From Fibrobacter succinogenes (GTDB lineage: Bacteria > Fibrobacterota > Fibrobacteria > Fibrobacterales > Fibrobacteraceae), in the NCBI GenBank assembly GCA_902762305.1, contig CACWNW010000003.1, forward strand, positions 62,001-126,000: a stretch of DNA of 64,000 nt, in the 5' to 3' direction. The position numbers and the translations under genes were made by a program. Below, in pieces: positions 1 through 64,000 of this stretch. The first letter of the stretch is position 1; every line of letters begins with the position of its first letter. A model generated the notes under the pieces. That model was not told the origin of the DNA. It was given only the letters and a program-made list of their open reading frames with translations, and did no database searches.

Positions 1-202
1 TCGCCGAAATCAATCCGGCCTTGAACCCTTCCTGCATGACCTCGTCGATATCGCGTTCGACTATCGTGGGAAGTCCCATGGCAACACGGGAAACCTTATT
101 GAAATCTACATCGCAGCCAATAACCCGATGGCCGAGCTTTGCGAGACACGCGATGCCTACACATCCAACATATCCCAAACCGAACACACTGATAGAAGCC
201 AT
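1..202 (-). CDS. Nucleotide-sugar dehydrogenase, N-terminal fragment
   Basis: Partial gene: only the first 67 residues lie in the window, and the rest runs off the left edge. The N-terminus carries a Rossmann NAD-binding motif (FGLGYVG at residues 7-13) followed by an acidic residue near position 31, as in the UDP-glucose/GDP-mannose dehydrogenase family. The start at 202 is 20 nt after the stop of the upstream dehydrogenase gene, so the two are probably co-transcribed. The substrate (UDP-glucose, GDP-mannose or another sugar nucleotide) cannot be decided from the fragment. Its likely role is supplying uronic-acid sugar nucleotides for envelope polysaccharide. Confidence 0.8.
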   Translation of the reverse strand, partial: MASISVFGLGYVGCVGIACLAKLGHRVIGCDVDFNKVSRVAMGLPTIVERDIDEVMQEGFKAGLISA

Positions 203-222
203 AATAAGAACCTATTCCGTTA

Positions 223-1593
223 CTACTCTGCCTTACCCTTGCCAATGCTGGAGACTTCGAAACCGATCTTGCGGAGGGCGTCGGCATCCAGGATATTACG
301 TCCGTCGAATACGAACGCGGGCTTTGCCATGCCCTTGTAGATGCGCTTCCAGTCGAGTTCGGCGAAGCACTTCCATTCCGTGCAGACCACCACGGCGTGT
401 GCGCCTTCGGCAGCCTTGTACGGGTCATCCTCGAACTGGACCTGGTCGATAACATCCTTCAGGTCGCGCTTTGCATCGGGGATAGCCTTCGGGTCGGTCA
501 CGACCGGCTGTGCATGTTCGGCGAGCAAGTCTCGCACCACGAGGTTTGCGGGGCTTTCGCGCGTATCACCGGTGTTAGCCTTGAAGGCAAATCCGAACAC
601 GGCAATCTTCTTCCCTGCAATCGTATTGAACATCGTCTCGAGCATGCGATCCACAACGCGGTGGGTCTGCCACTCGTTAATCTTCACAACGCTTTCCCAA
701 TAAGCAGCCACTTCGGGAAGTCCGTAATAGCCGCAAAGGTACACAAGATTCAGAATATCCTTCTTGAAGCAGGAACCACCGAAACCGATGGAAGCCTTGA
801 GGAACTTGGGCCCGATACGGCGGTCCTTGCCCATCACGTAGGCGACTTCGTCCACGTCGGCGCCGGTCTTTTCGCAGAGGGCGCTGATGGAGTTGATGGA
901 GCTGATGCGCTGCGCGAGGAATGCGTTCGCGGTGAGCTTCGTGAGTTCGGAGCTCCAGAGGTTCGTCGTAAGGATGCGGTCACGCGGAACCCAGTGGGCA
1001 TAGACGTCCACGAGCTTCTGGCAGGCGGCAAGTCCCGATTCCGTCTGATGGGAGCCGATAAGCACCCGATCGGGCTCAAACAAGTCGTTGATGGCAGTAC
1101 CTTCGGCGAGAAACTCGGGGTTGCTGAGCACTTCGAAGTGCAGGCCCTTGTCGTTGGAATTCAAGATGCGTTCCATCGCGGCGGCGGTACGGACGGGGAG
1201 CGTCGACTTCTCGACGATAATCTTGCCTTCGTCGGCAATTTCAAGAATATTGCGCGCGGTCTTTTCCCAGTACTGCAGGTCAGATGCCTTGCCGGCACCA
1301 TGGCCGAACGTCTTTGTCGGGGTATTCACCGAAACGAAGATGATGTCCGCTTCCTTGATAGCGGCAGGAATATCGGTACTAAAGAAGAGATTGCGGCCAC
1401 GGGCACGCTTCACCACATCGTCGAGGCCAGGTTCAAAAATCGGCAGGTTGTCGCTATTCCAGGCATCGATACGGGCCTGGTTGATATCGACTACGGTCAC
1501 TTTCACATCGGGACACTTGTCGGCAATAACAGTCATAGTGGGGCCACCGACGTAGCCCGCGCCAATACAAAGAATCTTGGTATTGAAATTCAT
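223..1593 (-). CDS. ugd: UDP-glucose 6-dehydrogenase, eukaryote-like form
   Basis: A 456-residue cytosolic enzyme predicted to oxidise UDP-glucose to UDP-glucuronate with two NAD+. Residues 11-16 (GAGYVG) form the NAD loop. Lys219 (LTKLTANAF region) and Cys275 ([10 protein letters not shown]) match the catalytic Lys and Cys of the family. Length and motifs such as [20 protein letters not shown] and IVEKSTLPV resemble the animal/plant-type UGDH more than the shorter E. coli Ugd. I place the start at 1593, where homology begins; an in-frame extension to 1713 adds only an unlikely low-complexity leader. No good Shine-Dalgarno is visible. It is followed 20 nt later by a second dehydrogenase of the same superfamily. 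Confidence 0.9.
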
Positions 1594-1649
1594 AATGTGT
1601 AAAAAATAGCAATAAATCCCCTCGCAGGCACACCCTTTACGGAAAGGTC

Positions 1650-1690
1650 GTTGTAAAAAAGAAAATGGGCTTTTTTCGCCCGTTTTTAGC
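1650..1690 (-). terminator. Weak hairpin with T-rich tail after the CotH gene
   Basis: On the minus strand a short GGGC/GCCC stem with an A-rich loop is followed by a T-rich run. It lies between the CotH-kinase gene and ugd, amid short direct repeats of GCCCGTTTTT. The stem is only four pairs, so this is a weak terminator candidate. Confidence 0.35.
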
Positions 1691-1742
1691 GTTTTTTGCC
1701 CGTTTTTGCACAAGCGGGCCTAACCAAAAAATGTGAGCAAGG

Positions 1743-4532
1743 TTACTTGAAAATCGCAGTAAGCGAACTCACCTCTTCGGGCATTACAGTCCGGGTAATT
1801 TCCTTGGAGCCGTCGTCCCAACGCGAAAACACCCCACCATCGGTCGCCTGAGCCGTCAGCGTAACCGGGAACCCCTTGAAGAACTCGATTACCTTATTGT
1901 CGGAATCCAGCGGAAGCCCATGCACCAGGATGCGCCCCCGGCCTTCGACCTTCAGCGTCACCGCAATCGGTTCGTCAAGTTCGAAATGCTCGCGCAGTTC
2001 ATCTCGAATTACCGTAGGCCTCTCGTCGATAAAATCCTCAATCGCAGCAAGATAACGAACCATTCTCGATTCGTTCAACTCCCAGCGGATCTGATCGCGG
2101 ACCACTTCCGGCCCTACTTCGGCCAGGAGTGTGTCAAGCCGGGCGCGAACGCGCTTGCTTTCGAAGTTCATCGACAAAAGCGCCATCATGCGGTTGATAA
2201 AGGCAGCATGGAATCCTTCATTCTCCAGCATTCGCCGCAACAGCAGCGTATGCTCCGGACCATTCGGCCAACTCGGGCCCTCATCCGACGTCACGAAATC
2301 GAATATGTTCATGTCCTGGTATTCGCTATAGTTGTTGCCGAATCCAAAATCCAGGTCGTAGAGGAACCATTTCCAGCGCGTCTTCGGATTGGTGCTACGC
2401 CACTTCTTCATGTTGTTTGCCGGCCAGTCCCGGTTGTCGGCAAAGATTTCCGTATGCGTGTAATTGAGGAAATTGTCTACGTCGATTTGCGATGCGATGT
2501 AAGCATAGTTGTCCTCGTCGTCCAAATGATGCATCTCCAGCCATTCCATCAGCGCGATGTAATCCACGGCCGAACCTGCCGACACCGTATTGTCCGCCTT
2601 GACCAGGTCTATCTCGTCGGGATTGAGGCCGTAGTGCGTTTCGAAATAGTATTCGGTAGAACGCTCGCGGATATTGTGGATTCCGAAATCCACACCATTG
2701 TAGTAAACTACCGCACCACGCCCGCGTTGGTAATCGACTCCGAGCCCTTCGCTAATGGAACTCGCCAAGCGGTCTCGTACATAATCGTTGCCGAAATTGC
2801 CCCCGTTGTTGCGCAGCAGGAAAACCTTAAACTTGTTCAGTTCCGGGAAATCGGGGAACAGCGGGTATTTCAGGCGGCTGTCCCCATACTTTTCGCGGAA
2901 GGTTATCGCGACCGATTTCTTGGGATTCTGGCGACTGTAGTTGCCAAATATCTTCAATCCGGCACGTTTCGAGAACGCGGGTTCGTTCGTCCCCGGTTCA
3001 ACGAAATCCACGACAACGGGAATTTCCTTATCCAGCCAGTAGTTCGCACCGTAATGCGGGGCCTTTTCCTCAGCAAAATTGCCTTCCATGTAGATTCCCG
3101 TATCCGGATCGAACAGCGAGTTCGAATCGGCAATTATGAACGCAACCGGCAGCAATCGGGGGTCACTGCGAACATAAGTGCGGGCAATTTCATCACCAGG
3201 GAGCGCTCCAGGCGCAAAACTGGCACAACGGATAGCCATCGTTTTATTCACAGACAACGTTGTCACAACAGGACTATCGGCTGTAGGCGCAAATCCCCCC
3301 GTCGCGCAACGCACATCGGCACTCTCGGGGAATTCGATAACAAAGGTATCGGCAAAGAATCCCGAAGGAGGTATCTCGGCCAGCGTATCGACCGATGGCG
3401 AACGTTTTTCGACGACTTTCTCAGTCGCTAGCCCATAAGGCGTAGGGTCCGCAAAGCCAAAACCCAAGTCGCCGTTCAAATCGCCCAAGGCCCAAGCCTT
3501 GCCAATAGGCACCTGCGGGTACGAAATCGAGTCCACAATCTCGTGCTCGGCATTCATCAGGTAAAGCGAACCGCCCAATTTGTCCAGTTTAAAGTTCGCA
3601 TGTGGTTCATGCCCCCTATTGCGAGCAATATAGCTGAATACCTTTACGGTCACTTCCTGCGACTCGTTCGTTTCCGGACTCAAGCGAGTCCCATAAATGT
3701 TCTCGAGGTCAGGGTAAGTCTTGCCCGTCGGTAGCGCCACACGGTACACCGTCGAGGAATCCCCCGTACCCGTCAAGATCATCTCGTAGCCCATCCAATC
3801 ATCCAAAGTGGGCTGCGCAAGCCTGAAAGAGACTTTCCTGTCTTTGGTAATAAACGCCCGGATCAGGATTTCGTTTGCCGCAGAAATATCCATCACATCC
3901 GACTTGCTGCTACTGCCCGTACCCACGAAAACCGATATCGACGACCAGCCCAGTTCCACATTATCGCCCAGCTGCATGACAGCACCGAACCGGGCCACCC
4001 CCTCTTCTGCGAAGCAATTTTTCTTTTTGCCTTCGAGCGGGTTTGCATAACTATAACCCGGAGGGTCACTCTGCGAATCGGTCCAAGTCCAGCAACCAGG
4101 CCCAATCATATCCAGCGTATCGTGCGGCATCACGTAATCGGGGTAGTTCTTTCCCGACATGAAAATCAGCAAAAAAGAATTCGGCGGAAGAAGAACTTTG
4201 CCGAATTTCCATTTTTCGGGTTCAGATTTCGAATCCGTAAGGAACATTCCCGACAAGTCGAGCGTATCGGGAGAATTGTTGGCCAGCTCCACCCAGCCGG
4301 CATCGTCACCCTCGTGGTCCTTGTACGATGTATTTACCGGGTTGACTTCGGTAAAAGCGACCGAAACGCCAATATCAGTGAGCGCATTCGCAGAGTCTAT
4401 AGAATGGCTACTTTCAGGGAACTTGAGTTCCAATGAACCAGAGGTATCATCGAAACAGGCCGACAAAGGTATCATCGGAACAAAAATGAAAAAAGCCCAA
4501 AACAGGCCCTTCTTTAAAGCAGCCCTACACAT
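1743..4532 (-). CDS. Lipoprotein with lamin-tail and CotH-kinase domains
   Basis: A 929-residue predicted outer-envelope lipoprotein. The N-terminus has a hydrophobic segment ending in the lipobox LSAC (Cys26). A lamin-tail-like domain follows at about residues 50-170 (FTEVNPV, DDAGWVELANNSPDTLDLSG). The C-terminal half has a CotH-kinase domain: the NRDWPANNMKKWR block and the YDLDFGF motif hold the conserved Asn and Asp of spore-coat-kinase-like folds. The last 70 residues resemble an InlB-type bacterial repeat (FSRWDDGSKEI ... LTAIFK). CotH-type proteins can phosphorylate secreted proteins; the target here is unknown. A TATATT box ends about 9 nt upstream of the ATG with no Shine-Dalgarno. 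Confidence 0.8.
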   Translation of the reverse strand: MCRAALKKGLFWAFFIFVPMIPLSACFDDTSGSLELKFPESSHSIDSANALTDIGVSVAFTEVNPVNTSYKDHEGDDAGWVELANNSPDTLDLSGMFLTDSKSEPEKWKFGKVLLPPNSFLLIFMSGKNYPDYVMPHDTLDMIGPGCWTWTDSQSDPPGYSYANPLEGKKKNCFAEEGVARFGAVMQLGDNVELGWSSISVFVGTGSSSKSDVMDISAANEILIRAFITKDRKVSFRLAQPTLDDWMGYEMILTGTGDSSTVYRVALPTGKTYPDLENIYGTRLSPETNESQEVTVKVFSYIARNRGHEPHANFKLDKLGGSLYLMNAEHEIVDSISYPQVPIGKAWALGDLNGDLGFGFADPTPYGLATEKVVEKRSPSVDTLAEIPPSGFFADTFVIEFPESADVRCATGGFAPTADSPVVTTLSVNKTMAIRCASFAPGALPGDEIARTYVRSDPRLLPVAFIIADSNSLFDPDTGIYMEGNFAEEKAPHYGANYWLDKEIPVVVDFVEPGTNEPAFSKRAGLKIFGNYSRQNPKKSVAITFREKYGDSRLKYPLFPDFPELNKFKVFLLRNNGGNFGNDYVRDRLASSISEGLGVDYQRGRGAVVYYNGVDFGIHNIRERSTEYYFETHYGLNPDEIDLVKADNTVSAGSAVDYIALMEWLEMHHLDDEDNYAYIASQIDVDNFLNYTHTEIFADNRDWPANNMKKWRSTNPKTRWKWFLYDLDFGFGNNYSEYQDMNIFDFVTSDEGPSWPNGPEHTLLLRRMLENEGFHAAFINRMMALLSMNFESKRVRARLDTLLAEVGPEVVRDQIRWELNESRMVRYLAAIEDFIDERPTVIRDELREHFELDEPIAVTLKVEGRGRILVHGLPLDSDNKVIEFFKGFPVTLTAQATDGGVFSRWDDGSKEITRTVMPEEVSSLTAIFK

Positions 4533-4602
4533 TCATCAACTAATATATATAAAAAAGATCGGGAAGGATTTTTACGAAATGCCGTATCTAATCCAGGTCA
4601 CA

Positions 4603-5436
4603 CTACTTCTTGCGCCTGGGCCTGCGCACCACAAAAAGGGCTGCCCCCATCAGTACCAGAAGCACCGAAATGATTTTCCCTATCGGGAAGGCCTCCGAGA
4701 ACACGACCGCACCGGCAAGGATAGGCACGGCGGCACCGACCGCGGCACTGAACGGCACAATAAAGAGGGCACGGCCCCGCGAGAAGGATATCTGCGAATA
4801 GAGGAAGGCGATACCATAGGTAAGCACGTAGCCCCACACGCGCAGGTCCAGCAGCAGGCCAAAGACTGCAGACATGTCCACGTTATCGAGGTCAAAATCC
4901 ATCGTCACGCTCTTGTAGAACGCGGCAGAAAGGCCGAACCCCACGCCCATAATGAGCGAGTCCGTCATTTCGCGGTTCTTGCACAGAAACTGCGCAAGGA
5001 TTGCCACAAAAGAAAGCGCACCCGCAAAAGCCCACAGGAGGGAGACATTCTGCATGCCGGTAGATTCGCCCAGGTTCTCCACGGAATAGAGAAGGCCCGC
5101 CACCACGAAGCAGATAGCCACCACGATGCGCTTCGTCAGCGCCTCCTTCAAGATGCAGAATCCCATCAGGGCGGTAAGCACCGGATTCAGGACCATCATG
5201 GGCTGCACCTGGCTCAAATCGTAACGCGCCATCGCGACGTAGTAGCCGGCCGTAGCCAGGACGGAGCAACCGATTCCAAGCCACCAGAACTTATTCGAGA
5301 CAACGCCCTTGAAAAAATCCCAGGGCTTGGACATCCCGCCGGTAAGCTTGCCGACAGAGGATACCCCCGACTTTTCGAGGATGTTTCCGCATGCAAAAAG
5401 GAATGCAGGGCCGATTGTTAGAAGAAGGAAAAGCAT
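4603..5436 (-). CDS. DMT-superfamily (EamA-like) transporter
   Basis: A 277-residue inner-membrane protein with about ten hydrophobic segments and the two-fold repeat layout of drug/metabolite transporters. It ends in a short positive tail (RRPRRKK). The substrate is unknown. The start at 5436 is unusual: a TATATT -10 box (5443-5448) lies only 6 nt before the ATG and there is no Shine-Dalgarno, so the mRNA may be leaderless. That -10 box touches the repeat that borders the adjacent S23 gene. Confidence 0.75.
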   Translation of the reverse strand: MLFLLLTIGPAFLFACGNILEKSGVSSVGKLTGGMSKPWDFFKGVVSNKFWWLGIGCSVLATAGYYVAMARYDLSQVQPMMVLNPVLTALMGFCILKEALTKRIVVAICFVVAGLLYSVENLGESTGMQNVSLLWAFAGALSFVAILAQFLCKNREMTDSLIMGVGFGLSAAFYKSVTMDFDLDNVDMSAVFGLLLDLRVWGYVLTYGIAFLYSQISFSRGRALFIVPFSAAVGAAVPILAGAVVFSEAFPIGKIISVLLVLMGAALFVVRRPRRKK

Positions 5437-5442
5437 ACTGGT

Positions 5443-5448
5443 AATATA
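5443..5448 (-). promoter_or_regulatory. -10 box immediately before the transporter start
   Basis: TATATT on the minus strand, with 6 nt between it and the ATG at 5436. Normal spacing from -10 to the first transcribed base places transcription start on the start codon. No convincing -35 element was found. Confidence 0.5.
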
Positions 5449-5479
5449 GTTCCTAGTTCCTAGTTACTAGTTCTGAGTT
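5447..5479. repeat. TAGTTACTAGT-type repeat, left flank of S23 gene
   Basis: Built from overlapping AGTTCCTAGT, TAGTTACTAG and AGTTCTGAGT units. It is present in inverted orientation on the other side of the S23 gene (5875-5906) and again as a pair at 37301-37457. It encodes the last residues of the S23 protein. Confidence 0.75.
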
Positions 5480-5866
5480 TGCAGGATAAGACCTTCTTTT
5501 TCTTGAGCCACAATTCACAGGCCTCAATAAAGATTTAAGCATCTTACTTACTTCATCTAAAAGAGAAAATAAAGGTTCCAAATCCTGTTGTTTCAAATAA
5601 CCTATGTTCAAGCACAATAAAAGTTGCGTTTCTAGTTCGGCTGCGGAACCCTTTGCAATTCTCAAAAAATAAGACATTTCCGTTTTTGATTCTCTTGCAC
5701 ATCCTTCCGCTATGTTTGATGGAATCGACACTACTGCTCGCCGTATTTGATCAGACAACGCATAAATTTCTTCTTTTGGCAAATACTTCACTATAGCATA
5801 GACACTTTTTGCCAATTCCATTGATTTTTGCCACACAATCAAATCTTGATAATTCGAGACTGCCAT
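5453..5866 (-). CDS. Four-helix-bundle protein (S23 / 23S-IVS family)
   Basis: A 137-residue all-helical protein. The sequence Y-x-D-L-x-V-W-Q-K near the N-terminus, the central IPSNIAEG motif and the E-T-Q-L-L-L block are hallmarks of the S23 family, first seen in 23S rRNA intervening sequences and related to the Avd accessory protein of diversity-generating retroelements. No rRNA or reverse transcriptase is nearby. The gene is isolated between slt and a transporter and is enclosed by inverted copies of a small repeat; its C-terminus (ANSELVTRN) is read from the repeat itself. The cellular role is unknown. Confidence 0.9.
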   Translation of the reverse strand: MAVSNYQDLIVWQKSMELAKSVYAIVKYLPKEEIYALSDQIRRAVVSIPSNIAEGCARESKTEMSYFLRIAKGSAAELETQLLLCLNIGYLKQQDLEPLFSLLDEVSKMLKSLLRPVNCGSRKRRSYPANSELVTRN

Positions 5867-5874
5867 ACCCTATA

Positions 5875-5906
5875 CCCTAGTAACTAGTAACTCAGAACTA
5901 AGAACT
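5875..5906. repeat. TAGTTACTAGT-type repeat, right flank of S23 gene
   Basis: Inverted counterpart of the left flank, with units CTAGTAACTAGTAACTCAG and AGAACTAAGAACT. It abuts the stop codon of the lytic transglycosylase gene (5907-5909), as if the element had been placed exactly between two genes. Confidence 0.75.
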
Positions 5907-8258
5907 CTATATCCCGTCATAAATTTCTTGATAAATCCAGTAATTCCCCATGACGCGCTTCACGTAGTCGCGGGTTTCCCAGTAGCTGATTTCCTCGGCG
6001 CGGATATCCCAGGGCTTGCCTTCGCCCGCGGCCTGCCAGCGCTTGGTGGGTTTCGGGCCCGCATTGTAGTTCCCGAGCACATACATGTAGTCGTCACTGT
6101 ATTGCGCCTTCAGGTCCACGAGGTAGCGGATGCCCAGCCGGATATTCATATACGGGTTGTACAATTGCGAGGGGTCGAACGTTTCGAGGCTTTCCTGTTT
6201 CGCAAGCATCTTGCCGGTCGCGGGCATAATCTGCAGCAGCCCGCAAGCGCCCGCAGGCGAGGTAATCTGGTAGTCGAAAATGGATTCCTGGCGCATCACG
6301 CTGTAAACGAAGAACGGGTCGATGCGCGAGCCGGAATGGAACTTCACCTGGTCCGTGTACGGTACCGGGAACAGATAATGCAGCACATCGATTGGGGGCG
6401 CCATCAACTTGCGGCGGTCAATCTGGGCCTGGAACTGGCGCGCAAGCCTGTAGCCCGCGGCAATCTCGCCCATGTCGTAGAACAGCTTGCCGTATTCGTA
6501 CAAGAAATCTAGGCGCTTCGCATTCTTCTTGCGGGCCTCGTCGTACAGGGCGAACGCTTCGTCACTGAACCCGTACTGGAACAGCGTCTTTATGCGGTTG
6601 TAGCGTTCCGGCGTGTACGTCGGGTCGGGTTTCTCGTTCTTCTGGATATTGCGTACCCAGGCGAGCGTCTCCTCGGGCGACATCGCAATCCCGCGGGCAT
6701 ACGGCACCTCGGATGCGCTCATGAGCTTGTATTCCACCAGCTTCATGCGGCTCTTGTGCGCATAGTAGGCCAGCGGGAAATCGCGGATGCAGTCGAGGTA
6801 GGCCTCGCGAGCGAGGGAATCCTTCCCCATCTTCATGTAGGTATCGCCCAGGAACATGCGGGCACCGCTGCCACTCCACAGGAAGGGTTCCTTGGTGGCA
6901 TCGATAAACGCCTGTTCGGCCTCGGCCCACTTCTCCTGCTTGAAATAGATGAAGCCTATGCGGAACTTCGCCCACTGGCGTTTCACATTGTTCTTGAAAC
7001 GCGGGTTGGCAAGTTTCTTGAAGCATACCACCGCGCTGTCGTAGTTTTCCTTCTGCTCGTACTCGAATCCCTTCACCCACAGGTTGTTCGCATTTTCCTT
7101 GCTGAACTGGCTTGCATCCTGCAGCATCGCGTCGAGCCTGCGGATTTCCTTCGTGTTCTTCGCCGTCGCGCTGCGGAGCAGGCGGAGCGCGGCCTGGATC
7201 CACACGGGGCGCGCTTCCACGGAATCCACGAGGAACTTGAACTGCCTTGCCGCCTCGTCGTTGCGGTTCAGGGCCTTCAGCGCATTGCCGCGCTTTTCCC
7301 ACAGCACAATTCGCGTGTTCATGTCGAGCGTACTTGCCGGCAGCAGAGCCTGCAGGGAATCTGCCGCGGGCGCCACCGCAGTTTCGGGCTGCGACTGGAC
7401 CATGTCACGGTCCATAATCGCGATGGAATCCAGCAGGCGCATGCAGCTCGAGGCCTCGTCCTTCGCGCAGGCCATCTTGGCATAGGCGACCTTCTCGGCC
7501 AGGGATTCCGGAGCCGCCTGCACCGAACGCAACCTGCGGACCGCAACAAATGCGGAATCGCGGTACGGAGTCGATGTTGCAAGCAACTGCATGTAAAGGC
7601 GCTTCGCCTGCTTCTGCTGCTTATTTTGTTCTAAATACACCGCATAGCGGTACTTGAGCACGGCGGCATCGTCGCCCTTGGGGTACTTGTCCAAGAACGC
7701 CTTCAGGGAATCGGCCCGCGAAGATTCCTTCAGCGACGAATCTGCAAGGGCGGCTTCTACGCGGAGCCTTGCCGCGGTCTTCGCGAACGCTGCGCCCTTC
7801 TCAAACTTCTTGCCCAGACCAAGCGCCGAACGCATTCCGGGGAAATCGCCCTGGTTGAACCTGGACCTCGCCATGCGGAGTACGACCTCGGATTCCAGCT
7901 TCGGGTCACGGGCGCGCAGCGCATCGTAGGCCGCATAGGCGCTGTCCCAATTTTCCGTATAGTAGAAGTAGGCCGCCTTCGCGTAGTCGCGCACATTCGC
8001 AGCAAGGGTCGTGTCGTCCATGCTCTTCTTCGCACGGTCCGCACGCACCACACGGTTATGAAAATCGGCAGACGCAATCTGTTCCAGTCCTGCATACGGG
8101 TTCTCGGGAACCGCCTGCGCAGTTTCGCCAGGAGCCGCATTCCCCGCAAGGGTACCATCCGCAGGCTTGTCGCCGTTCTCACCAGAGGCATGGCAGGCGA
8201 CAATCAATCCCAAAACAGGAACAAAACGGCGGAAAAGCACCGATTTATAAAGCGACAT
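5907..8258 (-). CDS. Soluble lytic murein transglycosylase-like lipoprotein
   Basis: A 783-residue periplasmic enzyme predicted to cleave peptidoglycan glycan strands to 1,6-anhydromuropeptides. The signal peptide ends in a lipobox-like LIVAC. A long helical TPR-like superhelix fills most of the protein, with a C-terminal SLT domain at about residues 620-783. This domain has the catalytic Glu in VMRQES, the AGACGLLQIMP block and the LGNYNAGP motif, as in E. coli Slt70. A strong Shine-Dalgarno (GGAGG) precedes the start. It begins 15 nt after ptsI, so it is probably in the MCE-ptsH-ptsI transcript. Confidence 0.88.
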   Translation of the reverse strand: MSLYKSVLFRRFVPVLGLIVACHASGENGDKPADGTLAGNAAPGETAQAVPENPYAGLEQIASADFHNRVVRADRAKKSMDDTTLAANVRDYAKAAYFYYTENWDSAYAAYDALRARDPKLESEVVLRMARSRFNQGDFPGMRSALGLGKKFEKGAAFAKTAARLRVEAALADSSLKESSRADSLKAFLDKYPKGDDAAVLKYRYAVYLEQNKQQKQAKRLYMQLLATSTPYRDSAFVAVRRLRSVQAAPESLAEKVAYAKMACAKDEASSCMRLLDSIAIMDRDMVQSQPETAVAPAADSLQALLPASTLDMNTRIVLWEKRGNALKALNRNDEAARQFKFLVDSVEARPVWIQAALRLLRSATAKNTKEIRRLDAMLQDASQFSKENANNLWVKGFEYEQKENYDSAVVCFKKLANPRFKNNVKRQWAKFRIGFIYFKQEKWAEAEQAFIDATKEPFLWSGSGARMFLGDTYMKMGKDSLAREAYLDCIRDFPLAYYAHKSRMKLVEYKLMSASEVPYARGIAMSPEETLAWVRNIQKNEKPDPTYTPERYNRIKTLFQYGFSDEAFALYDEARKKNAKRLDFLYEYGKLFYDMGEIAAGYRLARQFQAQIDRRKLMAPPIDVLHYLFPVPYTDQVKFHSGSRIDPFFVYSVMRQESIFDYQITSPAGACGLLQIMPATGKMLAKQESLETFDPSQLYNPYMNIRLGIRYLVDLKAQYSDDYMYVLGNYNAGPKPTKRWQAAGEGKPWDIRAEEISYWETRDYVKRVMGNYWIYQEIYDGI

Positions 8259-8273
8259 TCACACCTCCAGGAA

Positions 8274-10088
8274 TCAGGACTTCGCCGATTCGTTCGCGAC
8301 CTGGCCGATAAAGCTCGAAATACCCAGGTCGGTAATTGTCTGTGCGTACTTCCTGTACATGTATCCGTTCACGCTATTGGCATCGTCCATCTGCAGCACG
8401 GCGAGGGCGCTCTCGCGCACATCCTCGAAGTTGATGGAACGGATAATCTTCTTTGTGGCCATCACGCTCCAGGGCGTCATGGAAAGTTCGTCGACACCGA
8501 GCCCCACAAGCAAAAGCACGCTCATGGGGTCAGAGCCCATTTCGCCACAGACCGCCACCGGGATGCCTTCCCTGTGGGCCGCATTCACCGTCTGGTAAAT
8601 CATCTTCAATATTGCAGGATGGTGCGGCTGGAACATGTCCGTGATAAGTTCGTTCGTGCGGTCGACCGCCAGGGTAAACTGGATAAGGTCATTCGTACCG
8701 ATGCTGAAGAAGTCCGCCTCCTTCGCAAGCAAATCCACAAGCACAACTGCGGCAGGCACTTCAATCATCACGCCCACCTTCACCGGAGCAACCTCGACAC
8801 CTTCCGCCTTCAGTTCCTCGGTACAGCGCTTGATATAGGACTTCGCCTTGCGGAGTTCCTCGAGGCCCGAAATCATCGGCAGCAAGATACGGAGGTTCCC
8901 CTTGACGTTCGCCTTGAGGAGCGCCTTCAGCTGCGTGCAGAAGATGTCCACGCGGTCGAGGCACACGCGGATAGACCGCCATCCCATGAACGGGTTCGCC
9001 TCGCTCGTCGCCGTAATGCCGGACACGAGCTTGTCGCCGCCCGCATCGAGCGTCCTTATCGTCACCGGGCACGGGGAAAGCGTATCGAGAATCTGCCGGT
9101 ACGCCTCGGTCTGCTCCTTTTCCGTCGGGGCAGCATACTGCAGGAACAAGAATTCCGAACGGTACAGGCCAACGCCCGTCGCCCCGTAGTCCATCACCTT
9201 GGCGGCCTCGCTCGGGAGTTCGACGTTCGCGTGCAGCGTGATGTACTTGCCGTCGCGGGTCATCGGCTCGAGCCTGCGCATGGTGAACAGTTCGCGGCGC
9301 TGGCGTTCGAATACTTCCTGGCGTTCGTGGAACCTGCGGATGTCGTCCTCGTTCGGGTTCACGATTACGAGTCCGCCCGAACCGTCCACGATAATCGTAT
9401 CGTCGGGCTTCACGACCGCGGCCACGTTCCTAAGGCCGGAGACGACTGGAATCTGGAGGGAGCGGGCAAGAATCGCCACGTGGCTCGTACGGCCACCGGT
9501 ATCCATCAGGAGTGCGCGCGCCTGTCCGGGCTTGAGCGCCATCAAGAAACTCGGCAAGATTTCGTGAGCCACGATGACGGCGCCGTCCTCGCTGGAGACT
9601 TCCTCCAAGGCCGGTCCGGAATCTTCCATAGCCGCCAAGAGGCGGTTGTGCAAATCGCGCAGGTCTATCGCCTTGTCGCGCATCGCGGGCGAATCAATCT
9701 TTTCGAAATTGTCGATATAGCCGCCAAGGACTGCGTGCAGCGCCCACCGGGCGTTCCTGCGTTCCTTGCGGATCATGTTGAGCGTCGCATTCACCAGCCC
9801 CGGATCCTGAAGGATCATCAGGTGCGTCGCAAATATCAGGCTATCGTGCACGCCGGTACGTGCCTCGGAGATTTCCTTGATCTGCGAAATCTCCTTGGAG
9901 GTGCGGGTTATCGCCCTACGGAACTTTTCCTCTTCCGCAGCGATTCTCGATTCCGGGATGGATTCTTCGACTACAGTAATTTCGCGGCTAGCCACTTGGA
10001 ATGCGCGCCCCATGACATAGCCGGGCGACGCAGGAATTCCAACCAGGACCTGCCTTGCAGATTTAGGGCTCTTCGTTGAAGTTGTCAT
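8274..10088 (-). CDS. ptsI: Phosphoenolpyruvate-protein phosphotransferase (enzyme I)
   Basis: A 604-residue cytosolic enzyme that autophosphorylates from phosphoenolpyruvate and passes phosphate to HPr. The active-site His203 lies in GGRTSHVAILAR. The PEP-binding C-terminal half has the IGTNDLIQF and VAVCGEMGSDP motifs with the catalytic Cys. Length is slightly above the usual 570-580 residues because of a longer N-terminus. Its start overlaps the 3' end of ptsH by 26 nt. No sugar-specific EII gene lies in the window, so the phosphorelay may be regulatory or may serve EII genes elsewhere. Confidence 0.95.
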   Translation of the reverse strand: MTTSTKSPKSARQVLVGIPASPGYVMGRAFQVASREITVVEESIPESRIAAEEEKFRRAITRTSKEISQIKEISEARTGVHDSLIFATHLMILQDPGLVNATLNMIRKERRNARWALHAVLGGYIDNFEKIDSPAMRDKAIDLRDLHNRLLAAMEDSGPALEEVSSEDGAVIVAHEILPSFLMALKPGQARALLMDTGGRTSHVAILARSLQIPVVSGLRNVAAVVKPDDTIIVDGSGGLVIVNPNEDDIRRFHERQEVFERQRRELFTMRRLEPMTRDGKYITLHANVELPSEAAKVMDYGATGVGLYRSEFLFLQYAAPTEKEQTEAYRQILDTLSPCPVTIRTLDAGGDKLVSGITATSEANPFMGWRSIRVCLDRVDIFCTQLKALLKANVKGNLRILLPMISGLEELRKAKSYIKRCTEELKAEGVEVAPVKVGVMIEVPAAVVLVDLLAKEADFFSIGTNDLIQFTLAVDRTNELITDMFQPHHPAILKMIYQTVNAAHREGIPVAVCGEMGSDPMSVLLLVGLGVDELSMTPWSVMATKKIIRSINFEDVRESALAVLQMDDANSVNGYMYRKYAQTITDLGISSFIGQVANESAKS

Positions 10089-10332
10089 GGAAGAGCGTTT
10101 CCAGTTTCTGCACCACTTCTTGTTCGTCTTCGCCGTCCACTTCGAACAGGACTTCGGAGCCGACCGGAATAGCGAGCATCATGACGTTCAGAATGCTCTT
10201 GGCGTTCGCCCTAGAGCCATCGAACTCGATGGTAACGTCGCTTTTCGCAGGGCCCGTGATATCGACAATCATGCCGGCAGGCCTTGCATGAATTCCAAGC
10301 TTATTCGTGACTGTGAGAACCTTCTCTATCAT
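10063..10332 (-). CDS. ptsH: Phosphocarrier protein HPr
   Basis: An 89-residue phosphocarrier. With the start at 10332 the numbering fits HPr exactly: phosphorylated His15 in KLGIHARPAG and the regulatory Ser46 in RANAKSILNVM. The start is supported by a GAGGA Shine-Dalgarno 6 nt upstream; a longer in-frame reading to 10371 would shift these residues. Ser46 suggests control by an HPr kinase, though no such gene is in the window. The gene lies 7 nt after the MCE gene and overlaps ptsI, so all are likely translated from one mRNA. Confidence 0.95.
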   Translation of the reverse strand: MIEKVLTVTNKLGIHARPAGMIVDITGPAKSDVTIEFDGSRANAKSILNVMMLAIPVGSEVLFEVDGEDEQEVVQKLETLFHDNFNEEP

Positions 10333-10339
10333 CGCTTCC

Positions 10340-11248
10340 TCAGAAGAAATCCACATTGACATCGAGCCCATCGTGCAGGATCACACGGAACAGGCTATCC
10401 GCCGAATGAACCGTCTTGACTAGGTCGTCGTGCAGCTTTCTGTCGGATAAAAGTATACCGACTGTATTGTCGCGGGATTGCACCTTGGCAATCAGTTCGT
10501 CCAAGTGCTTGGTGACACCCTCAAGTTCGTTCATCAGGCCGTCGGCATTCCCGATGACCTTGTCGGCATTGGCAAAAAGGCCATCTATAGGCGGCTTGAC
10601 GCCGTCCACGAGCGCATCCACCTTGCCCATCACCTCGTTCAAGTTGTTCAGGCTTTTCTTGAGCTGCGGGTCGGTCGTATTGACCATGACCATCAGGCGG
10701 TCTTCCAGGGACTCCGCCTTGGCAAGGATCGTACGGAAACGGTCCTGGAAATCCGGACTCGCGATAGTGCTGTTCAAGGCTGCCTTCACGGATTCAAGCA
10801 GCACCTTCGTGCTGTCGCAAACTTCGCCGGCAAGGCCGAGCGCTTCGGCGATACCCGCATCGAACTGGCCGTTGATGGTGTCGCCCGGAGCCCAATAGGT
10901 TTCGGCGTCACCCAGAATCATGCCAATCTGGCGCTCGCCCATAATGCCGATATTCTGCACGCGGATTTCGGAATCCTTCGGAATCTTCACGTCGGTACGC
11001 AGGCGGATACGCACCACCACGCGGTGCCCAGCCAGGCTGATGTCCTCTACCTTACCCATCTTGACGCCATTGACCTTCACAGGGTCGTCGAGCACCAGTG
11101 TGCTCACCTGGGTAAAGCGCAAATAGAACGTATTGAAGGTTTCGCGCGGGTCCTTCTCGTTCAGGAAGAACATGCCGAACACAAGTATCACTATAGCCAG
11201 CAGTACAACCAGGCCAACAGAGAAGTATAGGACAGAATTCTTTTTCAT
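10340..11248 (-). CDS. MCE/MlaD-family lipid-transport protein
   Basis: A 302-residue protein with one N-terminal membrane anchor (residues 6-28) and an MCE domain at about 35-120 (VKVNGVKMGKVEDISL, IMGERQIGMIL). A long helical tail follows, as in MlaD/YrbD substrate-binding subunits that bridge the periplasm. Members carry lipids with a MlaE permease and MlaF ATPase. Those two partners are in this window but 24 kb away (35547-37234). The stop is 7 nt before ptsH. I infer it is the periplasmic subunit for the distant permease, but another Mla set elsewhere could be its partner. Confidence 0.82.
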   Translation of the reverse strand: MKKNSVLYFSVGLVVLLAIVILVFGMFFLNEKDPRETFNTFYLRFTQVSTLVLDDPVKVNGVKMGKVEDISLAGHRVVVRIRLRTDVKIPKDSEIRVQNIGIMGERQIGMILGDAETYWAPGDTINGQFDAGIAEALGLAGEVCDSTKVLLESVKAALNSTIASPDFQDRFRTILAKAESLEDRLMVMVNTTDPQLKKSLNNLNEVMGKVDALVDGVKPPIDGLFANADKVIGNADGLMNELEGVTKHLDELIAKVQSRDNTVGILLSDRKLHDDLVKTVHSADSLFRVILHDGLDVNVDFF

Positions 11249-11341
11249 TCTAGGTTCAAATTAGTTTTTTCCCCGCGACATACGGGTCGGGGGCGGCACA
11301 AGAGGGGCTTTTTTGGCCTATGTTCGCCATTTTTGGTGTCC

Positions 11342-12004
11342 CTAGGCCTCCACCCGCACAATCGGGCTATTGTTTTCGATGCCGTTCACGTGGCGGTCGA
11401 GCCAATCGCGCAGCAGGGCATCCCTTTCGGCGGGCGGGAGCAGGAACTTCTCGCGACCTTCCTTCTGCATATAAACGTCCAGGTAGGTCATGAGCACACC
11501 GCCAGCAACGGAAACGTTCATGGATTCCGTGATACCGTACTGCGGAAGCTTGAACTCGTAGTCGGCATGAGCGAGCGTATCGGGGTGGTTCCCGTGGAAT
11601 TCGCTCCCGAGGTAGAAAGCCGTGGGCTGGCTCAAGTCCAGGTCCAGAACGGAATTCGTGGTGTTCGTGCTCGCGACCGCAATCTTGTAGCCCTTCGCAC
11701 GCAGCTTCTCCATGCAGAGCATGCGCTTCTTGTACAAGTAGAGGCTCATCCACTTGTAGCTACCCTTGAGGATAGACTTGTTCACGCTGTAAGCGTTGTC
11801 CTCCTCGATGATATGTACGTCCTGAAGCCCGAAAACTTCGGCAGTGCGGATGACGGCCGAAATATTGTGCGGGTCGAAAAGGTCCTCGAGCACCATGCAA
11901 AAGTGCCTCGTGCGACGGTTCACCACGCCGGTCAGCAATTCACGGCGCCGTTCGGTGACACGGGCCAGGAGGGATTCGAGATCTTCTTTCACGTTTTCGC
12001 TCAT
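11342..12004 (-). CDS. trmH: tRNA (guanosine-2'-O-)-methyltransferase, SpoU family
   Basis: A 220-residue SPOUT methyltransferase predicted to 2'-O-methylate G18 in the tRNA D-loop. SpoU motif 1 is in DLFDPHNISAVIRTAEVFG with the catalytic Arg, motif 2 in AFYLGSEFHG, and motif 3 in ITESMNVSVAGGVLMTYL. Length and C-terminal extension match TrmH (about 230 residues). The start overlaps the stop of the upstream secreted-protein gene by 4 nt (ATGA), showing translational coupling. Confidence 0.9.
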   Translation of the reverse strand: MSENVKEDLESLLARVTERRRELLTGVVNRRTRHFCMVLEDLFDPHNISAVIRTAEVFGLQDVHIIEEDNAYSVNKSILKGSYKWMSLYLYKKRMLCMEKLRAKGYKIAVASTNTTNSVLDLDLSQPTAFYLGSEFHGNHPDTLAHADYEFKLPQYGITESMNVSVAGGVLMTYLDVYMQKEGREKFLLPPAERDALLRDWLDRHVNGIENNSPIVRVEA

Positions 12005-13044
12005 TTTTTCTGGATCCTTGTATCGTCAACTTTTATGGGTATGCTTTCGAGGTCGCGTTTTTCGCGTTCCTTTTTCAGTCTCTCGAAATCGCCCAGTTTC
12101 CACGGGGCCCCGTTCACCACGTTCTCGAAATCGATTACGTACTGCACGTTGTCATACGACTTGAGCCTTGCATTGTTCAGCATCGGGGCCTTGTCGCCAC
12201 CGAAGTAGCTGCCCGAAGCCGTCTTGATATCCTTCACGATGTGGTCAATCTTGTCGTTCACCACGCTCTTGAAAACCTGCATTTGCATGATGGAATTCAG
12301 CACGGAATTTCCGGGAAACACGACGGCAGTTAATTTGTACTTAATCTGCTTGTCCGAGGTTTCGTCCATGTCCAAAAAGGCGATGGCAGTCCCGTGAAGC
12401 GACCACTTGAGGACCTTCGCATGCCCATACCCGAAAAAGAGGTTGCGCATACCGAGCTTCTGGCCCGCGCTGTCCTGCAATGCCCAGTAGAACTCGCCCG
12501 AAAGGCTCCTGCCGTTGCTGCCGCTAAAATACCTGCGGTTACGGCTCGTGTACTGGAGCGAATAGTTGGTACCAAGGTAGGCGTTGATGAGTTCCGCGGT
12601 AAAGGGCATGTTGTCGAACAGGTAGCTGATGACGTTTGCGCCCATCGGGAGCGTTCCCTTGTTCTCGTATATGGCCCTGTACCTGCGACCGAGCCTTGCG
12701 AAAACTTCTTCGGCCATCGGGACACCCGCCTTGGGTTCGAACCCGCGCTTCACCACTTCATGGTACACACCGCAGAATTCGCTATTGTACTTGAGATGCG
12801 GCCAAGGGTGCTTATCGCCTGCAGAACACCCGGGGAAATCGACATCAAGGCACGTCTTGAGGCCCGAGCAGAGCGAGCGCAAGTCATCTTCGTTGCCGAG
12901 TTTTTTGAGCAGGCTGTTGCGCACCACGGAATCGGCCCCGAGCATATTCTCGTTTTCTGCAGCAAACGAACACACGCCCGAAAGCATCACGAAGAGCATC
13001 GCGACGGCAAACCGGAATATCCAGAAGCGAGTCGGCATACGCAC
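12001..13044 (-). CDS. Secreted protein of unknown function
   Basis: A 347-residue protein with a signal peptide (hydrophobic residues about 10-27, cleavage near SFAAEN). The mature part has several Cys (CSGLKTC, PGCSAGD, FCGVYHEV) and a globular mixed pattern; I recognise no family. It lies between an M16-like lipoprotein gene (5-nt gap) and trmH (4-nt overlap) in one likely operon. The neighbours do not suggest a common pathway. The protein is probably periplasmic or outer-membrane-associated. Confidence 0.7.
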   Translation of the reverse strand: MRMPTRFWIFRFAVAMLFVMLSGVCSFAAENENMLGADSVVRNSLLKKLGNEDDLRSLCSGLKTCLDVDFPGCSAGDKHPWPHLKYNSEFCGVYHEVVKRGFEPKAGVPMAEEVFARLGRRYRAIYENKGTLPMGANVISYLFDNMPFTAELINAYLGTNYSLQYTSRNRRYFSGSNGRSLSGEFYWALQDSAGQKLGMRNLFFGYGHAKVLKWSLHGTAIAFLDMDETSDKQIKYKLTAVVFPGNSVLNSIMQMQVFKSVVNDKIDHIVKDIKTASGSYFGGDKAPMLNNARLKSYDNVQYVIDFENVVNGAPWKLGDFERLKKEREKRDLESIPIKVDDTRIQKK

Positions 13045-13049
13045 AAGCC

Positions 13050-14630
13050 CTACCTGAATTCCAAGCTATCGAGCGGGACGACCGTGAACGGCTTCAGGGC
13101 TTCGAGCTTGTTCACCGGACCCACGACCGAGATAGTCATCTTTTCCTTGGAGTAGTACTTCGCAATCATCGCCTTCACCTGTTCGGCAGTCACGGCATTG
13201 ATTTCCTTCACGTAATCCAAGTAATGGTTCGGACTCTTGCCCAGAAGTTCGTCCTTCGCAAAGAGCACCGCCGTCGAAGACGGGGAATCGAACAGCCCTG
13301 GCAGGCTCTCGACAAGAGTCTTCTTCGCCATCGAAAGCTCCTCTTCCGTCGGGCCTTCCTTCGCAAGCTTTTCGATTTCGGCGTAAATAAGTTCAAGCGC
13401 ACGGCCCGCGGATTCCACCTTCGTCTGCAAGTTGATGGAAACCATCGCCGTATCGCGGTAGTCGTTGCCTGCACGGCTGCTGATGTGGTAGGCAAGTCCC
13501 TCATCGCTACGTACACGCGTCATGAGGCGCGAAGAGAAGCTGCCGCCGCCCAGGATGAAGTTCGCAACTGCCGCCGGGTAGTAATCCGGATGCGGGCGTT
13601 TCACGAAGGGCTGGTTCATCGAGATGTTCGCCTGCGTGATGTCCTTGTCCACCACGTAGGTGCCTGGTTTGTTCAAGAACGCAAGCGGCTGCGGCGCACT
13701 GTAAGTTGCCACGGTATCGGCCTTGACATTGGCGGCAACCATGAGCATAGCCATGAAAAAATCCCGAAGCATCGTCTGGGCGGAATCACGATTCACGTCA
13801 CCCGACAGGGCGAACACGATACGTCCCGGAGCAGGAGCGAGATTCTTAACCCTGAACGCCGGGGACTTGGCAAATGCATGCAAGACTTTCACAAAGGAGT
13901 TCGCAGAAAGGCGTTTCAGGTCCTCTGCATCCACTTTCTTGTATTCCTCGAGCGAGGCGTCCCACAGACGCGGATTCGGGGCATAGTTGACCTTGGTCCT
14001 CAATGCGGAAAGCACCTTCGCGGGAGTATCGTAGCGCTGTTCGTGGGCCGTCACAAAATTCGTCTTGACAATTTCAAGCTGTTCCTTGTCGAAAGCCGGG
14101 CTAACCATCAGCTGCCCCGCGAAAACCATCATGTTGCGGAAATCCTTCGAAAGGCAATCGATGGAAAAACCCGACGTCCAGGTACCCACGGAAGTGGAAA
14201 GCCCGGCACTGATAAACTCGAGAGCTTCGTCGAGATCGTGCGCCGAAATTTTCGTGCTGCCGCCACGTCGGAACATCGTGCCCACCATCTGGTCGGCGGC
14301 CTCATCCTTGATATTCGACACCACCTGCGGGTTCTCGAAATACACGGAGAGGTTCACGAGCGGGAGCGTAGTATCGGGAACGATATAGCCCGAGATGCCC
14401 GGGGCAATCTCCACGCGGTAATCCTTCGGGTAAGGCGCCACATACTTGAACTCGGGATATTTGATATCCTTGTACGAGGCGGGGAGCGCATTCGCAGGTT
14501 CAGAGGCGGCCTGCACCGGAGCGGGCTCTGCAGCCGCAGTTTCGGTAAACGGTTCCGGAGCCGAGGAACAAGCCACAAGCGCGGCTATTCCACACGCCAG
14601 GCAAAACAATGAAGAATAAACTTTTCGCAT
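13050..14630 (-). CDS. M16-family peptidase-like lipoprotein lacking the zinc motif
   Basis: A 526-residue lipoprotein (lipobox LVAC, Cys about 20) with two M16 domains. The C-terminal half shows family features: FVKRPHPDYYPAAVANFILGGGSFSSRLMTRVRSDEGLAY resembles the R/Y block of pitrilysin-like enzymes. The first domain, where HxxEH should bind zinc, reads DEAADQMVGTMFRRGGS, so the metal site is absent and the protein is probably non-catalytic. Active/inactive M16 pairs are known; no active partner is in the window. I start it at 14630 because this gives the lipoprotein signal. A TATATT box ends 8 nt upstream. Confidence 0.8.
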   Translation of the reverse strand: MRKVYSSLFCLACGIAALVACSSAPEPFTETAAAEPAPVQAASEPANALPASYKDIKYPEFKYVAPYPKDYRVEIAPGISGYIVPDTTLPLVNLSVYFENPQVVSNIKDEAADQMVGTMFRRGGSTKISAHDLDEALEFISAGLSTSVGTWTSGFSIDCLSKDFRNMMVFAGQLMVSPAFDKEQLEIVKTNFVTAHEQRYDTPAKVLSALRTKVNYAPNPRLWDASLEEYKKVDAEDLKRLSANSFVKVLHAFAKSPAFRVKNLAPAPGRIVFALSGDVNRDSAQTMLRDFFMAMLMVAANVKADTVATYSAPQPLAFLNKPGTYVVDKDITQANISMNQPFVKRPHPDYYPAAVANFILGGGSFSSRLMTRVRSDEGLAYHISSRAGNDYRDTAMVSINLQTKVESAGRALELIYAEIEKLAKEGPTEEELSMAKKTLVESLPGLFDSPSSTAVLFAKDELLGKSPNHYLDYVKEINAVTAEQVKAMIAKYYSKEKMTISVVGPVNKLEALKPFTVVPLDSLEFR

Positions 14631-14660
14631 CGCTTTATAATATAGATTTTTAAAGTATGC

Positions 14661-14683
14661 GGGAGGGACCGTGCGGCCTTCGC
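14661..14683. repeat. Degenerate copy of the 84-bp hairpin repeat core
   Basis: GGGAGGG followed by ACCGTGCGGCCTTCGC, matching the left stem and loop of the repeat at 31861-31944 and 48757-48840 except for one deletion and about one substitution. The right arm of the stem is missing. Confidence 0.4.
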
Positions 14684-14795
14684 GGTAGTGTGTATACATG
14701 CATCGGCCCAATGCCTTTTTTTGCGTAAAAAAGGGGGCCTTCCAAGTTGGAATAACGATTTTTCGGCACGGGCGTCCTACCCGAGAAAAAATCCT

Positions 14796-14801
14796 TATAT
14801 T
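14796..14801 (+). promoter_or_regulatory. -10 box of the candidate structured RNA
   Basis: TATATT, 7 nt before the first base of the long closing stem that starts at 14809. No clear -35 element is present. Confidence 0.4.
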
Positions 14802-14808
14802 ACTCAAT

Positions 14809-14950
14809 GAGCCCTTCCGGTGGATAATCATTCGGTGTCGCCTCGGCGAGCCGCCCGTCTCCAAGAGAGACAAACCCACCTGAAGGGCTCTTCTCTATCC
14901 TCCTAAAAACTAAGGGGACAGTTCCACTGTCCCCTTAGTTTTTAGTTTTT
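14809..14950 (+). ncRNA. Candidate structured small RNA of unknown family
   Basis: The transcript would open with GAGCCCTTC-c-GGTGG (14809-14823), pairing with CCACC-t-GAAGGGCTC (about 14876-14890), a 14-bp closing stem with one mismatch. Inside are two hairpins: TCGCC/GGCGA (about 14838-14849) and GTCTC-caaga-GAGAC (about 14857-14871), giving a three-way junction. An 18-bp perfect hairpin with a T tail follows (14905-14950) and would terminate it. I could not match it to SRP RNA, 6S, tmRNA, RNase P or a known riboswitch. A non-transcribed repeat is possible. Confidence 0.4.
14905..14950. terminator. Very strong 18-bp hairpin with T tail
   Basis: AAAAACTAAGGGGACAGT (14905-14922) pairs perfectly with 14926-14943 around a TCC loop, followed on the plus strand by AGTTTTT. 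It has A and T tracts on both sides and could work in both directions. The CTAAGGGGACAGTTCC core recurs, imperfectly, at about 15049 and 15245. Confidence 0.65.
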
Positions 14951-15460
14951 AAGAAACCGTTCGCGCCTCACTCGGGGATTAAATTACTACGGTAGGCGCT
15001 CACTCTCGCCTGCGACGGCTTGTTAATACAAGCCGACTTCGGCTCACGAACTAAGGGGACAGTTCCGCTGTTCCTTTTGTTTTTAGTTATGTACGAGACC
15101 GTTCGTTCGTCATCTCAGGGATTAAATTACTACGGTAGGCGCTCACTCCCACCTAAAGGTCGCCATGCCCACGTAGGCGCTAAAGCGCCAAGTGGTCAAA
15201 GGTCGCCTGCGACGGCTTGTTAATACGAGTCGCCTTCGGCTCACGAACTAAGGGGACAGTTCCGCTGTTCCTTTTGTTTTTAGTTATGTACGAGACCGTT
15301 CGTTCGTCATCTCAGGAATTGAATTACTACGGTCACTCACTCGCTCTCGCGACCGCCCTCGATTAATATCGAGGGCTTTGTCGCTCACGAAGACCGCTCG
15401 CGCTTCGCTCGGGAGTTAACGTTCGCGCGACATCCGTGCAGCAATGGCCCGCGACAAGCG
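14950..15460. repeat. Cluster of imperfect direct repeats, period about 196 bp
   Basis: An 82-bp stretch beginning CTTCGGCTCACGAACTAAGG is identical at 15038 and 15234 (period 196). Around it, units share ACCGTTCG, GATTAAATTACTACGG and GGCGCTCACTC. Each unit contains a palindrome centred on TTAATA whose arms change together: CGGCTTG/CAAGCCG at about 15015-15034 and CCCTCGA/TCGAGGG at about 15357-15375. Sequences of this kind resemble REP/BIME clusters; no REP-associated transposase is nearby. A related piece lies at 42604-42732. Confidence 0.6.
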
Positions 15461-15463
15461 TCT

Positions 15464-16492
15464 TTAGCTGAAGCGGCCGGCGAGTTGCTTGCGGCGGCGG
15501 CCACGCTCCGAAACGACTGCCTCTATGAGGAACAGGAGGGCGGCAAGCCCGAGGAAAATCTGGTAGCGGTCCTGGTAATTCTCCATGCGGTCAGACGCCT
15601 GTTCCTTCTTCTCGAGGCTCGCGATTTCGGTCAGCACCTTCTGCAGCTGGAACTCACCCGGAGACGCATAGAAATAGAGCGCACCGGTCACGCTCGCAAT
15701 CTCCTGCAACGTACCCTCTTCGAGGCGAGTCGTCACGATATTGCCCTGAATATCCTTCTTGTAGGCGACATCGCCATTCTTTGTCTTCACCGGAATAGGC
15801 ACGCCCTCGCGGCTGCCGATACCGATGGTATAAATCTTGATGCCCATCTCCGCCGCTTCCTTCGCGGCATTCACTGCGGCAGCCTCAAGTTCCTCGCCAT
15901 CGCTCATCAGAATCATCACGGAGTACTTGCCCGCGCCGCCCGAATTCTTGAACAGGCTCATCCCCTTGCGGATGGCGTTCTCGAGGTTCGTTCCCGGCAT
16001 GAGCCAGCCCGGATTCAGTTCGCGCAGCATCATCTGTACGGTACCGTAGTCCAGCGTAAGCGGGACCATCACCTGCGCTTCGCCGCTGAAGGCGACAAGG
16101 CCCACGCGGTCGCCCGAAAGGCTTTCCAAGAACGACGAAATTTCGTGCCTGCTGCGCACAAGGCGGTTGGGCTTCACGTCTTCGGCAAGCATCGAAAGCG
16201 AAATATCCTGCAAGAGCACGAGATCCAGGCCACGGCGCTCGATATGCTCCATCTTGCGGCCCCACTGCGGGCGGGCAAGCGCCACGAACAGGAAGGCTAT
16301 GGCGAGCAGCAAAATGAGCACCTTCGCGAGCCTGCGCCACGGGGAGACGCTCGTAGAGAGCTTGGAAAGCATCGGGAGGGACACAAACCGTGCCGCCAGC
16401 TTCTTACGACGGCGGTAGGCATAATAAAACAGAAGCGCGAAAAGCGGGAGTGTAAACAGGCACCACAAAAAATTCGGTTCGGCAAATCGCAT
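15464..16492 (-). CDS. VWA-domain membrane protein, BatB/BatA-like
   Basis: A 342-residue inner-membrane protein with two N-terminal helices (about 8-24 and 50-70), a von Willebrand A domain with metal-site motif DISLS, a conserved Thr in PGTNLENAIRKG and LMSDGEE, and a C-terminal membrane helix. This is the layout of aerotolerance (Bat) proteins often found with MoxR ATPases; no MoxR gene is in the window. The ATG at 16492 is preceded by GGAGG 5 nt upstream, better than a TTG at 16504. A related VWA gene lies at 17890-18993, separated by an opposite-strand gene. Confidence 0.85.
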   Translation of the reverse strand: MRFAEPNFLWCLFTLPLFALLFYYAYRRRKKLAARFVSLPMLSKLSTSVSPWRRLAKVLILLLAIAFLFVALARPQWGRKMEHIERRGLDLVLLQDISLSMLAEDVKPNRLVRSRHEISSFLESLSGDRVGLVAFSGEAQVMVPLTLDYGTVQMMLRELNPGWLMPGTNLENAIRKGMSLFKNSGGAGKYSVMILMSDGEELEAAAVNAAKEAAEMGIKIYTIGIGSREGVPIPVKTKNGDVAYKKDIQGNIVTTRLEEGTLQEIASVTGALYFYASPGEFQLQKVLTEIASLEKKEQASDRMENYQDRYQIFLGLAALLFLIEAVVSERGRRRKQLAGRFS

Positions 16493-16548
16493 CGCATCCT
16501 CCAAAGGGGCAAACCAGCGGGACTCATCCCGCGCCCCCCTGAATATAC

Positions 16549-16577
16549 AAAAAACAGGCTATTTCGCCCTGTTTTTT
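16549..16577. terminator. Bidirectional hairpin between divergent genes
   Basis: AAAAAACAGG (16549-16558) pairs with CCTGTTTTTT (16568-16577). It looks like a rho-independent terminator on either strand, yet lies between two divergently oriented genes where no transcript is expected to end. Confidence 0.5.
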
Positions 16578-16669
16578 ACATTCTTTTGCCGAAAAATCAG
16601 AAAAAAAAGGTTTTTTTACCTAAAAATGTCATTGTTGTTAAAGAAAAGTTATATTTTACTTATTGGGGT

Positions 16670-17791
16670 ATGTTTATGTTTTCGACTGCACTCTTAATCG
16701 AAATAGATCTTATCAGCCTTATCGTTCTTGCAATGATATGGTACGGTAACGCCGAACGCGCTATTCAAGACAAATCGGCCCACGCTTTCCAGTTACTGGT
16801 CGACTTTTCCATCGCATTCTGCGTCCTGAATTCGCTCGGCCTGTTCATCCCCCAGTCGAACGTCCCCTTCATCAGGATTGTCAACAGCATCAAGGTCATC
16901 TCCTGCATCTGCATGGGGTGCTGCTGGTTCCTGTCCGTATTCTACACGACTTCAGCAAACCCCTACATGCTGCGGAAATGGCTCCTCCCCATCATTTTCC
17001 CGAGCATCATCCTCAGCGGGGTCACCATTGGCGAAACGTTCATGCACCTGACGCTCACCCCCATTATGCTGCATCCGATCGTATGGTTTCCCCTGAACAT
17101 CCTCTCCATCGTGTACATCGTCTCGGCATCCGTAATGTGCCTCACCCAGGCAAAAAAATGCACCAACAGATTCCGCAGGCGCGAGCTCTACGTGATTTCG
17201 TTCGCCATGATACTCCCCCTGTTCTCCCTGATTCTGCAGGCGAAGTTCTACTACATGCCCATAACCTCCCCGGCGTTCGTCGTCATCACCCTGTTCATCT
17301 TCCTTTTCCGGACCTACCGGAGCGTCACCATAGACACGACGACCGGGCTCAACAACACGAACAAGCTTTCTTCGTACCTGGAAACCATAACGCAGAGCCA
17401 GGATCCCGCCAAAAGGCTGTTCCTTATCAAATTCGAGATTGACAACTTCAAGGTGATGCAAAAGGAGCACGGCAAGATTGCAGGCGCCATCGTGCTCCGG
17501 AAAATGGCCGAATTCCTGCGCCAGCAGTGCCTGGGTCGCGGCCTGTTTATCGCACACTACGAGAAGGCGTCTTTCGCCATCATCGCCGAATGCATCGACT
17601 TCTCCGAAATCGAGGCCTTTACGGGCAAGGCTATCGCCGCCAGCACCGAAAGCCCTGAGCTCGCCGAAGGCCCGTGGCCCATCACATTCAGCATCCACTG
17701 GGCAGAATACGGCACCTCCGAGACGCGCACCATCGACGCGCTCCTGGAAAAAGTCGAAAAGAACTGCCTCAAAGCCGCCACGACCCTGTAA
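16670..17791 (+). CDS. Membrane protein with degenerate GGDEF domain
   Basis: A 373-residue protein. About seven N-terminal membrane helices (residues 1-215) are followed by a GGDEF-like domain (about 225-373) recognisable from TTTGLNNTNKL and the FEIDNFKVMQKEHG stretch. The signature loop reads HYEKASFAI in place of RYGGDEFAI, so the catalytic residues are lost and cyclase activity is unlikely. A sensory or nucleotide-binding role is possible. Reading the frame upstream to 15485 runs antisense through the VWA gene and is spurious. The start is 16670 (or 16676); a TATATT box lies about 14 nt upstream. Confidence 0.78.
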   Translation: MFMFSTALLIEIDLISLIVLAMIWYGNAERAIQDKSAHAFQLLVDFSIAFCVLNSLGLFIPQSNVPFIRIVNSIKVISCICMGCCWFLSVFYTTSANPYMLRKWLLPIIFPSIILSGVTIGETFMHLTLTPIMLHPIVWFPLNILSIVYIVSASVMCLTQAKKCTNRFRRRELYVISFAMILPLFSLILQAKFYYMPITSPAFVVITLFIFLFRTYRSVTIDTTTGLNNTNKLSSYLETITQSQDPAKRLFLIKFEIDNFKVMQKEHGKIAGAIVLRKMAEFLRQQCLGRGLFIAHYEKASFAIIAECIDFSEIEAFTGKAIAASTESPELAEGPWPITFSIHWAEYGTSETRTIDALLEKVEKNCLKAATTL

Positions 17792-17819
17792 CGCCATCGC
17801 GAGGCACAGAGTACCATAC

Positions 17820-17843
17820 AAAAAGGGGCTTCCGCCCCTTTTT
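17820..17843. terminator. Convergent bidirectional terminator
   Basis: AAAAAGGGGC-ttcc-GCCCCTTTTT between the convergent GGDEF and VWA genes. Perfect stem with A and T tracts on both sides. Confidence 0.85.
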
Positions 17844-17889
17844 CGCATTTTATTCGAGGAATCTATCCGGATTCACCGGATGCAAGGCG

Positions 17890-18993
17890 CTACGGGATGC
17901 GCACGAAGCGCGTATTCGCAAGCAGCAGTTCCAGCAACACGAGGATTGCACCCGCGAGGAGCCACGGGTAGAACTTTTCTGCATACCGTGCGTAGGCGAC
18001 CGTCTCTATCTCGGTCTTTTCGAGCTGGTCGATTTCGGAATAGATTTCCTCCAGCTGTTCCTTGTTCTCGGCGCGGTAGAACTTTCCGCCCGTCTTCGCG
18101 GCGACTTCCTTGAGGGTCGTCTCGTCGATACCTTCTTCGGGCGTGATGTCGCGCTCGCCCCACGAGATTTCTCCCGTCCACGGGTTCTGCTGGAAGGCGA
18201 GAATCTTGCCGTTCTTCTTGCCCACGCCTACGGTATAGACCTTCACGCCGAGCGACTGCGCCACTTCTGCGGCACGAACCGGCGAAATCACGCTCGCATT
18301 GTCGCGACCGTCGGTCAGGAGCACCACGACCTTCGATTTCGCCTCGGACTTCTGCAGGCGGGCGAGAGCGTTCATGAGGCCATCGCCGATGGCGGTACGG
18401 CCCGCAATAATGGAATCCTTCGCCAGTTCGTCCGTCGCCTTCAAGATTTCGAGCAAGCTGCCGTAATCAAGCGTTAGCGGGCACTGCGTCACCGCACGGC
18501 TACCGAAGGCCGAAAGCCCGATGCGGTCGCTGTGGCGCTTCTGGATAAAGTCGGCTATCACCACCTGGGCATAGCCCATACGGCTGTATTTCCAGTAGTC
18601 GCCCGACTTGAGGATGCGTTCGGCATTCATCACCCCGAGCTTCGCCTGCTCGGTACGCGTAAGCATGTCGAGCGTGCCCATGGAACCCGAGACGTCGAGC
18701 GCAAGCATGATGTCTACGCCGTCGGTATTCGTGTATTCCACCTCCATCGCGTTCTGCGGGCGGGCAAGCGCCACCACGAAGCAGCACAGGGCGGCAAGGC
18801 GCAAGGCGGGCACGATATGGCGCAAGCGCACGCGGCGGCTGGGCACGGCCTTCTTCGCTATGGAGAGCGCGGGAAACTTGATGGTACTCTTGCGGCGCTG
18901 CTGGCGGTAAACATACAATGCGATAAGGACGGGAACAAGAACAAACAGCCAGAAGGCTTCGGGATTCTGAAAATGAAAAGCACCAATATCCAT
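17890..18993 (-). CDS. VWA-domain membrane protein, BatA-like
   Basis: A 367-residue protein with N-terminal helices at about 12-28 and 55-75, a VWA domain with a complete metal site (DVSGS, a Thr in AGRTAIGDGLMNAL and LLTDGRDN), and a C-terminal helix near 340-358. It matches the BatA subgroup of aerotolerance proteins. The ATG at 18993 has GGAG 7 nt upstream. It is paralogous to the VWA gene at 15464-16492; the two would be adjacent but for the GGDEF gene on the other strand. Confidence 0.87.
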   Translation of the reverse strand: MDIGAFHFQNPEAFWLFVLVPVLIALYVYRQQRRKSTIKFPALSIAKKAVPSRRVRLRHIVPALRLAALCCFVVALARPQNAMEVEYTNTDGVDIMLALDVSGSMGTLDMLTRTEQAKLGVMNAERILKSGDYWKYSRMGYAQVVIADFIQKRHSDRIGLSAFGSRAVTQCPLTLDYGSLLEILKATDELAKDSIIAGRTAIGDGLMNALARLQKSEAKSKVVVLLTDGRDNASVISPVRAAEVAQSLGVKVYTVGVGKKNGKILAFQQNPWTGEISWGERDITPEEGIDETTLKEVAAKTGGKFYRAENKEQLEEIYSEIDQLEKTEIETVAYARYAEKFYPWLLAGAILVLLELLLANTRFVRIP

Positions 18994-19014
18994 ATTTTGC
19001 TCCAAAAATTACCT

Positions 19015-19028
19015 GGGGTCCGGACCCC
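19015..19028. promoter_or_regulatory. 14-bp perfect palindrome upstream of BatA-like gene
   Basis: GGGGTCCGGACCCC lies 22 bp upstream of the start at 18993. It could be an operator or an incidental GC palindrome. Confidence 0.3.
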
Positions 19029-19042
19029 GCACGAAGAATATA

Positions 19043-19069
19043 CAAAAAACCGCGACCCGAAGGCCGCGG
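19043..19069 (-). terminator. Terminator after GH8 gene
   Basis: On the minus strand, CCGCG and CGCGG arms enclose a TTCGGG-containing loop and are followed by six T residues. It lies just downstream of the GH8 stop. Confidence 0.8.
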
Positions 19070-19094
19070 CTCTGTTCAAATTCGAACGGGTCGA

Positions 19095-21254
19095 TTACTT
19101 GACAGCGATCGTGTGGACCTTGCCGCCGACACGCACCAGGTACGTTCCCTTGTTCGGGACCGTGATACCCTGGGAAGCGCACTGGATTTTGCCAGAGGCG
19201 ACAACCCTGCCCTGCAGGCTGAACACGGCGTAGTCGGAACCGACCTGGGCGCCGAGCACCTGGACCTGGTTACCGGAAGCGATAACCTTCGCGCCAGAAA
19301 CGAGCGTACGCTGCACGAAGGAATCCGGACCCGGGCCGACATTGCACTGGAGTTCAGGAATTGTGATACCGGTAATCTTCACGGGATCGACAACCTGCTT
19401 ATCGGCATTGAGGAATTCGATAGCCTTGATGGAGAGGGAACCAATACCGCCTGCGGCATCCTTCACTTCCCACTTGAGGCCCTTCACAGCCTTCAGGATG
19501 TCCTGACCAAACGGGGCGTTGTTGTAGTCAACCCAGTCGAGGAGGCCACCACGATACTTCGCGGCCGGATCGTCAAAGCCTTCAAAGCCGCAATCCAGCG
19601 GAGTCAGGTCGTACTCGACTTCCTTGTAATCTTCAGAATTCGGAACGAACACACCAGGTTCGGCACCGGCCTGCGTGGTCTTTTCGTTAAGCACAGCCAT
19701 GCGGATGGGGCCGGAAGCCTTCATGTTCACACGCACATACTTGACGCCAAGAGCAGTGAAGTCCACGCCCTTCTTGTCGTCGGCGAGGAACGACATGGCG
19801 ATACCGGCAGACGGGTACTTGAGGGTACCGGCAGCGGCAGCTTCTGCAGTCCATTCCGGTTCCGGACCGATTTCCATGGAAGCATCGGCGGTAATTTCGC
19901 AATTTCTCTTGTAGAGCGGAGAAGAGCCCGAATCCGGAGACATCTGCGTACCAATACCGAGCTTGTCGTGGTAGGCACCCCAGTTCCAGAAGCCGGAAAC
20001 ACCGACCGTGGAATCACCGGAAGCCATCTGTTCGCCTTCGGCATCCGAAATGCTCGTGGCGAGGCTCGGGTCCGGCGTGAACTTGGTAAAGCCACTCATA
20101 TCGTAGAGATTGGGCATGTTACCCGTCATGAGGAGCAGGTAGAGGAGGTTAAGGGTCGAGGGGTAGTACTTCTCGCCCGTGTTCGAACCTTCGCCACAGC
20201 CGTTAGCCTTCTCGCAGCTCGTCTTCTTGGCGAGGAAGTTATAGACGGTCTCCATATAAGCCTTGGCTTCGGAGCTTTCGACAGAAGAAGTTGCAAGACC
20301 GAGACCACCGGTGAACGTAGAAGAAGCAAACCTGCGCTTCTCAGAAAGTTCGGGTTCGCCATCGATATAATAACCGGAGTTCACGCCACTGCCCGTGTGG
20401 GTAGTCGGGATGAGCCAGTTGGAAATCTTTTCGTTGAACTTCTTGGCTTCGGAGTCGCCGAACCAGTAGTAGGCCCAGGCCATGCGCCACGGAGTACGGG
20501 CGGCATCGTCAAAGAAGCCGGCCGCTTCGGCCTGCTGCACAGAGGCGCTCGTCTTGGTCGGCTTGTGGCTGTTCCAGTCACACCAGTCCGGAACAAGGCC
20601 CGTAGAAGAATTGCGGCAAGCAGTCAAATCAGAGTAAGCCGTCGAGGCGATGCTGGAGGACCAGCTGCTATTTACCTTTTCGAACACCTTGAAGTTTGCC
20701 GTCGTCGCGTAGCTCGGGTTGAACGCATCGTTCCACTGGTTACCCGGCTTGATGTGATTGCTACTGATGTCGTTCGTGGCCATCCAGCCAATAAGCGTCT
20801 TGGCATCGTTCAGGTAGGATCCGCCCCACTGCTTGGAAGCCATCACGAGAGCGAGGGCAGCATCGAAGTCAGCGTCGGAGGCAGAACCCGAGCCACCACT
20901 ACAACCGACACGCCAGTTCATACCGGCGCCATTACCGCCATTGGACTTCCATGTGCCATAGAGTTTGTCAAATATTTGCTGGTCATCCATGTACACGGTA
21001 ATCAACATACCGTAGGCAATGGCTTCGGAAACCGTCGAGCAAGTTCCTTCAGGAGCGAGAATCCAACCCTGGCTTGCATCGTACCAGGCTTTTTTCCACT
21101 TATTATAGTGGTCCTTGATCATGTCCGTATTTGCAAACGGAATCGTGTAGCCGTGGGGGCTCTTCATGTTCTGCGGGAACGGGTAAGATCCCGCCATCGC
21201 CGTCGTCGCAGCCAGAGCGGCCACGCACATTGTTGCTTTAATGAAGTTTTTCAT
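19095..21254 (-). CDS. Secreted GH8 glycoside hydrolase
   Basis: A 719-residue secreted enzyme predicted to cleave beta-1,4-glucan or xylan by inversion. Signal peptide 1-21 (cleavage at AMAG). The GH8 fold occupies about 25-400: Glu77 in TVSEAIAYGM and the Asp-rich ASDADFDAAL (127-131) match the catalytic blocks. A second beta-rich region (about 400-640) is probably an accessory or binding domain that I cannot name. The end (VFSLQGRVVASG ... GTYLVRVGG) resembles a type IX secretion sorting domain. It has no CBM6, and I see no copy of the shared xylan operator upstream. Confidence 0.85.
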   Translation of the reverse strand: MKNFIKATMCVAALAATTAMAGSYPFPQNMKSPHGYTIPFANTDMIKDHYNKWKKAWYDASQGWILAPEGTCSTVSEAIAYGMLITVYMDDQQIFDKLYGTWKSNGGNGAGMNWRVGCSGGSGSASDADFDAALALVMASKQWGGSYLNDAKTLIGWMATNDISSNHIKPGNQWNDAFNPSYATTANFKVFEKVNSSWSSSIASTAYSDLTACRNSSTGLVPDWCDWNSHKPTKTSASVQQAEAAGFFDDAARTPWRMAWAYYWFGDSEAKKFNEKISNWLIPTTHTGSGVNSGYYIDGEPELSEKRRFASSTFTGGLGLATSSVESSEAKAYMETVYNFLAKKTSCEKANGCGEGSNTGEKYYPSTLNLLYLLLMTGNMPNLYDMSGFTKFTPDPSLATSISDAEGEQMASGDSTVGVSGFWNWGAYHDKLGIGTQMSPDSGSSPLYKRNCEITADASMEIGPEPEWTAEAAAAGTLKYPSAGIAMSFLADDKKGVDFTALGVKYVRVNMKASGPIRMAVLNEKTTQAGAEPGVFVPNSEDYKEVEYDLTPLDCGFEGFDDPAAKYRGGLLDWVDYNNAPFGQDILKAVKGLKWEVKDAAGGIGSLSIKAIEFLNADKQVVDPVKITGITIPELQCNVGPGPDSFVQRTLVSGAKVIASGNQVQVLGAQVGSDYAVFSLQGRVVASGKIQCASQGITVPNKGTYLVRVGGKVHTIAVK

Positions 21255-21414
21255 CTACATCCTCATTTTTTTTGGTTTTCCCACCCGAATTTAAATATAA
21301 TTGAACTCAAAGATTATTGCACCCCGTAAAGATGTAATAATTCCGTTGCATACGGCAGAAACCGCACTTCGTAAACAAAAAGTTTCAGAGCAGGATACCG
21401 TTCCGTGCGGAGCG

Positions 21415-22587
21415 TCACACTTTATTCTTACTGCGCCTGCGGCGCCATGTCTTGAATTCCATGTAGAGCGTGCTCACCGTATAAACGAAAAGCATGAACA
21501 AAAGCGTATTCTTGGGCGAGTTCAGGTTGCAGATACCCCAGGCAATCGTAATGAGCGGAAGGTGTATGAGGTACGGGTAGAAACTCGCGCGGCCCACCCT
21601 GCGCACGATGCCTATGCAGAAGAATCGCGCCATGAAGCCCTTCCCAGAAAGGAGCGACAATACGAACAGGCCATAAATGAACACGGCGACGCTATGGTGG
21701 ATAAAGTAATTTACACCCGGGTTATAGGCCGGCGACATGAGGAACAGGCTCCCGTAAAGCGCGGCAAGCAAAAGCGCCTGCATTATCCCGCTTACGTAAT
21801 CCCTCTTGAGGAAGTCGAAGCAGCCTTCGGCATACAGGCGGTAGATGACCATGCCGAAGATGTACTCGAACACGCGCACCGGCGCGAACATGTGGAAGAA
21901 CCTGTATTTTTCGCCATAGCCCGCGAACCAGAGGTCGCCCGTGAGCCCGAACGTCGCTGCCCAGACAATTCCCGGGACAAACACGGCTCCGAACAGGATC
22001 CAGAGGGTGCGGCGGCTGCGCTTGAACAGCCAGCGGCTGAACCACGGCGTAATCGCATAGCACAGGAAGAAGCTCGTCAAGGACCAGCTGGGTTCGTTCA
22101 GTTTCATGCCCAAATCGGGCACGATGGACCACGTAAGCGTGAGGTGCAAGAGCAGGCTCCGCCAGGGATGCACCATCGCGGTGAGGCCCTTCGAGGCGCA
22201 GTCCCCAAGTTCGCCGAAAGCAGGCAGATGCGTGTAGCCGCTGAACTTGAACACGAGCACCACGAACATCAGGAGCGTCATGAAGAAGTGCAGGCGGTAG
22301 AGCTTCGCGATGCGGGCGAACATGAACGGGATTACCGGAATGCGGCGGTCCGGATCGCTGAACTTGCTCGCAAAAAGGAAGCCCGCAAAGACGTAAAATA
22401 TGCCCGCGGCAAATGCGGGCGCAGACACGATGGGCATGAGCCACTTGTAGTCCGCCATGTAGGCAAGCGCGTTCGAACTGCCCAAGTGGAGCATCACGAT
22501 GTTTATGCTTGCAAGGAGCCGAAGCCCGTCGATTGCGGGGAAATACGCGTTCTTCTTCGCGGGCTTTGTCAATGCGGTGTCTGCCAT
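21415..22587 (-). CDS. Acyltransferase family 3 membrane protein
   Basis: A 390-residue protein with about ten membrane helices. The N-terminal FPAIDGLRLLASINIVMLHLG block matches the acyltransferase-3 (OafA/YrhL) family, including the catalytic-type His in MLHLG; the conserved Arg is in RRIPVIPFMFARIAKLY. Members O-acetylate surface polysaccharides using cytoplasmic acyl donors. It lies between GH8 and GH10 genes on the same strand but has its own gaps. Substrate unknown. Confidence 0.85.
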   Translation of the reverse strand: MADTALTKPAKKNAYFPAIDGLRLLASINIVMLHLGSSNALAYMADYKWLMPIVSAPAFAAGIFYVFAGFLFASKFSDPDRRIPVIPFMFARIAKLYRLHFFMTLLMFVVLVFKFSGYTHLPAFGELGDCASKGLTAMVHPWRSLLLHLTLTWSIVPDLGMKLNEPSWSLTSFFLCYAITPWFSRWLFKRSRRTLWILFGAVFVPGIVWAATFGLTGDLWFAGYGEKYRFFHMFAPVRVFEYIFGMVIYRLYAEGCFDFLKRDYVSGIMQALLLAALYGSLFLMSPAYNPGVNYFIHHSVAVFIYGLFVLSLLSGKGFMARFFCIGIVRRVGRASFYPYLIHLPLITIAWGICNLNSPKNTLLFMLFVYTVSTLYMEFKTWRRRRSKNKV

Positions 22588-22602
22588 CGTAGGCCCAAAT
22601 CT

Positions 22603-22634
22603 AGAAAAAAAGACCCCGAAGCAGAACTTCGGGG
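22603..22634 (-). terminator. Terminator after first GH10 gene
   Basis: Minus strand: CCCCGAAG/CTTCGGGG arms with a 5-nt loop followed by a run of T (A tract at 22604-22611). Confidence 0.88.
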
Positions 22635-22664
22635 AACTTTAGGTGTATGGATAACAGTTCTTTA

Positions 22665-24452
22665 TTAGCGGACCACGCGCACGCTCTGCATCTTGCCGGT
22701 CCTGACGTTACGCAGGTAGTAGATGCCGGAAGCCTTCACATCGCTGGAGCTCTGGAGGATTTCCTTGGCGGCATCGAAACCATAGGCAGAGAGCGCCCCC
22801 ATGTGCACACCGTTCTGGTCGAACACGTGGTAGTCCTGACGGGCGTTCGGGTCGTACTGGAGGACCTTCTGGCCGATAATGGACGGAGGAGGTTCTTCAC
22901 CAGCCTTCGTAATCTGGAACCAGTCGACATCGATATATCCCTTGGAAATTTCGAGAGTCAGGATCTGTTCGCCAGCATCAAGCTTGATGTTACCCTTGAC
23001 CTGGTCAAAGGCAGTCCAGGAATCACCGGTAAATTCGAGCGTATCAGAAACAACCTTGTCACCGACCTTGAACACGACAGAGCCAGTTCCGCTAGCAGCC
23101 ACGTTTGCCGTCACGACATAATCGCCTGCCGCAGCCACGTTGATGGTGTACTGGAAGTAGTTTCCTGTCGGGTTACAACCGAGAACAAGACCACCGTTCT
23201 TTTCGCCAATCTTTACAGATGTACCCTTTCTATATTCCGTATTCCAGGAATCATCGCAATCGCCAGAAACGGAATAGGAGTTATTGCCCTTGCCCTTGCC
23301 CGGGATGTCGAAGTCTTCAGCTTCAATCTTGCCCGACAAATCAAACGCCTGACCCTTGAACGGCTTCTGCGGTTCAGGTTCAACCTGAGTGAGTTCACCC
23401 GTCGGAAGGCCTGTCGTATTGACACCCTTGTTAGACTTCAGGTATTCCTTCAGCCAAGTCATGGCCGCACGGTCCTTGTTGTCCTTGATAATACCGGACG
23501 TACCATCATTCCATGTAGCGCCGTAGATATAGCCCCAGATGGTGATACCGGCAATATGTTCGTTCTCCATGAAGTAGGAAATCTGTTCGGAGTAGCACTT
23601 CTTCTGAACGTTATCATCGCTTGTGAAAATATCGTATTCACTGATGAACAGCGGAATCTCGGTCTTGTTCCAGATTTCTTCGATAGTGCTCTTAAGCGTG
23701 CTGAGGCTCAAACAGGAGCCGCCACCACCGGTACCGCCCTGGCCACCGCCCTGGCTCATCATGTCGTGAGCCTGCAGGCCGTAGGCATCCACCGGAGTAC
23801 CAGCCTTCTTCAACTTCTGAATGAGGTCGATACCTTCGTTCTTCTGCCACTGAACCGTGTTATAGTCGTTATAAATGAGGATTGCATCCGGCCAACGTTC
23901 ACGGGCCATCTTGAATGCCGTTTGCACGAATTCGTAATTGCCGTTATCGCCACCGAGGGCTGCAATAATATTGTTGCCACCCTGCGGGCCGTAATTGGAA
24001 TGGTACTTACCACCCGACTTGATGGCTTCGTTCACCACGTCGATCATTTCGAGATCAGGGTAATGTTCCTTGACAGCATCCATCCAAGCGGTAATCGCCT
24101 TCTTGGTTTCGTCGGCACTGAGATTGTTCAACCAGTTCGGGTATTGGGAACCCCAAACCAGGGCGTGGAACTTGAAGTGACCACCGTTGTTCTTTGCCCA
24201 GTTAAAGGCAGCATCGCAACCGCTCCAGTTGTAACGGCCGCGGGTTCCTTCAATAGAAGCCCACTTACATTCGTTTTCGGCGGTAATCTGGTTCCACAGT
24301 TGCGTAAAGTCACTACGGACCTGACCACGCGTCGTAATGTTACCAACAAACTTGGCTGCACCATCGGCCAGGCCGGGACCTGCGAAGGAAAGGGTCGAAG
24401 CTGCGAGTGCGACGGCCAAGGTTTTAGTTGCAGTAGAGAATAGATTTTTCAT
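22665..24452 (-). CDS. GH10 endo-1,4-beta-xylanase with CBM6
   Basis: A 595-residue secreted xylanase. Signal peptide about 1-29. GH10 barrel about 30-330: acid/base Glu142 in IDVVNEAIKSGG and nucleophile Glu272 in LFISEYDI, plus the HALVWGSQYP block. A Gly-rich insert lies near 234-246. A CBM6 follows (about 370-510, IEAEDFDIPGKG ... IDVDWFQI), then a basic C-terminal domain ending LRNVRTGKMQSVRVVR. The start at 24452 is an ATG preceded by AAGGA 7 nt upstream; an in-frame GTG at 24458 is less likely. A close paralogue is directly upstream. Confidence 0.95.
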   Translation of the reverse strand: MKNLFSTATKTLAVALAASTLSFAGPGLADGAAKFVGNITTRGQVRSDFTQLWNQITAENECKWASIEGTRGRYNWSGCDAAFNWAKNNGGHFKFHALVWGSQYPNWLNNLSADETKKAITAWMDAVKEHYPDLEMIDVVNEAIKSGGKYHSNYGPQGGNNIIAALGGDNGNYEFVQTAFKMARERWPDAILIYNDYNTVQWQKNEGIDLIQKLKKAGTPVDAYGLQAHDMMSQGGGQGGTGGGGSCLSLSTLKSTIEEIWNKTEIPLFISEYDIFTSDDNVQKKCYSEQISYFMENEHIAGITIWGYIYGATWNDGTSGIIKDNKDRAAMTWLKEYLKSNKGVNTTGLPTGELTQVEPEPQKPFKGQAFDLSGKIEAEDFDIPGKGKGNNSYSVSGDCDDSWNTEYRKGTSVKIGEKNGGLVLGCNPTGNYFQYTINVAAAGDYVVTANVAASGTGSVVFKVGDKVVSDTLEFTGDSWTAFDQVKGNIKLDAGEQILTLEISKGYIDVDWFQITKAGEEPPPSIIGQKVLQYDPNARQDYHVFDQNGVHMGALSAYGFDAAKEILQSSSDVKASGIYYLRNVRTGKMQSVRVVR

Positions 24453-24551
24453 ATCCACATCCTTTTTTTTACAGCCGAAGCATCCAAAAACGGCCTAATA
24501 TGGAATTTATTCTCCACAGGGCTTGATGTAGCTCACTCCGAAAAATGTATC

Positions 24552-24569
24552 GTAGACAATTTGTCCACG
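24552..24569 (-). promoter_or_regulatory. Putative xylan-regulon operator, GH10 gene 1
   Basis: Minus strand CGTGGACAAATTGTCTAC, with a perfect inverted repeat GACAA-a-TTGTC. It lies about 49 bp before a CATATT -10-like box (24497-24502). It shares the GGACAAAnnGTC core with seven other sites in this window. Confidence 0.6.
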
Positions 24570-24582
24570 CGCCACACCCGAG

Positions 24583-24598
24583 TGTGACGAAAATCACA
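24583..24598. promoter_or_regulatory. CRP/FNR-type palindrome
   Basis: TGTGACGAAAATCACA is a perfect match to TGTGA-N6-TCACA, the classical CRP half-site arrangement. It lies 13 bp upstream of the xylan operator of GH10 gene 1. Related imperfect copies occur near two other copies of the operator (63332-63347 and about 61080-61094). Confidence 0.5.
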
Positions 24599-24605
24599 GA
24601 ATAGG

Positions 24606-24628
24606 GCCCCGAAACCGTTTTTCGGGGC
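24606..24628. terminator. Hairpin after second GH10 gene
   Basis: GCCCCGAAA (24606-24614) pairs with TTTCGGGGC (24620-24628). The T tail on the minus strand is poor, so termination may be inefficient. Confidence 0.6.
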
Positions 24629-24656
24629 ATTTAAGGCATTTGGATATCAGTTTTTG

Positions 24657-26501
24657 CTAGCGGACAACACGTATACTCCGCATTTCACCAGTCCAGCGAT
24701 TGCGCAGGTAATAGACGCCGGAGCTCTTGACCACACTGGAGTTCTTGAGTATCTCGGTAGCAGCCTCGAATCCGTAAGCGCTCAGGACACCCATGCGCAT
24801 ACCCATCGGGTCGATGACATAGTAATCCTGGACCCTGTTGACGTTCATGTGCTGGTCGAGAGAGATTACACCATGCGGATCGTCAATCGGTTCGTCAATT
24901 GGTTCATCGATCGGTTCGGGGTCAGTAGCGTCCTTACCCGAAACGAAGGTGAAGTAGTCCACATCGAACCAGGCGCCCGTCACCGTCATGCGGAGGATAT
25001 GCTTGCCGGCCGGGAGGGTCACGTTTGCCTTGACCTTGTTGTAGTCATCGTAGTTGTCTTCGCCAGCAGAAGCGGCAGGTACGCTAATCTTGTCGGTGAG
25101 TTCCTTGCCATCCAGCGACATCTGGAAGCTCGAGGTAGAACCTGCAGCAGCCACGGCGGCAAAGAACGTGTAATCACCGGCTTCCTTCACGTTGACCGTG
25201 TATTCGAGCCAGTCGCCTTCACTGTTGTAGCCTACCACGACGCCGGTAGCCTTCTTGTAGAGGTCAACGCCGGTCGTATCCTTGCGGTAGTCCTTCGCAT
25301 CGCCATGGTTCTCGTTGTCGCCTTCGTTATAAGACACGTTGCTCACGCCATCCGTTTCACCACGGCCCGAGATATCGAAGTCTTCGGCCTCGATCTTACC
25401 CGGGATTTCGAAAGCGGAACCCTTGAACATCTTGCGGGCAATGGGCTCGGGCGGAACGTAGGTACTTGCATCGGCAAGACCCGTCTCGTTCTTGCCGTCA
25501 GCAAGGTGATTCTTGAAGTAGTCCTTGAGCCAGGTCATGGCCGGACGGTCCTGACCGTTCTTGATGATACCGGAGTTGCCGTTCGTGGTCCAGGTAGCGC
25601 CATAGATATAGCCCCAAAGGGTAATGCCCGCCACCTGCTTGGATTCCCAGAAGGCCGGAATCTGTTCGGAATAGCGCTGCTTCTGCTGGCTGTCGTTGTC
25701 GGTACCGATATCGTATTCGGTAATGTACAGCGGCATCGGTTCGCCCTTGGCATTCTTGACGCTCGTCTGAATCTTGTTCAAGGCGCTCTTGAATTCGGAT
25801 TCGTTCATGTCGGTCAGGTCATGAGCCTGCTGGCCGTAAGCATCGACCGGAGCGCCCTGCCTCACGAGCTTATTCACAAGGTCGATACCTTCGTTAATCT
25901 GCCAACGGAACGTATTATAGTCATTATAAATAAGGATAGCCTTCGGCCAGCGTTCGCGCGCCATCTTGAAGGCTGTCGCCACGAACTCGTAGTTGCCGTT
26001 ATCGCCACCGAGGGCCGGAATTATGTTATTGTTCTTGCCGTAGCCGGAATGGTAGCTGCCGCCCGACTTGATTGCCTCGTTCACCACGTCGATCATTTCG
26101 AGGTCGGGGTAATGTTCAGCAACCGCATCAAACCAAGCGGTAATCGCCTTCTTGGTTTCTTCGGTACTCAGGCCGTTCAGCCAGTTCGGGTACTGGGAGC
26201 CCCACACAAGTGCGTGGAACTTGAAGTGGCCGCCGTTCTTCTTCGCCCAGTTGTAGCAGGCGTCGCAACCGCTCCAGTTATAGCGACCGCGGGAGCCTTC
26301 GATGGAGGCCCACTTGCATTCGTTTTCGGCGGTAATCTGGTTCCAGTAGGTGCCGAAATCGGACTGCACCTGGCCACGGGTTGTAATGTTACCGAGGAAC
26401 TTGGCACCACCATCGGCCATGCCAGGCCCCGCGAAGGAAACGGTCGATGCCACAGCGGCAACGGCCACAGCTTTCGTTACTGTAGAGAGAATATTTTTCA
26501 T
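24657..26501 (-). CDS. GH10 endo-1,4-beta-xylanase with CBM6 (paralogue)
   Basis: A 614-residue secreted xylanase closely related to its downstream neighbour. Acid/base Glu142 (IDVVNEAI) and nucleophile Glu262 (LYITEYDI) are intact; it lacks the neighbour's Gly-rich insert. CBM6 spans about 370-510 (IEAEDFDISGRG ... FDVDYFTF). It is joined to the basic C-terminal domain by an acidic repeat linker with PIDEPIDEPID. The ATG at 26501 is preceded by AAGGG. The two genes arose by tandem duplication, but each keeps its own promoter region, operator and hairpin. Confidence 0.95.
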   Translation of the reverse strand: MKNILSTVTKAVAVAAVASTVSFAGPGMADGGAKFLGNITTRGQVQSDFGTYWNQITAENECKWASIEGSRGRYNWSGCDACYNWAKKNGGHFKFHALVWGSQYPNWLNGLSTEETKKAITAWFDAVAEHYPDLEMIDVVNEAIKSGGSYHSGYGKNNNIIPALGGDNGNYEFVATAFKMARERWPKAILIYNDYNTFRWQINEGIDLVNKLVRQGAPVDAYGQQAHDLTDMNESEFKSALNKIQTSVKNAKGEPMPLYITEYDIGTDNDSQQKQRYSEQIPAFWESKQVAGITLWGYIYGATWTTNGNSGIIKNGQDRPAMTWLKDYFKNHLADGKNETGLADASTYVPPEPIARKMFKGSAFEIPGKIEAEDFDISGRGETDGVSNVSYNEGDNENHGDAKDYRKDTTGVDLYKKATGVVVGYNSEGDWLEYTVNVKEAGDYTFFAAVAAAGSTSSFQMSLDGKELTDKISVPAASAGEDNYDDYNKVKANVTLPAGKHILRMTVTGAWFDVDYFTFVSGKDATDPEPIDEPIDEPIDDPHGVISLDQHMNVNRVQDYYVIDPMGMRMGVLSAYGFEAATEILKNSSVVKSSGVYYLRNRWTGEMRSIRVVR

Positions 26502-26600
26502 ATCCACATCCCTTATGTGTTATAGCCGACACACCAACGCCGGCTTGCTATAAAACTATCTCCGCCGACACGGCAAATTCCATGCGGGACAAACGATTTC

Positions 26601-26618
26601 CTTGACACTTTGTCCAAG
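26601..26618 (-). promoter_or_regulatory. Putative xylan-regulon operator, GH10 gene 2
   Basis: Minus strand CTTGGACAAAGTGTCAAG. Exactly 46 bp separate it from the -10-like TTTATAG at 26548-26554, and no -35 match is visible between them, as expected for an activator-dependent promoter. Confidence 0.65.
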
Positions 26619-26741
26619 ATGCCGTAACCAGCCTTTTACAAACACAGAAAGGACCTCGCCCAAAAAAGCGAAACTTTTAACCCCAGTATGTTTTTTTGGG
26701 GGGATGCATCGTAAAAAACCGCTTTTTTTTGCGAAATTTGC

Positions 26742-26779
26742 CATTTACAAAATGTAAATGAATAAAAATTTACATTTTG
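26742..26779 (+). promoter_or_regulatory. Palindromic operator pair before the CE1 esterase
   Basis: CATTTACAAAATGTAAATG (26742-26760) is a perfect palindrome and matches the shared xylan operator at 14 of 18 positions against the GH43 copy at 61104. Overlapping it, CAAAATGTAAAT (26748-26759) is repeated inverted as ATTTACATTTTG (26768-26779) with an 8-bp spacer. A -10-like TGTATAG lies about 50 bp downstream. Confidence 0.6.
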
Positions 26780-26847
26780 GGGGCCGCTACAAAAAAGTAA
26801 ATTTGAAGGTGTATAGTTCATGTTGTTTGGAAAAAAAGGAGCAAAAA

Positions 26848-28317
26848 ATGAAATTTCCTCACATAATGGGCATTGCTAGCGCAATAGCAATGTCAAGTAG
26901 CCTGGCGTTCGCCTGGAGCATCAGCGGCGTGGTCATGACCAAGAATGGCATGCCGCTTCCGGGTGTAAAAGTCAACACATTCAACATCGGTGGTTTCGAG
27001 ACCACCACTTCCGACGGCGGTACGTTCAGCCTCAGTAGCGAAGCCTATGCCCTCGTCAACGCGAAGACTGCGAACCTCGCTATGCACATGGAAGGCAACA
27101 TGCTTACCATCTACAACGCAGATGCGAGCTCCTTCAAGGTGGCCGTGATCAATGCCTTGGGCAAGGTCCTCCTGGAAAACAATTTTGGGCAGGTTCAGGG
27201 AATCATTTCTCTCGACCTCGGCAAGTTCGCACGCGGAACCAAGTTCATCCGCATTAGTGCCGACAGCCAGAACAGTACGTTCATGGTGACAAGCACGGGC
27301 GTCAAGTCCCTCAAGAAGGAAGGCGACCAGCTGCCGTCGTTCCAGTTTGCCAAGGAAGGCTACCAGAATGTGATGTACCAGATGAAGGCTGAAGTCGAAA
27401 CCGACGTAGTGATTCAGATGGAACAGGGTACGACTCCTCCTCCGAGCTCCAGCAGCGCAGTGCAGCCCCCTCCGAGCAGCTCTTCGAAGATTGTCTCCTC
27501 GAGCAGCGAAGAAGTCGTCAACTGTTCCGGCAAGACGGCCAAGGCCGGCAAGCAGAACATGAGCGTGACGGTCGACGGCAAGAAGCGCACCTTCATCATG
27601 TACATCCCGAATTCCTACAAGGGCGACAAGCCAGTTCCTCTGTTTGTAGACTACCACCCGGTTATGGGAAATGGCGAAGGCCAATATAAAGACACTAAAT
27701 ACAGAACTCTTACAGAAAAAGAAGGAGTGATTTCGCTGTACCCCGATGGCACTAAGTCTGCGGACTCCCGCAAGATGGGGCCGGGTTGGAACGTGGGGCC
27801 GTGCTGCTCTGACGATGACGACGTGAAGTTCTCTCGCGAAATGATCGCCGCTGTCGAAGAAATCGCCTGCATCGACAAGAAGCGCGTGTACGCAGCCGGC
27901 TTCTCGATGGGTGGCGGCATGAGCAACCACGTGGCATGCTTCATGTCCGACATCTACGCCGCAGTCGCTCCGGCCGCTATGGACTTGAACACCACGAACA
28001 GCGCCAAGTGCAACCCCGAACGCCCGATTTCTATCATCATGTTCCGTGGCACGTCCGACCCCGTCTGCAAATACCAAGGTGGCGATAGCGGCTATGGCGA
28101 CGGCCTGAACTTCCTCGGTGCCGAAAGGAACTTCAAGTTCTGGGCAGAGAAGAACGGCTGCCAAGGTTCTCCGAGCAAGAACTCCAACGGCTGTGACGAA
28201 TACTCCAACTGCCAGGATGGCACGAAGGTTGTCCTCTGCACCAAGCAGGGCGGCGGCCACGATCAGGGCGACGGCAACATCGGCTGGCCGTTCCTGAAGC
28301 AGTTTACCCTCCCGTAA
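26848..28317 (+). CDS. Secreted CE1-type feruloyl/acetyl-xylan esterase
   Basis: A 489-residue secreted esterase. Signal peptide 1-22. Residues 23-80 resemble a carboxypeptidase-regulatory-like domain (SGVVMTKNGMPLPGVKV). Residues 85-148 look like a type IX sorting-type module (VAVINALGKVLLE ... TKFIRISADS) placed internally. Ser/Pro-rich linkers (about 197-221) lead to the esterase domain (about 226-489) with nucleophile Ser353 in AAGFSMGGGMS and a likely catalytic His in GGGHDQG. The family (CE1/LpqC-like) releases ferulate or acetate from xylan. The start at 26848 has AAAGGAG 7 nt upstream. It is divergent from GH10 gene 2. Confidence 0.88.
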   Translation: MKFPHIMGIASAIAMSSSLAFAWSISGVVMTKNGMPLPGVKVNTFNIGGFETTTSDGGTFSLSSEAYALVNAKTANLAMHMEGNMLTIYNADASSFKVAVINALGKVLLENNFGQVQGIISLDLGKFARGTKFIRISADSQNSTFMVTSTGVKSLKKEGDQLPSFQFAKEGYQNVMYQMKAEVETDVVIQMEQGTTPPPSSSSAVQPPPSSSSKIVSSSSEEVVNCSGKTAKAGKQNMSVTVDGKKRTFIMYIPNSYKGDKPVPLFVDYHPVMGNGEGQYKDTKYRTLTEKEGVISLYPDGTKSADSRKMGPGWNVGPCCSDDDDVKFSREMIAAVEEIACIDKKRVYAAGFSMGGGMSNHVACFMSDIYAAVAPAAMDLNTTNSAKCNPERPISIIMFRGTSDPVCKYQGGDSGYGDGLNFLGAERNFKFWAEKNGCQGSPSKNSNGCDEYSNCQDGTKVVLCTKQGGGHDQGDGNIGWPFLKQFTLP

Positions 28318-28347
28318 CACTTAGTAGTACCTCCTCGTTTGTTATGC

Positions 28348-28376
28348 CCCGCACGCAAGTGCGGGGCATTTTTTTT
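28348..28376 (+). terminator. Terminator after CE1 esterase
   Basis: GCCCCGCA-cgcaag-TGCGGGGC followed by ATTTTTTTT. Confidence 0.92.
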
Positions 28377-28396
28377 GCAACTTTGGGACGGAGCCC

Positions 28397-28425
28397 TTGC
28401 CAGGATAGACTGGTGTTCCTATATT
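28397..28425 (+). promoter_or_regulatory. Sigma-70-type promoter of trpBA
   Basis: TTGCCA (28397-28402), a 17-bp spacer, then TATATT (28420-28425). Transcription should begin near 28431-28433, on or next to the leader-peptide start codon. Confidence 0.8.
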
Positions 28426-28432
28426 TTGGCTC

Positions 28433-28489
28433 ATGAAGATGAATAGTGCAATCCGTTTCAACCGTTGGTGGTGGGGCTCTAGAACATAG
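28433..28489 (+). CDS. trpL: Tryptophan leader peptide
   Basis: An 18-residue peptide, MKMNSAIRFNRWWWGSRT, with three consecutive Trp codons at 28466-28474 followed shortly by a stop. It is too short for ordinary gene finding, but the Trp run and its place before an attenuator and trpB identify it. No Shine-Dalgarno precedes it and the promoter puts the mRNA 5' end at or next to the ATG, so translation may be leaderless. Ribosome stalling at the Trp codons when charged tRNA-Trp is scarce would set the fold of the downstream RNA. Confidence 0.85.
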   Translation: MKMNSAIRFNRWWWGSRT

Positions 28490-28561
28490 AGTCCGGTTTC
28501 GCCGTTTTCATCAAGAGATTTGTAAAAGGCTTTCGGACTCACCGAAGGCCTTTAATTTTTT
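28474..28561 (+). promoter_or_regulatory. Trp attenuator (strands 1-4)
   Basis: Four strands form alternative helices. Strand 1 GGGCTCT (28474-28480) pairs with strand 2 AGAGTCC (28488-28494). Strand 2 GAGTCCG (28489-28495) pairs with strand 3 CGGACTC (28534-28540) as antiterminator. AAAGGCTTTCGG (28525-28536) pairs with CCGAAGGCCTTT (28542-28553) and is followed by a T-rich tail as terminator. The leader stop codon touches strand 2, so a ribosome that finishes the peptide masks strand 2 and lets the terminator form. Confidence 0.85.
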
Positions 28562-28606
28562 ACCAGAAACCTTTAACCCTAAACCAATAAGACTAAACCT
28601 TAAACT

Positions 28607-28649
28607 AGATCCTTCGACTTCGGGCTTCGCCCTCCGCTCAGGATGACAC
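28607..28649. repeat. Dispersed-type palindromic element at the trpB start
   Basis: Begins AGATCCTTCGACTTCGGGC and ends CGCTCAGGATGACAC. It strongly resembles the widespread element whose reverse strand reads GTCATCCTGAGC-GAAG-type sequence. Its AGGA (28640-28643) lies 10 nt before the trpB ATG and may serve as its ribosome-binding site. Confidence 0.5.
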
Positions 28650-28653
28650 GAGA

Positions 28654-29931
28654 ATGAATATGACAACTTCTTCTAATAACGGTTTCTTTGACAAGTTCGG
28701 CGGCAAGTACGTTGCCGAAATCATCCGCCGTCCGCTCGATGACCTCGAAGCGGCATTCAACAAGTACATCCACGATCCGGAATTTCTCGAGGAACTGCGC
28801 ATTATCCAGCGCGACTACATCGGGCGCGAGACCCCGCTGTACTTCGCCCCGACGGCGACCGAACTCCTGGGCGGTGCGCAGATCTACATCAAGCTCGAAG
28901 GCCTTGCCAACACGGGCGCCCACAAGATCAATAACGCCATCGGCCAGTGCCTTTTGGCCAAGAAGATGGGCAAGACCCGCATTATCGCGGAGACGGGTGC
29001 CGGCCAGCACGGGCTCGCCACCGCCGCCGCCTGCGCGAAGCTCGGCCTCGAATGCGTCGTGTACATGGGCGAAGTTGACGTCCGTCGTCAGCAGCCGAAC
29101 GTGGCCACCATGGAAATGTACGGTGCGAAGGTCGTGCCGGTCACGAGCGGCAGCCGCACCCTGAAGGATGCCGTGAACGAGGCCATGCGCGACTGGGCAA
29201 CAAATTTCAAGAACACGCACTACGTGCTCGGTTCCGCCCTCGGCCCCGCCCCGTTCCCGGATATCGTTCGCACGTTCCAGTCCATCATCGGCGAAGAAGT
29301 CAAGCGCCAGGCTGCCGAACGTAACATCGACATCGCCGCGATTGTCGCCTGCGTGGGTGGCGGAAGCAACTCCATCGGCGTGTTCACCCCGTTTATCGAA
29401 GACAAGAACGTGCGCCTGATCGGTGCAGAAGCCGGTGGCATCGGCCCGAACATGGGCGAGAACGCCTCCCGCATGACGGGTAACGCGAGCCGCGAAGGAA
29501 TTGTGCAGGGTTACAAGAGCCGCTTCCTCATCGATGAAGACGGCCAGTCGCTGCCGACCCGCTCCATTTCTGCAGGGCTTGACTACATGGGTATCGGCCC
29601 GCAGCTCGCCGCCCTCGGTGAATCGGGCCGCGTGGAATTCACGAGCATCCTCGACAAGGAAGCGCTCGAGGCCGTGAAGTTCTTCGCCCGCAACGAAGGC
29701 ATCCTCTTCGCGCTCGAAAGCGCGCATGCCGGAGCCGCCGCCATGAAGATCGCGAAGGAACTCCCGAAGGACAAGGCTCTCGTCATCAACATGAGCGGCC
29801 GCGGCGACAAGGACATCTTTATCACGAGCCCGGTGTTCCGCCCCGAAAAGTGGAAGGAATTCCTGAAGGCGGAACTCAAGCGCCTCGAAAACAACGAAGA
29901 CATCCACGACGCGGAGATAATGAATAATTGA
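28654..29931 (+). CDS. trpB: Tryptophan synthase beta chain
   Basis: A 425-residue cytosolic PLP enzyme joining indole and serine to make tryptophan. The PLP Lys is in NTGAHKINNAIGQ, the phosphate loop is CVGGGSNSIG, and ETGAGQHG is the substrate motif; length and sequence fit the TrpB1 type that partners TrpA. The start is 28654 (or the in-frame ATG at 28660). It lies behind a 222-nt leader with attenuator. trpA follows after 73 bp of AT-rich repeats. Other trp genes are absent from the window. Confidence 0.95.
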   Translation: MNMTTSSNNGFFDKFGGKYVAEIIRRPLDDLEAAFNKYIHDPEFLEELRIIQRDYIGRETPLYFAPTATELLGGAQIYIKLEGLANTGAHKINNAIGQCLLAKKMGKTRIIAETGAGQHGLATAAACAKLGLECVVYMGEVDVRRQQPNVATMEMYGAKVVPVTSGSRTLKDAVNEAMRDWATNFKNTHYVLGSALGPAPFPDIVRTFQSIIGEEVKRQAAERNIDIAAIVACVGGGSNSIGVFTPFIEDKNVRLIGAEAGGIGPNMGENASRMTGNASREGIVQGYKSRFLIDEDGQSLPTRSISAGLDYMGIGPQLAALGESGRVEFTSILDKEALEAVKFFARNEGILFALESAHAGAAAMKIAKELPKDKALVINMSGRGDKDIFITSPVFRPEKWKEFLKAELKRLENNEDIHDAEIMNN

Positions 29932-29965
29932 TGATTGATAAATGATAATTGATGATGAATAATTT
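29930..29965. repeat. Short AT-rich tandem repeats between trpB and trpA
   Basis: Several overlapping copies of GATAATTGATGAT/AATTGATGATTGA units fill the gap after the trpB stop. They give no terminator and do not preclude co-transcription. Confidence 0.5.
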
Positions 29966-30004
29966 CACTTTTCACTAGAACATTTCAATCAAAGAGTTAT
30001 CACT

Positions 30005-30757
30005 ATGAACTTAATGTCTCATCTCATTGCCGGGTTCCCGGACGCAGAAACATCCATTGCCATTGCCGACGCCCTCGTGAAGGGTGGCGCCAACATCCTT
30101 GAAATCCAGCTCGCCTTCAGCGACCCGAGCGCCGATGGCCCTGCCATCCAGACGGCATCTACTGTCGCGCTTGAAAAGGGCTACTCCACCAAGCAAGGGC
30201 TTGAAGTTGTGAAGAAGATTCACGAACGCCACCCCGAAACGCCCATCTACATCATGACCTACGGCTCGCTCGCCTTCACTCCGGGTGTCGAGAACTTCGT
30301 GAAGATGTGCAAGGACGCTGGCGTTTCCGCCTGCATCATTCCGGACCTGCCGTTCGATTGCGACGAGGGCCTCACCGAAGCCTGCAAGAAGCACGGTCTC
30401 GAAAACATTCCGGTTGCAGCACCCAGCATGACGAAGGAACGCCTCGAAACGATGGCTTCAGCAGGGTTCAAGTACATCTATGCGGCTCTCCGTGCAGGCA
30501 CGACCGGCAGCGAAACCACGATTGACCAGGCAACGCTCGACTTTATCGACACCGTCGGTAAGGGTGGCGCAAAGGTGCTCGGTGGTTTCGGTATCCGCAA
30601 TGGTGAACAGTCCAAGGTTTTGAGCAAGCACGTGTACGCCGTGGTGGCGGGTTCCGTTTTCGTGAACATCGTGCTCGGAAACGGAGACTCTGCCGAAGGC
30701 CGCAAGAAGGCGATTGCCGAAATCGAGGCGAAGGCTAGGGAGTTGACAGGCGCTTGA
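30005..30757 (+). CDS. trpA: Tryptophan synthase alpha chain, short N-terminus
   Basis: A 250-residue TIM-barrel enzyme that cleaves indole-3-glycerol phosphate to indole. The catalytic Glu is in ILEIQLAFSD (E. coli LELGIPFSD) and Asp in SDPSADGP; the phosphate motif GGFGI is present. Compared with E. coli TrpA it lacks roughly 15 N-terminal residues (helix 0), and no upstream in-frame start restores them. The Shine-Dalgarno is weak (AAGAG). It is presumed co-transcribed with trpB. Confidence 0.93.
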   Translation: MNLMSHLIAGFPDAETSIAIADALVKGGANILEIQLAFSDPSADGPAIQTASTVALEKGYSTKQGLEVVKKIHERHPETPIYIMTYGSLAFTPGVENFVKMCKDAGVSACIIPDLPFDCDEGLTEACKKHGLENIPVAAPSMTKERLETMASAGFKYIYAALRAGTTGSETTIDQATLDFIDTVGKGGAKVLGGFGIRNGEQSKVLSKHVYAVVAGSVFVNIVLGNGDSAEGRKKAIAEIEAKARELTGA

Positions 30758-30796
30758 CAATCGCCTCGATGGCTTGCGGGTTTAAGGATTCGTCCG

Positions 30797-31795
30797 TCAG
30801 CGGTCTATAATGAGCACCGGGCGCTCTACCGGAATCTCCGGCTTTTGCCTGCAGTCCTTCACCTGTTTCTTCAGGCGGTCAAAGAACGCCTTGACCGCCT
30901 GCGGATTCGAGGATTCCCAAAAGCCCCCTGCACCGAAGTCGCTTTCGAGAAGGTGCTTTTCGAGACCCTTGCCATCCCCGAAATTCTTCAGGTACAGGAT
31001 TTCCACGGAATCACGGAACATCCTGACCGTAGCGCGGGACAGGCAAAGACACCCCCCAGCAAAAGATTCCCTCTTGGTATCGCGCAAAAGCGAAATAAAT
31101 TCTTCAAGCTGTTCCGCCGTCAATTCCGTTTTCTTGGGGCGAGTGCAGGTCAATCCCCAGCTGATTTCCGCACGATCCGCGTTCTTGGCAATTTCATAAA
31201 GCGGTGTTCTGATAGTGGTGTCCTGTTCAAGGATCATGCTTTCCAACACACCCTGCATATCCGTAGCAGAATCCTTGATATCGCAAGCCCTGAAGCTCAC
31301 TCCCTGCTGGCGTATGAACTGATTGATTTTTCTCATGATAGCAGGTTTCTCGGGTTCCCACACGCCGATGTCGTCCCCGACATAGCCAATCTTTTCGGCA
31401 ATACGCAGTTCCGCTACAGACAAAGTATCATGAAAGAGTTGCACACGCACGCCCGTAGCACAATCTGTATGGAACACATTCAGCAGGGATTCATTCGCAT
31501 CGGCAAGGCGGAGCATCTGCACGAAGTTCCTGTAGGTACGGCCGCTTATCACCTTACCCTTCGCATGTTTCCCGAGGCCCACGGGCGTCACGAGCATCAT
31601 ATTTGCGCTGTCAAGAACCTCTATCAACGGCTTTGTCTCGTGCGGGGCTCCTTCCCCGCCATCGCGGCAGCATAACACCGCAAGGAACGCCGCCACGACC
31701 ACGCAAGCCAAAACCGCAATACCGATAAATTTCTTGTTGTTTCGTTTATTCACGCTCAAAATATAACTTGTTTTATCAGACACGTCTTGTTTCAA
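30797..31795 (-). CDS. Membrane-anchored protein of unknown function
   Basis: A 332-residue protein with a cytosolic N-terminus (about 22 residues), one membrane helix (about 23-42) and a periplasmic domain containing several Cys (LCC, DCATGV, FRACDI, GGCLCLS). I recognise no family. It is convergent with trpA (39-bp gap) and divergent from hisE, so it is transcribed alone. The upstream gap carries an 84-bp hairpin repeat. Confidence 0.65.
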   Translation of the reverse strand: MKQDVSDKTSYILSVNKRNNKKFIGIAVLACVVVAAFLAVLCCRDGGEGAPHETKPLIEVLDSANMMLVTPVGLGKHAKGKVISGRTYRNFVQMLRLADANESLLNVFHTDCATGVRVQLFHDTLSVAELRIAEKIGYVGDDIGVWEPEKPAIMRKINQFIRQQGVSFRACDIKDSATDMQGVLESMILEQDTTIRTPLYEIAKNADRAEISWGLTCTRPKKTELTAEQLEEFISLLRDTKRESFAGGCLCLSRATVRMFRDSVEILYLKNFGDGKGLEKHLLESDFGAGGFWESSNPQAVKAFFDRLKKQVKDCRQKPEIPVERPVLIIDR

Positions 31796-31814
31796 ACAAT
31801 ATTCTCTTTTCTAC

Positions 31815-31858
31815 ACGAAATAAACAGTTTTTACAAGAAATAAACTGTTTAATATGTG
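31815..31858. repeat. Direct repeat of GAAATAAAC(A/T)GTTT
   Basis: Two copies separated by a few bases upstream of the membrane-protein gene. The pair also contains AAACAG and CTGTTT as inverted half-sites. Possibly regulatory. Confidence 0.35.
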
Positions 31859-31860
31859 AA

Positions 31861-31944
31861 AGGCGTCGGCCAAGGATGGGGAGGGTGCAGGGAGGGGCCC
31901 GTGCGGCCTTCGCAACTCTGAGCTGGGGCCCCTCCCGCATCATT
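31861..31944. repeat. 84-bp hairpin repeat, copy 1
   Basis: Identical to 48757-48840 except for T/C at 31919. It contains an 11-bp perfect stem (GGGAGGGGCCC at 31890-31900 with its complement at 31926-31936) around a loop holding GTGCGGCCTTCGCAAC, itself a small hairpin. Here it lies between divergent genes. Confidence 0.85.
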
Positions 31945-32009
31945 TTCATACCAGACTTTAAAAGTTTTTTCTATCTTTTTTTCCGAAAAAAAACATAAAG
32001 AGGTCTATC

Positions 32010-32270
32010 ATGACGTTTGAAGAAATGTACGCCCTGGCATGCCAGCGCAAGAAGGAAATGCCCGAAGGCAAGGGAACCACGGAACTGTTCAAGAAGGGTC
32101 CGCACGCCATCGGCAAGAAGCTTGTGGAAGAAGCCGCCGAAAGCTGGCAGGCCGCACGCTTCGAAAGCCGCGACGCCCAGTGCCTCGAACTTTCGCAGGT
32201 GCTCTACTACGTGGCCGTGATGATGGCCGAAAAGGGTCTCACTCTCGAAGAGGTGTACGCTAAACTATGA
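32010..32270 (+). CDS. hisE: Phosphoribosyl-ATP pyrophosphatase
   Basis: An 86-residue helical MazG-like enzyme of histidine synthesis, converting phosphoribosyl-ATP to phosphoribosyl-AMP. The KGPHAIGKKLVEEAAES block contains the metal-binding Glu residues of HisE. It is free-standing rather than fused to HisI. The stop overlaps the hisG start by 4 nt (ATGA). It is the first gene of a long overlapping run to 37234; GAGGT precedes the start. Confidence 0.92.
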   Translation: MTFEEMYALACQRKKEMPEGKGTTELFKKGPHAIGKKLVEEAAESWQAARFESRDAQCLELSQVLYYVAVMMAEKGLTLEEVYAKL

Positions 32271-33106
32271 TCAAGGTAGCTCTCCCGAACAAGGGCATGC
32301 TTTTCGAACCCACGCAGGAACTCCTGAAGGCCTGCGGCTACAAGGCATCCAAGCCCTACAAGACATTGACTCAGCTCGATACCAAGAACGGCATCGAATT
32401 CTTCTTCCTCCGCCCGAGCGACATCCCGATGTACGTGGGCCGCGGCATCATTGACGCAGGCATCACCGGCATCGACTTCAACGCCGAAGCGAAGAGTCCC
32501 GCGGTGAAGGTCCTGGACCTCCCCTTCGGCGCCTCCAAGATGTGCGCCGCCGTTCCGAACGACAGCCCGGTGCAGTCGCTCGACGAACTGAAAGACAAGA
32601 CCATCGCCACCAGCTTCCCGAACATCGTGGAAGGCTTCTACAAGAAGCAGATGGATTTCGTGGTGCTCGAGGGCGCCGTTGAAATTTCCGTGAGCCTCGG
32701 CGTGGCCGACGCCATCGTCGACGTGGTGGAAACAGGCACGACCCTCAAGCAGGCCGGGCTGCGCATCGTGGGTGACCCGCTGTTCCGCAGCAACGCCGCC
32801 CTGTTCTGCAACCCGCAGAAGACTGAACTCGAAGAAGTCAACACGCTCATCCGCCGCATCGAAGGCAAGCTCGTGGCCCAGTCGTACATGATGATCGAGT
32901 ACGACTGCCCCGCCGAACTGCTCCAGAAGGCATGCGAACTCACGCCCGGGCTCGACGCCCCGACGGTGACCAAGCTGCACGGCCGCGAGTGGTACTCCGT
33001 GAAGGCGATGGTCCCGCAAGAAGAGGCGAACGCCATCATGGACAAGCTCTGGGACGCCGGCGCACGCAGTATTCTGCTGTTCGGCATCAAGAGCGCCCGT
33101 ATCTAG
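32267..33106 (+). CDS. hisG: ATP phosphoribosyltransferase, long form
   Basis: A 279-residue enzyme catalysing the first step of histidine synthesis. The catalytic domain includes DAGITGIDFNAE and a PRPP loop region near VDVVETGTTLKQAGL. The C-terminal 75 residues form the ACT-like regulatory domain (VAQSYMMIEYDCP ... DAGARSILLFGIKS), so this is the HisZ-independent long form, likely feedback-inhibited by histidine. Translationally coupled to hisE; the next gene starts 3 nt after its stop. Confidence 0.95.
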   Translation: MIKVALPNKGMLFEPTQELLKACGYKASKPYKTLTQLDTKNGIEFFFLRPSDIPMYVGRGIIDAGITGIDFNAEAKSPAVKVLDLPFGASKMCAAVPNDSPVQSLDELKDKTIATSFPNIVEGFYKKQMDFVVLEGAVEISVSLGVADAIVDVVETGTTLKQAGLRIVGDPLFRSNAALFCNPQKTELEEVNTLIRRIEGKLVAQSYMMIEYDCPAELLQKACELTPGLDAPTVTKLHGREWYSVKAMVPQEEANAIMDKLWDAGARSILLFGIKSARI

Positions 33107-33109
33107 CCC

Positions 33110-34345
33110 ATGCACTCTCTTGCCTACCTAGCACGCCAGCCCATTCTCGATCGCGAAGGGAAAATCTTCGCCTATGAGCTCCTGTTCCGCGATTCGCCCA
33201 CGAGCGACACCGCAGTGATTGCGAGCGACATGCTTGCGACGGCGCAGGTTCTCGAGAACGTATTGAACAACATCGGGCTCCCGAAGCTCATTGGCGAGCA
33301 CAAGGCCTTCGTGAACTGCAGCCGCGACATGCTGCTCGACAACCTTTTCGGCCTTTTGAACCCGCACTGTTTCGTGCTCGAGGTCCTCGAGGATGTCGAG
33401 GTGGACGACGCCCTCGTGAAGGCCGTCGCACACTACTACGCCCGCGGGTTCGAAATCGCGCTCGACGACTTCATCTTCAACGATGCATTCCTCAAGCGCT
33501 GCGCCCCGCTCTTCCCGTTCATCTCGTACGTGAAGATGGACCTCGTGGACAACAGCGACGAGGACATGGCCAACGCGGCCGCATTCTTCAAGGCGAAGAA
33601 CATCAAGATTCTCGCCGAGAAGGTGGAGACGAAGGCGAGCTTCAAGAAGTGCCTCGCCGCAGGCTACGACTACTTCCAGGGCTTCTTCTTCGCGAAGCCC
33701 GAACTTGTGACGGGACGGCGCATCGACGCCACCTCCGCAGCGATACTCCGCATCTTGCTCCTGTTGCGCAAGCACCCGAGCCTGGACGAACTCAGCTCCT
33801 GTTTCTCGGATTACGGCGATGTAGCGGCGAACCTGCTGCGCTTCGTGAACTCCGATGCGCAGTTCAGGAGCCAGAACGTCGCGAACGTACGCGATGCCAT
33901 CGTATGGATAGGCATGCGGAACATCCAGGAATGGCTGATGCTCATGCTGTACGCCCGCCCCGAGATGGGCATGACGCCGCAGAGTTCGCCCTTGTTCCAG
34001 AACGCGAGCCACCGCGCGAAGTTCCTCGAGATACTTGCCCGCGTAGTGAGCGGCACCGACAACGACCTGCCCGCGAAGGCTTTCATGGTCGGGCTCATCA
34101 GCCGCATGGACGCGCTGGTCGGGGCCCCGCTCGAAAGCATCCTTACCGAATCGGGCGCCGACGAGGACATCCGCGAAGCGCTCCTGAAACGCACCGGCAG
34201 GCTCGGCCTGCTGCTCCGCCTCGCAGACGCGGTGGAGCAGGACGACCAGCCCATGATTCTCGGAATCCTGAAAGAACTGAATTTATCATCCACCCTGTTG
34301 AACCGCTGCGTCAACGACGCATACACGTGGGCCCATGAGCACTGA
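33110..34345 (+). CDS. EAL-HDOD signalling protein with degenerate EAL
   Basis: A 411-residue cytosolic protein of the YuxH type. An N-terminal EAL-like domain (about 1-200) has YELLFRDS where EALLR would be, and LEVLEDVE, while DDF and KMDLVD are retained. The loss of the EAL triad suggests no c-di-GMP hydrolysis. A C-terminal HDOD domain spans about 205-400 (LLLRKHPSLDELSS ... VRDAIVWIGMRNIQEW). Such proteins usually act as binding or regulatory modules. It sits between hisG and recR and overlaps recR by 11 nt. Confidence 0.85.
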   Translation: MHSLAYLARQPILDREGKIFAYELLFRDSPTSDTAVIASDMLATAQVLENVLNNIGLPKLIGEHKAFVNCSRDMLLDNLFGLLNPHCFVLEVLEDVEVDDALVKAVAHYYARGFEIALDDFIFNDAFLKRCAPLFPFISYVKMDLVDNSDEDMANAAAFFKAKNIKILAEKVETKASFKKCLAAGYDYFQGFFFAKPELVTGRRIDATSAAILRILLLLRKHPSLDELSSCFSDYGDVAANLLRFVNSDAQFRSQNVANVRDAIVWIGMRNIQEWLMLMLYARPEMGMTPQSSPLFQNASHRAKFLEILARVVSGTDNDLPAKAFMVGLISRMDALVGAPLESILTESGADEDIREALLKRTGRLGLLLRLADAVEQDDQPMILGILKELNLSSTLLNRCVNDAYTWAHEH

Positions 34346-34931
34346 ACCCGAAAGCCTCGAGGCACTGATTGCCGAATTCGCAAGCCTGCCCAGCATTGGC
34401 CAAAAGACGGCACGCCGGCTGGCGTACCATATGCTGACCAAGCCCAAGGACGACGTGGAGCGTTTTGCAGGCAACCTCATGAACGCCATCGAGAAGGTCC
34501 ACCCCTGCCCCAGGTGCCACGCGTTCACCGACCTGGATGTCTGTAGCGTCTGCACTTCGCGTTCCGGCGCGAAATCGCTTTGCGTGGTCGAGAAGAGTTC
34601 CGACATCTTGCCTTTCGAACGCTCCGGGATATTCCGCGGGCTCTACTTCGTGCTGGGAGGCGTGATTTCGCCGCTGGATGGCATCGGTCCCGAAAACCTG
34701 CACCTGCCGCAGCTCGTCGAGCGCGTCAAAAGCGAAGGCATCGAAGAACTGGTTCTCGCCCTCGGGTCTAGCCCCGAAGCGGACAGCACCGCCTTGATGA
34801 TAGACCGCATGCTTGCCGGCGTAAACGTGAAGCGTACAAGACTCGCCCGCGGCATCCCGATGGGGAGCGATCTCGAATTCATCGACGAGGTCACCATGCT
34901 GCGCGCATTCGAAGGGAGGGTAAACCTATGA
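34335..34931 (+). CDS. recR: Recombination mediator protein RecR
   Basis: A 198-residue protein that helps load RecA in RecFOR gap repair. A helix-hairpin-helix is near residues 10-30 (LPSIGQKTARRLAYHML), a four-Cys zinc finger at about 56-71 (CPRC and CSVC), and a Toprim domain at about 80-175 (VVEKSSDI). It overlaps the previous gene by 11 nt and engB by 4 nt. Confidence 0.95.
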   Translation: MSTEPESLEALIAEFASLPSIGQKTARRLAYHMLTKPKDDVERFAGNLMNAIEKVHPCPRCHAFTDLDVCSVCTSRSGAKSLCVVEKSSDILPFERSGIFRGLYFVLGGVISPLDGIGPENLHLPQLVERVKSEGIEELVLALGSSPEADSTALMIDRMLAGVNVKRTRLARGIPMGSDLEFIDEVTMLRAFEGRVNL

Positions 34932-35569
34932 TGAACCCGGTCAAGTTCGGCGACTTCACTGTCACTTCCGCGGAATTCGTGAAGGCGGCGGTGAACCTCA
35001 AGGGCCTTCCCGAAGAGCGCCTCCCCCAGGTCGCATTCCTCGGGCGTTCCAACGTGGGCAAATCTTCGCTCATGAATGCCCTCATGGGGCAGAAAAAACT
35101 GGTAAAAGTGAGCGCAACCCCCGGAAAAACGCGCGAAATAAATTTTTTTAAGGTCAATAACCGATTTTTTCTTGTAGATTTACCTGGTGTAGGCTTTGCC
35201 AAGGTTAGCAATTCCAAGCGCGACGAAATGGCCGACTTTATCCGCGAGTACGTGGAAAAGTGCCAGGACCTGCGCGGGCTTGTGTACCTGGTGGACATAC
35301 GCCACGGAGGCACGCCCATCGACATCGAGACGGTGGAGAGCATCCGAGAAACAGGTTGCCCCGTGCTGGTCATCGCCAGCAAGCGGGACAAGGTGAACCA
35401 GTCCGAACTGGCGAAGAACCTGAAGCTCATTCAGGAACGCCTCTCGCTGCCCACCAAGCCCCTGTGCGTTAGTTCCATCAAGAAGCACGGACTGGAAGCC
35501 CTTTGGCAAGAGATACTGAGTGCTGTGAACGGGACGAACGAAACAGATGGAAGTACAGGCGAACAATAA
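34928..35569 (+). CDS. engB: Ribosome biogenesis GTPase EngB/YsxC
   Basis: A 213-residue GTPase needed for large-subunit assembly. G1 GRSNVGKS (residues about 40-47), G2 Thr in SATPGKTR, G3 DLPG and a G4 SKRD in place of the usual TKxD, which is seen in some members. The ATG overlaps the recR stop as ATGATGA. The 3' end overlaps the mlaE-like start by 23 nt. Confidence 0.94.
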   Translation: MMNPVKFGDFTVTSAEFVKAAVNLKGLPEERLPQVAFLGRSNVGKSSLMNALMGQKKLVKVSATPGKTREINFFKVNNRFFLVDLPGVGFAKVSNSKRDEMADFIREYVEKCQDLRGLVYLVDIRHGGTPIDIETVESIRETGCPVLVIASKRDKVNQSELAKNLKLIQERLSLPTKPLCVSSIKKHGLEALWQEILSAVNGTNETDGSTGEQ

Positions 35570-36419
35570 AAAACTGACCTTGATCGGCCAGAAGTTCCAT
35601 GCCCTGGGCATGTTCCTGCTCCGCAGAAATGCAGGGCAAGAAGTCGCACTGTTTGTCCGCGCCATCGCCTCGATATTCTCCAAGAACAGAAGCTTCAAGG
35701 CGGATACGAAGAACATCATCTTGCAGACGTTCTTTACGGGCGTCGAAATCTTCCCCATCCTCTTCATCGTCGCCACCCTTTTCGGCACCGTCGTCATCAT
35801 CGAAGTCATTTCCCTCATGGGGAAGGTCGGCTTCTCCGACGTGGTCGGCGGGCTCATGGTGGTGGTTATCATCCGTGAACTCGGGCCTATCCTCACCGCG
35901 TTCCTCATCGCGGGCCGCAGCGGCTCGTCGCTTACCACATACATCGGCGGGATGGTCATCAATTCCGAAGTCGACGCGCTCGCGACCATGGGCGTGGACC
36001 CCATACGCTACCTGGTGATGCCCGGACTCATCGGCGGCTCCATCGCCACCTTCATCATGACCATCATCTTCAGTTCGAGCGCCATCTGCGCCGGATTCCT
36101 GATGACAAAGATTGCCATTTTCATCACGGGCAACGCCTTCAACGTACAGCTCACATGGAGCTACCTCTCCACGGAAATCCTCAAGGCGATGACGTTCACC
36201 GACTTCATCTTCATCGTGGTCAAGCCGCTCGTGTTCGGCTGCATCATCACCACGAACGCCTGCTACCAGGCGATGAACATTCCCCGCGATATCCGCCAGG
36301 TCCCGAAAGCGACCGGCAAGTCCGTCATCAAGTCCTTCTTCTATATCGTCTGCGCCGACGTGTTCATTTCGCTGTTCTACTTCATCGATTACTTTAACGA
36401 GATTTCGAAGATCATCTAA
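35547..36419 (+). CDS. mlaE: ABC transporter permease, MlaE family
   Basis: A 290-residue inner-membrane permease with five or six helices. RELGPILTAFLIAGRSGSS and EVDALATMGVDPIRYLVMPG are the signature stretches of MlaE/YrbE permeases that move phospholipids between membranes. The gene starts inside engB (23-nt overlap) and its stop overlaps the ATPase start (TAATG), so translation is coupled. The MCE subunit usually encoded with it is not adjacent; a candidate lies at 10340-11248. Confidence 0.9.
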   Translation: MEVQANNKKLTLIGQKFHALGMFLLRRNAGQEVALFVRAIASIFSKNRSFKADTKNIILQTFFTGVEIFPILFIVATLFGTVVIIEVISLMGKVGFSDVVGGLMVVVIIRELGPILTAFLIAGRSGSSLTTYIGGMVINSEVDALATMGVDPIRYLVMPGLIGGSIATFIMTIIFSSSAICAGFLMTKIAIFITGNAFNVQLTWSYLSTEILKAMTFTDFIFIVVKPLVFGCIITTNACYQAMNIPRDIRQVPKATGKSVIKSFFYIVCADVFISLFYFIDYFNEISKII

Positions 36420-37234
36420 TGTATAACGAAGCCCTCAGAATCGAAGACCTGCACCTTTCCTACAGAGGATTGGTCGGTACCTCGTTCTCGAAGCCGAGAT
36501 CGCTGGGGTTCTTCGAATCGGGCCTTCAACCGGGTGAACAAGAACTGATTTCGGGAGCGAACCTTGTTGTCCAGAAGGGCGAGACGCTCTGCATCGGCGG
36601 AGCTTCGGGGCAAGGCAAGAGCGCCCTGCTGCGCGTGATTGCGGGGCTTGCAAGGCCCACCGCCGGAAGGATCTATATCTTCGGCGAATACATCCCGCCC
36701 GAAAGGCTTACCGCGCTGAACATCGCACAGCGCCAGGTGGGGCTCGTGTTCCAGAACGGGGCACTCATTTCGAACTTGAGGGTGCGCGACAACGTGGCGC
36801 TCCCGCTGCGCTACCACAAGATGGGATCGCCCGCCGAAATCGAGGAAAAGGTCAACATGGCCATGGACCTCATGCGCGTGAGGGATTACGCCAACCAGTT
36901 CCCGCATACGCTCAGCGTCGGCATGCAGAAGCGTGTCGCCATTGCCCGCAGCTGGGCGATGGGCCCGCAGCTCTTGCTCATGGACGAACCGACCGCAGGG
37001 CTCGACAACTACAACCGCCGCAACCTGCTACCGCTTATCGACAACATGCGTACGCTGTTCAAGACGACCATCATCATCGTGACACACGACCTTATGATGG
37101 CAAAGGAACTCGGCTGCAAGATAACCTTCCTCTCGCACAAGCAGCTTACAGAGCCGCAATATTTCGATGACTGGCTGAACGGCGACACTATCATCACCAG
37201 GGATCTCTTCCGCGACCTGCGAAACAGCGGATAG
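36419..37234 (+). CDS. mlaF: ABC transporter ATPase, MlaF family
   Basis: A 271-residue ATPase. Walker A GGASGQGKSAL, Q-loop VFQNGALISNLRV, signature LSVGMQKRVAIARS, Walker B LLLMDEPTAGLD and the switch His in VTHDL are all present. The LSVGM signature is typical of MlaF-type ATPases. It overlaps the permease gene by one base and ends the hisE-mlaF run. Confidence 0.92.
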   Translation: MYNEALRIEDLHLSYRGLVGTSFSKPRSLGFFESGLQPGEQELISGANLVVQKGETLCIGGASGQGKSALLRVIAGLARPTAGRIYIFGEYIPPERLTALNIAQRQVGLVFQNGALISNLRVRDNVALPLRYHKMGSPAEIEEKVNMAMDLMRVRDYANQFPHTLSVGMQKRVAIARSWAMGPQLLLMDEPTAGLDNYNRRNLLPLIDNMRTLFKTTIIIVTHDLMMAKELGCKITFLSHKQLTEPQYFDDWLNGDTIITRDLFRDLRNSG

Positions 37235-37300
37235 AGCGGCTTCTCCACATAGTGGATAACAACAACTAGACAACATGTTGCCAAGTTTTGTATAGCCGCA

Positions 37301-37457
37301 GTTCCTAGTTCTGAGTTCCTAGTTACCGGCATCTCTGATTGCAAGAGGCCTCTTGATACCAGAAATTCTACGAACAGCATTATTGACTAATAACTTTTAG
37401 GCAATAAACATCTCCAGACCTTAATTTCTAGGAACGAGTAACTAGTAACTAGTAACT
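37301..37457. repeat. TAGTTACTAGT-type repeat pair without S23 gene
   Basis: Left copy 37301-37326 (GTTCCTAGTTCTGAGTTCC...) and right copy 37428-37457 (CTAGGAACGAGTAACTAGT...) in inverted orientation enclose about 100 bp with no open frame of useful length. The units match those flanking the S23 gene at 5447-5906. Confidence 0.65.
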
Positions 37458-37495
37458 ATTTTCATTATATTGTATCACAAAAAAAGGATTTCATA

Positions 37496-38500
37496 ATGTT
37501 TCTCCCTCTTCCCGACGATTTTCATGCTCACCTGCGCCAGGGCGAACTCATGCCCGGATATGTACGCGACCTTGTGAGCCAATTCGGACGCGCCATCATC
37601 ATGCCGAATACCGTCCCCGCGATGACTTCGGCAAATGCGATAAACGAATACAAGAAACAAATTCTAGAAGCGGCAAAGGACGTGCGGCCCGACTTTGTCC
37701 CGCTGATGACCTTCAAGCTGAACCCGAACTACACGGAGCAGGACTTGAAGGACATGATGGCGGTGGGCGTAATCGCCGGCAAGTACTACCCCGCGGGCGT
37801 CACCACGAACAGTGCCGACGGCATCAGCGATTTCGAGGCAGTCTTCCCGGTAGTCGCGATGATGGAGAAGCTCGGGCTCGTGCTGTGCGTGCACGGCGAG
37901 GAACCGGGGGAATTCTGCCTGGACCGCGAACCCGCATTTATCAAGCGCGTCGAGACCCTCGCCGAAAAATTCCCGAAGTTGAAAATCGTTTTTGAACACC
38001 TGAGTTCCGCAAGGTCGGTCGAGGCCGTCAAGCGGCTGCCTGCAAATGTGGCGGCGACATTCACGGTTCACCACCTGATGATGACTCTCGACGACATCGT
38101 GGGAGACGCCCTCAGGCCGCACCATTTCTGCAAGCCGTTACCGAAGCGGCCTGAAGACCGTGCCGCCATCCGCGAGGCCGCCTTCAGCGGCAACCCGAAG
38201 TTTTTCCTCGGCACGGACTCCGCCCCGCACCAGCAGGGCAAAAAGGAATGCCCGTGCGGGGCGGCGGGCGTCTACAGCGCTCCCGTGGCCATCCCGCTCC
38301 TGGTTCAGGAATTCGACAAAGCAGGACGCCTCGACAGGCTCGCTGATTTCATCGGCGGCTTCGGCGCAGATTTCTACGGAATCCCGCGGCCCACGAAGCA
38401 GATAGAAGTCGTTCGCGAAGCATGGACCGTGCCCACGCTCGTGAACGGCGTGGTGCCCCTCGCCGCCGGCCAGACGCTCGAATGGAAGATTAAATCCTGA
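37496..38500 (+). CDS. pyrC: Dihydroorotase
   Basis: A 334-residue zinc enzyme of pyrimidine synthesis closing carbamoyl-aspartate to dihydroorotate. Metal ligands are in DDFHAHLRQG at the N-terminus. The likely carboxylated Lys is in VIAGKYYPAGVTTNS, His residues are in CVHGE and FEHLSS, and the catalytic Asp is in LGTDSAPH. Length and motifs match the E. coli PyrC type. Monocistronic: a repeat lies before it and a terminator after it. Confidence 0.95.
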   Translation: MFLPLPDDFHAHLRQGELMPGYVRDLVSQFGRAIIMPNTVPAMTSANAINEYKKQILEAAKDVRPDFVPLMTFKLNPNYTEQDLKDMMAVGVIAGKYYPAGVTTNSADGISDFEAVFPVVAMMEKLGLVLCVHGEEPGEFCLDREPAFIKRVETLAEKFPKLKIVFEHLSSARSVEAVKRLPANVAATFTVHHLMMTLDDIVGDALRPHHFCKPLPKRPEDRAAIREAAFSGNPKFFLGTDSAPHQQGKKECPCGAAGVYSAPVAIPLLVQEFDKAGRLDRLADFIGGFGADFYGIPRPTKQIEVVREAWTVPTLVNGVVPLAAGQTLEWKIKS

Positions 38501-38522
38501 TTTTTTTCATAAATTTCTTTTT

Positions 38523-38556
38523 TTTAAAAAAAAGGGGTCCGTAATCCCCTTTTTTT
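38523..38556 (+). terminator. Terminator after pyrC
   Basis: A-tract plus GGGG, 8-nt loop, CCCC plus T-tract (AAAAAGGGG/CCCCTTTTT arms). It separates pyrC from the plsC-rnr run and could act in both directions. Confidence 0.85.
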
Positions 38557-38568
38557 GGTATTTTTCAA

Positions 38569-39342
38569 ATGACTATGCGCGCTATACTTGCTACCCTCTA
38601 TTATGTCATCGTCTTCGTCTGTATGACCATTATCGGCATCCCCTATATCATCTACATGGGGTATATCAAAGGCCACAAAGAACGCATCACCAACATCTGC
38701 AGTTTCTTCTTCACGAAAATCGCATTCAAGCTTTTTGGCATATCCATCCATGTCGACGGCAAGGAGAACGTTCCCCCTCCGGGCAAGGGATTTGTTATTA
38801 TCGCGAACCACCAGAGTTTCCTCGACATCAACGTCTTGTGGCCCGTCGTCGGAAACACGGCTTTCATAGCCAAGGCAAGCCTCTGGATGGCGCCCGTTTT
38901 CGGCTGGATCCTCAGCGTCATCGGTTGCATTCCCGTGTTCAAGGACCCGCGCAAGAACGCCGGCATGGGCAAGACAGTCGCCAACCGGCTCGCCAAGGGA
39001 TACAACATCGTGGTTTTCCCCGAAGGCCACCGTTCCGAAGACGACCGCATGTTCAAGTTCCAGAACGGCATCTTCCGCATGGCGAAGGAACACCATTTCG
39101 ACATTCTTCCCATCACGCTGATAAACACCGGCGAAATCCTCCCCAAGCGCAAGTGGGCGATTTACAGCGGCGAGGTGAAGATAGTCGTCCACCCGCTCGT
39201 GAAGGCCGAAGACTACGCCGACAAGCCGATGGCGGAACTGCGCGACGAGATGCACGACCTTATAGAATCGGCGTTGCCCTATGCAAAGGCAGCAAAGAAC
39301 TCAGGCAATTTAACAGATACGGAGAAATCCGAGGAGAAGTGA
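38569..39342 (+). CDS. plsC: 1-acyl-sn-glycerol-3-phosphate acyltransferase
   Basis: A 257-residue inner-membrane enzyme making phosphatidic acid. One or two N-terminal helices (about 5-25), catalytic NHQSFLD (His-x4-Asp), and FPEGHRS for substrate binding. It lies 1 nt before rnr, so is co-transcribed. No clear Shine-Dalgarno precedes the chosen start. Confidence 0.92.
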   Translation: MTMRAILATLYYVIVFVCMTIIGIPYIIYMGYIKGHKERITNICSFFFTKIAFKLFGISIHVDGKENVPPPGKGFVIIANHQSFLDINVLWPVVGNTAFIAKASLWMAPVFGWILSVIGCIPVFKDPRKNAGMGKTVANRLAKGYNIVVFPEGHRSEDDRMFKFQNGIFRMAKEHHFDILPITLINTGEILPKRKWAIYSGEVKIVVHPLVKAEDYADKPMAELRDEMHDLIESALPYAKAAKNSGNLTDTEKSEEK

Positions 39343-39343
39343 C

Positions 39344-41650
39344 ATGGCACAGCGTTTACCCAGCGAAGAACAGATTATTGCAATTTTACGCGACGAACCG
39401 ATGGTCGGAAGCCAGCTCCGCGGTGCTCTCGGGCTCCCCAAGAAGCAGAAGATGGCATTCAAGCAGCTGCTCGCCGACATGGTGGAGCGCGGGCTCCTGA
39501 AGCGCACGAGCCACAAGGAATACCAGCTCGGCGACGGTGAAAGCCTCGACGAAAAGCGCGAGAAACGCTTCAAGAAGATTGCGGAACAGTACCCCGAAGA
39601 CAACAGGCGTCCGGGCGCACGCAGCCGCAGGCAGAACGACAAGGAAAACGAGACCCGCGTCAAGCGCGGCATACTGCACCAGATTGGCGACGAGCAGTGG
39701 GAAGTGCACGAACTCGATACCGGCAAGGTGTACGAGATGTGCCACCGCAGGCAGGCGCCGGGCAAGGAAGGCGAGACCATCAGCTTTACGCTGTACCCGC
39801 ACCCGAAACTCAAGCACAGCTACCTCGCGAAGGTGGACCGCAGCGCCGAAGCGCTGAACGTGAGTTGGGACGAGATCAAGGCGAAGTTCATGGAAGAGAG
39901 CAACCTGCCCAAGGACTTCTCCCCCGCCATCAAGAAATTCGTTGAAGGCATCAAGGAACCCGGCGCAAAGGATTTCAAGGGACGCGTCGATTACCGCAAG
40001 CTCGACGTGCTCTGCATCGATCCCGACGGCGCCATGGACCACGACGACGCCATCAGCGTGGAACGTACCGAAAACGGTTACAGGCTCGGCGTGCATATCG
40101 CCGACGTAAGCTACTACGTACCCGAAGGTTCCGACCTCGACGAAGAGGCACTCGAGCGCAGCTACACGCAGTACCTGCCGTGGACCGCGGTTCCCATGCT
40201 CCCCGAAAAGCTTTCGAGCGGAGTGTGCAGCCTGCACCAGGGCGTAGACCGCTGCGCGTTCACCTGCATGATGGAACTCGACAAGCAGGCCAACGTGCTC
40301 AGCTGGGATTTCCACCGCAGTATCGTAAACGTATCGAAGGGCATCACCTACCGCGAGGCGGTGCAGATGATGGAAGCCGGCGACGATTCCATCAAGGCGC
40401 TCGCCGAAGTGACCGCCATGCTCAAGAAGAACCGCACCAAGGAAGGCCTGCTCGAATTCAAGAGCACCGAATACGGCTGCAAGTTCAACGAGAAGGGAGA
40501 GCCCGAAAAAATCGTGCCGCGCGAATCCGACGAATCGAATTCGTGGGTCGAAGAATGCATGCTCATCGCGAACAACTGCTGCGCGAAGGAACTCTCCAAG
40601 CGCAAGCTGCAGGGCATCTACCGTATCCACGAGGCGCCCGATACCAAGGACATCATGGAGCTGTACTACATGTACCCCGACCTGTTCAAGGATGCCCCGG
40701 TAATGTTGCGCGACCTCGGCAAGCCGCGTAGCGGCGACACGAACCTGAACCCGGTCGCCTTCAAGCTGTACCAGCACCTGGTGAAGCGCGCGGGCGACGA
40801 CGAGACGCTCATGAACCGCATCCTCCGCAGCATGCAGAAGGCGCACTACGACAGCAACAGCTTCGGGCACTTCGCATTGAACTGGCAGGATTACAGCCAC
40901 TTCACCTCGCCCATCCGCCGTTACGCCGACCTCTGGTGCCACCGCGAACTCGCGCGCAAGGGCAAGGAAATCAACGCCGAACGCGCGAACAGCGTGATCG
41001 AGGTCTGCGACCTCATCTCGGCGAACGAAATCAAGAACATGAAGGTGGAGCGCATTTCCATCAAGGTGTGCAGCTGCTGGATTTTGAAGAGCCATATCGG
41101 CGACGACTTCGAGGCATCCGTCACGGGAATCGAGGAATGGGGCATCTACGTCTCCATCGCCGACCCGATCGCCGAAGGCCTGGTGCGTTTCCGCGACATC
41201 GCGGGCGACGACTTCTACGTATTCAATCCGGACCAGGGACTCGCTTTCGGGAAACGCAGCGGGCGCACCTTCCGGAGAGGCGACAAGGTCATGGTGCGTC
41301 TGCTCCGCGTAGATCCTCTACGCGGCCAGGCCGACTTCAGCATTCTGGAGAAGCTCAGCGCCGAACCCAAGAAGCGCCGCCGTCAGGGCGAATCGCGCGA
41401 CGTGAACGAGCGTGCCGACCGCGCCGCCGCGGCAGAAGCGCTCGGTTACCTGAGCCAGCCCGACATTGACGAGCGCGACGACTTCGACGATTTCGATTCC
41501 GGCTACATGCCCCCGCGCGCTCGCAACCGCGCCCAGCGCCGCAAGGCGGCATTCGGCGACAGGAACGAGGGCGGTCGAAGCTCAAGCGGCAAGCCGCGCG
41601 CACGCAAGACCGACGCACGCGGCGGCCGTGGCAAGCGCGGCAGAAGGTAA
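39344..41650 (+). CDS. rnr: Ribonuclease R
   Basis: A 768-residue 3'-5' exoribonuclease. An N-terminal winged-helix region (1-65), cold-shock-like domains (about 80-200), an RNB catalytic domain with an Asp cluster in CIDPDGAMDHDDAI, and an S1 domain near 590-670 (VTGIEEWGIYVSIAD) are followed by a long Lys/Arg-rich tail (about 670-768). The basic tail fits RNase R rather than RNase II and helps unwind structured RNA. It is sandwiched between plsC and an RgpF-like gene. Confidence 0.94.
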   Translation: MAQRLPSEEQIIAILRDEPMVGSQLRGALGLPKKQKMAFKQLLADMVERGLLKRTSHKEYQLGDGESLDEKREKRFKKIAEQYPEDNRRPGARSRRQNDKENETRVKRGILHQIGDEQWEVHELDTGKVYEMCHRRQAPGKEGETISFTLYPHPKLKHSYLAKVDRSAEALNVSWDEIKAKFMEESNLPKDFSPAIKKFVEGIKEPGAKDFKGRVDYRKLDVLCIDPDGAMDHDDAISVERTENGYRLGVHIADVSYYVPEGSDLDEEALERSYTQYLPWTAVPMLPEKLSSGVCSLHQGVDRCAFTCMMELDKQANVLSWDFHRSIVNVSKGITYREAVQMMEAGDDSIKALAEVTAMLKKNRTKEGLLEFKSTEYGCKFNEKGEPEKIVPRESDESNSWVEECMLIANNCCAKELSKRKLQGIYRIHEAPDTKDIMELYYMYPDLFKDAPVMLRDLGKPRSGDTNLNPVAFKLYQHLVKRAGDDETLMNRILRSMQKAHYDSNSFGHFALNWQDYSHFTSPIRRYADLWCHRELARKGKEINAERANSVIEVCDLISANEIKNMKVERISIKVCSCWILKSHIGDDFEASVTGIEEWGIYVSIADPIAEGLVRFRDIAGDDFYVFNPDQGLAFGKRSGRTFRRGDKVMVRLLRVDPLRGQADFSILEKLSAEPKKRRRQGESRDVNERADRAAAAEALGYLSQPDIDERDDFDDFDSGYMPPRARNRAQRRKAAFGDRNEGGRSSSGKPRARKTDARGGRGKRGRR

Positions 41651-41659
41651 AGGTTCGTT

Positions 41660-42601
41660 ATGGCAGCCTACAAGAAAGTCGCGCTCTATGCAAGTTACCA
41701 GACCGGGAAAGACCTTCCCGGTTACGTGCGGTTCGCGCTCCGGCACCTTGCGGCGACGGACTTCCATGTAGTGCTCCTGACCAACGACCGCGAGCTTTCT
41801 GAGGATACCTACAATTTCATCGCCGACAACCAAATCGAGCTCTTCCTCACGCGGAACCACGGTTTCGATTTCGGGATGTGGCACCGTTACCTCAAACTCA
41901 AGGTCAGCAATCCCGCCGCAAGCGGAGCGCAGGAATCCATGGGCAATCTCGACAGGCTGCTCGTGCTGAACGATTCCATCGTCTACTTCCAGAACAACTT
42001 CGAGAAGTTCTTCGCCGAAGCAGAAAAGAGCAGCGCCGATGTCGTATCGCTCACCAGCAACAACGAAATCTGCCCGCACCTGCAATCGTTCTTCCTCTAC
42101 ATGAAGCAGCCTGCACTCGGGGCATTCTTCATGCACCTTTTCGAGACGCCCGAACAGGAAGACTTCATGAGCACCGTACGCCGCATGGAAATCGGGCTCA
42201 GCGAAAAATTCATGGAAGCGGAAGTCCGCATGGAGGCGCTGTACCCCACCGAAAACAAGGCGCTCTTCTCGGCAAAGGAACTCATCGAGCAGGGGGCTGG
42301 GTTCATCAAGCGCAAGCTTTTGCAGCGCCGATTCACCTTCGACGAGAAGGTTTACTTCATCCGCATGGGCGCAAAGGACATGCTCAATACCGACTACGCG
42401 GCAATCGTCAAGAAGGCGGGACTCGCCCACGATTTCAAGGAAGAATGGATTCCGGCCGTAATCGATTCGCCGCTACGGCACAAGGCCGACCTCCTTTGGG
42501 AAGGCGCGTTCGACAAAGTCGGGTGGCCGGTTCTGCGCACAGCGATCAAGGCGAAGTACAAACTGCTCCGCAAGCCCCTCACAGGCGACGAATACAAGTA
42601 A
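41660..42601 (+). CDS. Rhamnan synthesis F (RgpF)-like protein
   Basis: A 313-residue protein. The N-terminal ALYASYQTGKDLPGYVRFALRHLAA and the TRNHGFDFGMWHRYL motif match the RgpF-like family linked to polysaccharide glycosyl transfer; LDRLLVLNDSIVYFQNNF follows, as in that family. It is probably cytosolic and acts on cell-surface polysaccharide. It starts 9 nt after rnr, an unexpected pairing. It is shorter than many RgpF proteins, so this may be a single-domain version. Confidence 0.7.
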   Translation: MAAYKKVALYASYQTGKDLPGYVRFALRHLAATDFHVVLLTNDRELSEDTYNFIADNQIELFLTRNHGFDFGMWHRYLKLKVSNPAASGAQESMGNLDRLLVLNDSIVYFQNNFEKFFAEAEKSSADVVSLTSNNEICPHLQSFFLYMKQPALGAFFMHLFETPEQEDFMSTVRRMEIGLSEKFMEAEVRMEALYPTENKALFSAKELIEQGAGFIKRKLLQRRFTFDEKVYFIRMGAKDMLNTDYAAIVKKAGLAHDFKEEWIPAVIDSPLRHKADLLWEGAFDKVGWPVLRTAIKAKYKLLRKPLTGDEYK

Positions 42602-42603
42602 TT

Positions 42604-42732
42604 ATTAATCTTCAGATGTCGAGCGAGCGGTCTCCGTGAGCCACAAGCGGCATAGCGTAAGCATGCCGTGGTGGCGAGAGCGAGCGAGAAACCGGAGGTT
42701 CTAATCCTCAGACGCCGAGCGAGCGGTCTGAG
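42604..42732. repeat. Duplicated GAGCGAGCGGTCT element around a gene 3' end
   Basis: Two copies of TAATC(T/C)TCAGA followed by (T/C)G(T/C)CGAGCGAGCGGTCT at about 42604 and 42702. The second copy encodes the last residues (TARSASED) and stop of the lipoprotein gene. Between them lie CGGCAT/ATGCCG hairpin arms. Its reverse strand (GCTCACGgAGACCGCTCGC) matches the repeat cluster at about 15383, so they belong to one family. Confidence 0.5.
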
Positions 42733-43681
42733 CTGTCTTAAAACAAGTTGTCACTTGGATGGAATCGGCTTCTTCCACCCCATTCTCATAGTGAGTATAT
42801 TCCAGGGTCCAGGTAACCGTAGTATCTGATTCAAATTCGACAAACTCGTTGCTGAACTCATAATCACGCTTCGGAGCCTTTACCGTCTTTGGCCAAGCCT
42901 TATACCCAAAGCGCGTCACTTCGATTTCGATAACAGAAACCTGAGCCACAATCAATGGTTTCGACAGCGGAAATCCTATAAATCTAAGTTCCGAGCTGAC
43001 TTCAAGGTGGTTCTTGCCGCCCAGCAGCGAATCGCTCACGTCCAGGGTATCGAAGAAATCCCGAATCGCGGTAGAATCGAACGGAAGCTCCCCCAAGTCA
43101 TAGGTTGTCTCCGGCGGGATATAGTCGGTCATGCGGCTTTCACCATAATTGATGAATGTCGTATCGTTAATTCTTTTGTATGTATCCCGATAAAAGGTGT
43201 CCTTATAGACCGTATCCACAACATAAATATGGACCTTCGTCGTATCGAGAGGACGTATCGAGTCCTTATAAATAATAAGGGGTGGTCCATAGATAGGATT
43301 CTCGACAATATACTGCGCAAAGTACTCGCAGCTAAAAGATTCCTCCCCCATATTGCATTTCAAGGCGTTCGAATCCCTAGTCACGGTATCGAGCACACCA
43401 GAACTATTCTTGTACACGAACGACCGGTAACTAGTCCCTTGAATTTCGTTTACCCTCTCGACAGTATCCCGGTAGAGGGTAACCTCTCTATGGTGATAGA
43501 CGGTATCCTTCTTCCCAGTCGTAGAAACCAGGCTATCGCCGGGTTCCTCCAAAATCGTCGGCTGCGCCGTCCCCTCTTGAGGCGCAGCCGGTGGCAGCTC
43601 TATTACAGAGCACGCCACAAAACTCATTGCAATAAAGGCTCCCCATACAAGTTGAGGCCTTCCCAAACGGAAACATCTCAT
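42701..43681 (-). CDS. Lipoprotein of unknown function
   Basis: A 326-residue lipoprotein (lipobox FVAC, Cys24). The mature protein is rich in Asp/Thr-Val alternation (DTVYHHREVTLYRDTVERV, DTVYKDTFYRDTYKRINDT), a low-complexity pattern of short repeated D-T-V-Y-x-D units. I recognise no family. Its C-terminal residues are encoded by a duplicated repeat element. It lies downstream of the yidC cluster on the same strand but beyond a terminator. Confidence 0.65.
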   Translation of the reverse strand: MRCFRLGRPQLVWGAFIAMSFVACSVIELPPAAPQEGTAQPTILEEPGDSLVSTTGKKDTVYHHREVTLYRDTVERVNEIQGTSYRSFVYKNSSGVLDTVTRDSNALKCNMGEESFSCEYFAQYIVENPIYGPPLIIYKDSIRPLDTTKVHIYVVDTVYKDTFYRDTYKRINDTTFINYGESRMTDYIPPETTYDLGELPFDSTAIRDFFDTLDVSDSLLGGKNHLEVSSELRFIGFPLSKPLIVAQVSVIEIEVTRFGYKAWPKTVKAPKRDYEFSNEFVEFESDTTVTWTLEYTHYENGVEEADSIQVTTCFKTAQTARSASED

Positions 43682-43847
43682 CCCTCCCTCCTTTTCTTAT
43701 AAAATAACTTTTTTCAAAAAAAGAGAAAACAGCATTTTTTCACTTTGCGAAATCGCATGAAAAACGTCACGGATTTTTTACAAGAAGCACAAAACCATAT
43801 AAAAAAGGCAATTTCAGACAAATTCATATTCCCCTGCACGAGCCCAT

Positions 43848-43878
43848 AAAAAAAGTCCCGCATCGCTGCAGGACTTAC
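43848..43878 (-). terminator. Terminator after yidC
   Basis: Minus strand AAGTCC-tGC/GCg-GGACTT stem followed by TTTTTTT, directly downstream of the yidC stop. Confidence 0.85.
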
Positions 43879-43910
43879 GAAATTCTTATAATAAAGTGAC
43901 AAGTAAAAAT

Positions 43911-45767
43911 CTACTTCACGATTTTTGCATCCTGGACTTTTTTGCCATTCAGCTTGCCAGAGGCCTTGGCCGGAGCGACGTTCTTGTACATTATCTTGTA
44001 CTGAACAATCGTCCAAATGTTGCTGATAATCCAGTAGAACACGAGGCCGGAAGGCATCACCGCGCTGAAGAAGAACATCATCGCGGGCATCATCCACACC
44101 ATCATCTTCTGCTGGGCGGGATCCATGCCGGCGCTGCCGCTCATAGTGACCTTCGTCTGGAAGTAAGTCGTCACCACCATGATCCACGGGAGGATGGCAA
44201 GGCCTGCAGGCATGATGTAGGGAATCGAAATTCCGCTCCACACCACGTCGCTCTTGCTCAAGTCGGTAATCCACAAGAAGGCGGGCATACCGCGCAGTTC
44301 AATCGCGCGACCGAGCACAAAGAACAGGCCCATGAAAATCGGCATCTGGAACAGCATCGGCAGGCAGCCCGAGCATCCGGAGAACGGGCTCACGTTGTTC
44401 TTCGAGTAAAGTTCCATCATGGCGGCCTGCTTCTTCTGCGGGTCGCTCCTGTACTTCACGTTGATTTCGTCCATCTGGGGCTTGAGCGCAGCCATGGCAC
44501 GGGTGGACTTCATCTGCTTGATGGTAAAGGGGGTCGTGAACGCACGCACGATAATCGTGATGAGGATAATCGCCACGCCGTAGTTCGGGATAATCGAGTA
44601 GAAGAACTTGAGGAGCTTCAGGAGCCACTTGCAAATCCACACGAACCAGACGCTCGAACCGGGGAACCACTTGGAACCTGTCACGATAATCTTCTCATAG
44701 CCCTGGCCGAACGATTCGACCTCATCCCACTTGAGCGGGAGCACCATGAAATTGTAGGCGACAGAATCGGCGCGTACTTCGTCGGCGATGGAGAGGGTGT
44801 AGGTACCCGGGTCCGTCTTGCCTTCGACAGGCACATCGACATGCTTGGCCTTCACCTTGGCGGGGACAGGCTTGTCGAACTGCACCGACATAGCCACGTA
44901 CTTGCGGCGCAGGCCGACCCAGTAGTAGTTGGCATCGTCGAGGGTCATGGCGTCGGAGAACGATTCGCGTTCGGTAATGTCGTTGTTCCTGTAAATGACT
45001 TCGCTAAAGAAGTAGCCGGCGGCACCGAAAGTCTTGCCCTTCGGGATGACCTCGGTTTCCTTCATGCCGCCATTCCAAGAGAGTTCATAGGCCGTGGGGT
45101 TGAACCCGACAAACTTGTTCACCTGGCGGACGGCGGCGCCATCCTTCGTAAAGCCGTAGCTACGGACAACCTTGTTGCCGTTGGCATCCGTGAACGTGAA
45201 CTGCACACTCGTATCGGCATCCACCGTAATCCATTCGGGCGCATCGACGGCAAAAAGCGCTTCGCTCAGGTCGGCCCCGCCGAGCTTCAGGTCGAGTGCG
45301 CCGCGGGCGGTATCCTGGATAAGTTCGGGATAGTTGCCGGTACTGTCCTTCAGCGCCTTCACGATAACGCTCTGGACCTTGCCGCCCTTGTTGGAGAGCG
45401 TCATGATAAACTTTTCTGTTTCGACGGTCACCGTGCGCGGGACGATTGCCGGAGCCTTGACTTCTGCAGCAGAGGAATCGGCAGCGACGTTCGCGGAATC
45501 GACCGTAGCGCTTTCGGCAACCTCGGCGGCTGCATTCTGCGGGGCGGCACCAAGTACGGGCGGTTCCTTCGCTTCGGGCTTGTTCACCGGCAGCACCAGT
45601 TCGGAAGGAGAATTCGCCTCGGCGACCTGCGCCGCGGCAGCCTTCTGCGCATCCGCCTGGGCGGCTCGGGCCTTGGCCCTGGCCTCTTCGTTCGAGGCGT
45701 TCATCGTCATCCACACGATGATGATTACCGCCATGAGTATGGAACCGATAATGGTATTCTTATTCAT
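43911..45767 (-). CDS. yidC: Membrane protein insertase YidC
   Basis: A 618-residue insertase. An N-terminal membrane anchor (about 5-20) is followed by a large periplasmic domain (about 25-360). The C-terminal Oxa1 core has five helices, with VAIILITIIVRAFTTPFTIKQMKSTRAM carrying the conserved Arg, then a GCSGCLPMLFQMPIF stretch and MMVWMMPAMMFFFSAVMPSGLVFYW. The Ala/Val/Glu-rich linker (about 30-110) is longer than in E. coli. The start overlaps yidD by 4 nt. Confidence 0.95.
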   Translation of the reverse strand: MNKNTIIGSILMAVIIIVWMTMNASNEEARAKARAAQADAQKAAAAQVAEANSPSELVLPVNKPEAKEPPVLGAAPQNAAAEVAESATVDSANVAADSSAAEVKAPAIVPRTVTVETEKFIMTLSNKGGKVQSVIVKALKDSTGNYPELIQDTARGALDLKLGGADLSEALFAVDAPEWITVDADTSVQFTFTDANGNKVVRSYGFTKDGAAVRQVNKFVGFNPTAYELSWNGGMKETEVIPKGKTFGAAGYFFSEVIYRNNDITERESFSDAMTLDDANYYWVGLRRKYVAMSVQFDKPVPAKVKAKHVDVPVEGKTDPGTYTLSIADEVRADSVAYNFMVLPLKWDEVESFGQGYEKIIVTGSKWFPGSSVWFVWICKWLLKLLKFFYSIIPNYGVAIILITIIVRAFTTPFTIKQMKSTRAMAALKPQMDEINVKYRSDPQKKQAAMMELYSKNNVSPFSGCSGCLPMLFQMPIFMGLFFVLGRAIELRGMPAFLWITDLSKSDVVWSGISIPYIMPAGLAILPWIMVVTTYFQTKVTMSGSAGMDPAQQKMMVWMMPAMMFFFSAVMPSGLVFYWIISNIWTIVQYKIMYKNVAPAKASGKLNGKKVQDAKIVK

Positions 45768-46027
45768 TTGCTTTCCTTCCGGGGCGGAACAGGATCGTAG
45801 CCGCCCTTGAAAAAGGGGTTACATCTCAGAATTCTAAAAACCGCAAGATAGAAACCTTTGAAGGGCCCATGGACCCGCAAGGCCTCTATCGCATACTGGG
45901 AGCAAGTCGGCCGGAACCTGCATACCCCATGAAAAAAGAACGGATGGACCAGCTGGTAAAGGCGAATCGGTGCAATCAGCACCTCCACCAGCAAATCCCT
46001 AGCCCTCGCCAACATTCCCCGAACCAC
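45764..46027 (-). CDS. yidD: Membrane protein insertion efficiency factor YidD
   Basis: An 87-residue membrane-associated protein with an amphipathic N-terminus and the family motif C-RFRPTCSQYAIEALRVHGPFKG, followed by RCNPFFKGGYDPVP. It assists YidC. It overlaps rnpA at its 5' end (29 nt) and yidC at its 3' end (4 nt), the conserved rpmH-rnpA-yidD-yidC order. Confidence 0.94.
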   Translation of the reverse strand: MVRGMLARARDLLVEVLIAPIRLYQLVHPFFFHGVCRFRPTCSQYAIEALRVHGPFKGFYLAVFRILRCNPFFKGGYDPVPPRKESK

Positions 46028-46373
46028 CTTCCGGCAACGCCCATTCCATCTTGCGGAATATTTTCAGGGCCGATTCCCTGAGGCGTTCCGGTGTCATTTC
46101 CTTGGACGAGTCGTTCACGATGACCATCGCCCACACGGGCCTGCTTATGGCGGGGACCATCCCGAAGAACAGCGGGCGCAGTACCCGGCGGCACTTGTTA
46201 CGGTATACCGCATTCCCGTTCTTCTTTTTCGCCAAAAAACAAAAACGACAAAAACCGTCCGGGCTGTCAATCCATCGCATCGACAAGGACGATGCGCGGA
46301 CGAATTTTCCTTGGACGGCTACTTGCCGATAAGCAGGCTGGTTTGGCAGCCGGTAAGAACGCAGAGCGGCCAT
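45999..46373 (-). CDS. rnpA: Ribonuclease P protein component
   Basis: A 124-residue basic protein that binds RNase P RNA for tRNA 5' processing. The RNR-like motif is in AVYRNKCRRVLRPLF, and F-V-x-A-S near residue 25 begins the central cleft. The sequence is diverged from E. coli RnpA, but gene context is decisive: 15 nt after rpmH and overlapping yidD. Confidence 0.88.
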   Translation of the reverse strand: MAALRSYRLPNQPAYRQVAVQGKFVRASSLSMRWIDSPDGFCRFCFLAKKKNGNAVYRNKCRRVLRPLFFGMVPAISRPVWAMVIVNDSSKEMTPERLRESALKIFRKMEWALPEGGSGNVGEG

Positions 46374-46388
46374 ATGGCCAACCCCGAC

Positions 46389-46544
46389 TTACTTCTTGTA
46401 GATGGAATCGCTGATGGTGAGGCGCTTGCGACCCTTGGCACGACGGCGGCTCAGGACGGCACGACCCCAGCGGTCTTCCATGCGGGCCATGAAACCATGC
46501 TTGTTGACGCGCTTACGATTGTGAGGCTGGAATGTTCTTTTCAT
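46389..46544 (-). CDS. rpmH: 50S ribosomal protein L34
   Basis: A 51-residue ribosomal protein beginning [19 protein letters not shown] and containing [21 protein letters not shown], matching L34 from end to end, with an extra seven or so residues (SDSIYKK) at the C-terminus. It heads the rpmH-rnpA-yidD-yidC cluster. In many bacteria dnaA and the origin lie on the other side; here the neighbour is a GGDEF gene. Confidence 0.95.
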
Positions 46545-46639
46545 GATAAAACCTTTTTAGTGCAAAATTTTGAGCCACAAAAATAGCAAAAAATCCGCAT
46601 ATATCAAGGGGTTGCGACACCGCTATCGACCTTTTTTAA

Positions 46640-46700
46640 TGGCATCCTGGCCTATCCCCAGGAACGTCCGTAATTAATCAACAATTTATCAACAGTGTTT
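46640..46700. other. Gap upstream of rpmH with hairpin and one DnaA-box-like site
   Basis: TCCTGG/CCAGGA arms around 46645-46662 may end the GGDEF transcript. TTATCAACA (about 46688-46696) differs by one base from the DnaA box TTATCCACA. The evidence is too thin to call an origin. Confidence 0.25.
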
Positions 46701-46704
46701 ATTT

Positions 46705-47790
46705 TTAGTCCGTCATCGCACGGACCTGGTTCTTGTAACGCGTCTTGAAGCTGTCAAGGAGGGAATCCACCTTCTTCAGCAGGCGCTCACGGTCGAACTC
46801 GTTCTCGTCGCGGCAGGGCACGAGGCCGCCGCTTATAGTAATGCGCAGGCGCGGGTCGAAACTCCAGGAAAGGTTCCAGACGCTCTCGCGGAATTCATCA
46901 GCACGCACGAACGCGTCGACATCGGAATCGACGGCCATTATATAAAGGAAAGTATCCTCACCGTAGCGCGCACCGCATTCGCCCACGTCCTCGTTGACAC
47001 ACTTCCACAAGGCATGGGCCACATCGCACACAATCCTGTCGCCCATCACGTGACCGTACGTGTCGTTCAGGGTCTTGAAGTCGTCGATGGTGAACATGAA
47101 CATGTAGAACTTTTCGCGGCTGTGCCAGACGATGTTCTCGAGGTACTGGATTACGTGGCGACGGTTGTAGAGTTCCGTAAGGGTATCGTGCTTGGACTGG
47201 TAATCCAGCTTGCTCAGCAGGCGCTCCCTCTGGACGCGCTCGTTCACATACGCATTTATCGCGAACGAGCATATCAGGAAAAGGCTCAGGGCGACAAGCA
47301 CGTAGTTCGACGCATAGTCCAGATAGATGATATCCCAGGAGGGCTTGACTGGGATCCAGTCCTGGTGCAGCCAAGCGATTGCGAACACGAGCACGCCCGC
47401 GATCACGGTAAGGGTCGCCGAGAAGAAGCGTATCCTGCGGTTGTCGATAAAGCTGCTGAGGAAGGGCCCGACCAGCAGGTAGTACGGCCCCGCGCTGTCC
47501 GTCGCGCCGCACAGGAAGAACTGCACGGGCGAATAGATACACGCGTAATAGAAAATCACAATGAAGAACCCGGCGGAATAATAGCCCGTCTTCCTGACGA
47601 ACAACGCCACCAGCACGCTCACGACAACGTTCGCGAGGCACATCAGCTCCGCCGAGCGGTTGACCTGTTCGGCCATGGTGATAAAGGTCCCGAACACAGA
47701 GACAGTGATGACAATACCCTGGATAATCCAGAACAGCTTCTGTTCCAGAGTTTCGAGGTTGTCCCAGAATCTTTTTATGCGGACTATCAT
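46705..47790 (-). CDS. Membrane GGDEF-domain protein with altered motif
   Basis: A 361-residue protein. Six or so N-terminal membrane helices (about 18-185) lead to a GGDEF domain (about 195-350) with DTLTELYNRR and FTIDDFKTLNDTYGHVMGD well conserved. The signature loop is RYGEDTF instead of RYGGDEF: the catalytic Glu is Thr and the second Gly is Glu. Diguanylate cyclase activity is therefore doubtful, though the rest of the domain is intact. Transcribed toward rpmH. Confidence 0.85.
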   Translation of the reverse strand: MIVRIKRFWDNLETLEQKLFWIIQGIVITVSVFGTFITMAEQVNRSAELMCLANVVVSVLVALFVRKTGYYSAGFFIVIFYYACIYSPVQFFLCGATDSAGPYYLLVGPFLSSFIDNRRIRFFSATLTVIAGVLVFAIAWLHQDWIPVKPSWDIIYLDYASNYVLVALSLFLICSFAINAYVNERVQRERLLSKLDYQSKHDTLTELYNRRHVIQYLENIVWHSREKFYMFMFTIDDFKTLNDTYGHVMGDRIVCDVAHALWKCVNEDVGECGARYGEDTFLYIMAVDSDVDAFVRADEFRESVWNLSWSFDPRLRITISGGLVPCRDENEFDRERLLKKVDSLLDSFKTRYKNQVRAMTD

Positions 47791-47908
47791 ATAATGGCCT
47801 ATCTCCTCTATCTAATATAACTAGAGATTTACCAAAAGGGACAAATTTTGCCTAAAATATTTTATATTTCCGTAGAGAAACCGACAATTACATCACGGCA
47901 GGCGTACA

Positions 47909-48445
47909 ATGGAACTCACTCCGCTCGACATCCGAAACCAGACATTCCACAAGAAATCGTTCGGTGGCATCGACGCCGAAGAAGTCAAGGCTTTCCTGGA
48001 AACCGCAGCAACGGCTTTCGAGCAGCTTTCCCGCAACCGCACGGACCTGAACGAGCGCCTGAAAATTGCCGAAGAGCGCGTGAACTACTACCGTCAAATC
48101 GAGAAGACCATCCAGGACGCCGTCATCACCATGCAGCGCACCGTGGACGAGGTGAAGGCGACCGCCGAGAAGGAAGCCGAAATCATCATCGCCGAGGCGA
48201 AGGCCAGGGCCGTCCGCGAGGTGGAATCCACCAAGAAGCAGGCCGAAGACCTGCGTGCCGAAATCGAGCAGCTGAAGCAGCTCCGCAGCAACTACTTCAT
48301 CCGCTGCCGCTCGCTCATCCGCGGGCAAGAAGAACTCCTCGCCGCCATGGAAAACGACCAGAGGGAATTCGACGCCCCCGCGGTAGCCAACCCGCCCAAG
48401 ACGGCAACCCCGGGTGTATCCTCCAGCGGGAACGTCCTCGCCTAG
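47909..48445 (+). CDS. DivIVA-domain coiled-coil protein
   Basis: A 178-residue protein. Residues 1-50 match the DivIVA membrane-curvature-binding domain (ELTPLDIRNQTFHKKSFGGIDAEEVKAFLE). A long coiled coil spans about 45-145 (KEAEIIIAEAKARAVREVESTKKQAEDLRAEIEQLKQL) and a disordered Pro/Ser tail ends the protein. Members organise poles, septa or growth zones. It is followed after one base by a YggU-family gene, the conserved yggT/yggU-type context of Gram-positive divIVA regions. Confidence 0.9.
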   Translation: MELTPLDIRNQTFHKKSFGGIDAEEVKAFLETAATAFEQLSRNRTDLNERLKIAEERVNYYRQIEKTIQDAVITMQRTVDEVKATAEKEAEIIIAEAKARAVREVESTKKQAEDLRAEIEQLKQLRSNYFIRCRSLIRGQEELLAAMENDQREFDAPAVANPPKTATPGVSSSGNVLA

Positions 48446-48446
48446 C

Positions 48447-48671
48447 ATGCGCGTCAACATCAAGGTACATGCGCGGAGCAAGCGCGAAAGCGTGACCCCG
48501 CAACCCGACGGAAGCCTCAAGGTCGAAGTGAAGGCGCCCCCCGTGGAAGGCGCCGCGAACGAGGCCATCTGCGAACTGCTCGCAGAGCACTTCAAGGTGC
48601 ATAAGCGCGACGTGAAAGTCGTCCTCGGCTCCACCAACAACAAGAAAGTCGTCGAAATCGCCGGGATATAA
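48447..48671 (+). CDS. DUF167 / YggU family protein
   Basis: A 74-residue protein. RVNIKVHARSKRE, KVEVKAPPVEGAANEA and VKVVLGSTNNKKVVEI match the YggU/DUF167 family, whose function is unknown. I use the ATG at 48447, one base after the divIVA stop, instead of an upstream in-frame start within divIVA. Confidence 0.9.
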   Translation: MRVNIKVHARSKRESVTPQPDGSLKVEVKAPPVEGAANEAICELLAEHFKVHKRDVKVVLGSTNNKKVVEIAGI

Positions 48672-48756
48672 AATTAAACACAGCCTTCCCTGCAACAAAC
48701 ATTTATAACCCCTTCCATTCACGTCTATGCCCTCAACAAACGGCATTAGTCCTGAG

Positions 48757-48840
48757 AGGCGTCGGCCAAGGATGGGGAGGGTGCAGGGAGGGGCCCGTGC
48801 GGCCTTCGCAACTCCGAGCTGGGGCCCCTCCCGCATCATT
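48757..48840. repeat. 84-bp hairpin repeat, copy 2
   Basis: Matches 31861-31944 at 83 of 84 positions, including the 11-bp stem. Here it lies between convergent genes (YggU and GH30). Confidence 0.85.
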
Positions 48841-48850
48841 CCATATACGG

Positions 48851-48879
48851 AAAAGCCCCAGGATAACCCTGGGACTTTT
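48851..48879 (-). terminator. Terminator after GH30 gene
   Basis: AAAAG-x-CCCAGG/CCTGGG-x-CTTTT arms around a short loop; on the minus strand the stem ends in TTTT. Downstream of the GH30 stop. Confidence 0.8.
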
Positions 48880-48902
48880 CGATTTTATCTAGGATAGGAG
48901 AT

Positions 48903-51002
48903 CTACTTGGTCACGGAGAACCGGAACATCTTGCCGCCGCGGAGAGGCTTCGCGATAAACATGCCTCCGTTACGCGCGAGCCCGGCCGTTTTCGCCTTGA
49001 CATCGGCAATGCCCGCGGCCTCGATACGCCCGAGGAACATGCCCGTCACGTCGTAAATTCCGTACGCAACAGGCGACTGGCCAGCATCAAATTTCATACC
49101 GATGGAAATCGGGTCGCAGGGTTCCTCCGCGCACTGGGCACTGGAGCCGTTCGAGAAATTAAAGTAGTCTACGTCGAACCAGGAGCCCGTCACCGTCACG
49201 CGAAGGACATGCTCGCCGGCCGGAAGGGGTACGGTCGCCTTCACATCCTTGAACTCGTCCCAGCTCGTTCCGGACACCGGGACCTCGGCAACAGCATTCC
49301 CGTCTACAGAAAGCGAGAATCCCGCCGTCGAATTGTCCGTCGCCACGGAAGCGACCATCGTGTAGTCACCCGCCTTCTTCACGTTCACGGTATATTCGAG
49401 CCATTCGCCTTCCTGGTTGTGGCCCACGACATAACCCGTCGCCTTCTTGTAGACGTCGACACCCGTACCTTCGCGGTAATCGCTGCATTCGGCATTCTTG
49501 CCTTCGTCCGTACAAGCATGGTTGTCCGAGTCAGCATCGTTGCAGGTCTTGTTTTCCTTGCCCGTACCCGGAATGTCGAAATTTTCGGCCTCGATCTTGC
49601 CCGGGAGTTCAACAGCCTTGCCGCCATAAGGCTGGCGCGGTACAGGATCGGCCAGCGTACCCTCGCCCACGAGCGTCACGATGCAGTCCTTGTTGCTCGT
49701 GTTGCCAGCATCCATCGTAATCGTCACTTCGCCATTCTTGACTTCGACTTCGCCTTCGTCCTTAGCGTTTTTCGCCTCGCTGGTAGTGTATACACGGAAG
49801 GTTTGAACATCGGCGCCCTGCACCTTCACTGTCACAGTCTTGCCTTTCTTATAGTCGCGATTCACAAGAACCACGATAACGCTGTCTCCGCCGGCGCTCT
49901 TGTAGGCGCTAGCAAACAAGTTCGATTCGGGCTTCGCAGTCGCGCCCACGCGGATGGCTCCCGGGCGGATGAAGCGGGCGAACTGGCTCATCACGTAACC
50001 ACGCTTGCTGATCTTGCCAATTTCGTTCTGCGGAACCTGGAGCTTGTTGCCGAAGTCCCTATCCATGATAAGGCCGTAGCAGCGGCGGATGTACCACCAG
50101 GTATATTGGTTGAAATTGCCAATGACAAGGCCTCGGTGAATTTCGTAAGCCAAATCCATCGCGCGCACCGTATCGTAAACAGCCGTATTCGCCTGGTCGC
50201 CCGTCTTCATGTACTTGCGCCAGTAATTGCCACTCCCCTGGCTTTCGGTGTAGTGTTCCGTCATCCAGCGTTCCACGCCCTTCTGGTCGGCCAGTTTGTA
50301 CTCAAAAAAGTTGTCGCCCGTAGAGGCCTTGCTCGCATAGAAATGCGCCCCGAGGATATCCCAGTTTTTGAGGACATTGGCGTCGTTCAGCACCTTGTTG
50401 TAAAGGTTCTTGTCATACTTGAACGATTCCGTCGAAATCACCTTCGTGCCGTTCTTGCGCATCTGGTCGGCATAGCCCTTGGTGAAATTGTAAATTTCAT
50501 CGGCACTCCAGCAGGCCCATTCTTTGCAGTAGTCCGGTTCGTTGCTAATGGAAATTGCGTACAGGGGGACGCCCTGTTTTTTCATGTATGCCGTAAAGTT
50601 GTTCAAATGGTCAACATATTTCTGATAATCCGAAGACCTTATATGCTGATTGGCGCCCGCATAAGGCGAGGTCCACGGAGTTGCATACAAGATAAAATCA
50701 TCACCGGCATACTTCTTCGCCGATTTTGCGGCTGCGACTTCCTTATTGAAATCATTGGAACTGGCGTACACGGGAATACGGAGCGTATTGAGGCCAATAG
50801 TGCCCTCGCCTGTACCGAACGCAAGTTTCGCATCGGCGTCGGAAAGCCCGCCGCCGTTCTGCCACTGGTTATGCACCATGCCACCGAAACCACGGATAAC
50901 CTGATGCTCTTCGCTCACGTCGACGTTGACCGTCGATGCGAAAGCCATGGTGGACAAAGCGCCACAGCCAATCGCGAGAGAGATGTTCTTGAAACAATTC
51001 AT
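48903..51002 (-). CDS. GH30 (subfamily-8-like) xylanase with CBM6
   Basis: A 699-residue secreted enzyme predicted to cut glucuronoxylan. Signal peptide 1-23. GH30 barrel and side domain about 24-440: acid/base Glu155 in ISISNEPDY, nucleophile Glu249 in WMTEHYTES, and WWYIRRCYGLI, typical of the glucuronic-acid-recognising GH30 subfamily 8. CBM6 spans about 480-630 (IEAENFDIPGTG ... FDVDYFNF), then a basic C-terminal domain. I start it at 51002, which gives a compact signal peptide; an in-frame reading from 51053 adds a poor leader. A degenerate copy of the shared operator lies upstream. Confidence 0.92.
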   Translation of the reverse strand: MNCFKNISLAIGCGALSTMAFASTVNVDVSEEHQVIRGFGGMVHNQWQNGGGLSDADAKLAFGTGEGTIGLNTLRIPVYASSNDFNKEVAAAKSAKKYAGDDFILYATPWTSPYAGANQHIRSSDYQKYVDHLNNFTAYMKKQGVPLYAISISNEPDYCKEWACWSADEIYNFTKGYADQMRKNGTKVISTESFKYDKNLYNKVLNDANVLKNWDILGAHFYASKASTGDNFFEYKLADQKGVERWMTEHYTESQGSGNYWRKYMKTGDQANTAVYDTVRAMDLAYEIHRGLVIGNFNQYTWWYIRRCYGLIMDRDFGNKLQVPQNEIGKISKRGYVMSQFARFIRPGAIRVGATAKPESNLFASAYKSAGGDSVIVVLVNRDYKKGKTVTVKVQGADVQTFRVYTTSEAKNAKDEGEVEVKNGEVTITMDAGNTSNKDCIVTLVGEGTLADPVPRQPYGGKAVELPGKIEAENFDIPGTGKENKTCNDADSDNHACTDEGKNAECSDYREGTGVDVYKKATGYVVGHNQEGEWLEYTVNVKKAGDYTMVASVATDNSTAGFSLSVDGNAVAEVPVSGTSWDEFKDVKATVPLPAGEHVLRVTVTGSWFDVDYFNFSNGSSAQCAEEPCDPISIGMKFDAGQSPVAYGIYDVTGMFLGRIEAAGIADVKAKTAGLARNGGMFIAKPLRGGKMFRFSVTK

Positions 51003-51102
51003 ATCAAACCCCATTTCCCAACAGGAAGCCGCAAGATTGCGGTCCCGTACCATAAAGATACCCGCCCAAAGCCCGTTTTTACCCCTTTCCGGCAGATTTT
51101 CC

Positions 51103-51120
51103 CTTTACGTTTTGGTAACG
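51103..51120 (-). promoter_or_regulatory. Putative xylan-regulon operator, GH30 gene (degenerate)
   Basis: Minus strand CGTTACCAAAACGTAAAG. The right half (CAAAnnGTAAA) matches the GH43 copy at 61104. Exactly 46 bp separate it from the -10-like TTTATGG (51050-51056). Confidence 0.45.
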
Positions 51121-51254
51121 GGAACCGGCCCGAATTCTCGAAATTCCAAAAATTTTGAAGAATTTCCCCTTAGAACCGAGCCGTTTTTTGTAAAAACGGA
51201 AAAACCGCGGCATTTTCCAATGAAAACAAATTAAATTACTCCAGAGGATATAAA

Positions 51255-51863
51255 ATGCGTAAGATTTCAATCATTCTCTTCTTTATGGTTATCGGCGTTT
51301 TTCTGGGATGCCCAACAGAAGAGTTGGAATGTACAGATTCAAATAATTTTGTCAACTTGAATGTTTTAACAACAGACAATGTCGATAGTATCCATTTTTT
51401 CCTAAATAAGAAACAAGTTTGCCATAGTAATATCGGTGTTTTCCACAATATACTTATTTGCGAAGATTCTTCCGCAAAAGGATACTTGAGCGCTATAATG
51501 GCAGACGATGCGCCCGACGAATGCGATACTCCAAATAAAAAACTGATATGGAAAGGATTTCATTGCTTCATCGGAAATTCTTCGGACCACGTAGACATTG
51601 ACTCAAGCATTTTGAGTCTAGAAATTTTTTCCTCAGCAGGCAGTTCAATGATAAACACTTCTCAAGTCATCCTGGGTGGGCGACACATCAATATAATTCC
51701 CGAAACGGATACCACAAAATGGTTTGGGTATGACCAAAACCCAATAAGGCCTTATTTTGACGAATTCAACACACCAGCTTTGTCGATGCGCATGGGTTGC
51801 AATAACAACTACTGCATGGCAGCGTTACCAATGACCCAAAAAGAAATCTGTCGCGACAAATAA
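51255..51863 (+). CDS. AT-rich lipoprotein of unknown function
   Basis: A 202-residue lipoprotein (lipobox FLGC, Cys19) with many Cys (ECTD, VCHS, ILICED, DECDT, HCFIG, GCNNNYC). I recognise no family. It is the only plus-strand gene in the 48.9-63.2 kb stretch and is visibly more AT-rich than its GC-rich xylanase neighbours, suggesting later acquisition. A strong bidirectional terminator follows. Confidence 0.65.
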   Translation: MRKISIILFFMVIGVFLGCPTEELECTDSNNFVNLNVLTTDNVDSIHFFLNKKQVCHSNIGVFHNILICEDSSAKGYLSAIMADDAPDECDTPNKKLIWKGFHCFIGNSSDHVDIDSSILSLEIFSSAGSSMINTSQVILGGRHINIIPETDTTKWFGYDQNPIRPYFDEFNTPALSMRMGCNNNYCMAALPMTQKEICRDK

Positions 51864-51877
51864 GAATCAGAAAAACA

Positions 51878-51909
51878 CCCTCAGACGTATGCCCGAGGGT
51901 GTTTTTTCT
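51878..51909. terminator. Bidirectional terminator, convergent genes
   Basis: AAACACCCTC and GAGGGTGTTT arms around a loop, with flanking A and T runs, between the AT-rich lipoprotein and the first GH43 gene. Confidence 0.88.
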
Positions 51910-51939
51910 GGATGTGTGGTTTAGGGATTCTTTTCTGGG

Positions 51940-54153
51940 CTACCTTGCAGTAGACACCATAAACTTCTTGTTGCCGACCATGGAGCGGAGCATGTATACG
52001 CCCTGCCTGAATCCGGCGGCGCGGAGCGCTTCGGAGGCACTGACGCCCTTCAGGCTCACCTTGCCCACCAGGGTTCCGTTCACGTCGAATACGCGGTAAT
52101 CGTAAGCACTCGGGACCTTGAGAGCAACACCGCCCTTGATGGCGTGCGGGTCAGGTTCCGGAGCATCCTTGCCGGCCACAAAGTTGAAGTTGTCTATATC
52201 GAACCAGTCGCCGGTCACGGTGAAGCGGAGCACATGTTCACCCGCGGGGAGAACCACGTTGGCCTTCACCTTAGTGAAATCGTCCCAGCTGGAGCCGGAC
52301 ACCGGAATTTCCGCCACAGTCTCGCCATCCACGGAGAGGGAGAAACCCGCAGTCTCGTTGTCGGTCGCGACGGAGGCATACACCGTGTAATCGCCCGCCG
52401 TAGCTACATTGACCGTGTATTCCAGCCATTCGCCGGCCTGGTTGTACCCGACGATGTGTCCGGTGGCCTTCTCGTAGATATCGACGCCGGTTCCTTCACG
52501 GTAACTTGTACCACCATTTTCTATACCATGGTCTTCGGAATCGCTCTCGCTGTACGAATCGACACCTGCGCCACGGCCCGTACCCGGTTCGTCGAAATTC
52601 TCGGCTTCAATCACGCCCGGAATCGCCCACACCTTGCCGCCAAACGGCTTCTGCGGTTCAGGCGGAGTCGTACCGCTGCCTTCGAAGCCCCAGGCCTTGA
52701 TCGCCATGGTAGAATCCTTGGAGCCCTTGAACACCAGGAACACCTGTTCCACAACGCCCTTGAGGCCCGTGACTTCGCAAGAGGTCTCGTCATAAGTGCT
52801 CTTGCTGCCGGTATTCTTGAGCGTGCAGGTGCCGGCGAGCGTACCCGACACAGAACCCGTGTGAATTTCAATCTTGTTATCGTCGGCCGTGCTGCCAGCC
52901 AAGACCGTAAAGCCTGTCGCCGCAGTACCGAAGTCCACGCCACTCACGCGAATCCAGGATTCCTTGGTGGAAAGCGGGAGCAACAGGTGTTCGGCAACCT
53001 TTCCCGGGCTCCAGTTGGAACGGCTACGGATGCCCTTCTGCTTGGAGCTCGTGAGTGCCGGGTACCAATCGTACGGGTCGAAGTTCTCAATCTGCTTCGG
53101 GCCTTCCTTCGTGAAGGTCAGTTCCTTCATGGTACCATCGTTATTGTAGTAGAACTCGTCCACGCTCACGCTACGGTGGAATGCAGGAGTCGGGTTGGCC
53201 TTGCCGTCTTCGGCCGGAATCTTTTCGAGGCCGTCATAACCGTTCGCAATGCGGCGGTCATGGTAAGCAACATACCAGTGGCCCTTGAATTCGGCAATGC
53301 CATGGTGGTTGTTGTTGTTCGCGTTGATGTTCTGGCCGTTGATATTCGGGTTGCCCATGAAGATTCCCTTGTAGGTGTAGGGGCCCATGGGGCTATCCGA
53401 CATGCCGTAGGCGATACGCAAATCGGCAGTACTGTAAGAGAGGTAGTACTTTTTATTGTACTTGTGGATGTAGGACGCTTCCATGGCCTTCGGACCACCG
53501 ATCTTCAGGTGGGTCTTGGAGCTCACATCGAAGCCCTTCATATCCTTGTTGAGCTTGTAGATGTTGAAGATGTCGTTGTTATTGTCGTTTGCCGGGCGGC
53601 TATCGCTGCTACCGCCACCGAAAGTGAAATAGCCCTGGCCATCGTCATCGAAGAAGATTGCCGGGTCGAAGCACCAGCCGATACCGTCGCAGTCCGCAAG
53701 GCCGCCACCCCAGTTGTTGATGAGCTTCTTGCCGCCCGAAACCGGGTTCGTCCAGGGGCCGGCAATGCTGTCGGCACCGATAAGGCCGACACCGCCGCCA
53801 CCGCCATCGGGGAACACGATGTAGAGCCTGTGATCATTGGGGTTCACTGCAATACCGGACGCCCAGATGGCGCCAATACCGTCGACCTTTCGCGCATCGT
53901 AAATGATGCCGAAGTCGGTCCAGTTCTTCATATCCTTGGTACGGAAACCATAGAGGGCCTTGATGTCATAGTCACCGGCATTGACCGCTGCCGGGTCATC
54001 GGAATCGGTGATGACGTAGAAGTAGGTGCCATCGGAAGCGGCACCCGGGTCCGCCAGGTAATGGTAGCTGGAAATCGGATTGTCGGCCAAGGCTGCCGTG
54101 GCGAAAATTCCCACGGCAGCCAGACCGAACGGTCCCATACAATACTTTTTCAT
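51940..54153 (-). CDS. GH43 hydrolase with two CBM6-like modules (A)
   Basis: A 737-residue secreted enzyme, predicted arabinofuranosidase/xylosidase acting on xylan side chains. Signal peptide 1-23. Five-blade propeller about 24-340: Asp35 in YHYLADPG, an Asp in the CFDPAIFFDDDG region, and general-acid Glu in MEASYIHKYNKKYYLSYS. A CBM6-like beta-sandwich (about 365-480) is followed by a canonical CBM6 (about 500-640, VIEAENFDEPGTG ... FDIDNFNF) and a basic C-terminal domain. The ATG at 54153 is preceded by a GGAAAGG-type site. CBM6 is nearly identical to that of gene B; the C-terminal domain resembles gene C. Confidence 0.92.
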   Translation of the reverse strand: MKKYCMGPFGLAAVGIFATAALADNPISSYHYLADPGAASDGTYFYVITDSDDPAAVNAGDYDIKALYGFRTKDMKNWTDFGIIYDARKVDGIGAIWASGIAVNPNDHRLYIVFPDGGGGGVGLIGADSIAGPWTNPVSGGKKLINNWGGGLADCDGIGWCFDPAIFFDDDGQGYFTFGGGSSDSRPANDNNNDIFNIYKLNKDMKGFDVSSKTHLKIGGPKAMEASYIHKYNKKYYLSYSTADLRIAYGMSDSPMGPYTYKGIFMGNPNINGQNINANNNNHHGIAEFKGHWYVAYHDRRIANGYDGLEKIPAEDGKANPTPAFHRSVSVDEFYYNNDGTMKELTFTKEGPKQIENFDPYDWYPALTSSKQKGIRSRSNWSPGKVAEHLLLPLSTKESWIRVSGVDFGTAATGFTVLAGSTADDNKIEIHTGSVSGTLAGTCTLKNTGSKSTYDETSCEVTGLKGVVEQVFLVFKGSKDSTMAIKAWGFEGSGTTPPEPQKPFGGKVWAIPGVIEAENFDEPGTGRGAGVDSYSESDSEDHGIENGGTSYREGTGVDIYEKATGHIVGYNQAGEWLEYTVNVATAGDYTVYASVATDNETAGFSLSVDGETVAEIPVSGSSWDDFTKVKANVVLPAGEHVLRFTVTGDWFDIDNFNFVAGKDAPEPDPHAIKGGVALKVPSAYDYRVFDVNGTLVGKVSLKGVSASEALRAAGFRQGVYMLRSMVGNKKFMVSTAR

Positions 54154-54249
54154 AAACCTTTCCCTTTTTTCAACCACACCATTGCAGTTTCGCTATCTAT
54201 AATCTACCCCTAAAAAACGCTTTCTTTACCCCCCCAAAAAACACATTCC

Positions 54250-54267
54250 ATTGACTTTTTATCCATA
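54250..54267 (-). promoter_or_regulatory. Putative xylan-regulon operator, GH43 gene A
   Basis: Minus strand TATGGATAAAAAGTCAAT. It is identical over all 18 bases to the site before the TIGR02147 gene (63309-63326). Exactly 46 bp separate it from the -10-like ATTATAG (54197-54203). Confidence 0.7.
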
Positions 54268-54284
54268 ACAACAACAAACATCCC

Positions 54285-54312
54285 GGAGCGGGTCCGGGAT
54301 GCCTTTTAAGGT
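54285..54312 (-). terminator. Hairpin after the subtilase gene
   Basis: CATCCCGGA/TCCGGGATG arms with a 5-nt GC loop. Minus-strand tail TTTGTTGTTG is T-rich but broken, so termination strength is uncertain. Confidence 0.6.
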
Positions 54313-54346
54313 CTAATTTGCCGTTTTTTGTTAAAAAATACTGTTT

Positions 54347-56194
54347 TTAAGGCTGAAGAGCCATATGGTAACCAATTGTAATAGGATCTTTAGGTGCTAG
54401 GTTGTTGCCCAAGCGAGAAATCGTAACCCTAACCGTTCCTGTGTATAGAACAGTGAAAGGAACTACGAGATTTTGCCTTGTATAATCATTTGAAAAAGTT
54501 AGGATAAGATACGTCATAGAATTTCCATTCGGTTGAGCAACCGTAACAAGAAGATTCAAAGGTATTTTTTTCAACTTTTGAACAGTACTTCCCTTCACTA
54601 ACCAAGAAACTGCCAACTTATATTTTTCTCCAGCCACAACACCATTCATATCAAACGTTAGAGCTTTATCCAATTTGTCATCACTATAATTCTTCAAGTA
54701 ACCGGAAAAAGATTTATTGGAGGCCATGAGATTATAAGCAGGAATACCAAGGACAGCCCCACCATCAGTATCCCTACTTCCTATAGTATTACCCAAAGTC
54801 GTAGTGAGGAATACTGGCTTCACCATTTCAGGATGTCCTTTAAAGAAGGGATGCTTCGTCATCAAATCTGCAGCCATCGCAGCTGTATACGGTGTAGCCG
54901 CACTTGTGCCATCAAAGTAGCCATCATATCCAACAAAACCAACATCATAGAAATTACCGATATTCATTATTTCAGGTTTTGCATTTCCAATTTCAGAATT
55001 TATGTAATTACTATAAGGCATGTAAAAGTAACCGTAAGCTCCAGATGAATTAGTACGTTGCAAAGGATTCATTGCCCCAACGGTAATGGCATTTACTGCT
55101 TTGCCAGGAGATTTTACAGTTTGTCGACTTTGCCTATCTGGGCTAAAATTACCAGCAGCAAGAAATTCTGTTACACCATGCGTGTATATGTAGTTGTCAT
55201 ATGCTGCATCAATTACATCATAACTATCGGTAATCTCACCTTTATCATTATACTTTCCCAAAGAAGCAGTACCAATGTAAATTTGGGGACTGAATGATTG
55301 CGGTTTGGCCGGGCCAGCAATGTCACCTAGAAGGTTATTCTCATTATAACCATAAATTGTGGCATCCGGCGCAATACGCTGAAGTATGTTAACAACAGCT
55401 GTTGCGTGAGGGCGGGGATCGGTTCCACAATCCATCGCCCTATGCTTTGAAGGAATCAAAATCTGACTCACATTAGCACAGGCTTTATCATAATAATAAA
55501 TACCAATATCTTTTCCCTTATACCCATCAGCATGAGCATAATTGATTTGAGAAATATTGATAGCCTCAGGAATCGTTGCAAAATCTTCAACATAACTGCC
55601 ATAACCAGGCGTATAAGTCAGCCTGCTCATAGAATTAACATCAGTTCCAAAGTCACCATCTTCTATGTAAATATCTTCTGAAGACAACAGTTTGTTTTCC
55701 ATTTCAGTAGGCGTCAAGAAAGCCCTATATGATTGTTTAAGAGGCTTTTGCTTTTTAATCCGACGTTTTTCCCAATCTTCAGTTTTTTTGAAAAAAGACT
55801 TCTTGTCTATTTTCTTACCATTCAGCAAAAAATTCTCTTCTTTTTTTTCACCATTGTAAGAATATTGCGCACTGATAGGTTCAATATCAACATCTTCCAC
55901 AGACAAATCAGCAACAGTCACTTCCATTCTGGGTTCAACGACATCTTCAACCAGATAAACAGTAGAATCCTGAACTTGTCCTCGATTCACTTTGCGACCA
56001 AGCACATCGCTTTTGAGAACAACTTTTCTCTTTTGCGCATCGCTATTGATTTTTTTGTTTGCTTTTTCCGCTTTGTATTTTTCAACAAATTCCCTCACTT
56101 TCGGGGAAAGACGGTCTAAATGACGGCTTTCAAGATTTACCTGCGCACAAGCTGTCCCTGCAAGGGAAAGCACCAACAAAAACCTGATATTCAT
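54347..56194 (-). CDS. Secreted S8 (subtilisin-like) peptidase
   Basis: A 615-residue secreted serine protease. Signal peptide about 1-17. A long charged N-terminal region (18-220) may be a prodomain. Catalytic residues: Asp236 (GIYYYDKA), His263 (RPHATAVVNI, unusual for the GHGTHVAG block), oxyanion Asn349 (AAGNFS) and Ser431 (DGTSAATPYTAAM). A C-terminal beta domain spans about 500-615. The gene is AT-rich and lies between two GH43 paralogues. It could process secreted proteins or be defence- or competition-related. It has no CBM6 and no shared operator. Confidence 0.87.
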   Translation of the reverse strand: MNIRFLLVLSLAGTACAQVNLESRHLDRLSPKVREFVEKYKAEKANKKINSDAQKRKVVLKSDVLGRKVNRGQVQDSTVYLVEDVVEPRMEVTVADLSVEDVDIEPISAQYSYNGEKKEENFLLNGKKIDKKSFFKKTEDWEKRRIKKQKPLKQSYRAFLTPTEMENKLLSSEDIYIEDGDFGTDVNSMSRLTYTPGYGSYVEDFATIPEAINISQINYAHADGYKGKDIGIYYYDKACANVSQILIPSKHRAMDCGTDPRPHATAVVNILQRIAPDATIYGYNENNLLGDIAGPAKPQSFSPQIYIGTASLGKYNDKGEITDSYDVIDAAYDNYIYTHGVTEFLAAGNFSPDRQSRQTVKSPGKAVNAITVGAMNPLQRTNSSGAYGYFYMPYSNYINSEIGNAKPEIMNIGNFYDVGFVGYDGYFDGTSAATPYTAAMAADLMTKHPFFKGHPEMVKPVFLTTTLGNTIGSRDTDGGAVLGIPAYNLMASNKSFSGYLKNYSDDKLDKALTFDMNGVVAGEKYKLAVSWLVKGSTVQKLKKIPLNLLVTVAQPNGNSMTYLILTFSNDYTRQNLVVPFTVLYTGTVRVTISRLGNNLAPKDPITIGYHMALQP

Positions 56195-56289
56195 TCAATT
56201 TCTCCTTTATTTTGAATAAATTATAAATTAAATATAACCTATCAACAAAAGAAACGGTACTTTCAACGAAAAATAAAACAAATTTATAA

Positions 56290-56312
56290 GAAAGACTCCT
56301 CTTTCGAGGAGC
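56290..56312 (-). terminator. Terminator after GH43 gene B
   Basis: GACTCCTC-ttt-GAGGAGCC-type arms; on the minus strand it is followed by a T-rich tail. Confidence 0.7.
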
Positions 56313-56343
56313 CTTTTCAATAGGGGTATTGTTTTTAAAGAAT

Positions 56344-58569
56344 TTATCGAGTTGTACGCACCTTCGCGATTATACCATTACTGCGGTCGCGAATGAGGCA
56401 GATTCCTTGAACCTTCTTGGACAAAGCATTTTCTCGCCAGATATTCTTGGCATCATCCATGCTACGGGCCGTGAAGCTTGCCACCTTCTTGCCGTTCAGA
56501 TTAAACACATCGAAGACTCCTGCAGAGGTTGCATTCATACGAATCATCGGACGGAGTGCCACCAAACTATCATCCGGATCCTTGGCGTCCTTGCCTTCTG
56601 CGAACTGGATGTAGTCGATATCGAACCAGTCGCCGGTCACGGTCAAGCGGAGCACATGCTCGCCCGCAGGGAGCGTCACGTTGGCCTTCACCTTCACGAA
56701 CTCGTCCCAGCTGGAGCCGGACACCGGGATTTCCGCCACGGACTCGCCATCTACGGAGAGGGAGAAACCCGCAGTCTCGTTGTCGGTCGCAACGGAGGCA
56801 TACACCGTGTAATCGCCCTTCTTTGCCACATTCACCGTGTATTCCAGCCATTCGCCAGCCTGATTGTAACCGACGATGTGGCCGGTCGCTTTCTCGTAGA
56901 TATCGACTCCGGTTCCTTCACGGTAGCTTGTACCGCCATTTTCTATACCATGGTCTTCGATATCGTTTTCGCTATAGGAATCAACTCCGGCACCGCGGCC
57001 CGTACCCGGTTCGTCGAAATCCTCCGCCTGGATCATGCCCGGAATCGCCCAAGCCGTGCCACCGAAAGGCTTCTGCGGTTCGGGAGGCGTGGTGCCGCTG
57101 CCTTCGAAGCCCCAGGCCTTGATGACCATGGTAGAATCCTGATTGCCCTTGAACACGAGGAACAACTGGTCCACGATTCCCTTGAGGCCTTCGACTTCGC
57201 ATTTATTCTCGACGTATTTGCTCTTATCGCCCGTATTCTTGAGCGTACAGGTGCCAGCGAGCGTACCCGTCGCGGAACCCGTGCGGATTTCAATCTTGTT
57301 GCCGTCGGCAGCGCTTGCAGCCTCGACCGTAAAGCCCGTCGCGGCAGTACCGAAGTCAACACCAGAAACACGGAGCCAGGCTTCCTTGCTCGAAAGCGGA
57401 AGCAACACATGTTCAGCCTTCTTGCCCTGCACGAAGTTGGAACGGCTGCGGATGCCCTTCTGCTTGGAACTCGTGAGAGCCGGATACCAATCGTACGGAT
57501 CGAAATTCTCGATCTGCTTCGGGCCTTCGTTGGTCACCGTAACCGTCTTGATAGTACCATCGGAATTGTAGAACATTTCGTCCACAGAGACGCTGCGGTG
57601 GTAGCCTTCGTTCGGGTTCGGCCTGCCATCATCCGCCGGGATAACTTCCAAGCCATTGTAACCCTTCGCAATACGACGGTCATGATAAACGACGTAGGAA
57701 TGGCCCTTGAATTCGGCAATACCGTGGTGGTTGTTGTTGCCGTTGATGCTTCTGCCGTTCATGCTCGGGTCACCGAGAATCGTACCCTTCCAAGTGTAGG
57801 GCCCCATGACGTTGTCGGAAATGCCGTAGTCAATTGTCGGAGCGCCCTGCTGCCAACCGGTACTGTACGAGAAGTAGTACTTGCCTTCGTGCTTGTGAAT
57901 GTAGGATGCTTCGAGCATCTTGCGGGTCGGCAGGTTGTTCACCTTCACGTGAGAACCATTGCCCACCGGAGCATCCTTCGCGTCGTTCAGCTTGACGATA
58001 TCGAAGTTGTCGGTATTCGGGCGGCTATTGCTTTCGCCACCGCCCCACGTCACGTAGGTCGTACCGTCATCATCAATGAAAATTCCCGGGTCAAAACACC
58101 AAGAAACGCCATCGCAACCGATGATGCCTCGGCCACCGACAAGCTTATCCTTGCCCTGGCCCACAGCGTTTGTCCACGGGCCGTCGATAGCAGGGGCCTT
58201 GATGTAGCCAATGCCGCCACCACCGCCATCGGGGAACACAATGTAGAACGTACCGTTATGCACGGCGATACCGGAAGCCCAGATATCGTTAATGCCGTTT
58301 ACCTTGCGGGCATCGTAAATGATGCCGAAGTCGGTCCAGTTCTGCATATCCTTGCTGCGGAATGCATAAAGGGCGTAAATCTTGTAACCGTCAGAGTTGG
58401 CCGGTGCCGGGTCATCGGAGTCGGTGATGATGTAGAAATATTCATCATCTGCGGCAGCGCCGGGGTCAGCTAGGTAGTGATAGGTAGAAATCGGATTATC
58501 GGCAAGAGCCATGCCGGCAAAGCAGCCCACAACAGCCAAGCCAAGCTTTCCTATGGAAATCTTGTTCAT
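56344..58569 (-). CDS. GH43 hydrolase with two CBM6-like modules (B)
   Basis: A 741-residue secreted enzyme with the same order as gene A: signal peptide 1-23, GH43 propeller with Asp35 (YHYLADPG), CFDPGIFIDDDG and general-acid Glu in LEASYIHKHEGKYYFSYS, then a CBM6-like module and a canonical CBM6 ending FDIDYIQF. Its C-terminal domain (VFDVFNLNGKKVASFTARS) differs from that of gene A. I start it at 58569, where AAGGG sits about 9 nt upstream; further in-frame ATGs up to 58719 overlap promoter elements. Separated from gene A by the subtilase. Confidence 0.92.
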   Translation of the reverse strand: MNKISIGKLGLAVVGCFAGMALADNPISTYHYLADPGAAADDEYFYIITDSDDPAPANSDGYKIYALYAFRSKDMQNWTDFGIIYDARKVNGINDIWASGIAVHNGTFYIVFPDGGGGGIGYIKAPAIDGPWTNAVGQGKDKLVGGRGIIGCDGVSWCFDPGIFIDDDGTTYVTWGGGESNSRPNTDNFDIVKLNDAKDAPVGNGSHVKVNNLPTRKMLEASYIHKHEGKYYFSYSTGWQQGAPTIDYGISDNVMGPYTWKGTILGDPSMNGRSINGNNNHHGIAEFKGHSYVVYHDRRIAKGYNGLEVIPADDGRPNPNEGYHRSVSVDEMFYNSDGTIKTVTVTNEGPKQIENFDPYDWYPALTSSKQKGIRSRSNFVQGKKAEHVLLPLSSKEAWLRVSGVDFGTAATGFTVEAASAADGNKIEIRTGSATGTLAGTCTLKNTGDKSKYVENKCEVEGLKGIVDQLFLVFKGNQDSTMVIKAWGFEGSGTTPPEPQKPFGGTAWAIPGMIQAEDFDEPGTGRGAGVDSYSENDIEDHGIENGGTSYREGTGVDIYEKATGHIVGYNQAGEWLEYTVNVAKKGDYTVYASVATDNETAGFSLSVDGESVAEIPVSGSSWDEFVKVKANVTLPAGEHVLRLTVTGDWFDIDYIQFAEGKDAKDPDDSLVALRPMIRMNATSAGVFDVFNLNGKKVASFTARSMDDAKNIWRENALSKKVQGICLIRDRSNGIIAKVRTTR

Positions 58570-58667
58570 CTTAAACATCCCTTTTAAAGACCGCACCATT
58601 ACAGTCTTCACCATTCTATAATCTAAACCCCCAAAGGCCTTTTTTCTCCCCAATCCGAGCAAATTGC

Positions 58668-58685
58668 ATTGACGGATTGTCCATA
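58668..58685 (-). promoter_or_regulatory. Putative xylan-regulon operator, GH43 gene B
   Basis: Minus strand TATGGACAATCCGTCAAT, 45 bp from the -10-like ATTATAG (58616-58622). The promoter stretch GGGG-TTAGATTATAGA is shared with gene A. Confidence 0.65.
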
Positions 58686-58707
58686 ATTGTACCGAAAACG
58701 AATAATC

Positions 58708-58762
58708 ACAAAAAAGCACCCCGAGACAAGCCCGAGGTACTTTATGACGCCGAAAAGGCGTC
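58708..58762 (-). terminator. Hairpins after GH43 gene C
   Basis: Two stems: GACGCC/GGCGTC (58745-58761), then a GAGGT/ACCCC-type imperfect stem followed on the minus strand by GCTTTTTTG. The sequence next to them (TCTGGATGTGTGG ... TTAGGGA) also follows GH43 gene A. Confidence 0.65.
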
Positions 58763-58799
58763 GGTCTGGATGTGTGGTGTTTAGGGACTCTTTCTGGCC

Positions 58800-60986
58800 T
58801 TATTCCGTCACCTTGGCCATAAATTTTCTATTGCCATTCACCTGCTTGAGCATGTAGGCGCCCTGCCTGTAACCGGCTGCCTTCAGGGCCTGCGTCGCAT
58901 CCATGCGGGCGAGGTCCACGGTCCCGAGCAATTTGCCCGAGAGGCTGAACACGCGGTAAACCTTCGAACTGCCGGCATGGAACCCGAGCTGCCGAACAAC
59001 ATCCGGCACGGAATCCTTCACCGTACCGAAGGAGAACCAGTCCACGTTCACATTGTTGCCGGTGATAGTCAGGCGAACCGTATGCGGGCCCTTGGCAAGC
59101 GTAACCTTGCCGGCGCTGAATTCCTGGTACACGCTCCAGTCTTCGCCCGTCTTGGTCACGTTGACCGTATCGCCCACCGGCTTCCCGTCCACGGAGAAGC
59201 AGAAGCCGGAATTTTCGGCGCCCGAGGAGGCATAGGCCGTAATCGGGTATTCACCGTCGGCAGCAACCTCTATGGTATATTCGAGCCATTCGTCTACGTT
59301 CGTGTAGCCGATCGCCTTGCCCGTCCCGCCAAGCACGATGTCCACGCCTTCGTCCTCACGGAATGCGGCATCGCCCTGGTTCTCGGCATCGTTGTCGCTG
59401 TAAGAATCGTTGCCAGCGCCGTAACCCGGCACATCGAAGTTCTCGGCCTCGATCTTGCCCGGAACACCGGCAACCTTGCCATCATAAGGAGTCTGCGGTT
59501 CGGGTTCACGCTTGGTGCCCTGGAATTCCCATTCGAGAATACCCATGGTGGAATCCTTGCCATTATTTTTGAACACGAAGAACAGCTGATCGACAACGCC
59601 GGTAAGGCCCGTCATAGCGCAGTCGTTATCAGTGAAAGTCATGTTATTGGCAGTCTTTGCAAGTTCGCAAGTACCAGCCAACGTGCCGCTAGCGCTACCT
59701 GTATGGATTTCAATCTTGTTGCCTTCGCCCACGTTCGCCGCCTTGATGCGGAGGTTCTGGGCACCGTTACCGAAGTCCACGCCAGACACGCGAATCCAAG
59801 ATTCGCTACGGCTCGTGAGCGGCAACAGCACGTGCTTCACCGGCTGACCCTTCGTCCAGTCCGTACGGCTACGGATGTTCAACTGCTTGGAACTCGTAGT
59901 CGCCTTGTAAGTCCTGTACGGGTCGAAGTTCTTGATCTGCTTCGGGCCTTCACGGGTAAAGGTCAGCTTGTTCATCTTGTCGCCACTCCAGGTGAGTTCG
60001 TCGATGGACACGCTTCTGTGGTTTTCGTAATTCGGGTTTTCGGAACGCACGCCCGCCTGGGTCGTTGCTGCCGGATGGTTATCGGAAGTCACCAAGCGAC
60101 GGTCGTGGTAAACAGCGTACCACTTGTCCTTGAACGGAGCGAAGCCCTGGTGGTTGTTACCGCCTTCGCCGTGAGCATCGGGCACGGAGCCAATGCCCGG
60201 AATAACCGTACCTACAAAGGTATAGGGGCCCCAGATATTGTCTGACATGCCATAGTCAATCACCTGGCTACGGTTGTTGAAACTCAAGTAGTAGGTGTTG
60301 TTACGCTTGTGCAGGTAAGGAGCTTCGAAAGAGTTCGGCAAGGAGACCTTCTTCAGGGAATTCTTGTCGAAAGTGATCTTGCCATTGCTTTCGGTAAAGC
60401 TGATAATGTCGAAGTTGTTACCGTAGGGGCGGCTATTGCTTTCGCCACCACCGAAAATCACGTAACCCTTACCGTCGTCATCGATCAAAATGCCCGGGTC
60501 AAAGCAGTGTGCAATGCCGTCGCAGCTACCAATCAAACTGCCACTACCTGCAATCCTGTTGACGCCATGTGTTTCCTTGACAGGGTCGGTATAAGGACCA
60601 TCGATAGCTGGGGCGGTAATCATGCCCACGCCGCTTGCGCCATCGGGGTAAACGATATAGACTTTACCGTCCTTGACGGCAATGCCCGACGCCCACGTAT
60701 TGCTCGGATAGTTGCCGAACTCGCGCTTGGAACGGAAAATCATGCCATGGTCGGTCCAGTTCTTCATGTCTTCAGAAGTGAAGGCGTAAAGGCCGACAAT
60801 GTCGTAGTTCCAGTTCGTCTGGTTGTTATAATCATCCACATCGGTCAAGATGTAGAAGGTGTCACCATCGGAGGCGCAAGAGGGGTCCGCCAGATAGTGG
60901 TAAGATGAGATAGGGTTGTCCGCCAGACCGTACGTGGCAAGACCCGCTACCAGGAAAGACGTTGCAACACCACAACTGAATTTCAT
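58800..60986 (-). CDS. GH43 hydrolase with two CBM6-like modules (C)
   Basis: A 728-residue secreted enzyme. Signal peptide 1-22, propeller with Asp34 (YHYLADPS), CFDPGILIDDDG and general-acid Glu in FEAPYLHKRNNTYYLSF, a CBM6-like module (about 360-475), a diverged canonical CBM6 (about 500-635, KIEAENFDVPGYG ... VNVDWFSF) and a basic C-terminal domain. It is the most diverged of the three GH43s in its catalytic part. A good Shine-Dalgarno (AAGGAG) precedes the ATG at 60986. Confidence 0.92.
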   Translation of the reverse strand: MKFSCGVATSFLVAGLATYGLADNPISSYHYLADPSCASDGDTFYILTDVDDYNNQTNWNYDIVGLYAFTSEDMKNWTDHGMIFRSKREFGNYPSNTWASGIAVKDGKVYIVYPDGASGVGMITAPAIDGPYTDPVKETHGVNRIAGSGSLIGSCDGIAHCFDPGILIDDDGKGYVIFGGGESNSRPYGNNFDIISFTESNGKITFDKNSLKKVSLPNSFEAPYLHKRNNTYYLSFNNRSQVIDYGMSDNIWGPYTFVGTVIPGIGSVPDAHGEGGNNHQGFAPFKDKWYAVYHDRRLVTSDNHPAATTQAGVRSENPNYENHRSVSIDELTWSGDKMNKLTFTREGPKQIKNFDPYRTYKATTSSKQLNIRSRTDWTKGQPVKHVLLPLTSRSESWIRVSGVDFGNGAQNLRIKAANVGEGNKIEIHTGSASGTLAGTCELAKTANNMTFTDNDCAMTGLTGVVDQLFFVFKNNGKDSTMGILEWEFQGTKREPEPQTPYDGKVAGVPGKIEAENFDVPGYGAGNDSYSDNDAENQGDAAFREDEGVDIVLGGTGKAIGYTNVDEWLEYTIEVAADGEYPITAYASSGAENSGFCFSVDGKPVGDTVNVTKTGEDWSVYQEFSAGKVTLAKGPHTVRLTITGNNVNVDWFSFGTVKDSVPDVVRQLGFHAGSSKVYRVFSLSGKLLGTVDLARMDATQALKAAGYRQGAYMLKQVNGNRKFMAKVTE

Positions 60987-61103
60987 AACTGCTCCTTTTA
61001 TGGAGAGTCAATAAGCCAATCACCCCCTAGAGGCTCTTGATCCCATACGGGTATAAAGATATCATCAAAAAAAAGAAAAGTGTCGTTCGTCACAACACTT
61101 CCC

Positions 61104-61121
61104 ATTTACAATTTGTCTATA
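61104..61121 (-). promoter_or_regulatory. Putative xylan-regulon operator, GH43 gene C
   Basis: Minus strand TATAGACAAATTGTAAAT, 46 bp from the -10-like TTTATAC (61051-61057). The stretch between them contains TGTGACGAACGACAC, an imperfect relative of the CRP-type palindrome at 24583. Confidence 0.65.
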
Positions 61122-61150
61122 CCTTTGTAAGGTTTTCGAAATCGAAAAAA

Positions 61151-62392
61151 CTATTTCGACTGCTTCCGCGGAATGAACTCGCTATAGCCGAACACCTCGA
61201 TATCGTCAATCCAGAATTCACCACCCGTACCTCCAAATATGGAGATATCGGTGATGCGCCTCTTCACGACATCCCAACCCAGATTACCGCCCGTCTTGTT
61301 GCTGTCGGGTTCCTGGAGCTTGCTGGGCACAACCACATAGCGGTTCCAGACCGTATCGATATCGATATGCGTCCAGGCCTTTCCGCTTTCTTCTTCGGAA
61401 GTGCTGTCGAGGTTCATGTCGAACGAGAACGAAATGTACTTGTGCTTGGTCGTATCCGTGATGGCATCGGCACGGGCCCAGAACACGATAGAATCGAGCC
61501 CGCTCATGTCGACAAGGCCACCCAGTTCATAGCCCATCAGCACCCACTGGTACAGCGAATCATTCGTACATGTAAAGTGCGCGACCTTGCCTTCCCGGCC
61601 AAGGCCTGCATCGGCCACTTCGACTTTGCCCGAGGCATACTCGCTGTGGTCGATTTTCCAATTGTCAACACCGTCCTCGAAATCATCGAGGACGAACGAA
61701 AGTATAGGCGGCCTTGCATCGATAAGGATTTCGCGGAACTCACCCGACTTGACTTCGGCAAGCACGGAACCGAGCTTGCGGGCATAGTTCACATGCTGCT
61801 TCTTGCCCTTCTCGTTAACGACGGTAGAATCGTCCTGGACGAAGGCAACCACCTCGAAGAAGCCTGCAGGCAGGGATTCGAATTCGAAGTTGCCCTCGGA
61901 ATCGGCCTCGGTACTGTAGTCAAGACCCTGGACGGCAACCGTGACGGGTTCGTCGATGCCCTCTTCAAGCACCACCTGGCCCGCGACCGCGCCCGGAGGT
62001 CCGACATGCAGGGACACTCGGCCGCCGTTGGTATGCCACGACCTGTAATTGAACTTGGAGGCGCCCTTCAGGGAATCGCCGCGGGCTTCCACTATATAAC
62101 TGCCAAAGCCCAAATTGTTAAGCACCAGCGATCCAGAATCGTTGGTCTCGTAATTCATATTCGCGGTAGCAAGAGAATCAGCAAGGGTATCGCCGCTCGC
62201 CAGATAGCTATCCGGACGGACAATAACCTTCACATGTGCCGCCGGAGACCCGTCGGCAAGCTGCACGGAAAGGGCGATGGAATTTTCCGTTTCCATCGAT
62301 GAACCGGCGCCTTCGATACCGTTCTCGCCAGTACACGCGACAAAGAATCCGCTCAATGCCGCCAACCCTATTTTCCACACCCTATTCATCAT
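61151..62392 (-). CDS. Lipoprotein with carboxypeptidase-regulatory-like and jelly-roll domains
   Basis: A 413-residue outer-envelope lipoprotein (lipobox FVAC, Cys20). Residues about 40-120 and 125-200 resemble carboxypeptidase-regulatory/Ig-like folds (VSLHVGPPGAVAGQVVLEEG, EGNFEFESLPAGFFEVVAF). Residues about 235-400 form a carbohydrate-binding-like jelly roll (VLDDFEDGVDNWKID ... FWIDDIEVFGY). Its start overlaps the stop of the TIGR02147 gene by 4 nt (ATGA), so the two are expressed together. A role in sensing or binding polysaccharide at the surface is plausible but inferred. Confidence 0.78.
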   Translation of the reverse strand: MMNRVWKIGLAALSGFFVACTGENGIEGAGSSMETENSIALSVQLADGSPAAHVKVIVRPDSYLASGDTLADSLATANMNYETNDSGSLVLNNLGFGSYIVEARGDSLKGASKFNYRSWHTNGGRVSLHVGPPGAVAGQVVLEEGIDEPVTVAVQGLDYSTEADSEGNFEFESLPAGFFEVVAFVQDDSTVVNEKGKKQHVNYARKLGSVLAEVKSGEFREILIDARPPILSFVLDDFEDGVDNWKIDHSEYASGKVEVADAGLGREGKVAHFTCTNDSLYQWVLMGYELGGLVDMSGLDSIVFWARADAITDTTKHKYISFSFDMNLDSTSEEESGKAWTHIDIDTVWNRYVVVPSKLQEPDSNKTGGNLGWDVVKRRITDISIFGGTGGEFWIDDIEVFGYSEFIPRKQSK

Positions 62393-63252
62393 TTTTTTAC
62401 TCCTGCACCGTCCCCCATAATAGCATTTTCTGCGGCGCCACCCTTACGGGCAACCGGATAAAAAGCCATCGAAAGCTGCATAACGCGGTCGGGATTCTTA
62501 GCCTCGTCCACGCGTTTTTGCACTAATCTGCGGAATTCCCTCAGCATTTCGCCCAAATCCTCGAAACAGGACTGGTCGACAGAAAGAGTCAGGGTAGAAA
62601 TATTTCGCTCGTCGACAGGGATGTTCTCGAGGGCGTCGCTTGCCAGCCCGAGCACCTGCCTCTGGAAGTTCCTCACCGCCTTCGCCTTCTCGGGACCGCC
62701 TACCGTGAGGTGCGCATCCGTCAGCGCAAGGCGCCCGCTCGCCAACTTCTTGACAAGCCCGACTTCCTTCAAGATTTCGATAGCCTCGGTAACCTGCTCC
62801 TCGGAAATGGGCGGGCAGATATCCTTGGCAATCTGCTTCACGTTCACCACCCCGCCATTCAGGTCGAGGTAGGCACGCACTGCCGGAATCCACCAGTTTT
62901 CGAGCAGTTTGAGTTCGGCCGCCTGGAGGCTGTGGCGTTCCACGTCGCGAAGGGAAAGCGCCTTCGCCATCAATTCTTCTTTCTTGGCCTTGTCCTTGCT
63001 CACTGCGGCCGAGAACAGCAGGTCGAAATATTCCGCCTCGCGGCCGTTCAGCGCAAGAATTTCCTTGGCAGCCTGCAACGCATGAGCGGGCAGGTGCTGT
63101 TTTTTCTGCAACACGCGGTAAAGGTAGCTGGAATCCAGCCCCAGCTTATCGCCCATCATGCGATAGCTATAGAAGGGCATCTCCGCCTTGCGGCGGTCGT
63201 AGTAGTCCTTCAAGAAGTCGCGGTAGTCCGCTATGTCCGAAAAAATAACCAT
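62389..63252 (-). CDS. TIGR02147-family (DUF4423) putative regulator
   Basis: A 287-residue protein. The N-terminal DYRDFLKDYYDRRKAE plus SYRMMGDKLGLDSSYLYRVLQKKQHL is the family's helix-turn-helix-like start. The rest is helical, with a second winged-helix-like part near 120-170 (VKQIAKDICPPISEEQVTEAIEILKEVGLV). The family is abundant in Fibrobacter and often sits beside a lipoprotein gene, as here (4-nt overlap). No enzyme motif is seen. It carries the shared xylan operator upstream, so it may be part of, or control, that regulon. Confidence 0.82.
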   Translation of the reverse strand: MVIFSDIADYRDFLKDYYDRRKAEMPFYSYRMMGDKLGLDSSYLYRVLQKKQHLPAHALQAAKEILALNGREAEYFDLLFSAAVSKDKAKKEELMAKALSLRDVERHSLQAAELKLLENWWIPAVRAYLDLNGGVVNVKQIAKDICPPISEEQVTEAIEILKEVGLVKKLASGRLALTDAHLTVGGPEKAKAVRNFQRQVLGLASDALENIPVDERNISTLTLSVDQSCFEDLGEMLREFRRLVQKRVDEAKNPDRVMQLSMAFYPVARKGGAAENAIMGDGAGVKK

Positions 63253-63308
63253 CAGCTATTAAATTACCCTTTGCAAAGTAGAAAAAAAAGGCTTTTTGTA
63301 AATTCTTT

Positions 63309-63326
63309 ATTGACTTTTTATCCATA
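63309..63326 (-). promoter_or_regulatory. Putative xylan-regulon operator, TIGR02147 gene
   Basis: Minus strand TATGGATAAAAAGTCAAT, identical to the GH43 gene A site. TTAATAG lies exactly 46 bp away (63256-63262), unusually close to the start codon at 63252. A near match to the CRP-type palindrome (GTTGACGAAAATCACA, 63332-63347) adjoins it. Confidence 0.6.
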
Positions 63327-63385
63327 CCCGAGTTGACGAAAATCACAAAAGTCCCTCTTTTTCCCGTTTTTTTGCCCTTTTTTGC

Positions 63386-63391
63386 TATAAT
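63386..63391 (+). promoter_or_regulatory. -10 box of sigma factor gene
   Basis: TATAAT, a consensus -10, 8 nt before an ATG at 63400. No clear -35 at the usual distance. Confidence 0.55.
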
Positions 63392-63438
63392 ACTTTTCCA
63401 TGCAACCACCCCCGCCCCCCAAGCATCAAAATAAAAGA

Positions 63439-64000
63439 ATGGACGAAAGAGTGATTCTAAAGATGGTTCAGGAAGGCAGCCGCGAGGCTCTTGGACTGCT
63501 GTGGAGTGAACACAGCAGCAAGGTCCTGAACCTCGCCTTCAGAATGCTCCGAGACAGGGACGAAGCCGAAGACATCCTCATGGACGTCTTTGTGCAGGTT
63601 CCCTCCGCCATAAAAAGTTTCAAAGGCCAGAGCGCCGTCGCCACATGGCTCTACCGCCTCACGGTGAACGCATGCCTCATGAAGTTGCGTGCAGGCAAAC
63701 GCCACCGCGAGCTCGAAGAGGAACACCTCGACACGATCATCGAGGAAGCCCTCGGGAAGGCAGATGCGGCAAACGATTTCGACCCGACCCTTCTCGAAAA
63801 GGGACTCGCCCAGTTGAACGCAGAGACGCGAAGCATGCTCTGGCTCAAGGATGCCGAGGACCTGGACGTAAAGGACCTCGCCGAGATTTACAAGATGCCC
63901 GAGGGCACCGTCAAGGCGAGGCTCAGCCGCGCAAGGAGTTTTGTTCGCAACTATATAAACGAACGCAAAGCCAATATCAACAAGGAGTGCAACCATGCCT
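63439..64000 (+). CDS. ECF-like sigma-70 family RNA polymerase sigma factor (partial)
   Basis: The first 187 residues are visible and the gene runs off the right edge. Region 2 is at about 5-75 (LWSEHSSKVLNLAFRMLRDRDEAEDILMDVFVQVPSAIKSF ... VATWLYRLTVNACL) and region 4 at about 125-175 (LDVKDLAEIYKMPEGTVKARLSRARSFVRNYI). I use the ATG at 63439. An in-frame ATG at 63400 adds a Pro-rich stretch and would be leaderless from the TATAAT box. An AAGGAG site and ATG at 63995 inside the 3' end suggest an overlapping next gene, often an anti-sigma factor in this setting. Confidence 0.88.
   Translation, partial: MDERVILKMVQEGSREALGLLWSEHSSKVLNLAFRMLRDRDEAEDILMDVFVQVPSAIKSFKGQSAVATWLYRLTVNACLMKLRAGKRHRELEEEHLDTIIEEALGKADAANDFDPTLLEKGLAQLNAETRSMLWLKDAEDLDVKDLAEIYKMPEGTVKARLSRARSFVRNYINERKANINKECNHA

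Follow-up and report, generated by a model that had tools for sequence, protein, structure and literature searches.

A predicted ribosome-mediated tryptophan attenuator upstream of trpBA in Fibrobacter succinogenes and its relatives in the Fibrobacteraceae

In the established anatomy of the Escherichia coli trp leader, a short open reading frame (ORF) with adjacent Trp codons ends at a stop codon beside the second of four RNA strands, which pair alternatively as 1:2, 2:3 or 3:4, the last of these helices being a T-tailed terminator. In Sinorhizobium meliloti, the leaderless rnTrpL/peTrpL system targets trpE(G), and both its RNA and its peptide have additional functions in trans (PMC7298713). 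Streptomyces lividans carries leaderless trpL1 (MFAHSTRNWWWTAHPAAH) and leuL leaders, and an alaL leader has been proposed before alaS (PMC8079986), whereas in Corynebacterium diphtheriae two Trp attenuators have been predicted, one before trpB1EDGC and the other before trpB2A (PMC1262725). Each part of the Fibrobacter system described here has a precedent in S. meliloti, Streptomyces or C. diphtheriae. We found no description of such a system in Fibrobacter in the literature consulted, which was mostly open access and did not extend to the survey published by Lopatovskaya et al. in 2010 (cited in PMC4833913). An earlier note on this DNA had placed the locus in a phylum far from the Proteobacteria, and indeed the Trp attenuator is apparently undescribed in Fibrobacterota, but attenuators of this kind had already been predicted in Actinobacteria (PMC1262725).

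The locus lies within a window of 64,000 nt, the whole stretch of F. succinogenes DNA that was analysed, and combines the sequence-level features of trpL-type attenuators: a leader ORF, alternative 2:3 and 3:4 helices, suitably placed control codons, and target genes for Trp biosynthesis, both of which score above the cut-offs of their TIGR models (Table 1). The TTGCCA-17-TATATT promoter and the 18-residue leader with three Trp codons that the earlier note had read from the letters are confirmed to the base, and the 1:2 hairpin, 2:3 antiterminator and T-tailed 3:4 terminator that it had proposed are all present, with computed energies that can now be attached to them. Besides helix 1:2 (Table 1), helix 2:3 joins 28489-28496 to 28533-28540 (-10.9 kcal/mol, or -14.4 kcal/mol if extended) and helix 3:4 joins 28525-28536 to 28542-28553 (-18.2 kcal/mol), followed by AATTTTTT; the three helices are mutually exclusive. 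We consider it very probable, from these sequence features and their conservation, that this is a ribosome-mediated transcription attenuator that senses charged tRNA-Trp and sets the expression of trpBA.

Table 1. Features of the trpBA attenuator region, in window coordinates.
Feature	Position	Strand	Basis
Intrinsic terminator belonging to the ORF upstream (26758-28317)	28344-28376	+	11-bp stem, T tail
trpBA promoter: -35 TTGCCA (28397-28402), 17-nt spacer, -10 TATATT (28420-28425)	28397-28425	+	sequence
Predicted transcription start (A of the leader ATG)	28432-28433	+	promoter spacing
trpL-type leader peptide ORF, MKMNSAIRFNRWWWGSRT*, 18 residues	28433-28489	+	translation
Three consecutive Trp (TGG) control codons	28466-28474	+	sequence
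Strand 1 (GGGCUCUA), pairs with 28487-28494 (helix 1:2)	28474-28481	+	-12.3 kcal/mol; also in relatives
Strand 2, overlaps the leader stop, partner strand 1 or strand 3	28487-28496	+	helix search
Strand 3, 28533-28540 to strand 2 (antiterminator), 28525-28536 to strand 4	28525-28540	+	compensatory changes
Strand 4 of the terminator hairpin	28542-28553	+	12-bp hairpin; 32 compensatory cells over 44 leaders
AATTTTTT tail, predicted termination point 28561	28554-28561	+	sequence, terminator scan
trpB, first regulated gene	28654-29931	+	TIGR00263, 546 bits against a cut-off of 392
trpA, second regulated gene	30005-30757	+	TIGR00262, 193 bits against a cut-off of 102

The terminator of the upstream gene insulates the trpBA promoter, which is kept as TTGNCN-17-TANNTT in nearly all relatives. 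At the other end of the region, the TrpB start may be 28663 instead of 28654, since similarity to relatives begins at residues 4-6 of the protein. The distance from leader to trpB differs widely among relatives. Between the terminator and trpB, ATCCTTCGACTTCGGGCTTCGCCCTCCGCTCAGGATGACA (28605-28652) resembles a dispersed palindromic repeat, the exact core of which has only one copy in the window.

The likeness to E. coli trpL extends to the short ORF with adjacent Trp codons, the four strands with their three pairings, the stop codon beside strand 2 and the T-tailed terminator. The earlier note's statement that the geometry matches that of E. coli is accordingly right as regards strands 1-4 and the stop codon, but not the 5′ end, where the Fibrobacter leader is predicted to have neither a 5′ untranslated region nor a Shine-Dalgarno site before its ATG. 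The Fibrobacter leader also has three Trp codons rather than two, and its predicted targets are trpBA, while trpE is preceded by a homologous copy of its own. The Rfam Trp_leader family (RF00513) gave no match to the leader at the gathering threshold or at E values up to 5, and nothing relevant appeared in either Rfam scan.

The anatomy of the trpBA attenuator is not due to chance. The whole leader RNA has a stability z score of -3.3, with none of 200 shuffles as stable, and the combination of a short ORF containing WW, a terminator and a promoter occurs in the window at a single locus (the 28397-28561 region) and in none of 40 simulated windows, in which a terminator alone arises at 0.025 per window. 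The scan script scored the TGGTGGTGG run of the trpBA leader twice, although this is one locus; a separate TGGTGGTGG at 35857 is unrelated to the attenuator. Hairpins are common at gene ends, and one lies just upstream at 28344, so that the hairpin at 28525-28561 might be read as an unregulated or partial terminator that happens to follow an accidental short ORF with three Trp codons. We judge this reading to be extremely unlikely, given the simulated windows, the homologous module found also before trpE, and the persistence through divergence of the Trp run, the stop position and the exclusive 1:2 and 2:3 helices, with compensatory changes and in leaders of varying length.

That persistence, the check in relatives that the earlier note had proposed, was examined by searching for TrpB in 80 genomes of the genus and 168 of the phylum and reading the regions upstream of the matches. 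Both the Trp run and the helices proved to be conserved. An intact Trp leader precedes trpB at 53 of 56 loci in the genus and at all 6 loci of a sister genus (g6). The leader peptides vary in length and sequence (for instance MMLNSAIHNNQWWWGSLT, MKMINVLCENFDGRWWRGL, MQNVKSINRWWWRT and MKNVKNNNRWWRRA), and every leader recovered, in a search that demanded at least two, has two or three adjacent Trp codons beside strand 1. At the three genus loci without an intact leader directly before trpB, a deletion has removed the -10 box and leader start (L043; possibly an assembly error), the leader precedes trpCF and not trpB (L102), or the region is cut by a contig end (L031). At one further locus, the leader is intact and the T tail of the terminator has been lost together with the first trpB codons (L047; again a possible assembly error).

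Helices 1:2, 2:3 and 3:4 were recovered in essentially all trpB leaders by an independent helix search of each leader. In an alignment of 44 leader sequences that includes both trpB and trpE leaders, 88.8% of cells in helix 2:3 are paired and 11 cells are changed on both sides, compared with 3.1 in shuffles, whereas helix 3:4 has 87.4% of cells paired and 32 changed on both sides, compared with 12.5 in shuffles; none of 500 shuffles reaches either observed count, but the shuffles ignore relatedness, which makes a control with slid partners the more telling. When the partner strand is slid by at least one column, the pairing of both helices falls sharply. As an example of compensation, GAGUCCG/CGGACUC is replaced by GAGUCUGG/CCAGACUC. 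These counts cover helices 2:3 and 3:4, because MAFFT sets strand 1 out of register between clades. RNAalifold returned no consensus pairs for the gappy 44-sequence alignment, a result that is probably due to the alignment gaps, and for this reason the named helices were counted and each leader was searched separately. The trpE leaders of the genus carry one mismatch in helix 2:3. In the trpE leaders of g6 (L084, L085, L095 and L096), the peptide WWWRTSESEFAC continues through strand 2 and the stop codon follows that strand, a different geometry.

In the trpBA leader of the window, the Trp codons (28466-28474) abut strand 1 and the TAG stop codon (28487-28489) forms the first 3 nt of strand 2, which bears out the earlier note's claim that the stop touches this strand. 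By the usual reasoning from the ribosome footprint, this placement fits the masking of either strand 1 or strand 2 by a ribosome. In the mechanism that we propose, transcription would start at or next to the leader ATG, and a ribosome would load on the 5′-terminal AUG without a Shine-Dalgarno site; hairpin 1:2 would then pause the polymerase, allowing ribosome and polymerase to synchronise. When Trp-tRNA is scarce, the ribosome would stall at the three Trp codons and cover strand 1, such that 2:3 forms, the terminator cannot, and trpBA is transcribed. With ample Trp-tRNA, the ribosome would reach the stop codon and cover strand 2, such that the 3:4 terminator forms and transcription ends near 28561. 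The homologous attenuator before trpE would control the rest of the pathway. We infer the response to tryptophan, the translation of the leader and the exact start site from sequence.

Genes for tryptophan synthesis are also known to be controlled by the TRAP protein, by TrpR-like repressors and, through uncharged tRNA, by T-boxes, and the availability of these routes raises the question of whether such a sensor could be at work here, with the leader ORF playing a secondary part. We found no T-box or other Rfam family in the window, and none for the leader region at E values up to 5; the leader shows no evident array of repeats resembling TRAP sites, and its conservation falls on the Trp codons and on strands 1-4. 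On the evidence of the Rfam scans and the leader sequence, sensing by a protein or by uncharged tRNA appears very unlikely to us, and we retain the reading in which the translating ribosome is the sensor.

The -10 box of the trpBA promoter is separated from the leader ATG by 7 nt, as read directly from the sequence. When the 150 nt upstream of each leader ATG were scanned without constraint for their best promoter, the -10 box lay 6-7 nt from the ATG in 101 of 107 distinct leaders, compared with 1 after shuffling. Because the box sits at this distance, the leader ORF is predicted to be leaderless, with transcription starting at or beside the ATG, and this proximity, which the earlier note had overlooked, leaves no room for a 5′ untranslated region or a Shine-Dalgarno site. 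The arrangement TTGNCN-17-TANNTT-6/7-ATG is also observed at ordinary long genes of the same genome (L283-L299), with 31 matches compared with 9 in the control. The sharing of this promoter-ATG geometry by many long genes suggests that leaderless initiation is normal, and leaderless mRNAs common, in this organism.

A Trp leader ORF that begins at the 5′ end of its RNA, as predicted in Fibrobacter, is a likeness to S. meliloti, where, as a point of difference, the target is trpE(G) and both RNA and peptide act in trans. Termination at the Fibrobacter attenuator is predicted to release a leaderless transcript of ~129 nt, and a product of precisely this kind operates in S. meliloti (PMC7298713). 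This terminated RNA might thus serve as a leaderless mRNA acting in trans, through its peptide or as RNA, besides its attenuation in cis. The peptide stretch IRFNRWWWGS is kept across much of the genus, as such a role might lead one to expect, but peptides from different genera, and those of trpB and trpE leaders, diverge strongly and have only the Trp run in common, which argues against a conserved peptide function. We regard an additional role in trans as possible but unlikely; attenuation in cis is the function that we assign to the leader.

The same genome carries a second Trp leader (MVNATSTIFNRRWWRGL), homologous to the first, in front of trpE-trpGD-trpCF on a different contig (L083:8241, minus strand; G000:C8). 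A sequence model of the attenuator recovers the trpBA and trpE copies and no other true copy in this genome; a third, weak match (C28:138, E 0.005) lacks a leader ORF and is an ordinary terminator. The earlier note had held that the attenuator controls only trpBA. This stands for the locus itself, as trpBA in the window species sits apart from trpE and ends before a converging gene, but it does not extend to the pathway, given the homologous attenuator before trpE, or to other species of Fibrobacter, in some of which the leader lies inside the cluster as E-GD-CF-[leader]-B-A (L088 and L101) and in others of which it heads B-A-E-GD (L089 and L090). In the assembly of the window genome, trpE is broken into two frames (L083:6633-8031, minus strand) and is intact in relatives; the break could have arisen in assembly or through a recent mutation. 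The genome also encodes a second, distant TrpB-like enzyme with 36% identity (L002; G000:C4:137588-138619).

Most genera of the family have a Trp leader before trpE, and so does a neighbouring family. WW-type leaders before trpE were not found outside the order Fibrobacterales or in genus g4 of the same family, and the few short WW ORFs seen there are taken as chance. Genera g5, g7 and g9 have an unsplit operon, E-GD-CF-B-A, with a leader only before trpE, and provide a natural control: where trpF lies directly 5′ of trpB, a leader is present before trpE and none before trpB. As the unsplit-operon genera have the leader only before trpE, the simplest reading is that the trpBA attenuator is probably a duplicate of the trpE attenuator. 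Within a genome, the trpB and trpE leaders share 86-91% identity in one clade and 74-83% in the other genus members examined, and the higher identity in the former hints at later exchange. C. diphtheriae likewise has two predicted Trp attenuators per genome, of which one sits in front of a trpBA unit, but there trpB itself is duplicated, whereas Fibrobacter has one trpBA with its own attenuator copy, and relatives with the unsplit state.

The genome was also searched with the pattern TTGNCA-N16-18-TANNTT-N5-8-ATG, which gave 9 matches compared with 2 in the control; four of the nine are leader peptides, namely those of trpBA and trpE, a Leu leader and an Ala-rich leader. The Leu attenuator lies before leuA and consists of the putatively leaderless leader MRKNLNLRLLLCIAHGARF and a terminator (L174; G000:C2:180602-180640, minus strand), and most of the family's genera that were examined also have Leu-rich leaders before leuA. 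The candidate Ala attenuator (L178:1501-1760; G000:C11:98645 onward) consists of the Ala-rich, putatively leaderless leader MNKIFGQNLAAAAIAASPAAARAIMGLSRETKICKA and a T-tailed terminator, and is kept in the genus only. Its alternative helices, identified by eye, are GCAGCCC (the Ala codons) with GGGCUGU, GGGGCUG with CAGCCCC, and the terminator GCAGCC/GGCUGC with its T tail. The gene that follows encodes a PRK06855-type aminotransferase, the second-best match being an alanine aminotransferase model, and we found no earlier report in the literature consulted of an aminotransferase as the attenuator target of an alanine-codon leader. S. lividans resembles this set in having leaderless trpL and leuL and a proposed alanine leader; it differs in that trpL1 precedes trpE alone, alaL precedes alaS (which encodes alanyl-tRNA synthetase) and not an aminotransferase gene, and the phylum is another. 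Upstream of hisE in the window there was no sign of a His leader. A long GC-rich inverted repeat, GGGAGGGGCCC...GGGGCCCCTCCC (31880-31950), lies upstream of hisE, after an oppositely pointing gene.

Taken together, we put forward, as a proposal whose chances we judge to be even, that the attenuators of the Fibrobacteraceae, two responding to Trp and one each to Leu and Ala, form a regulon built on leaderless ORFs. In this view, an intragenomic copy of the Trp module would have given trpBA a checkpoint of its own apart from trpE and, in some species, an internal attenuator of the trp cluster, and an Ala-codon leader would control an aminotransferase. The promoter geometry that led to the Leu and candidate Ala attenuators offers a way to search for further examples. 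The present evidence places Trp attenuation of the textbook kind, supported by covariation, in Fibrobacterota, where the family presents a natural series for the duplication of an attenuator on operon splitting, from a single leader before an unsplit operon, through an internal second leader, to a detached trpBA with a leader of its own. If the leader ORFs are leaderless, these attenuators would also test whether the coupling of ribosome and RNA polymerase in attenuation can dispense with Shine-Dalgarno loading.
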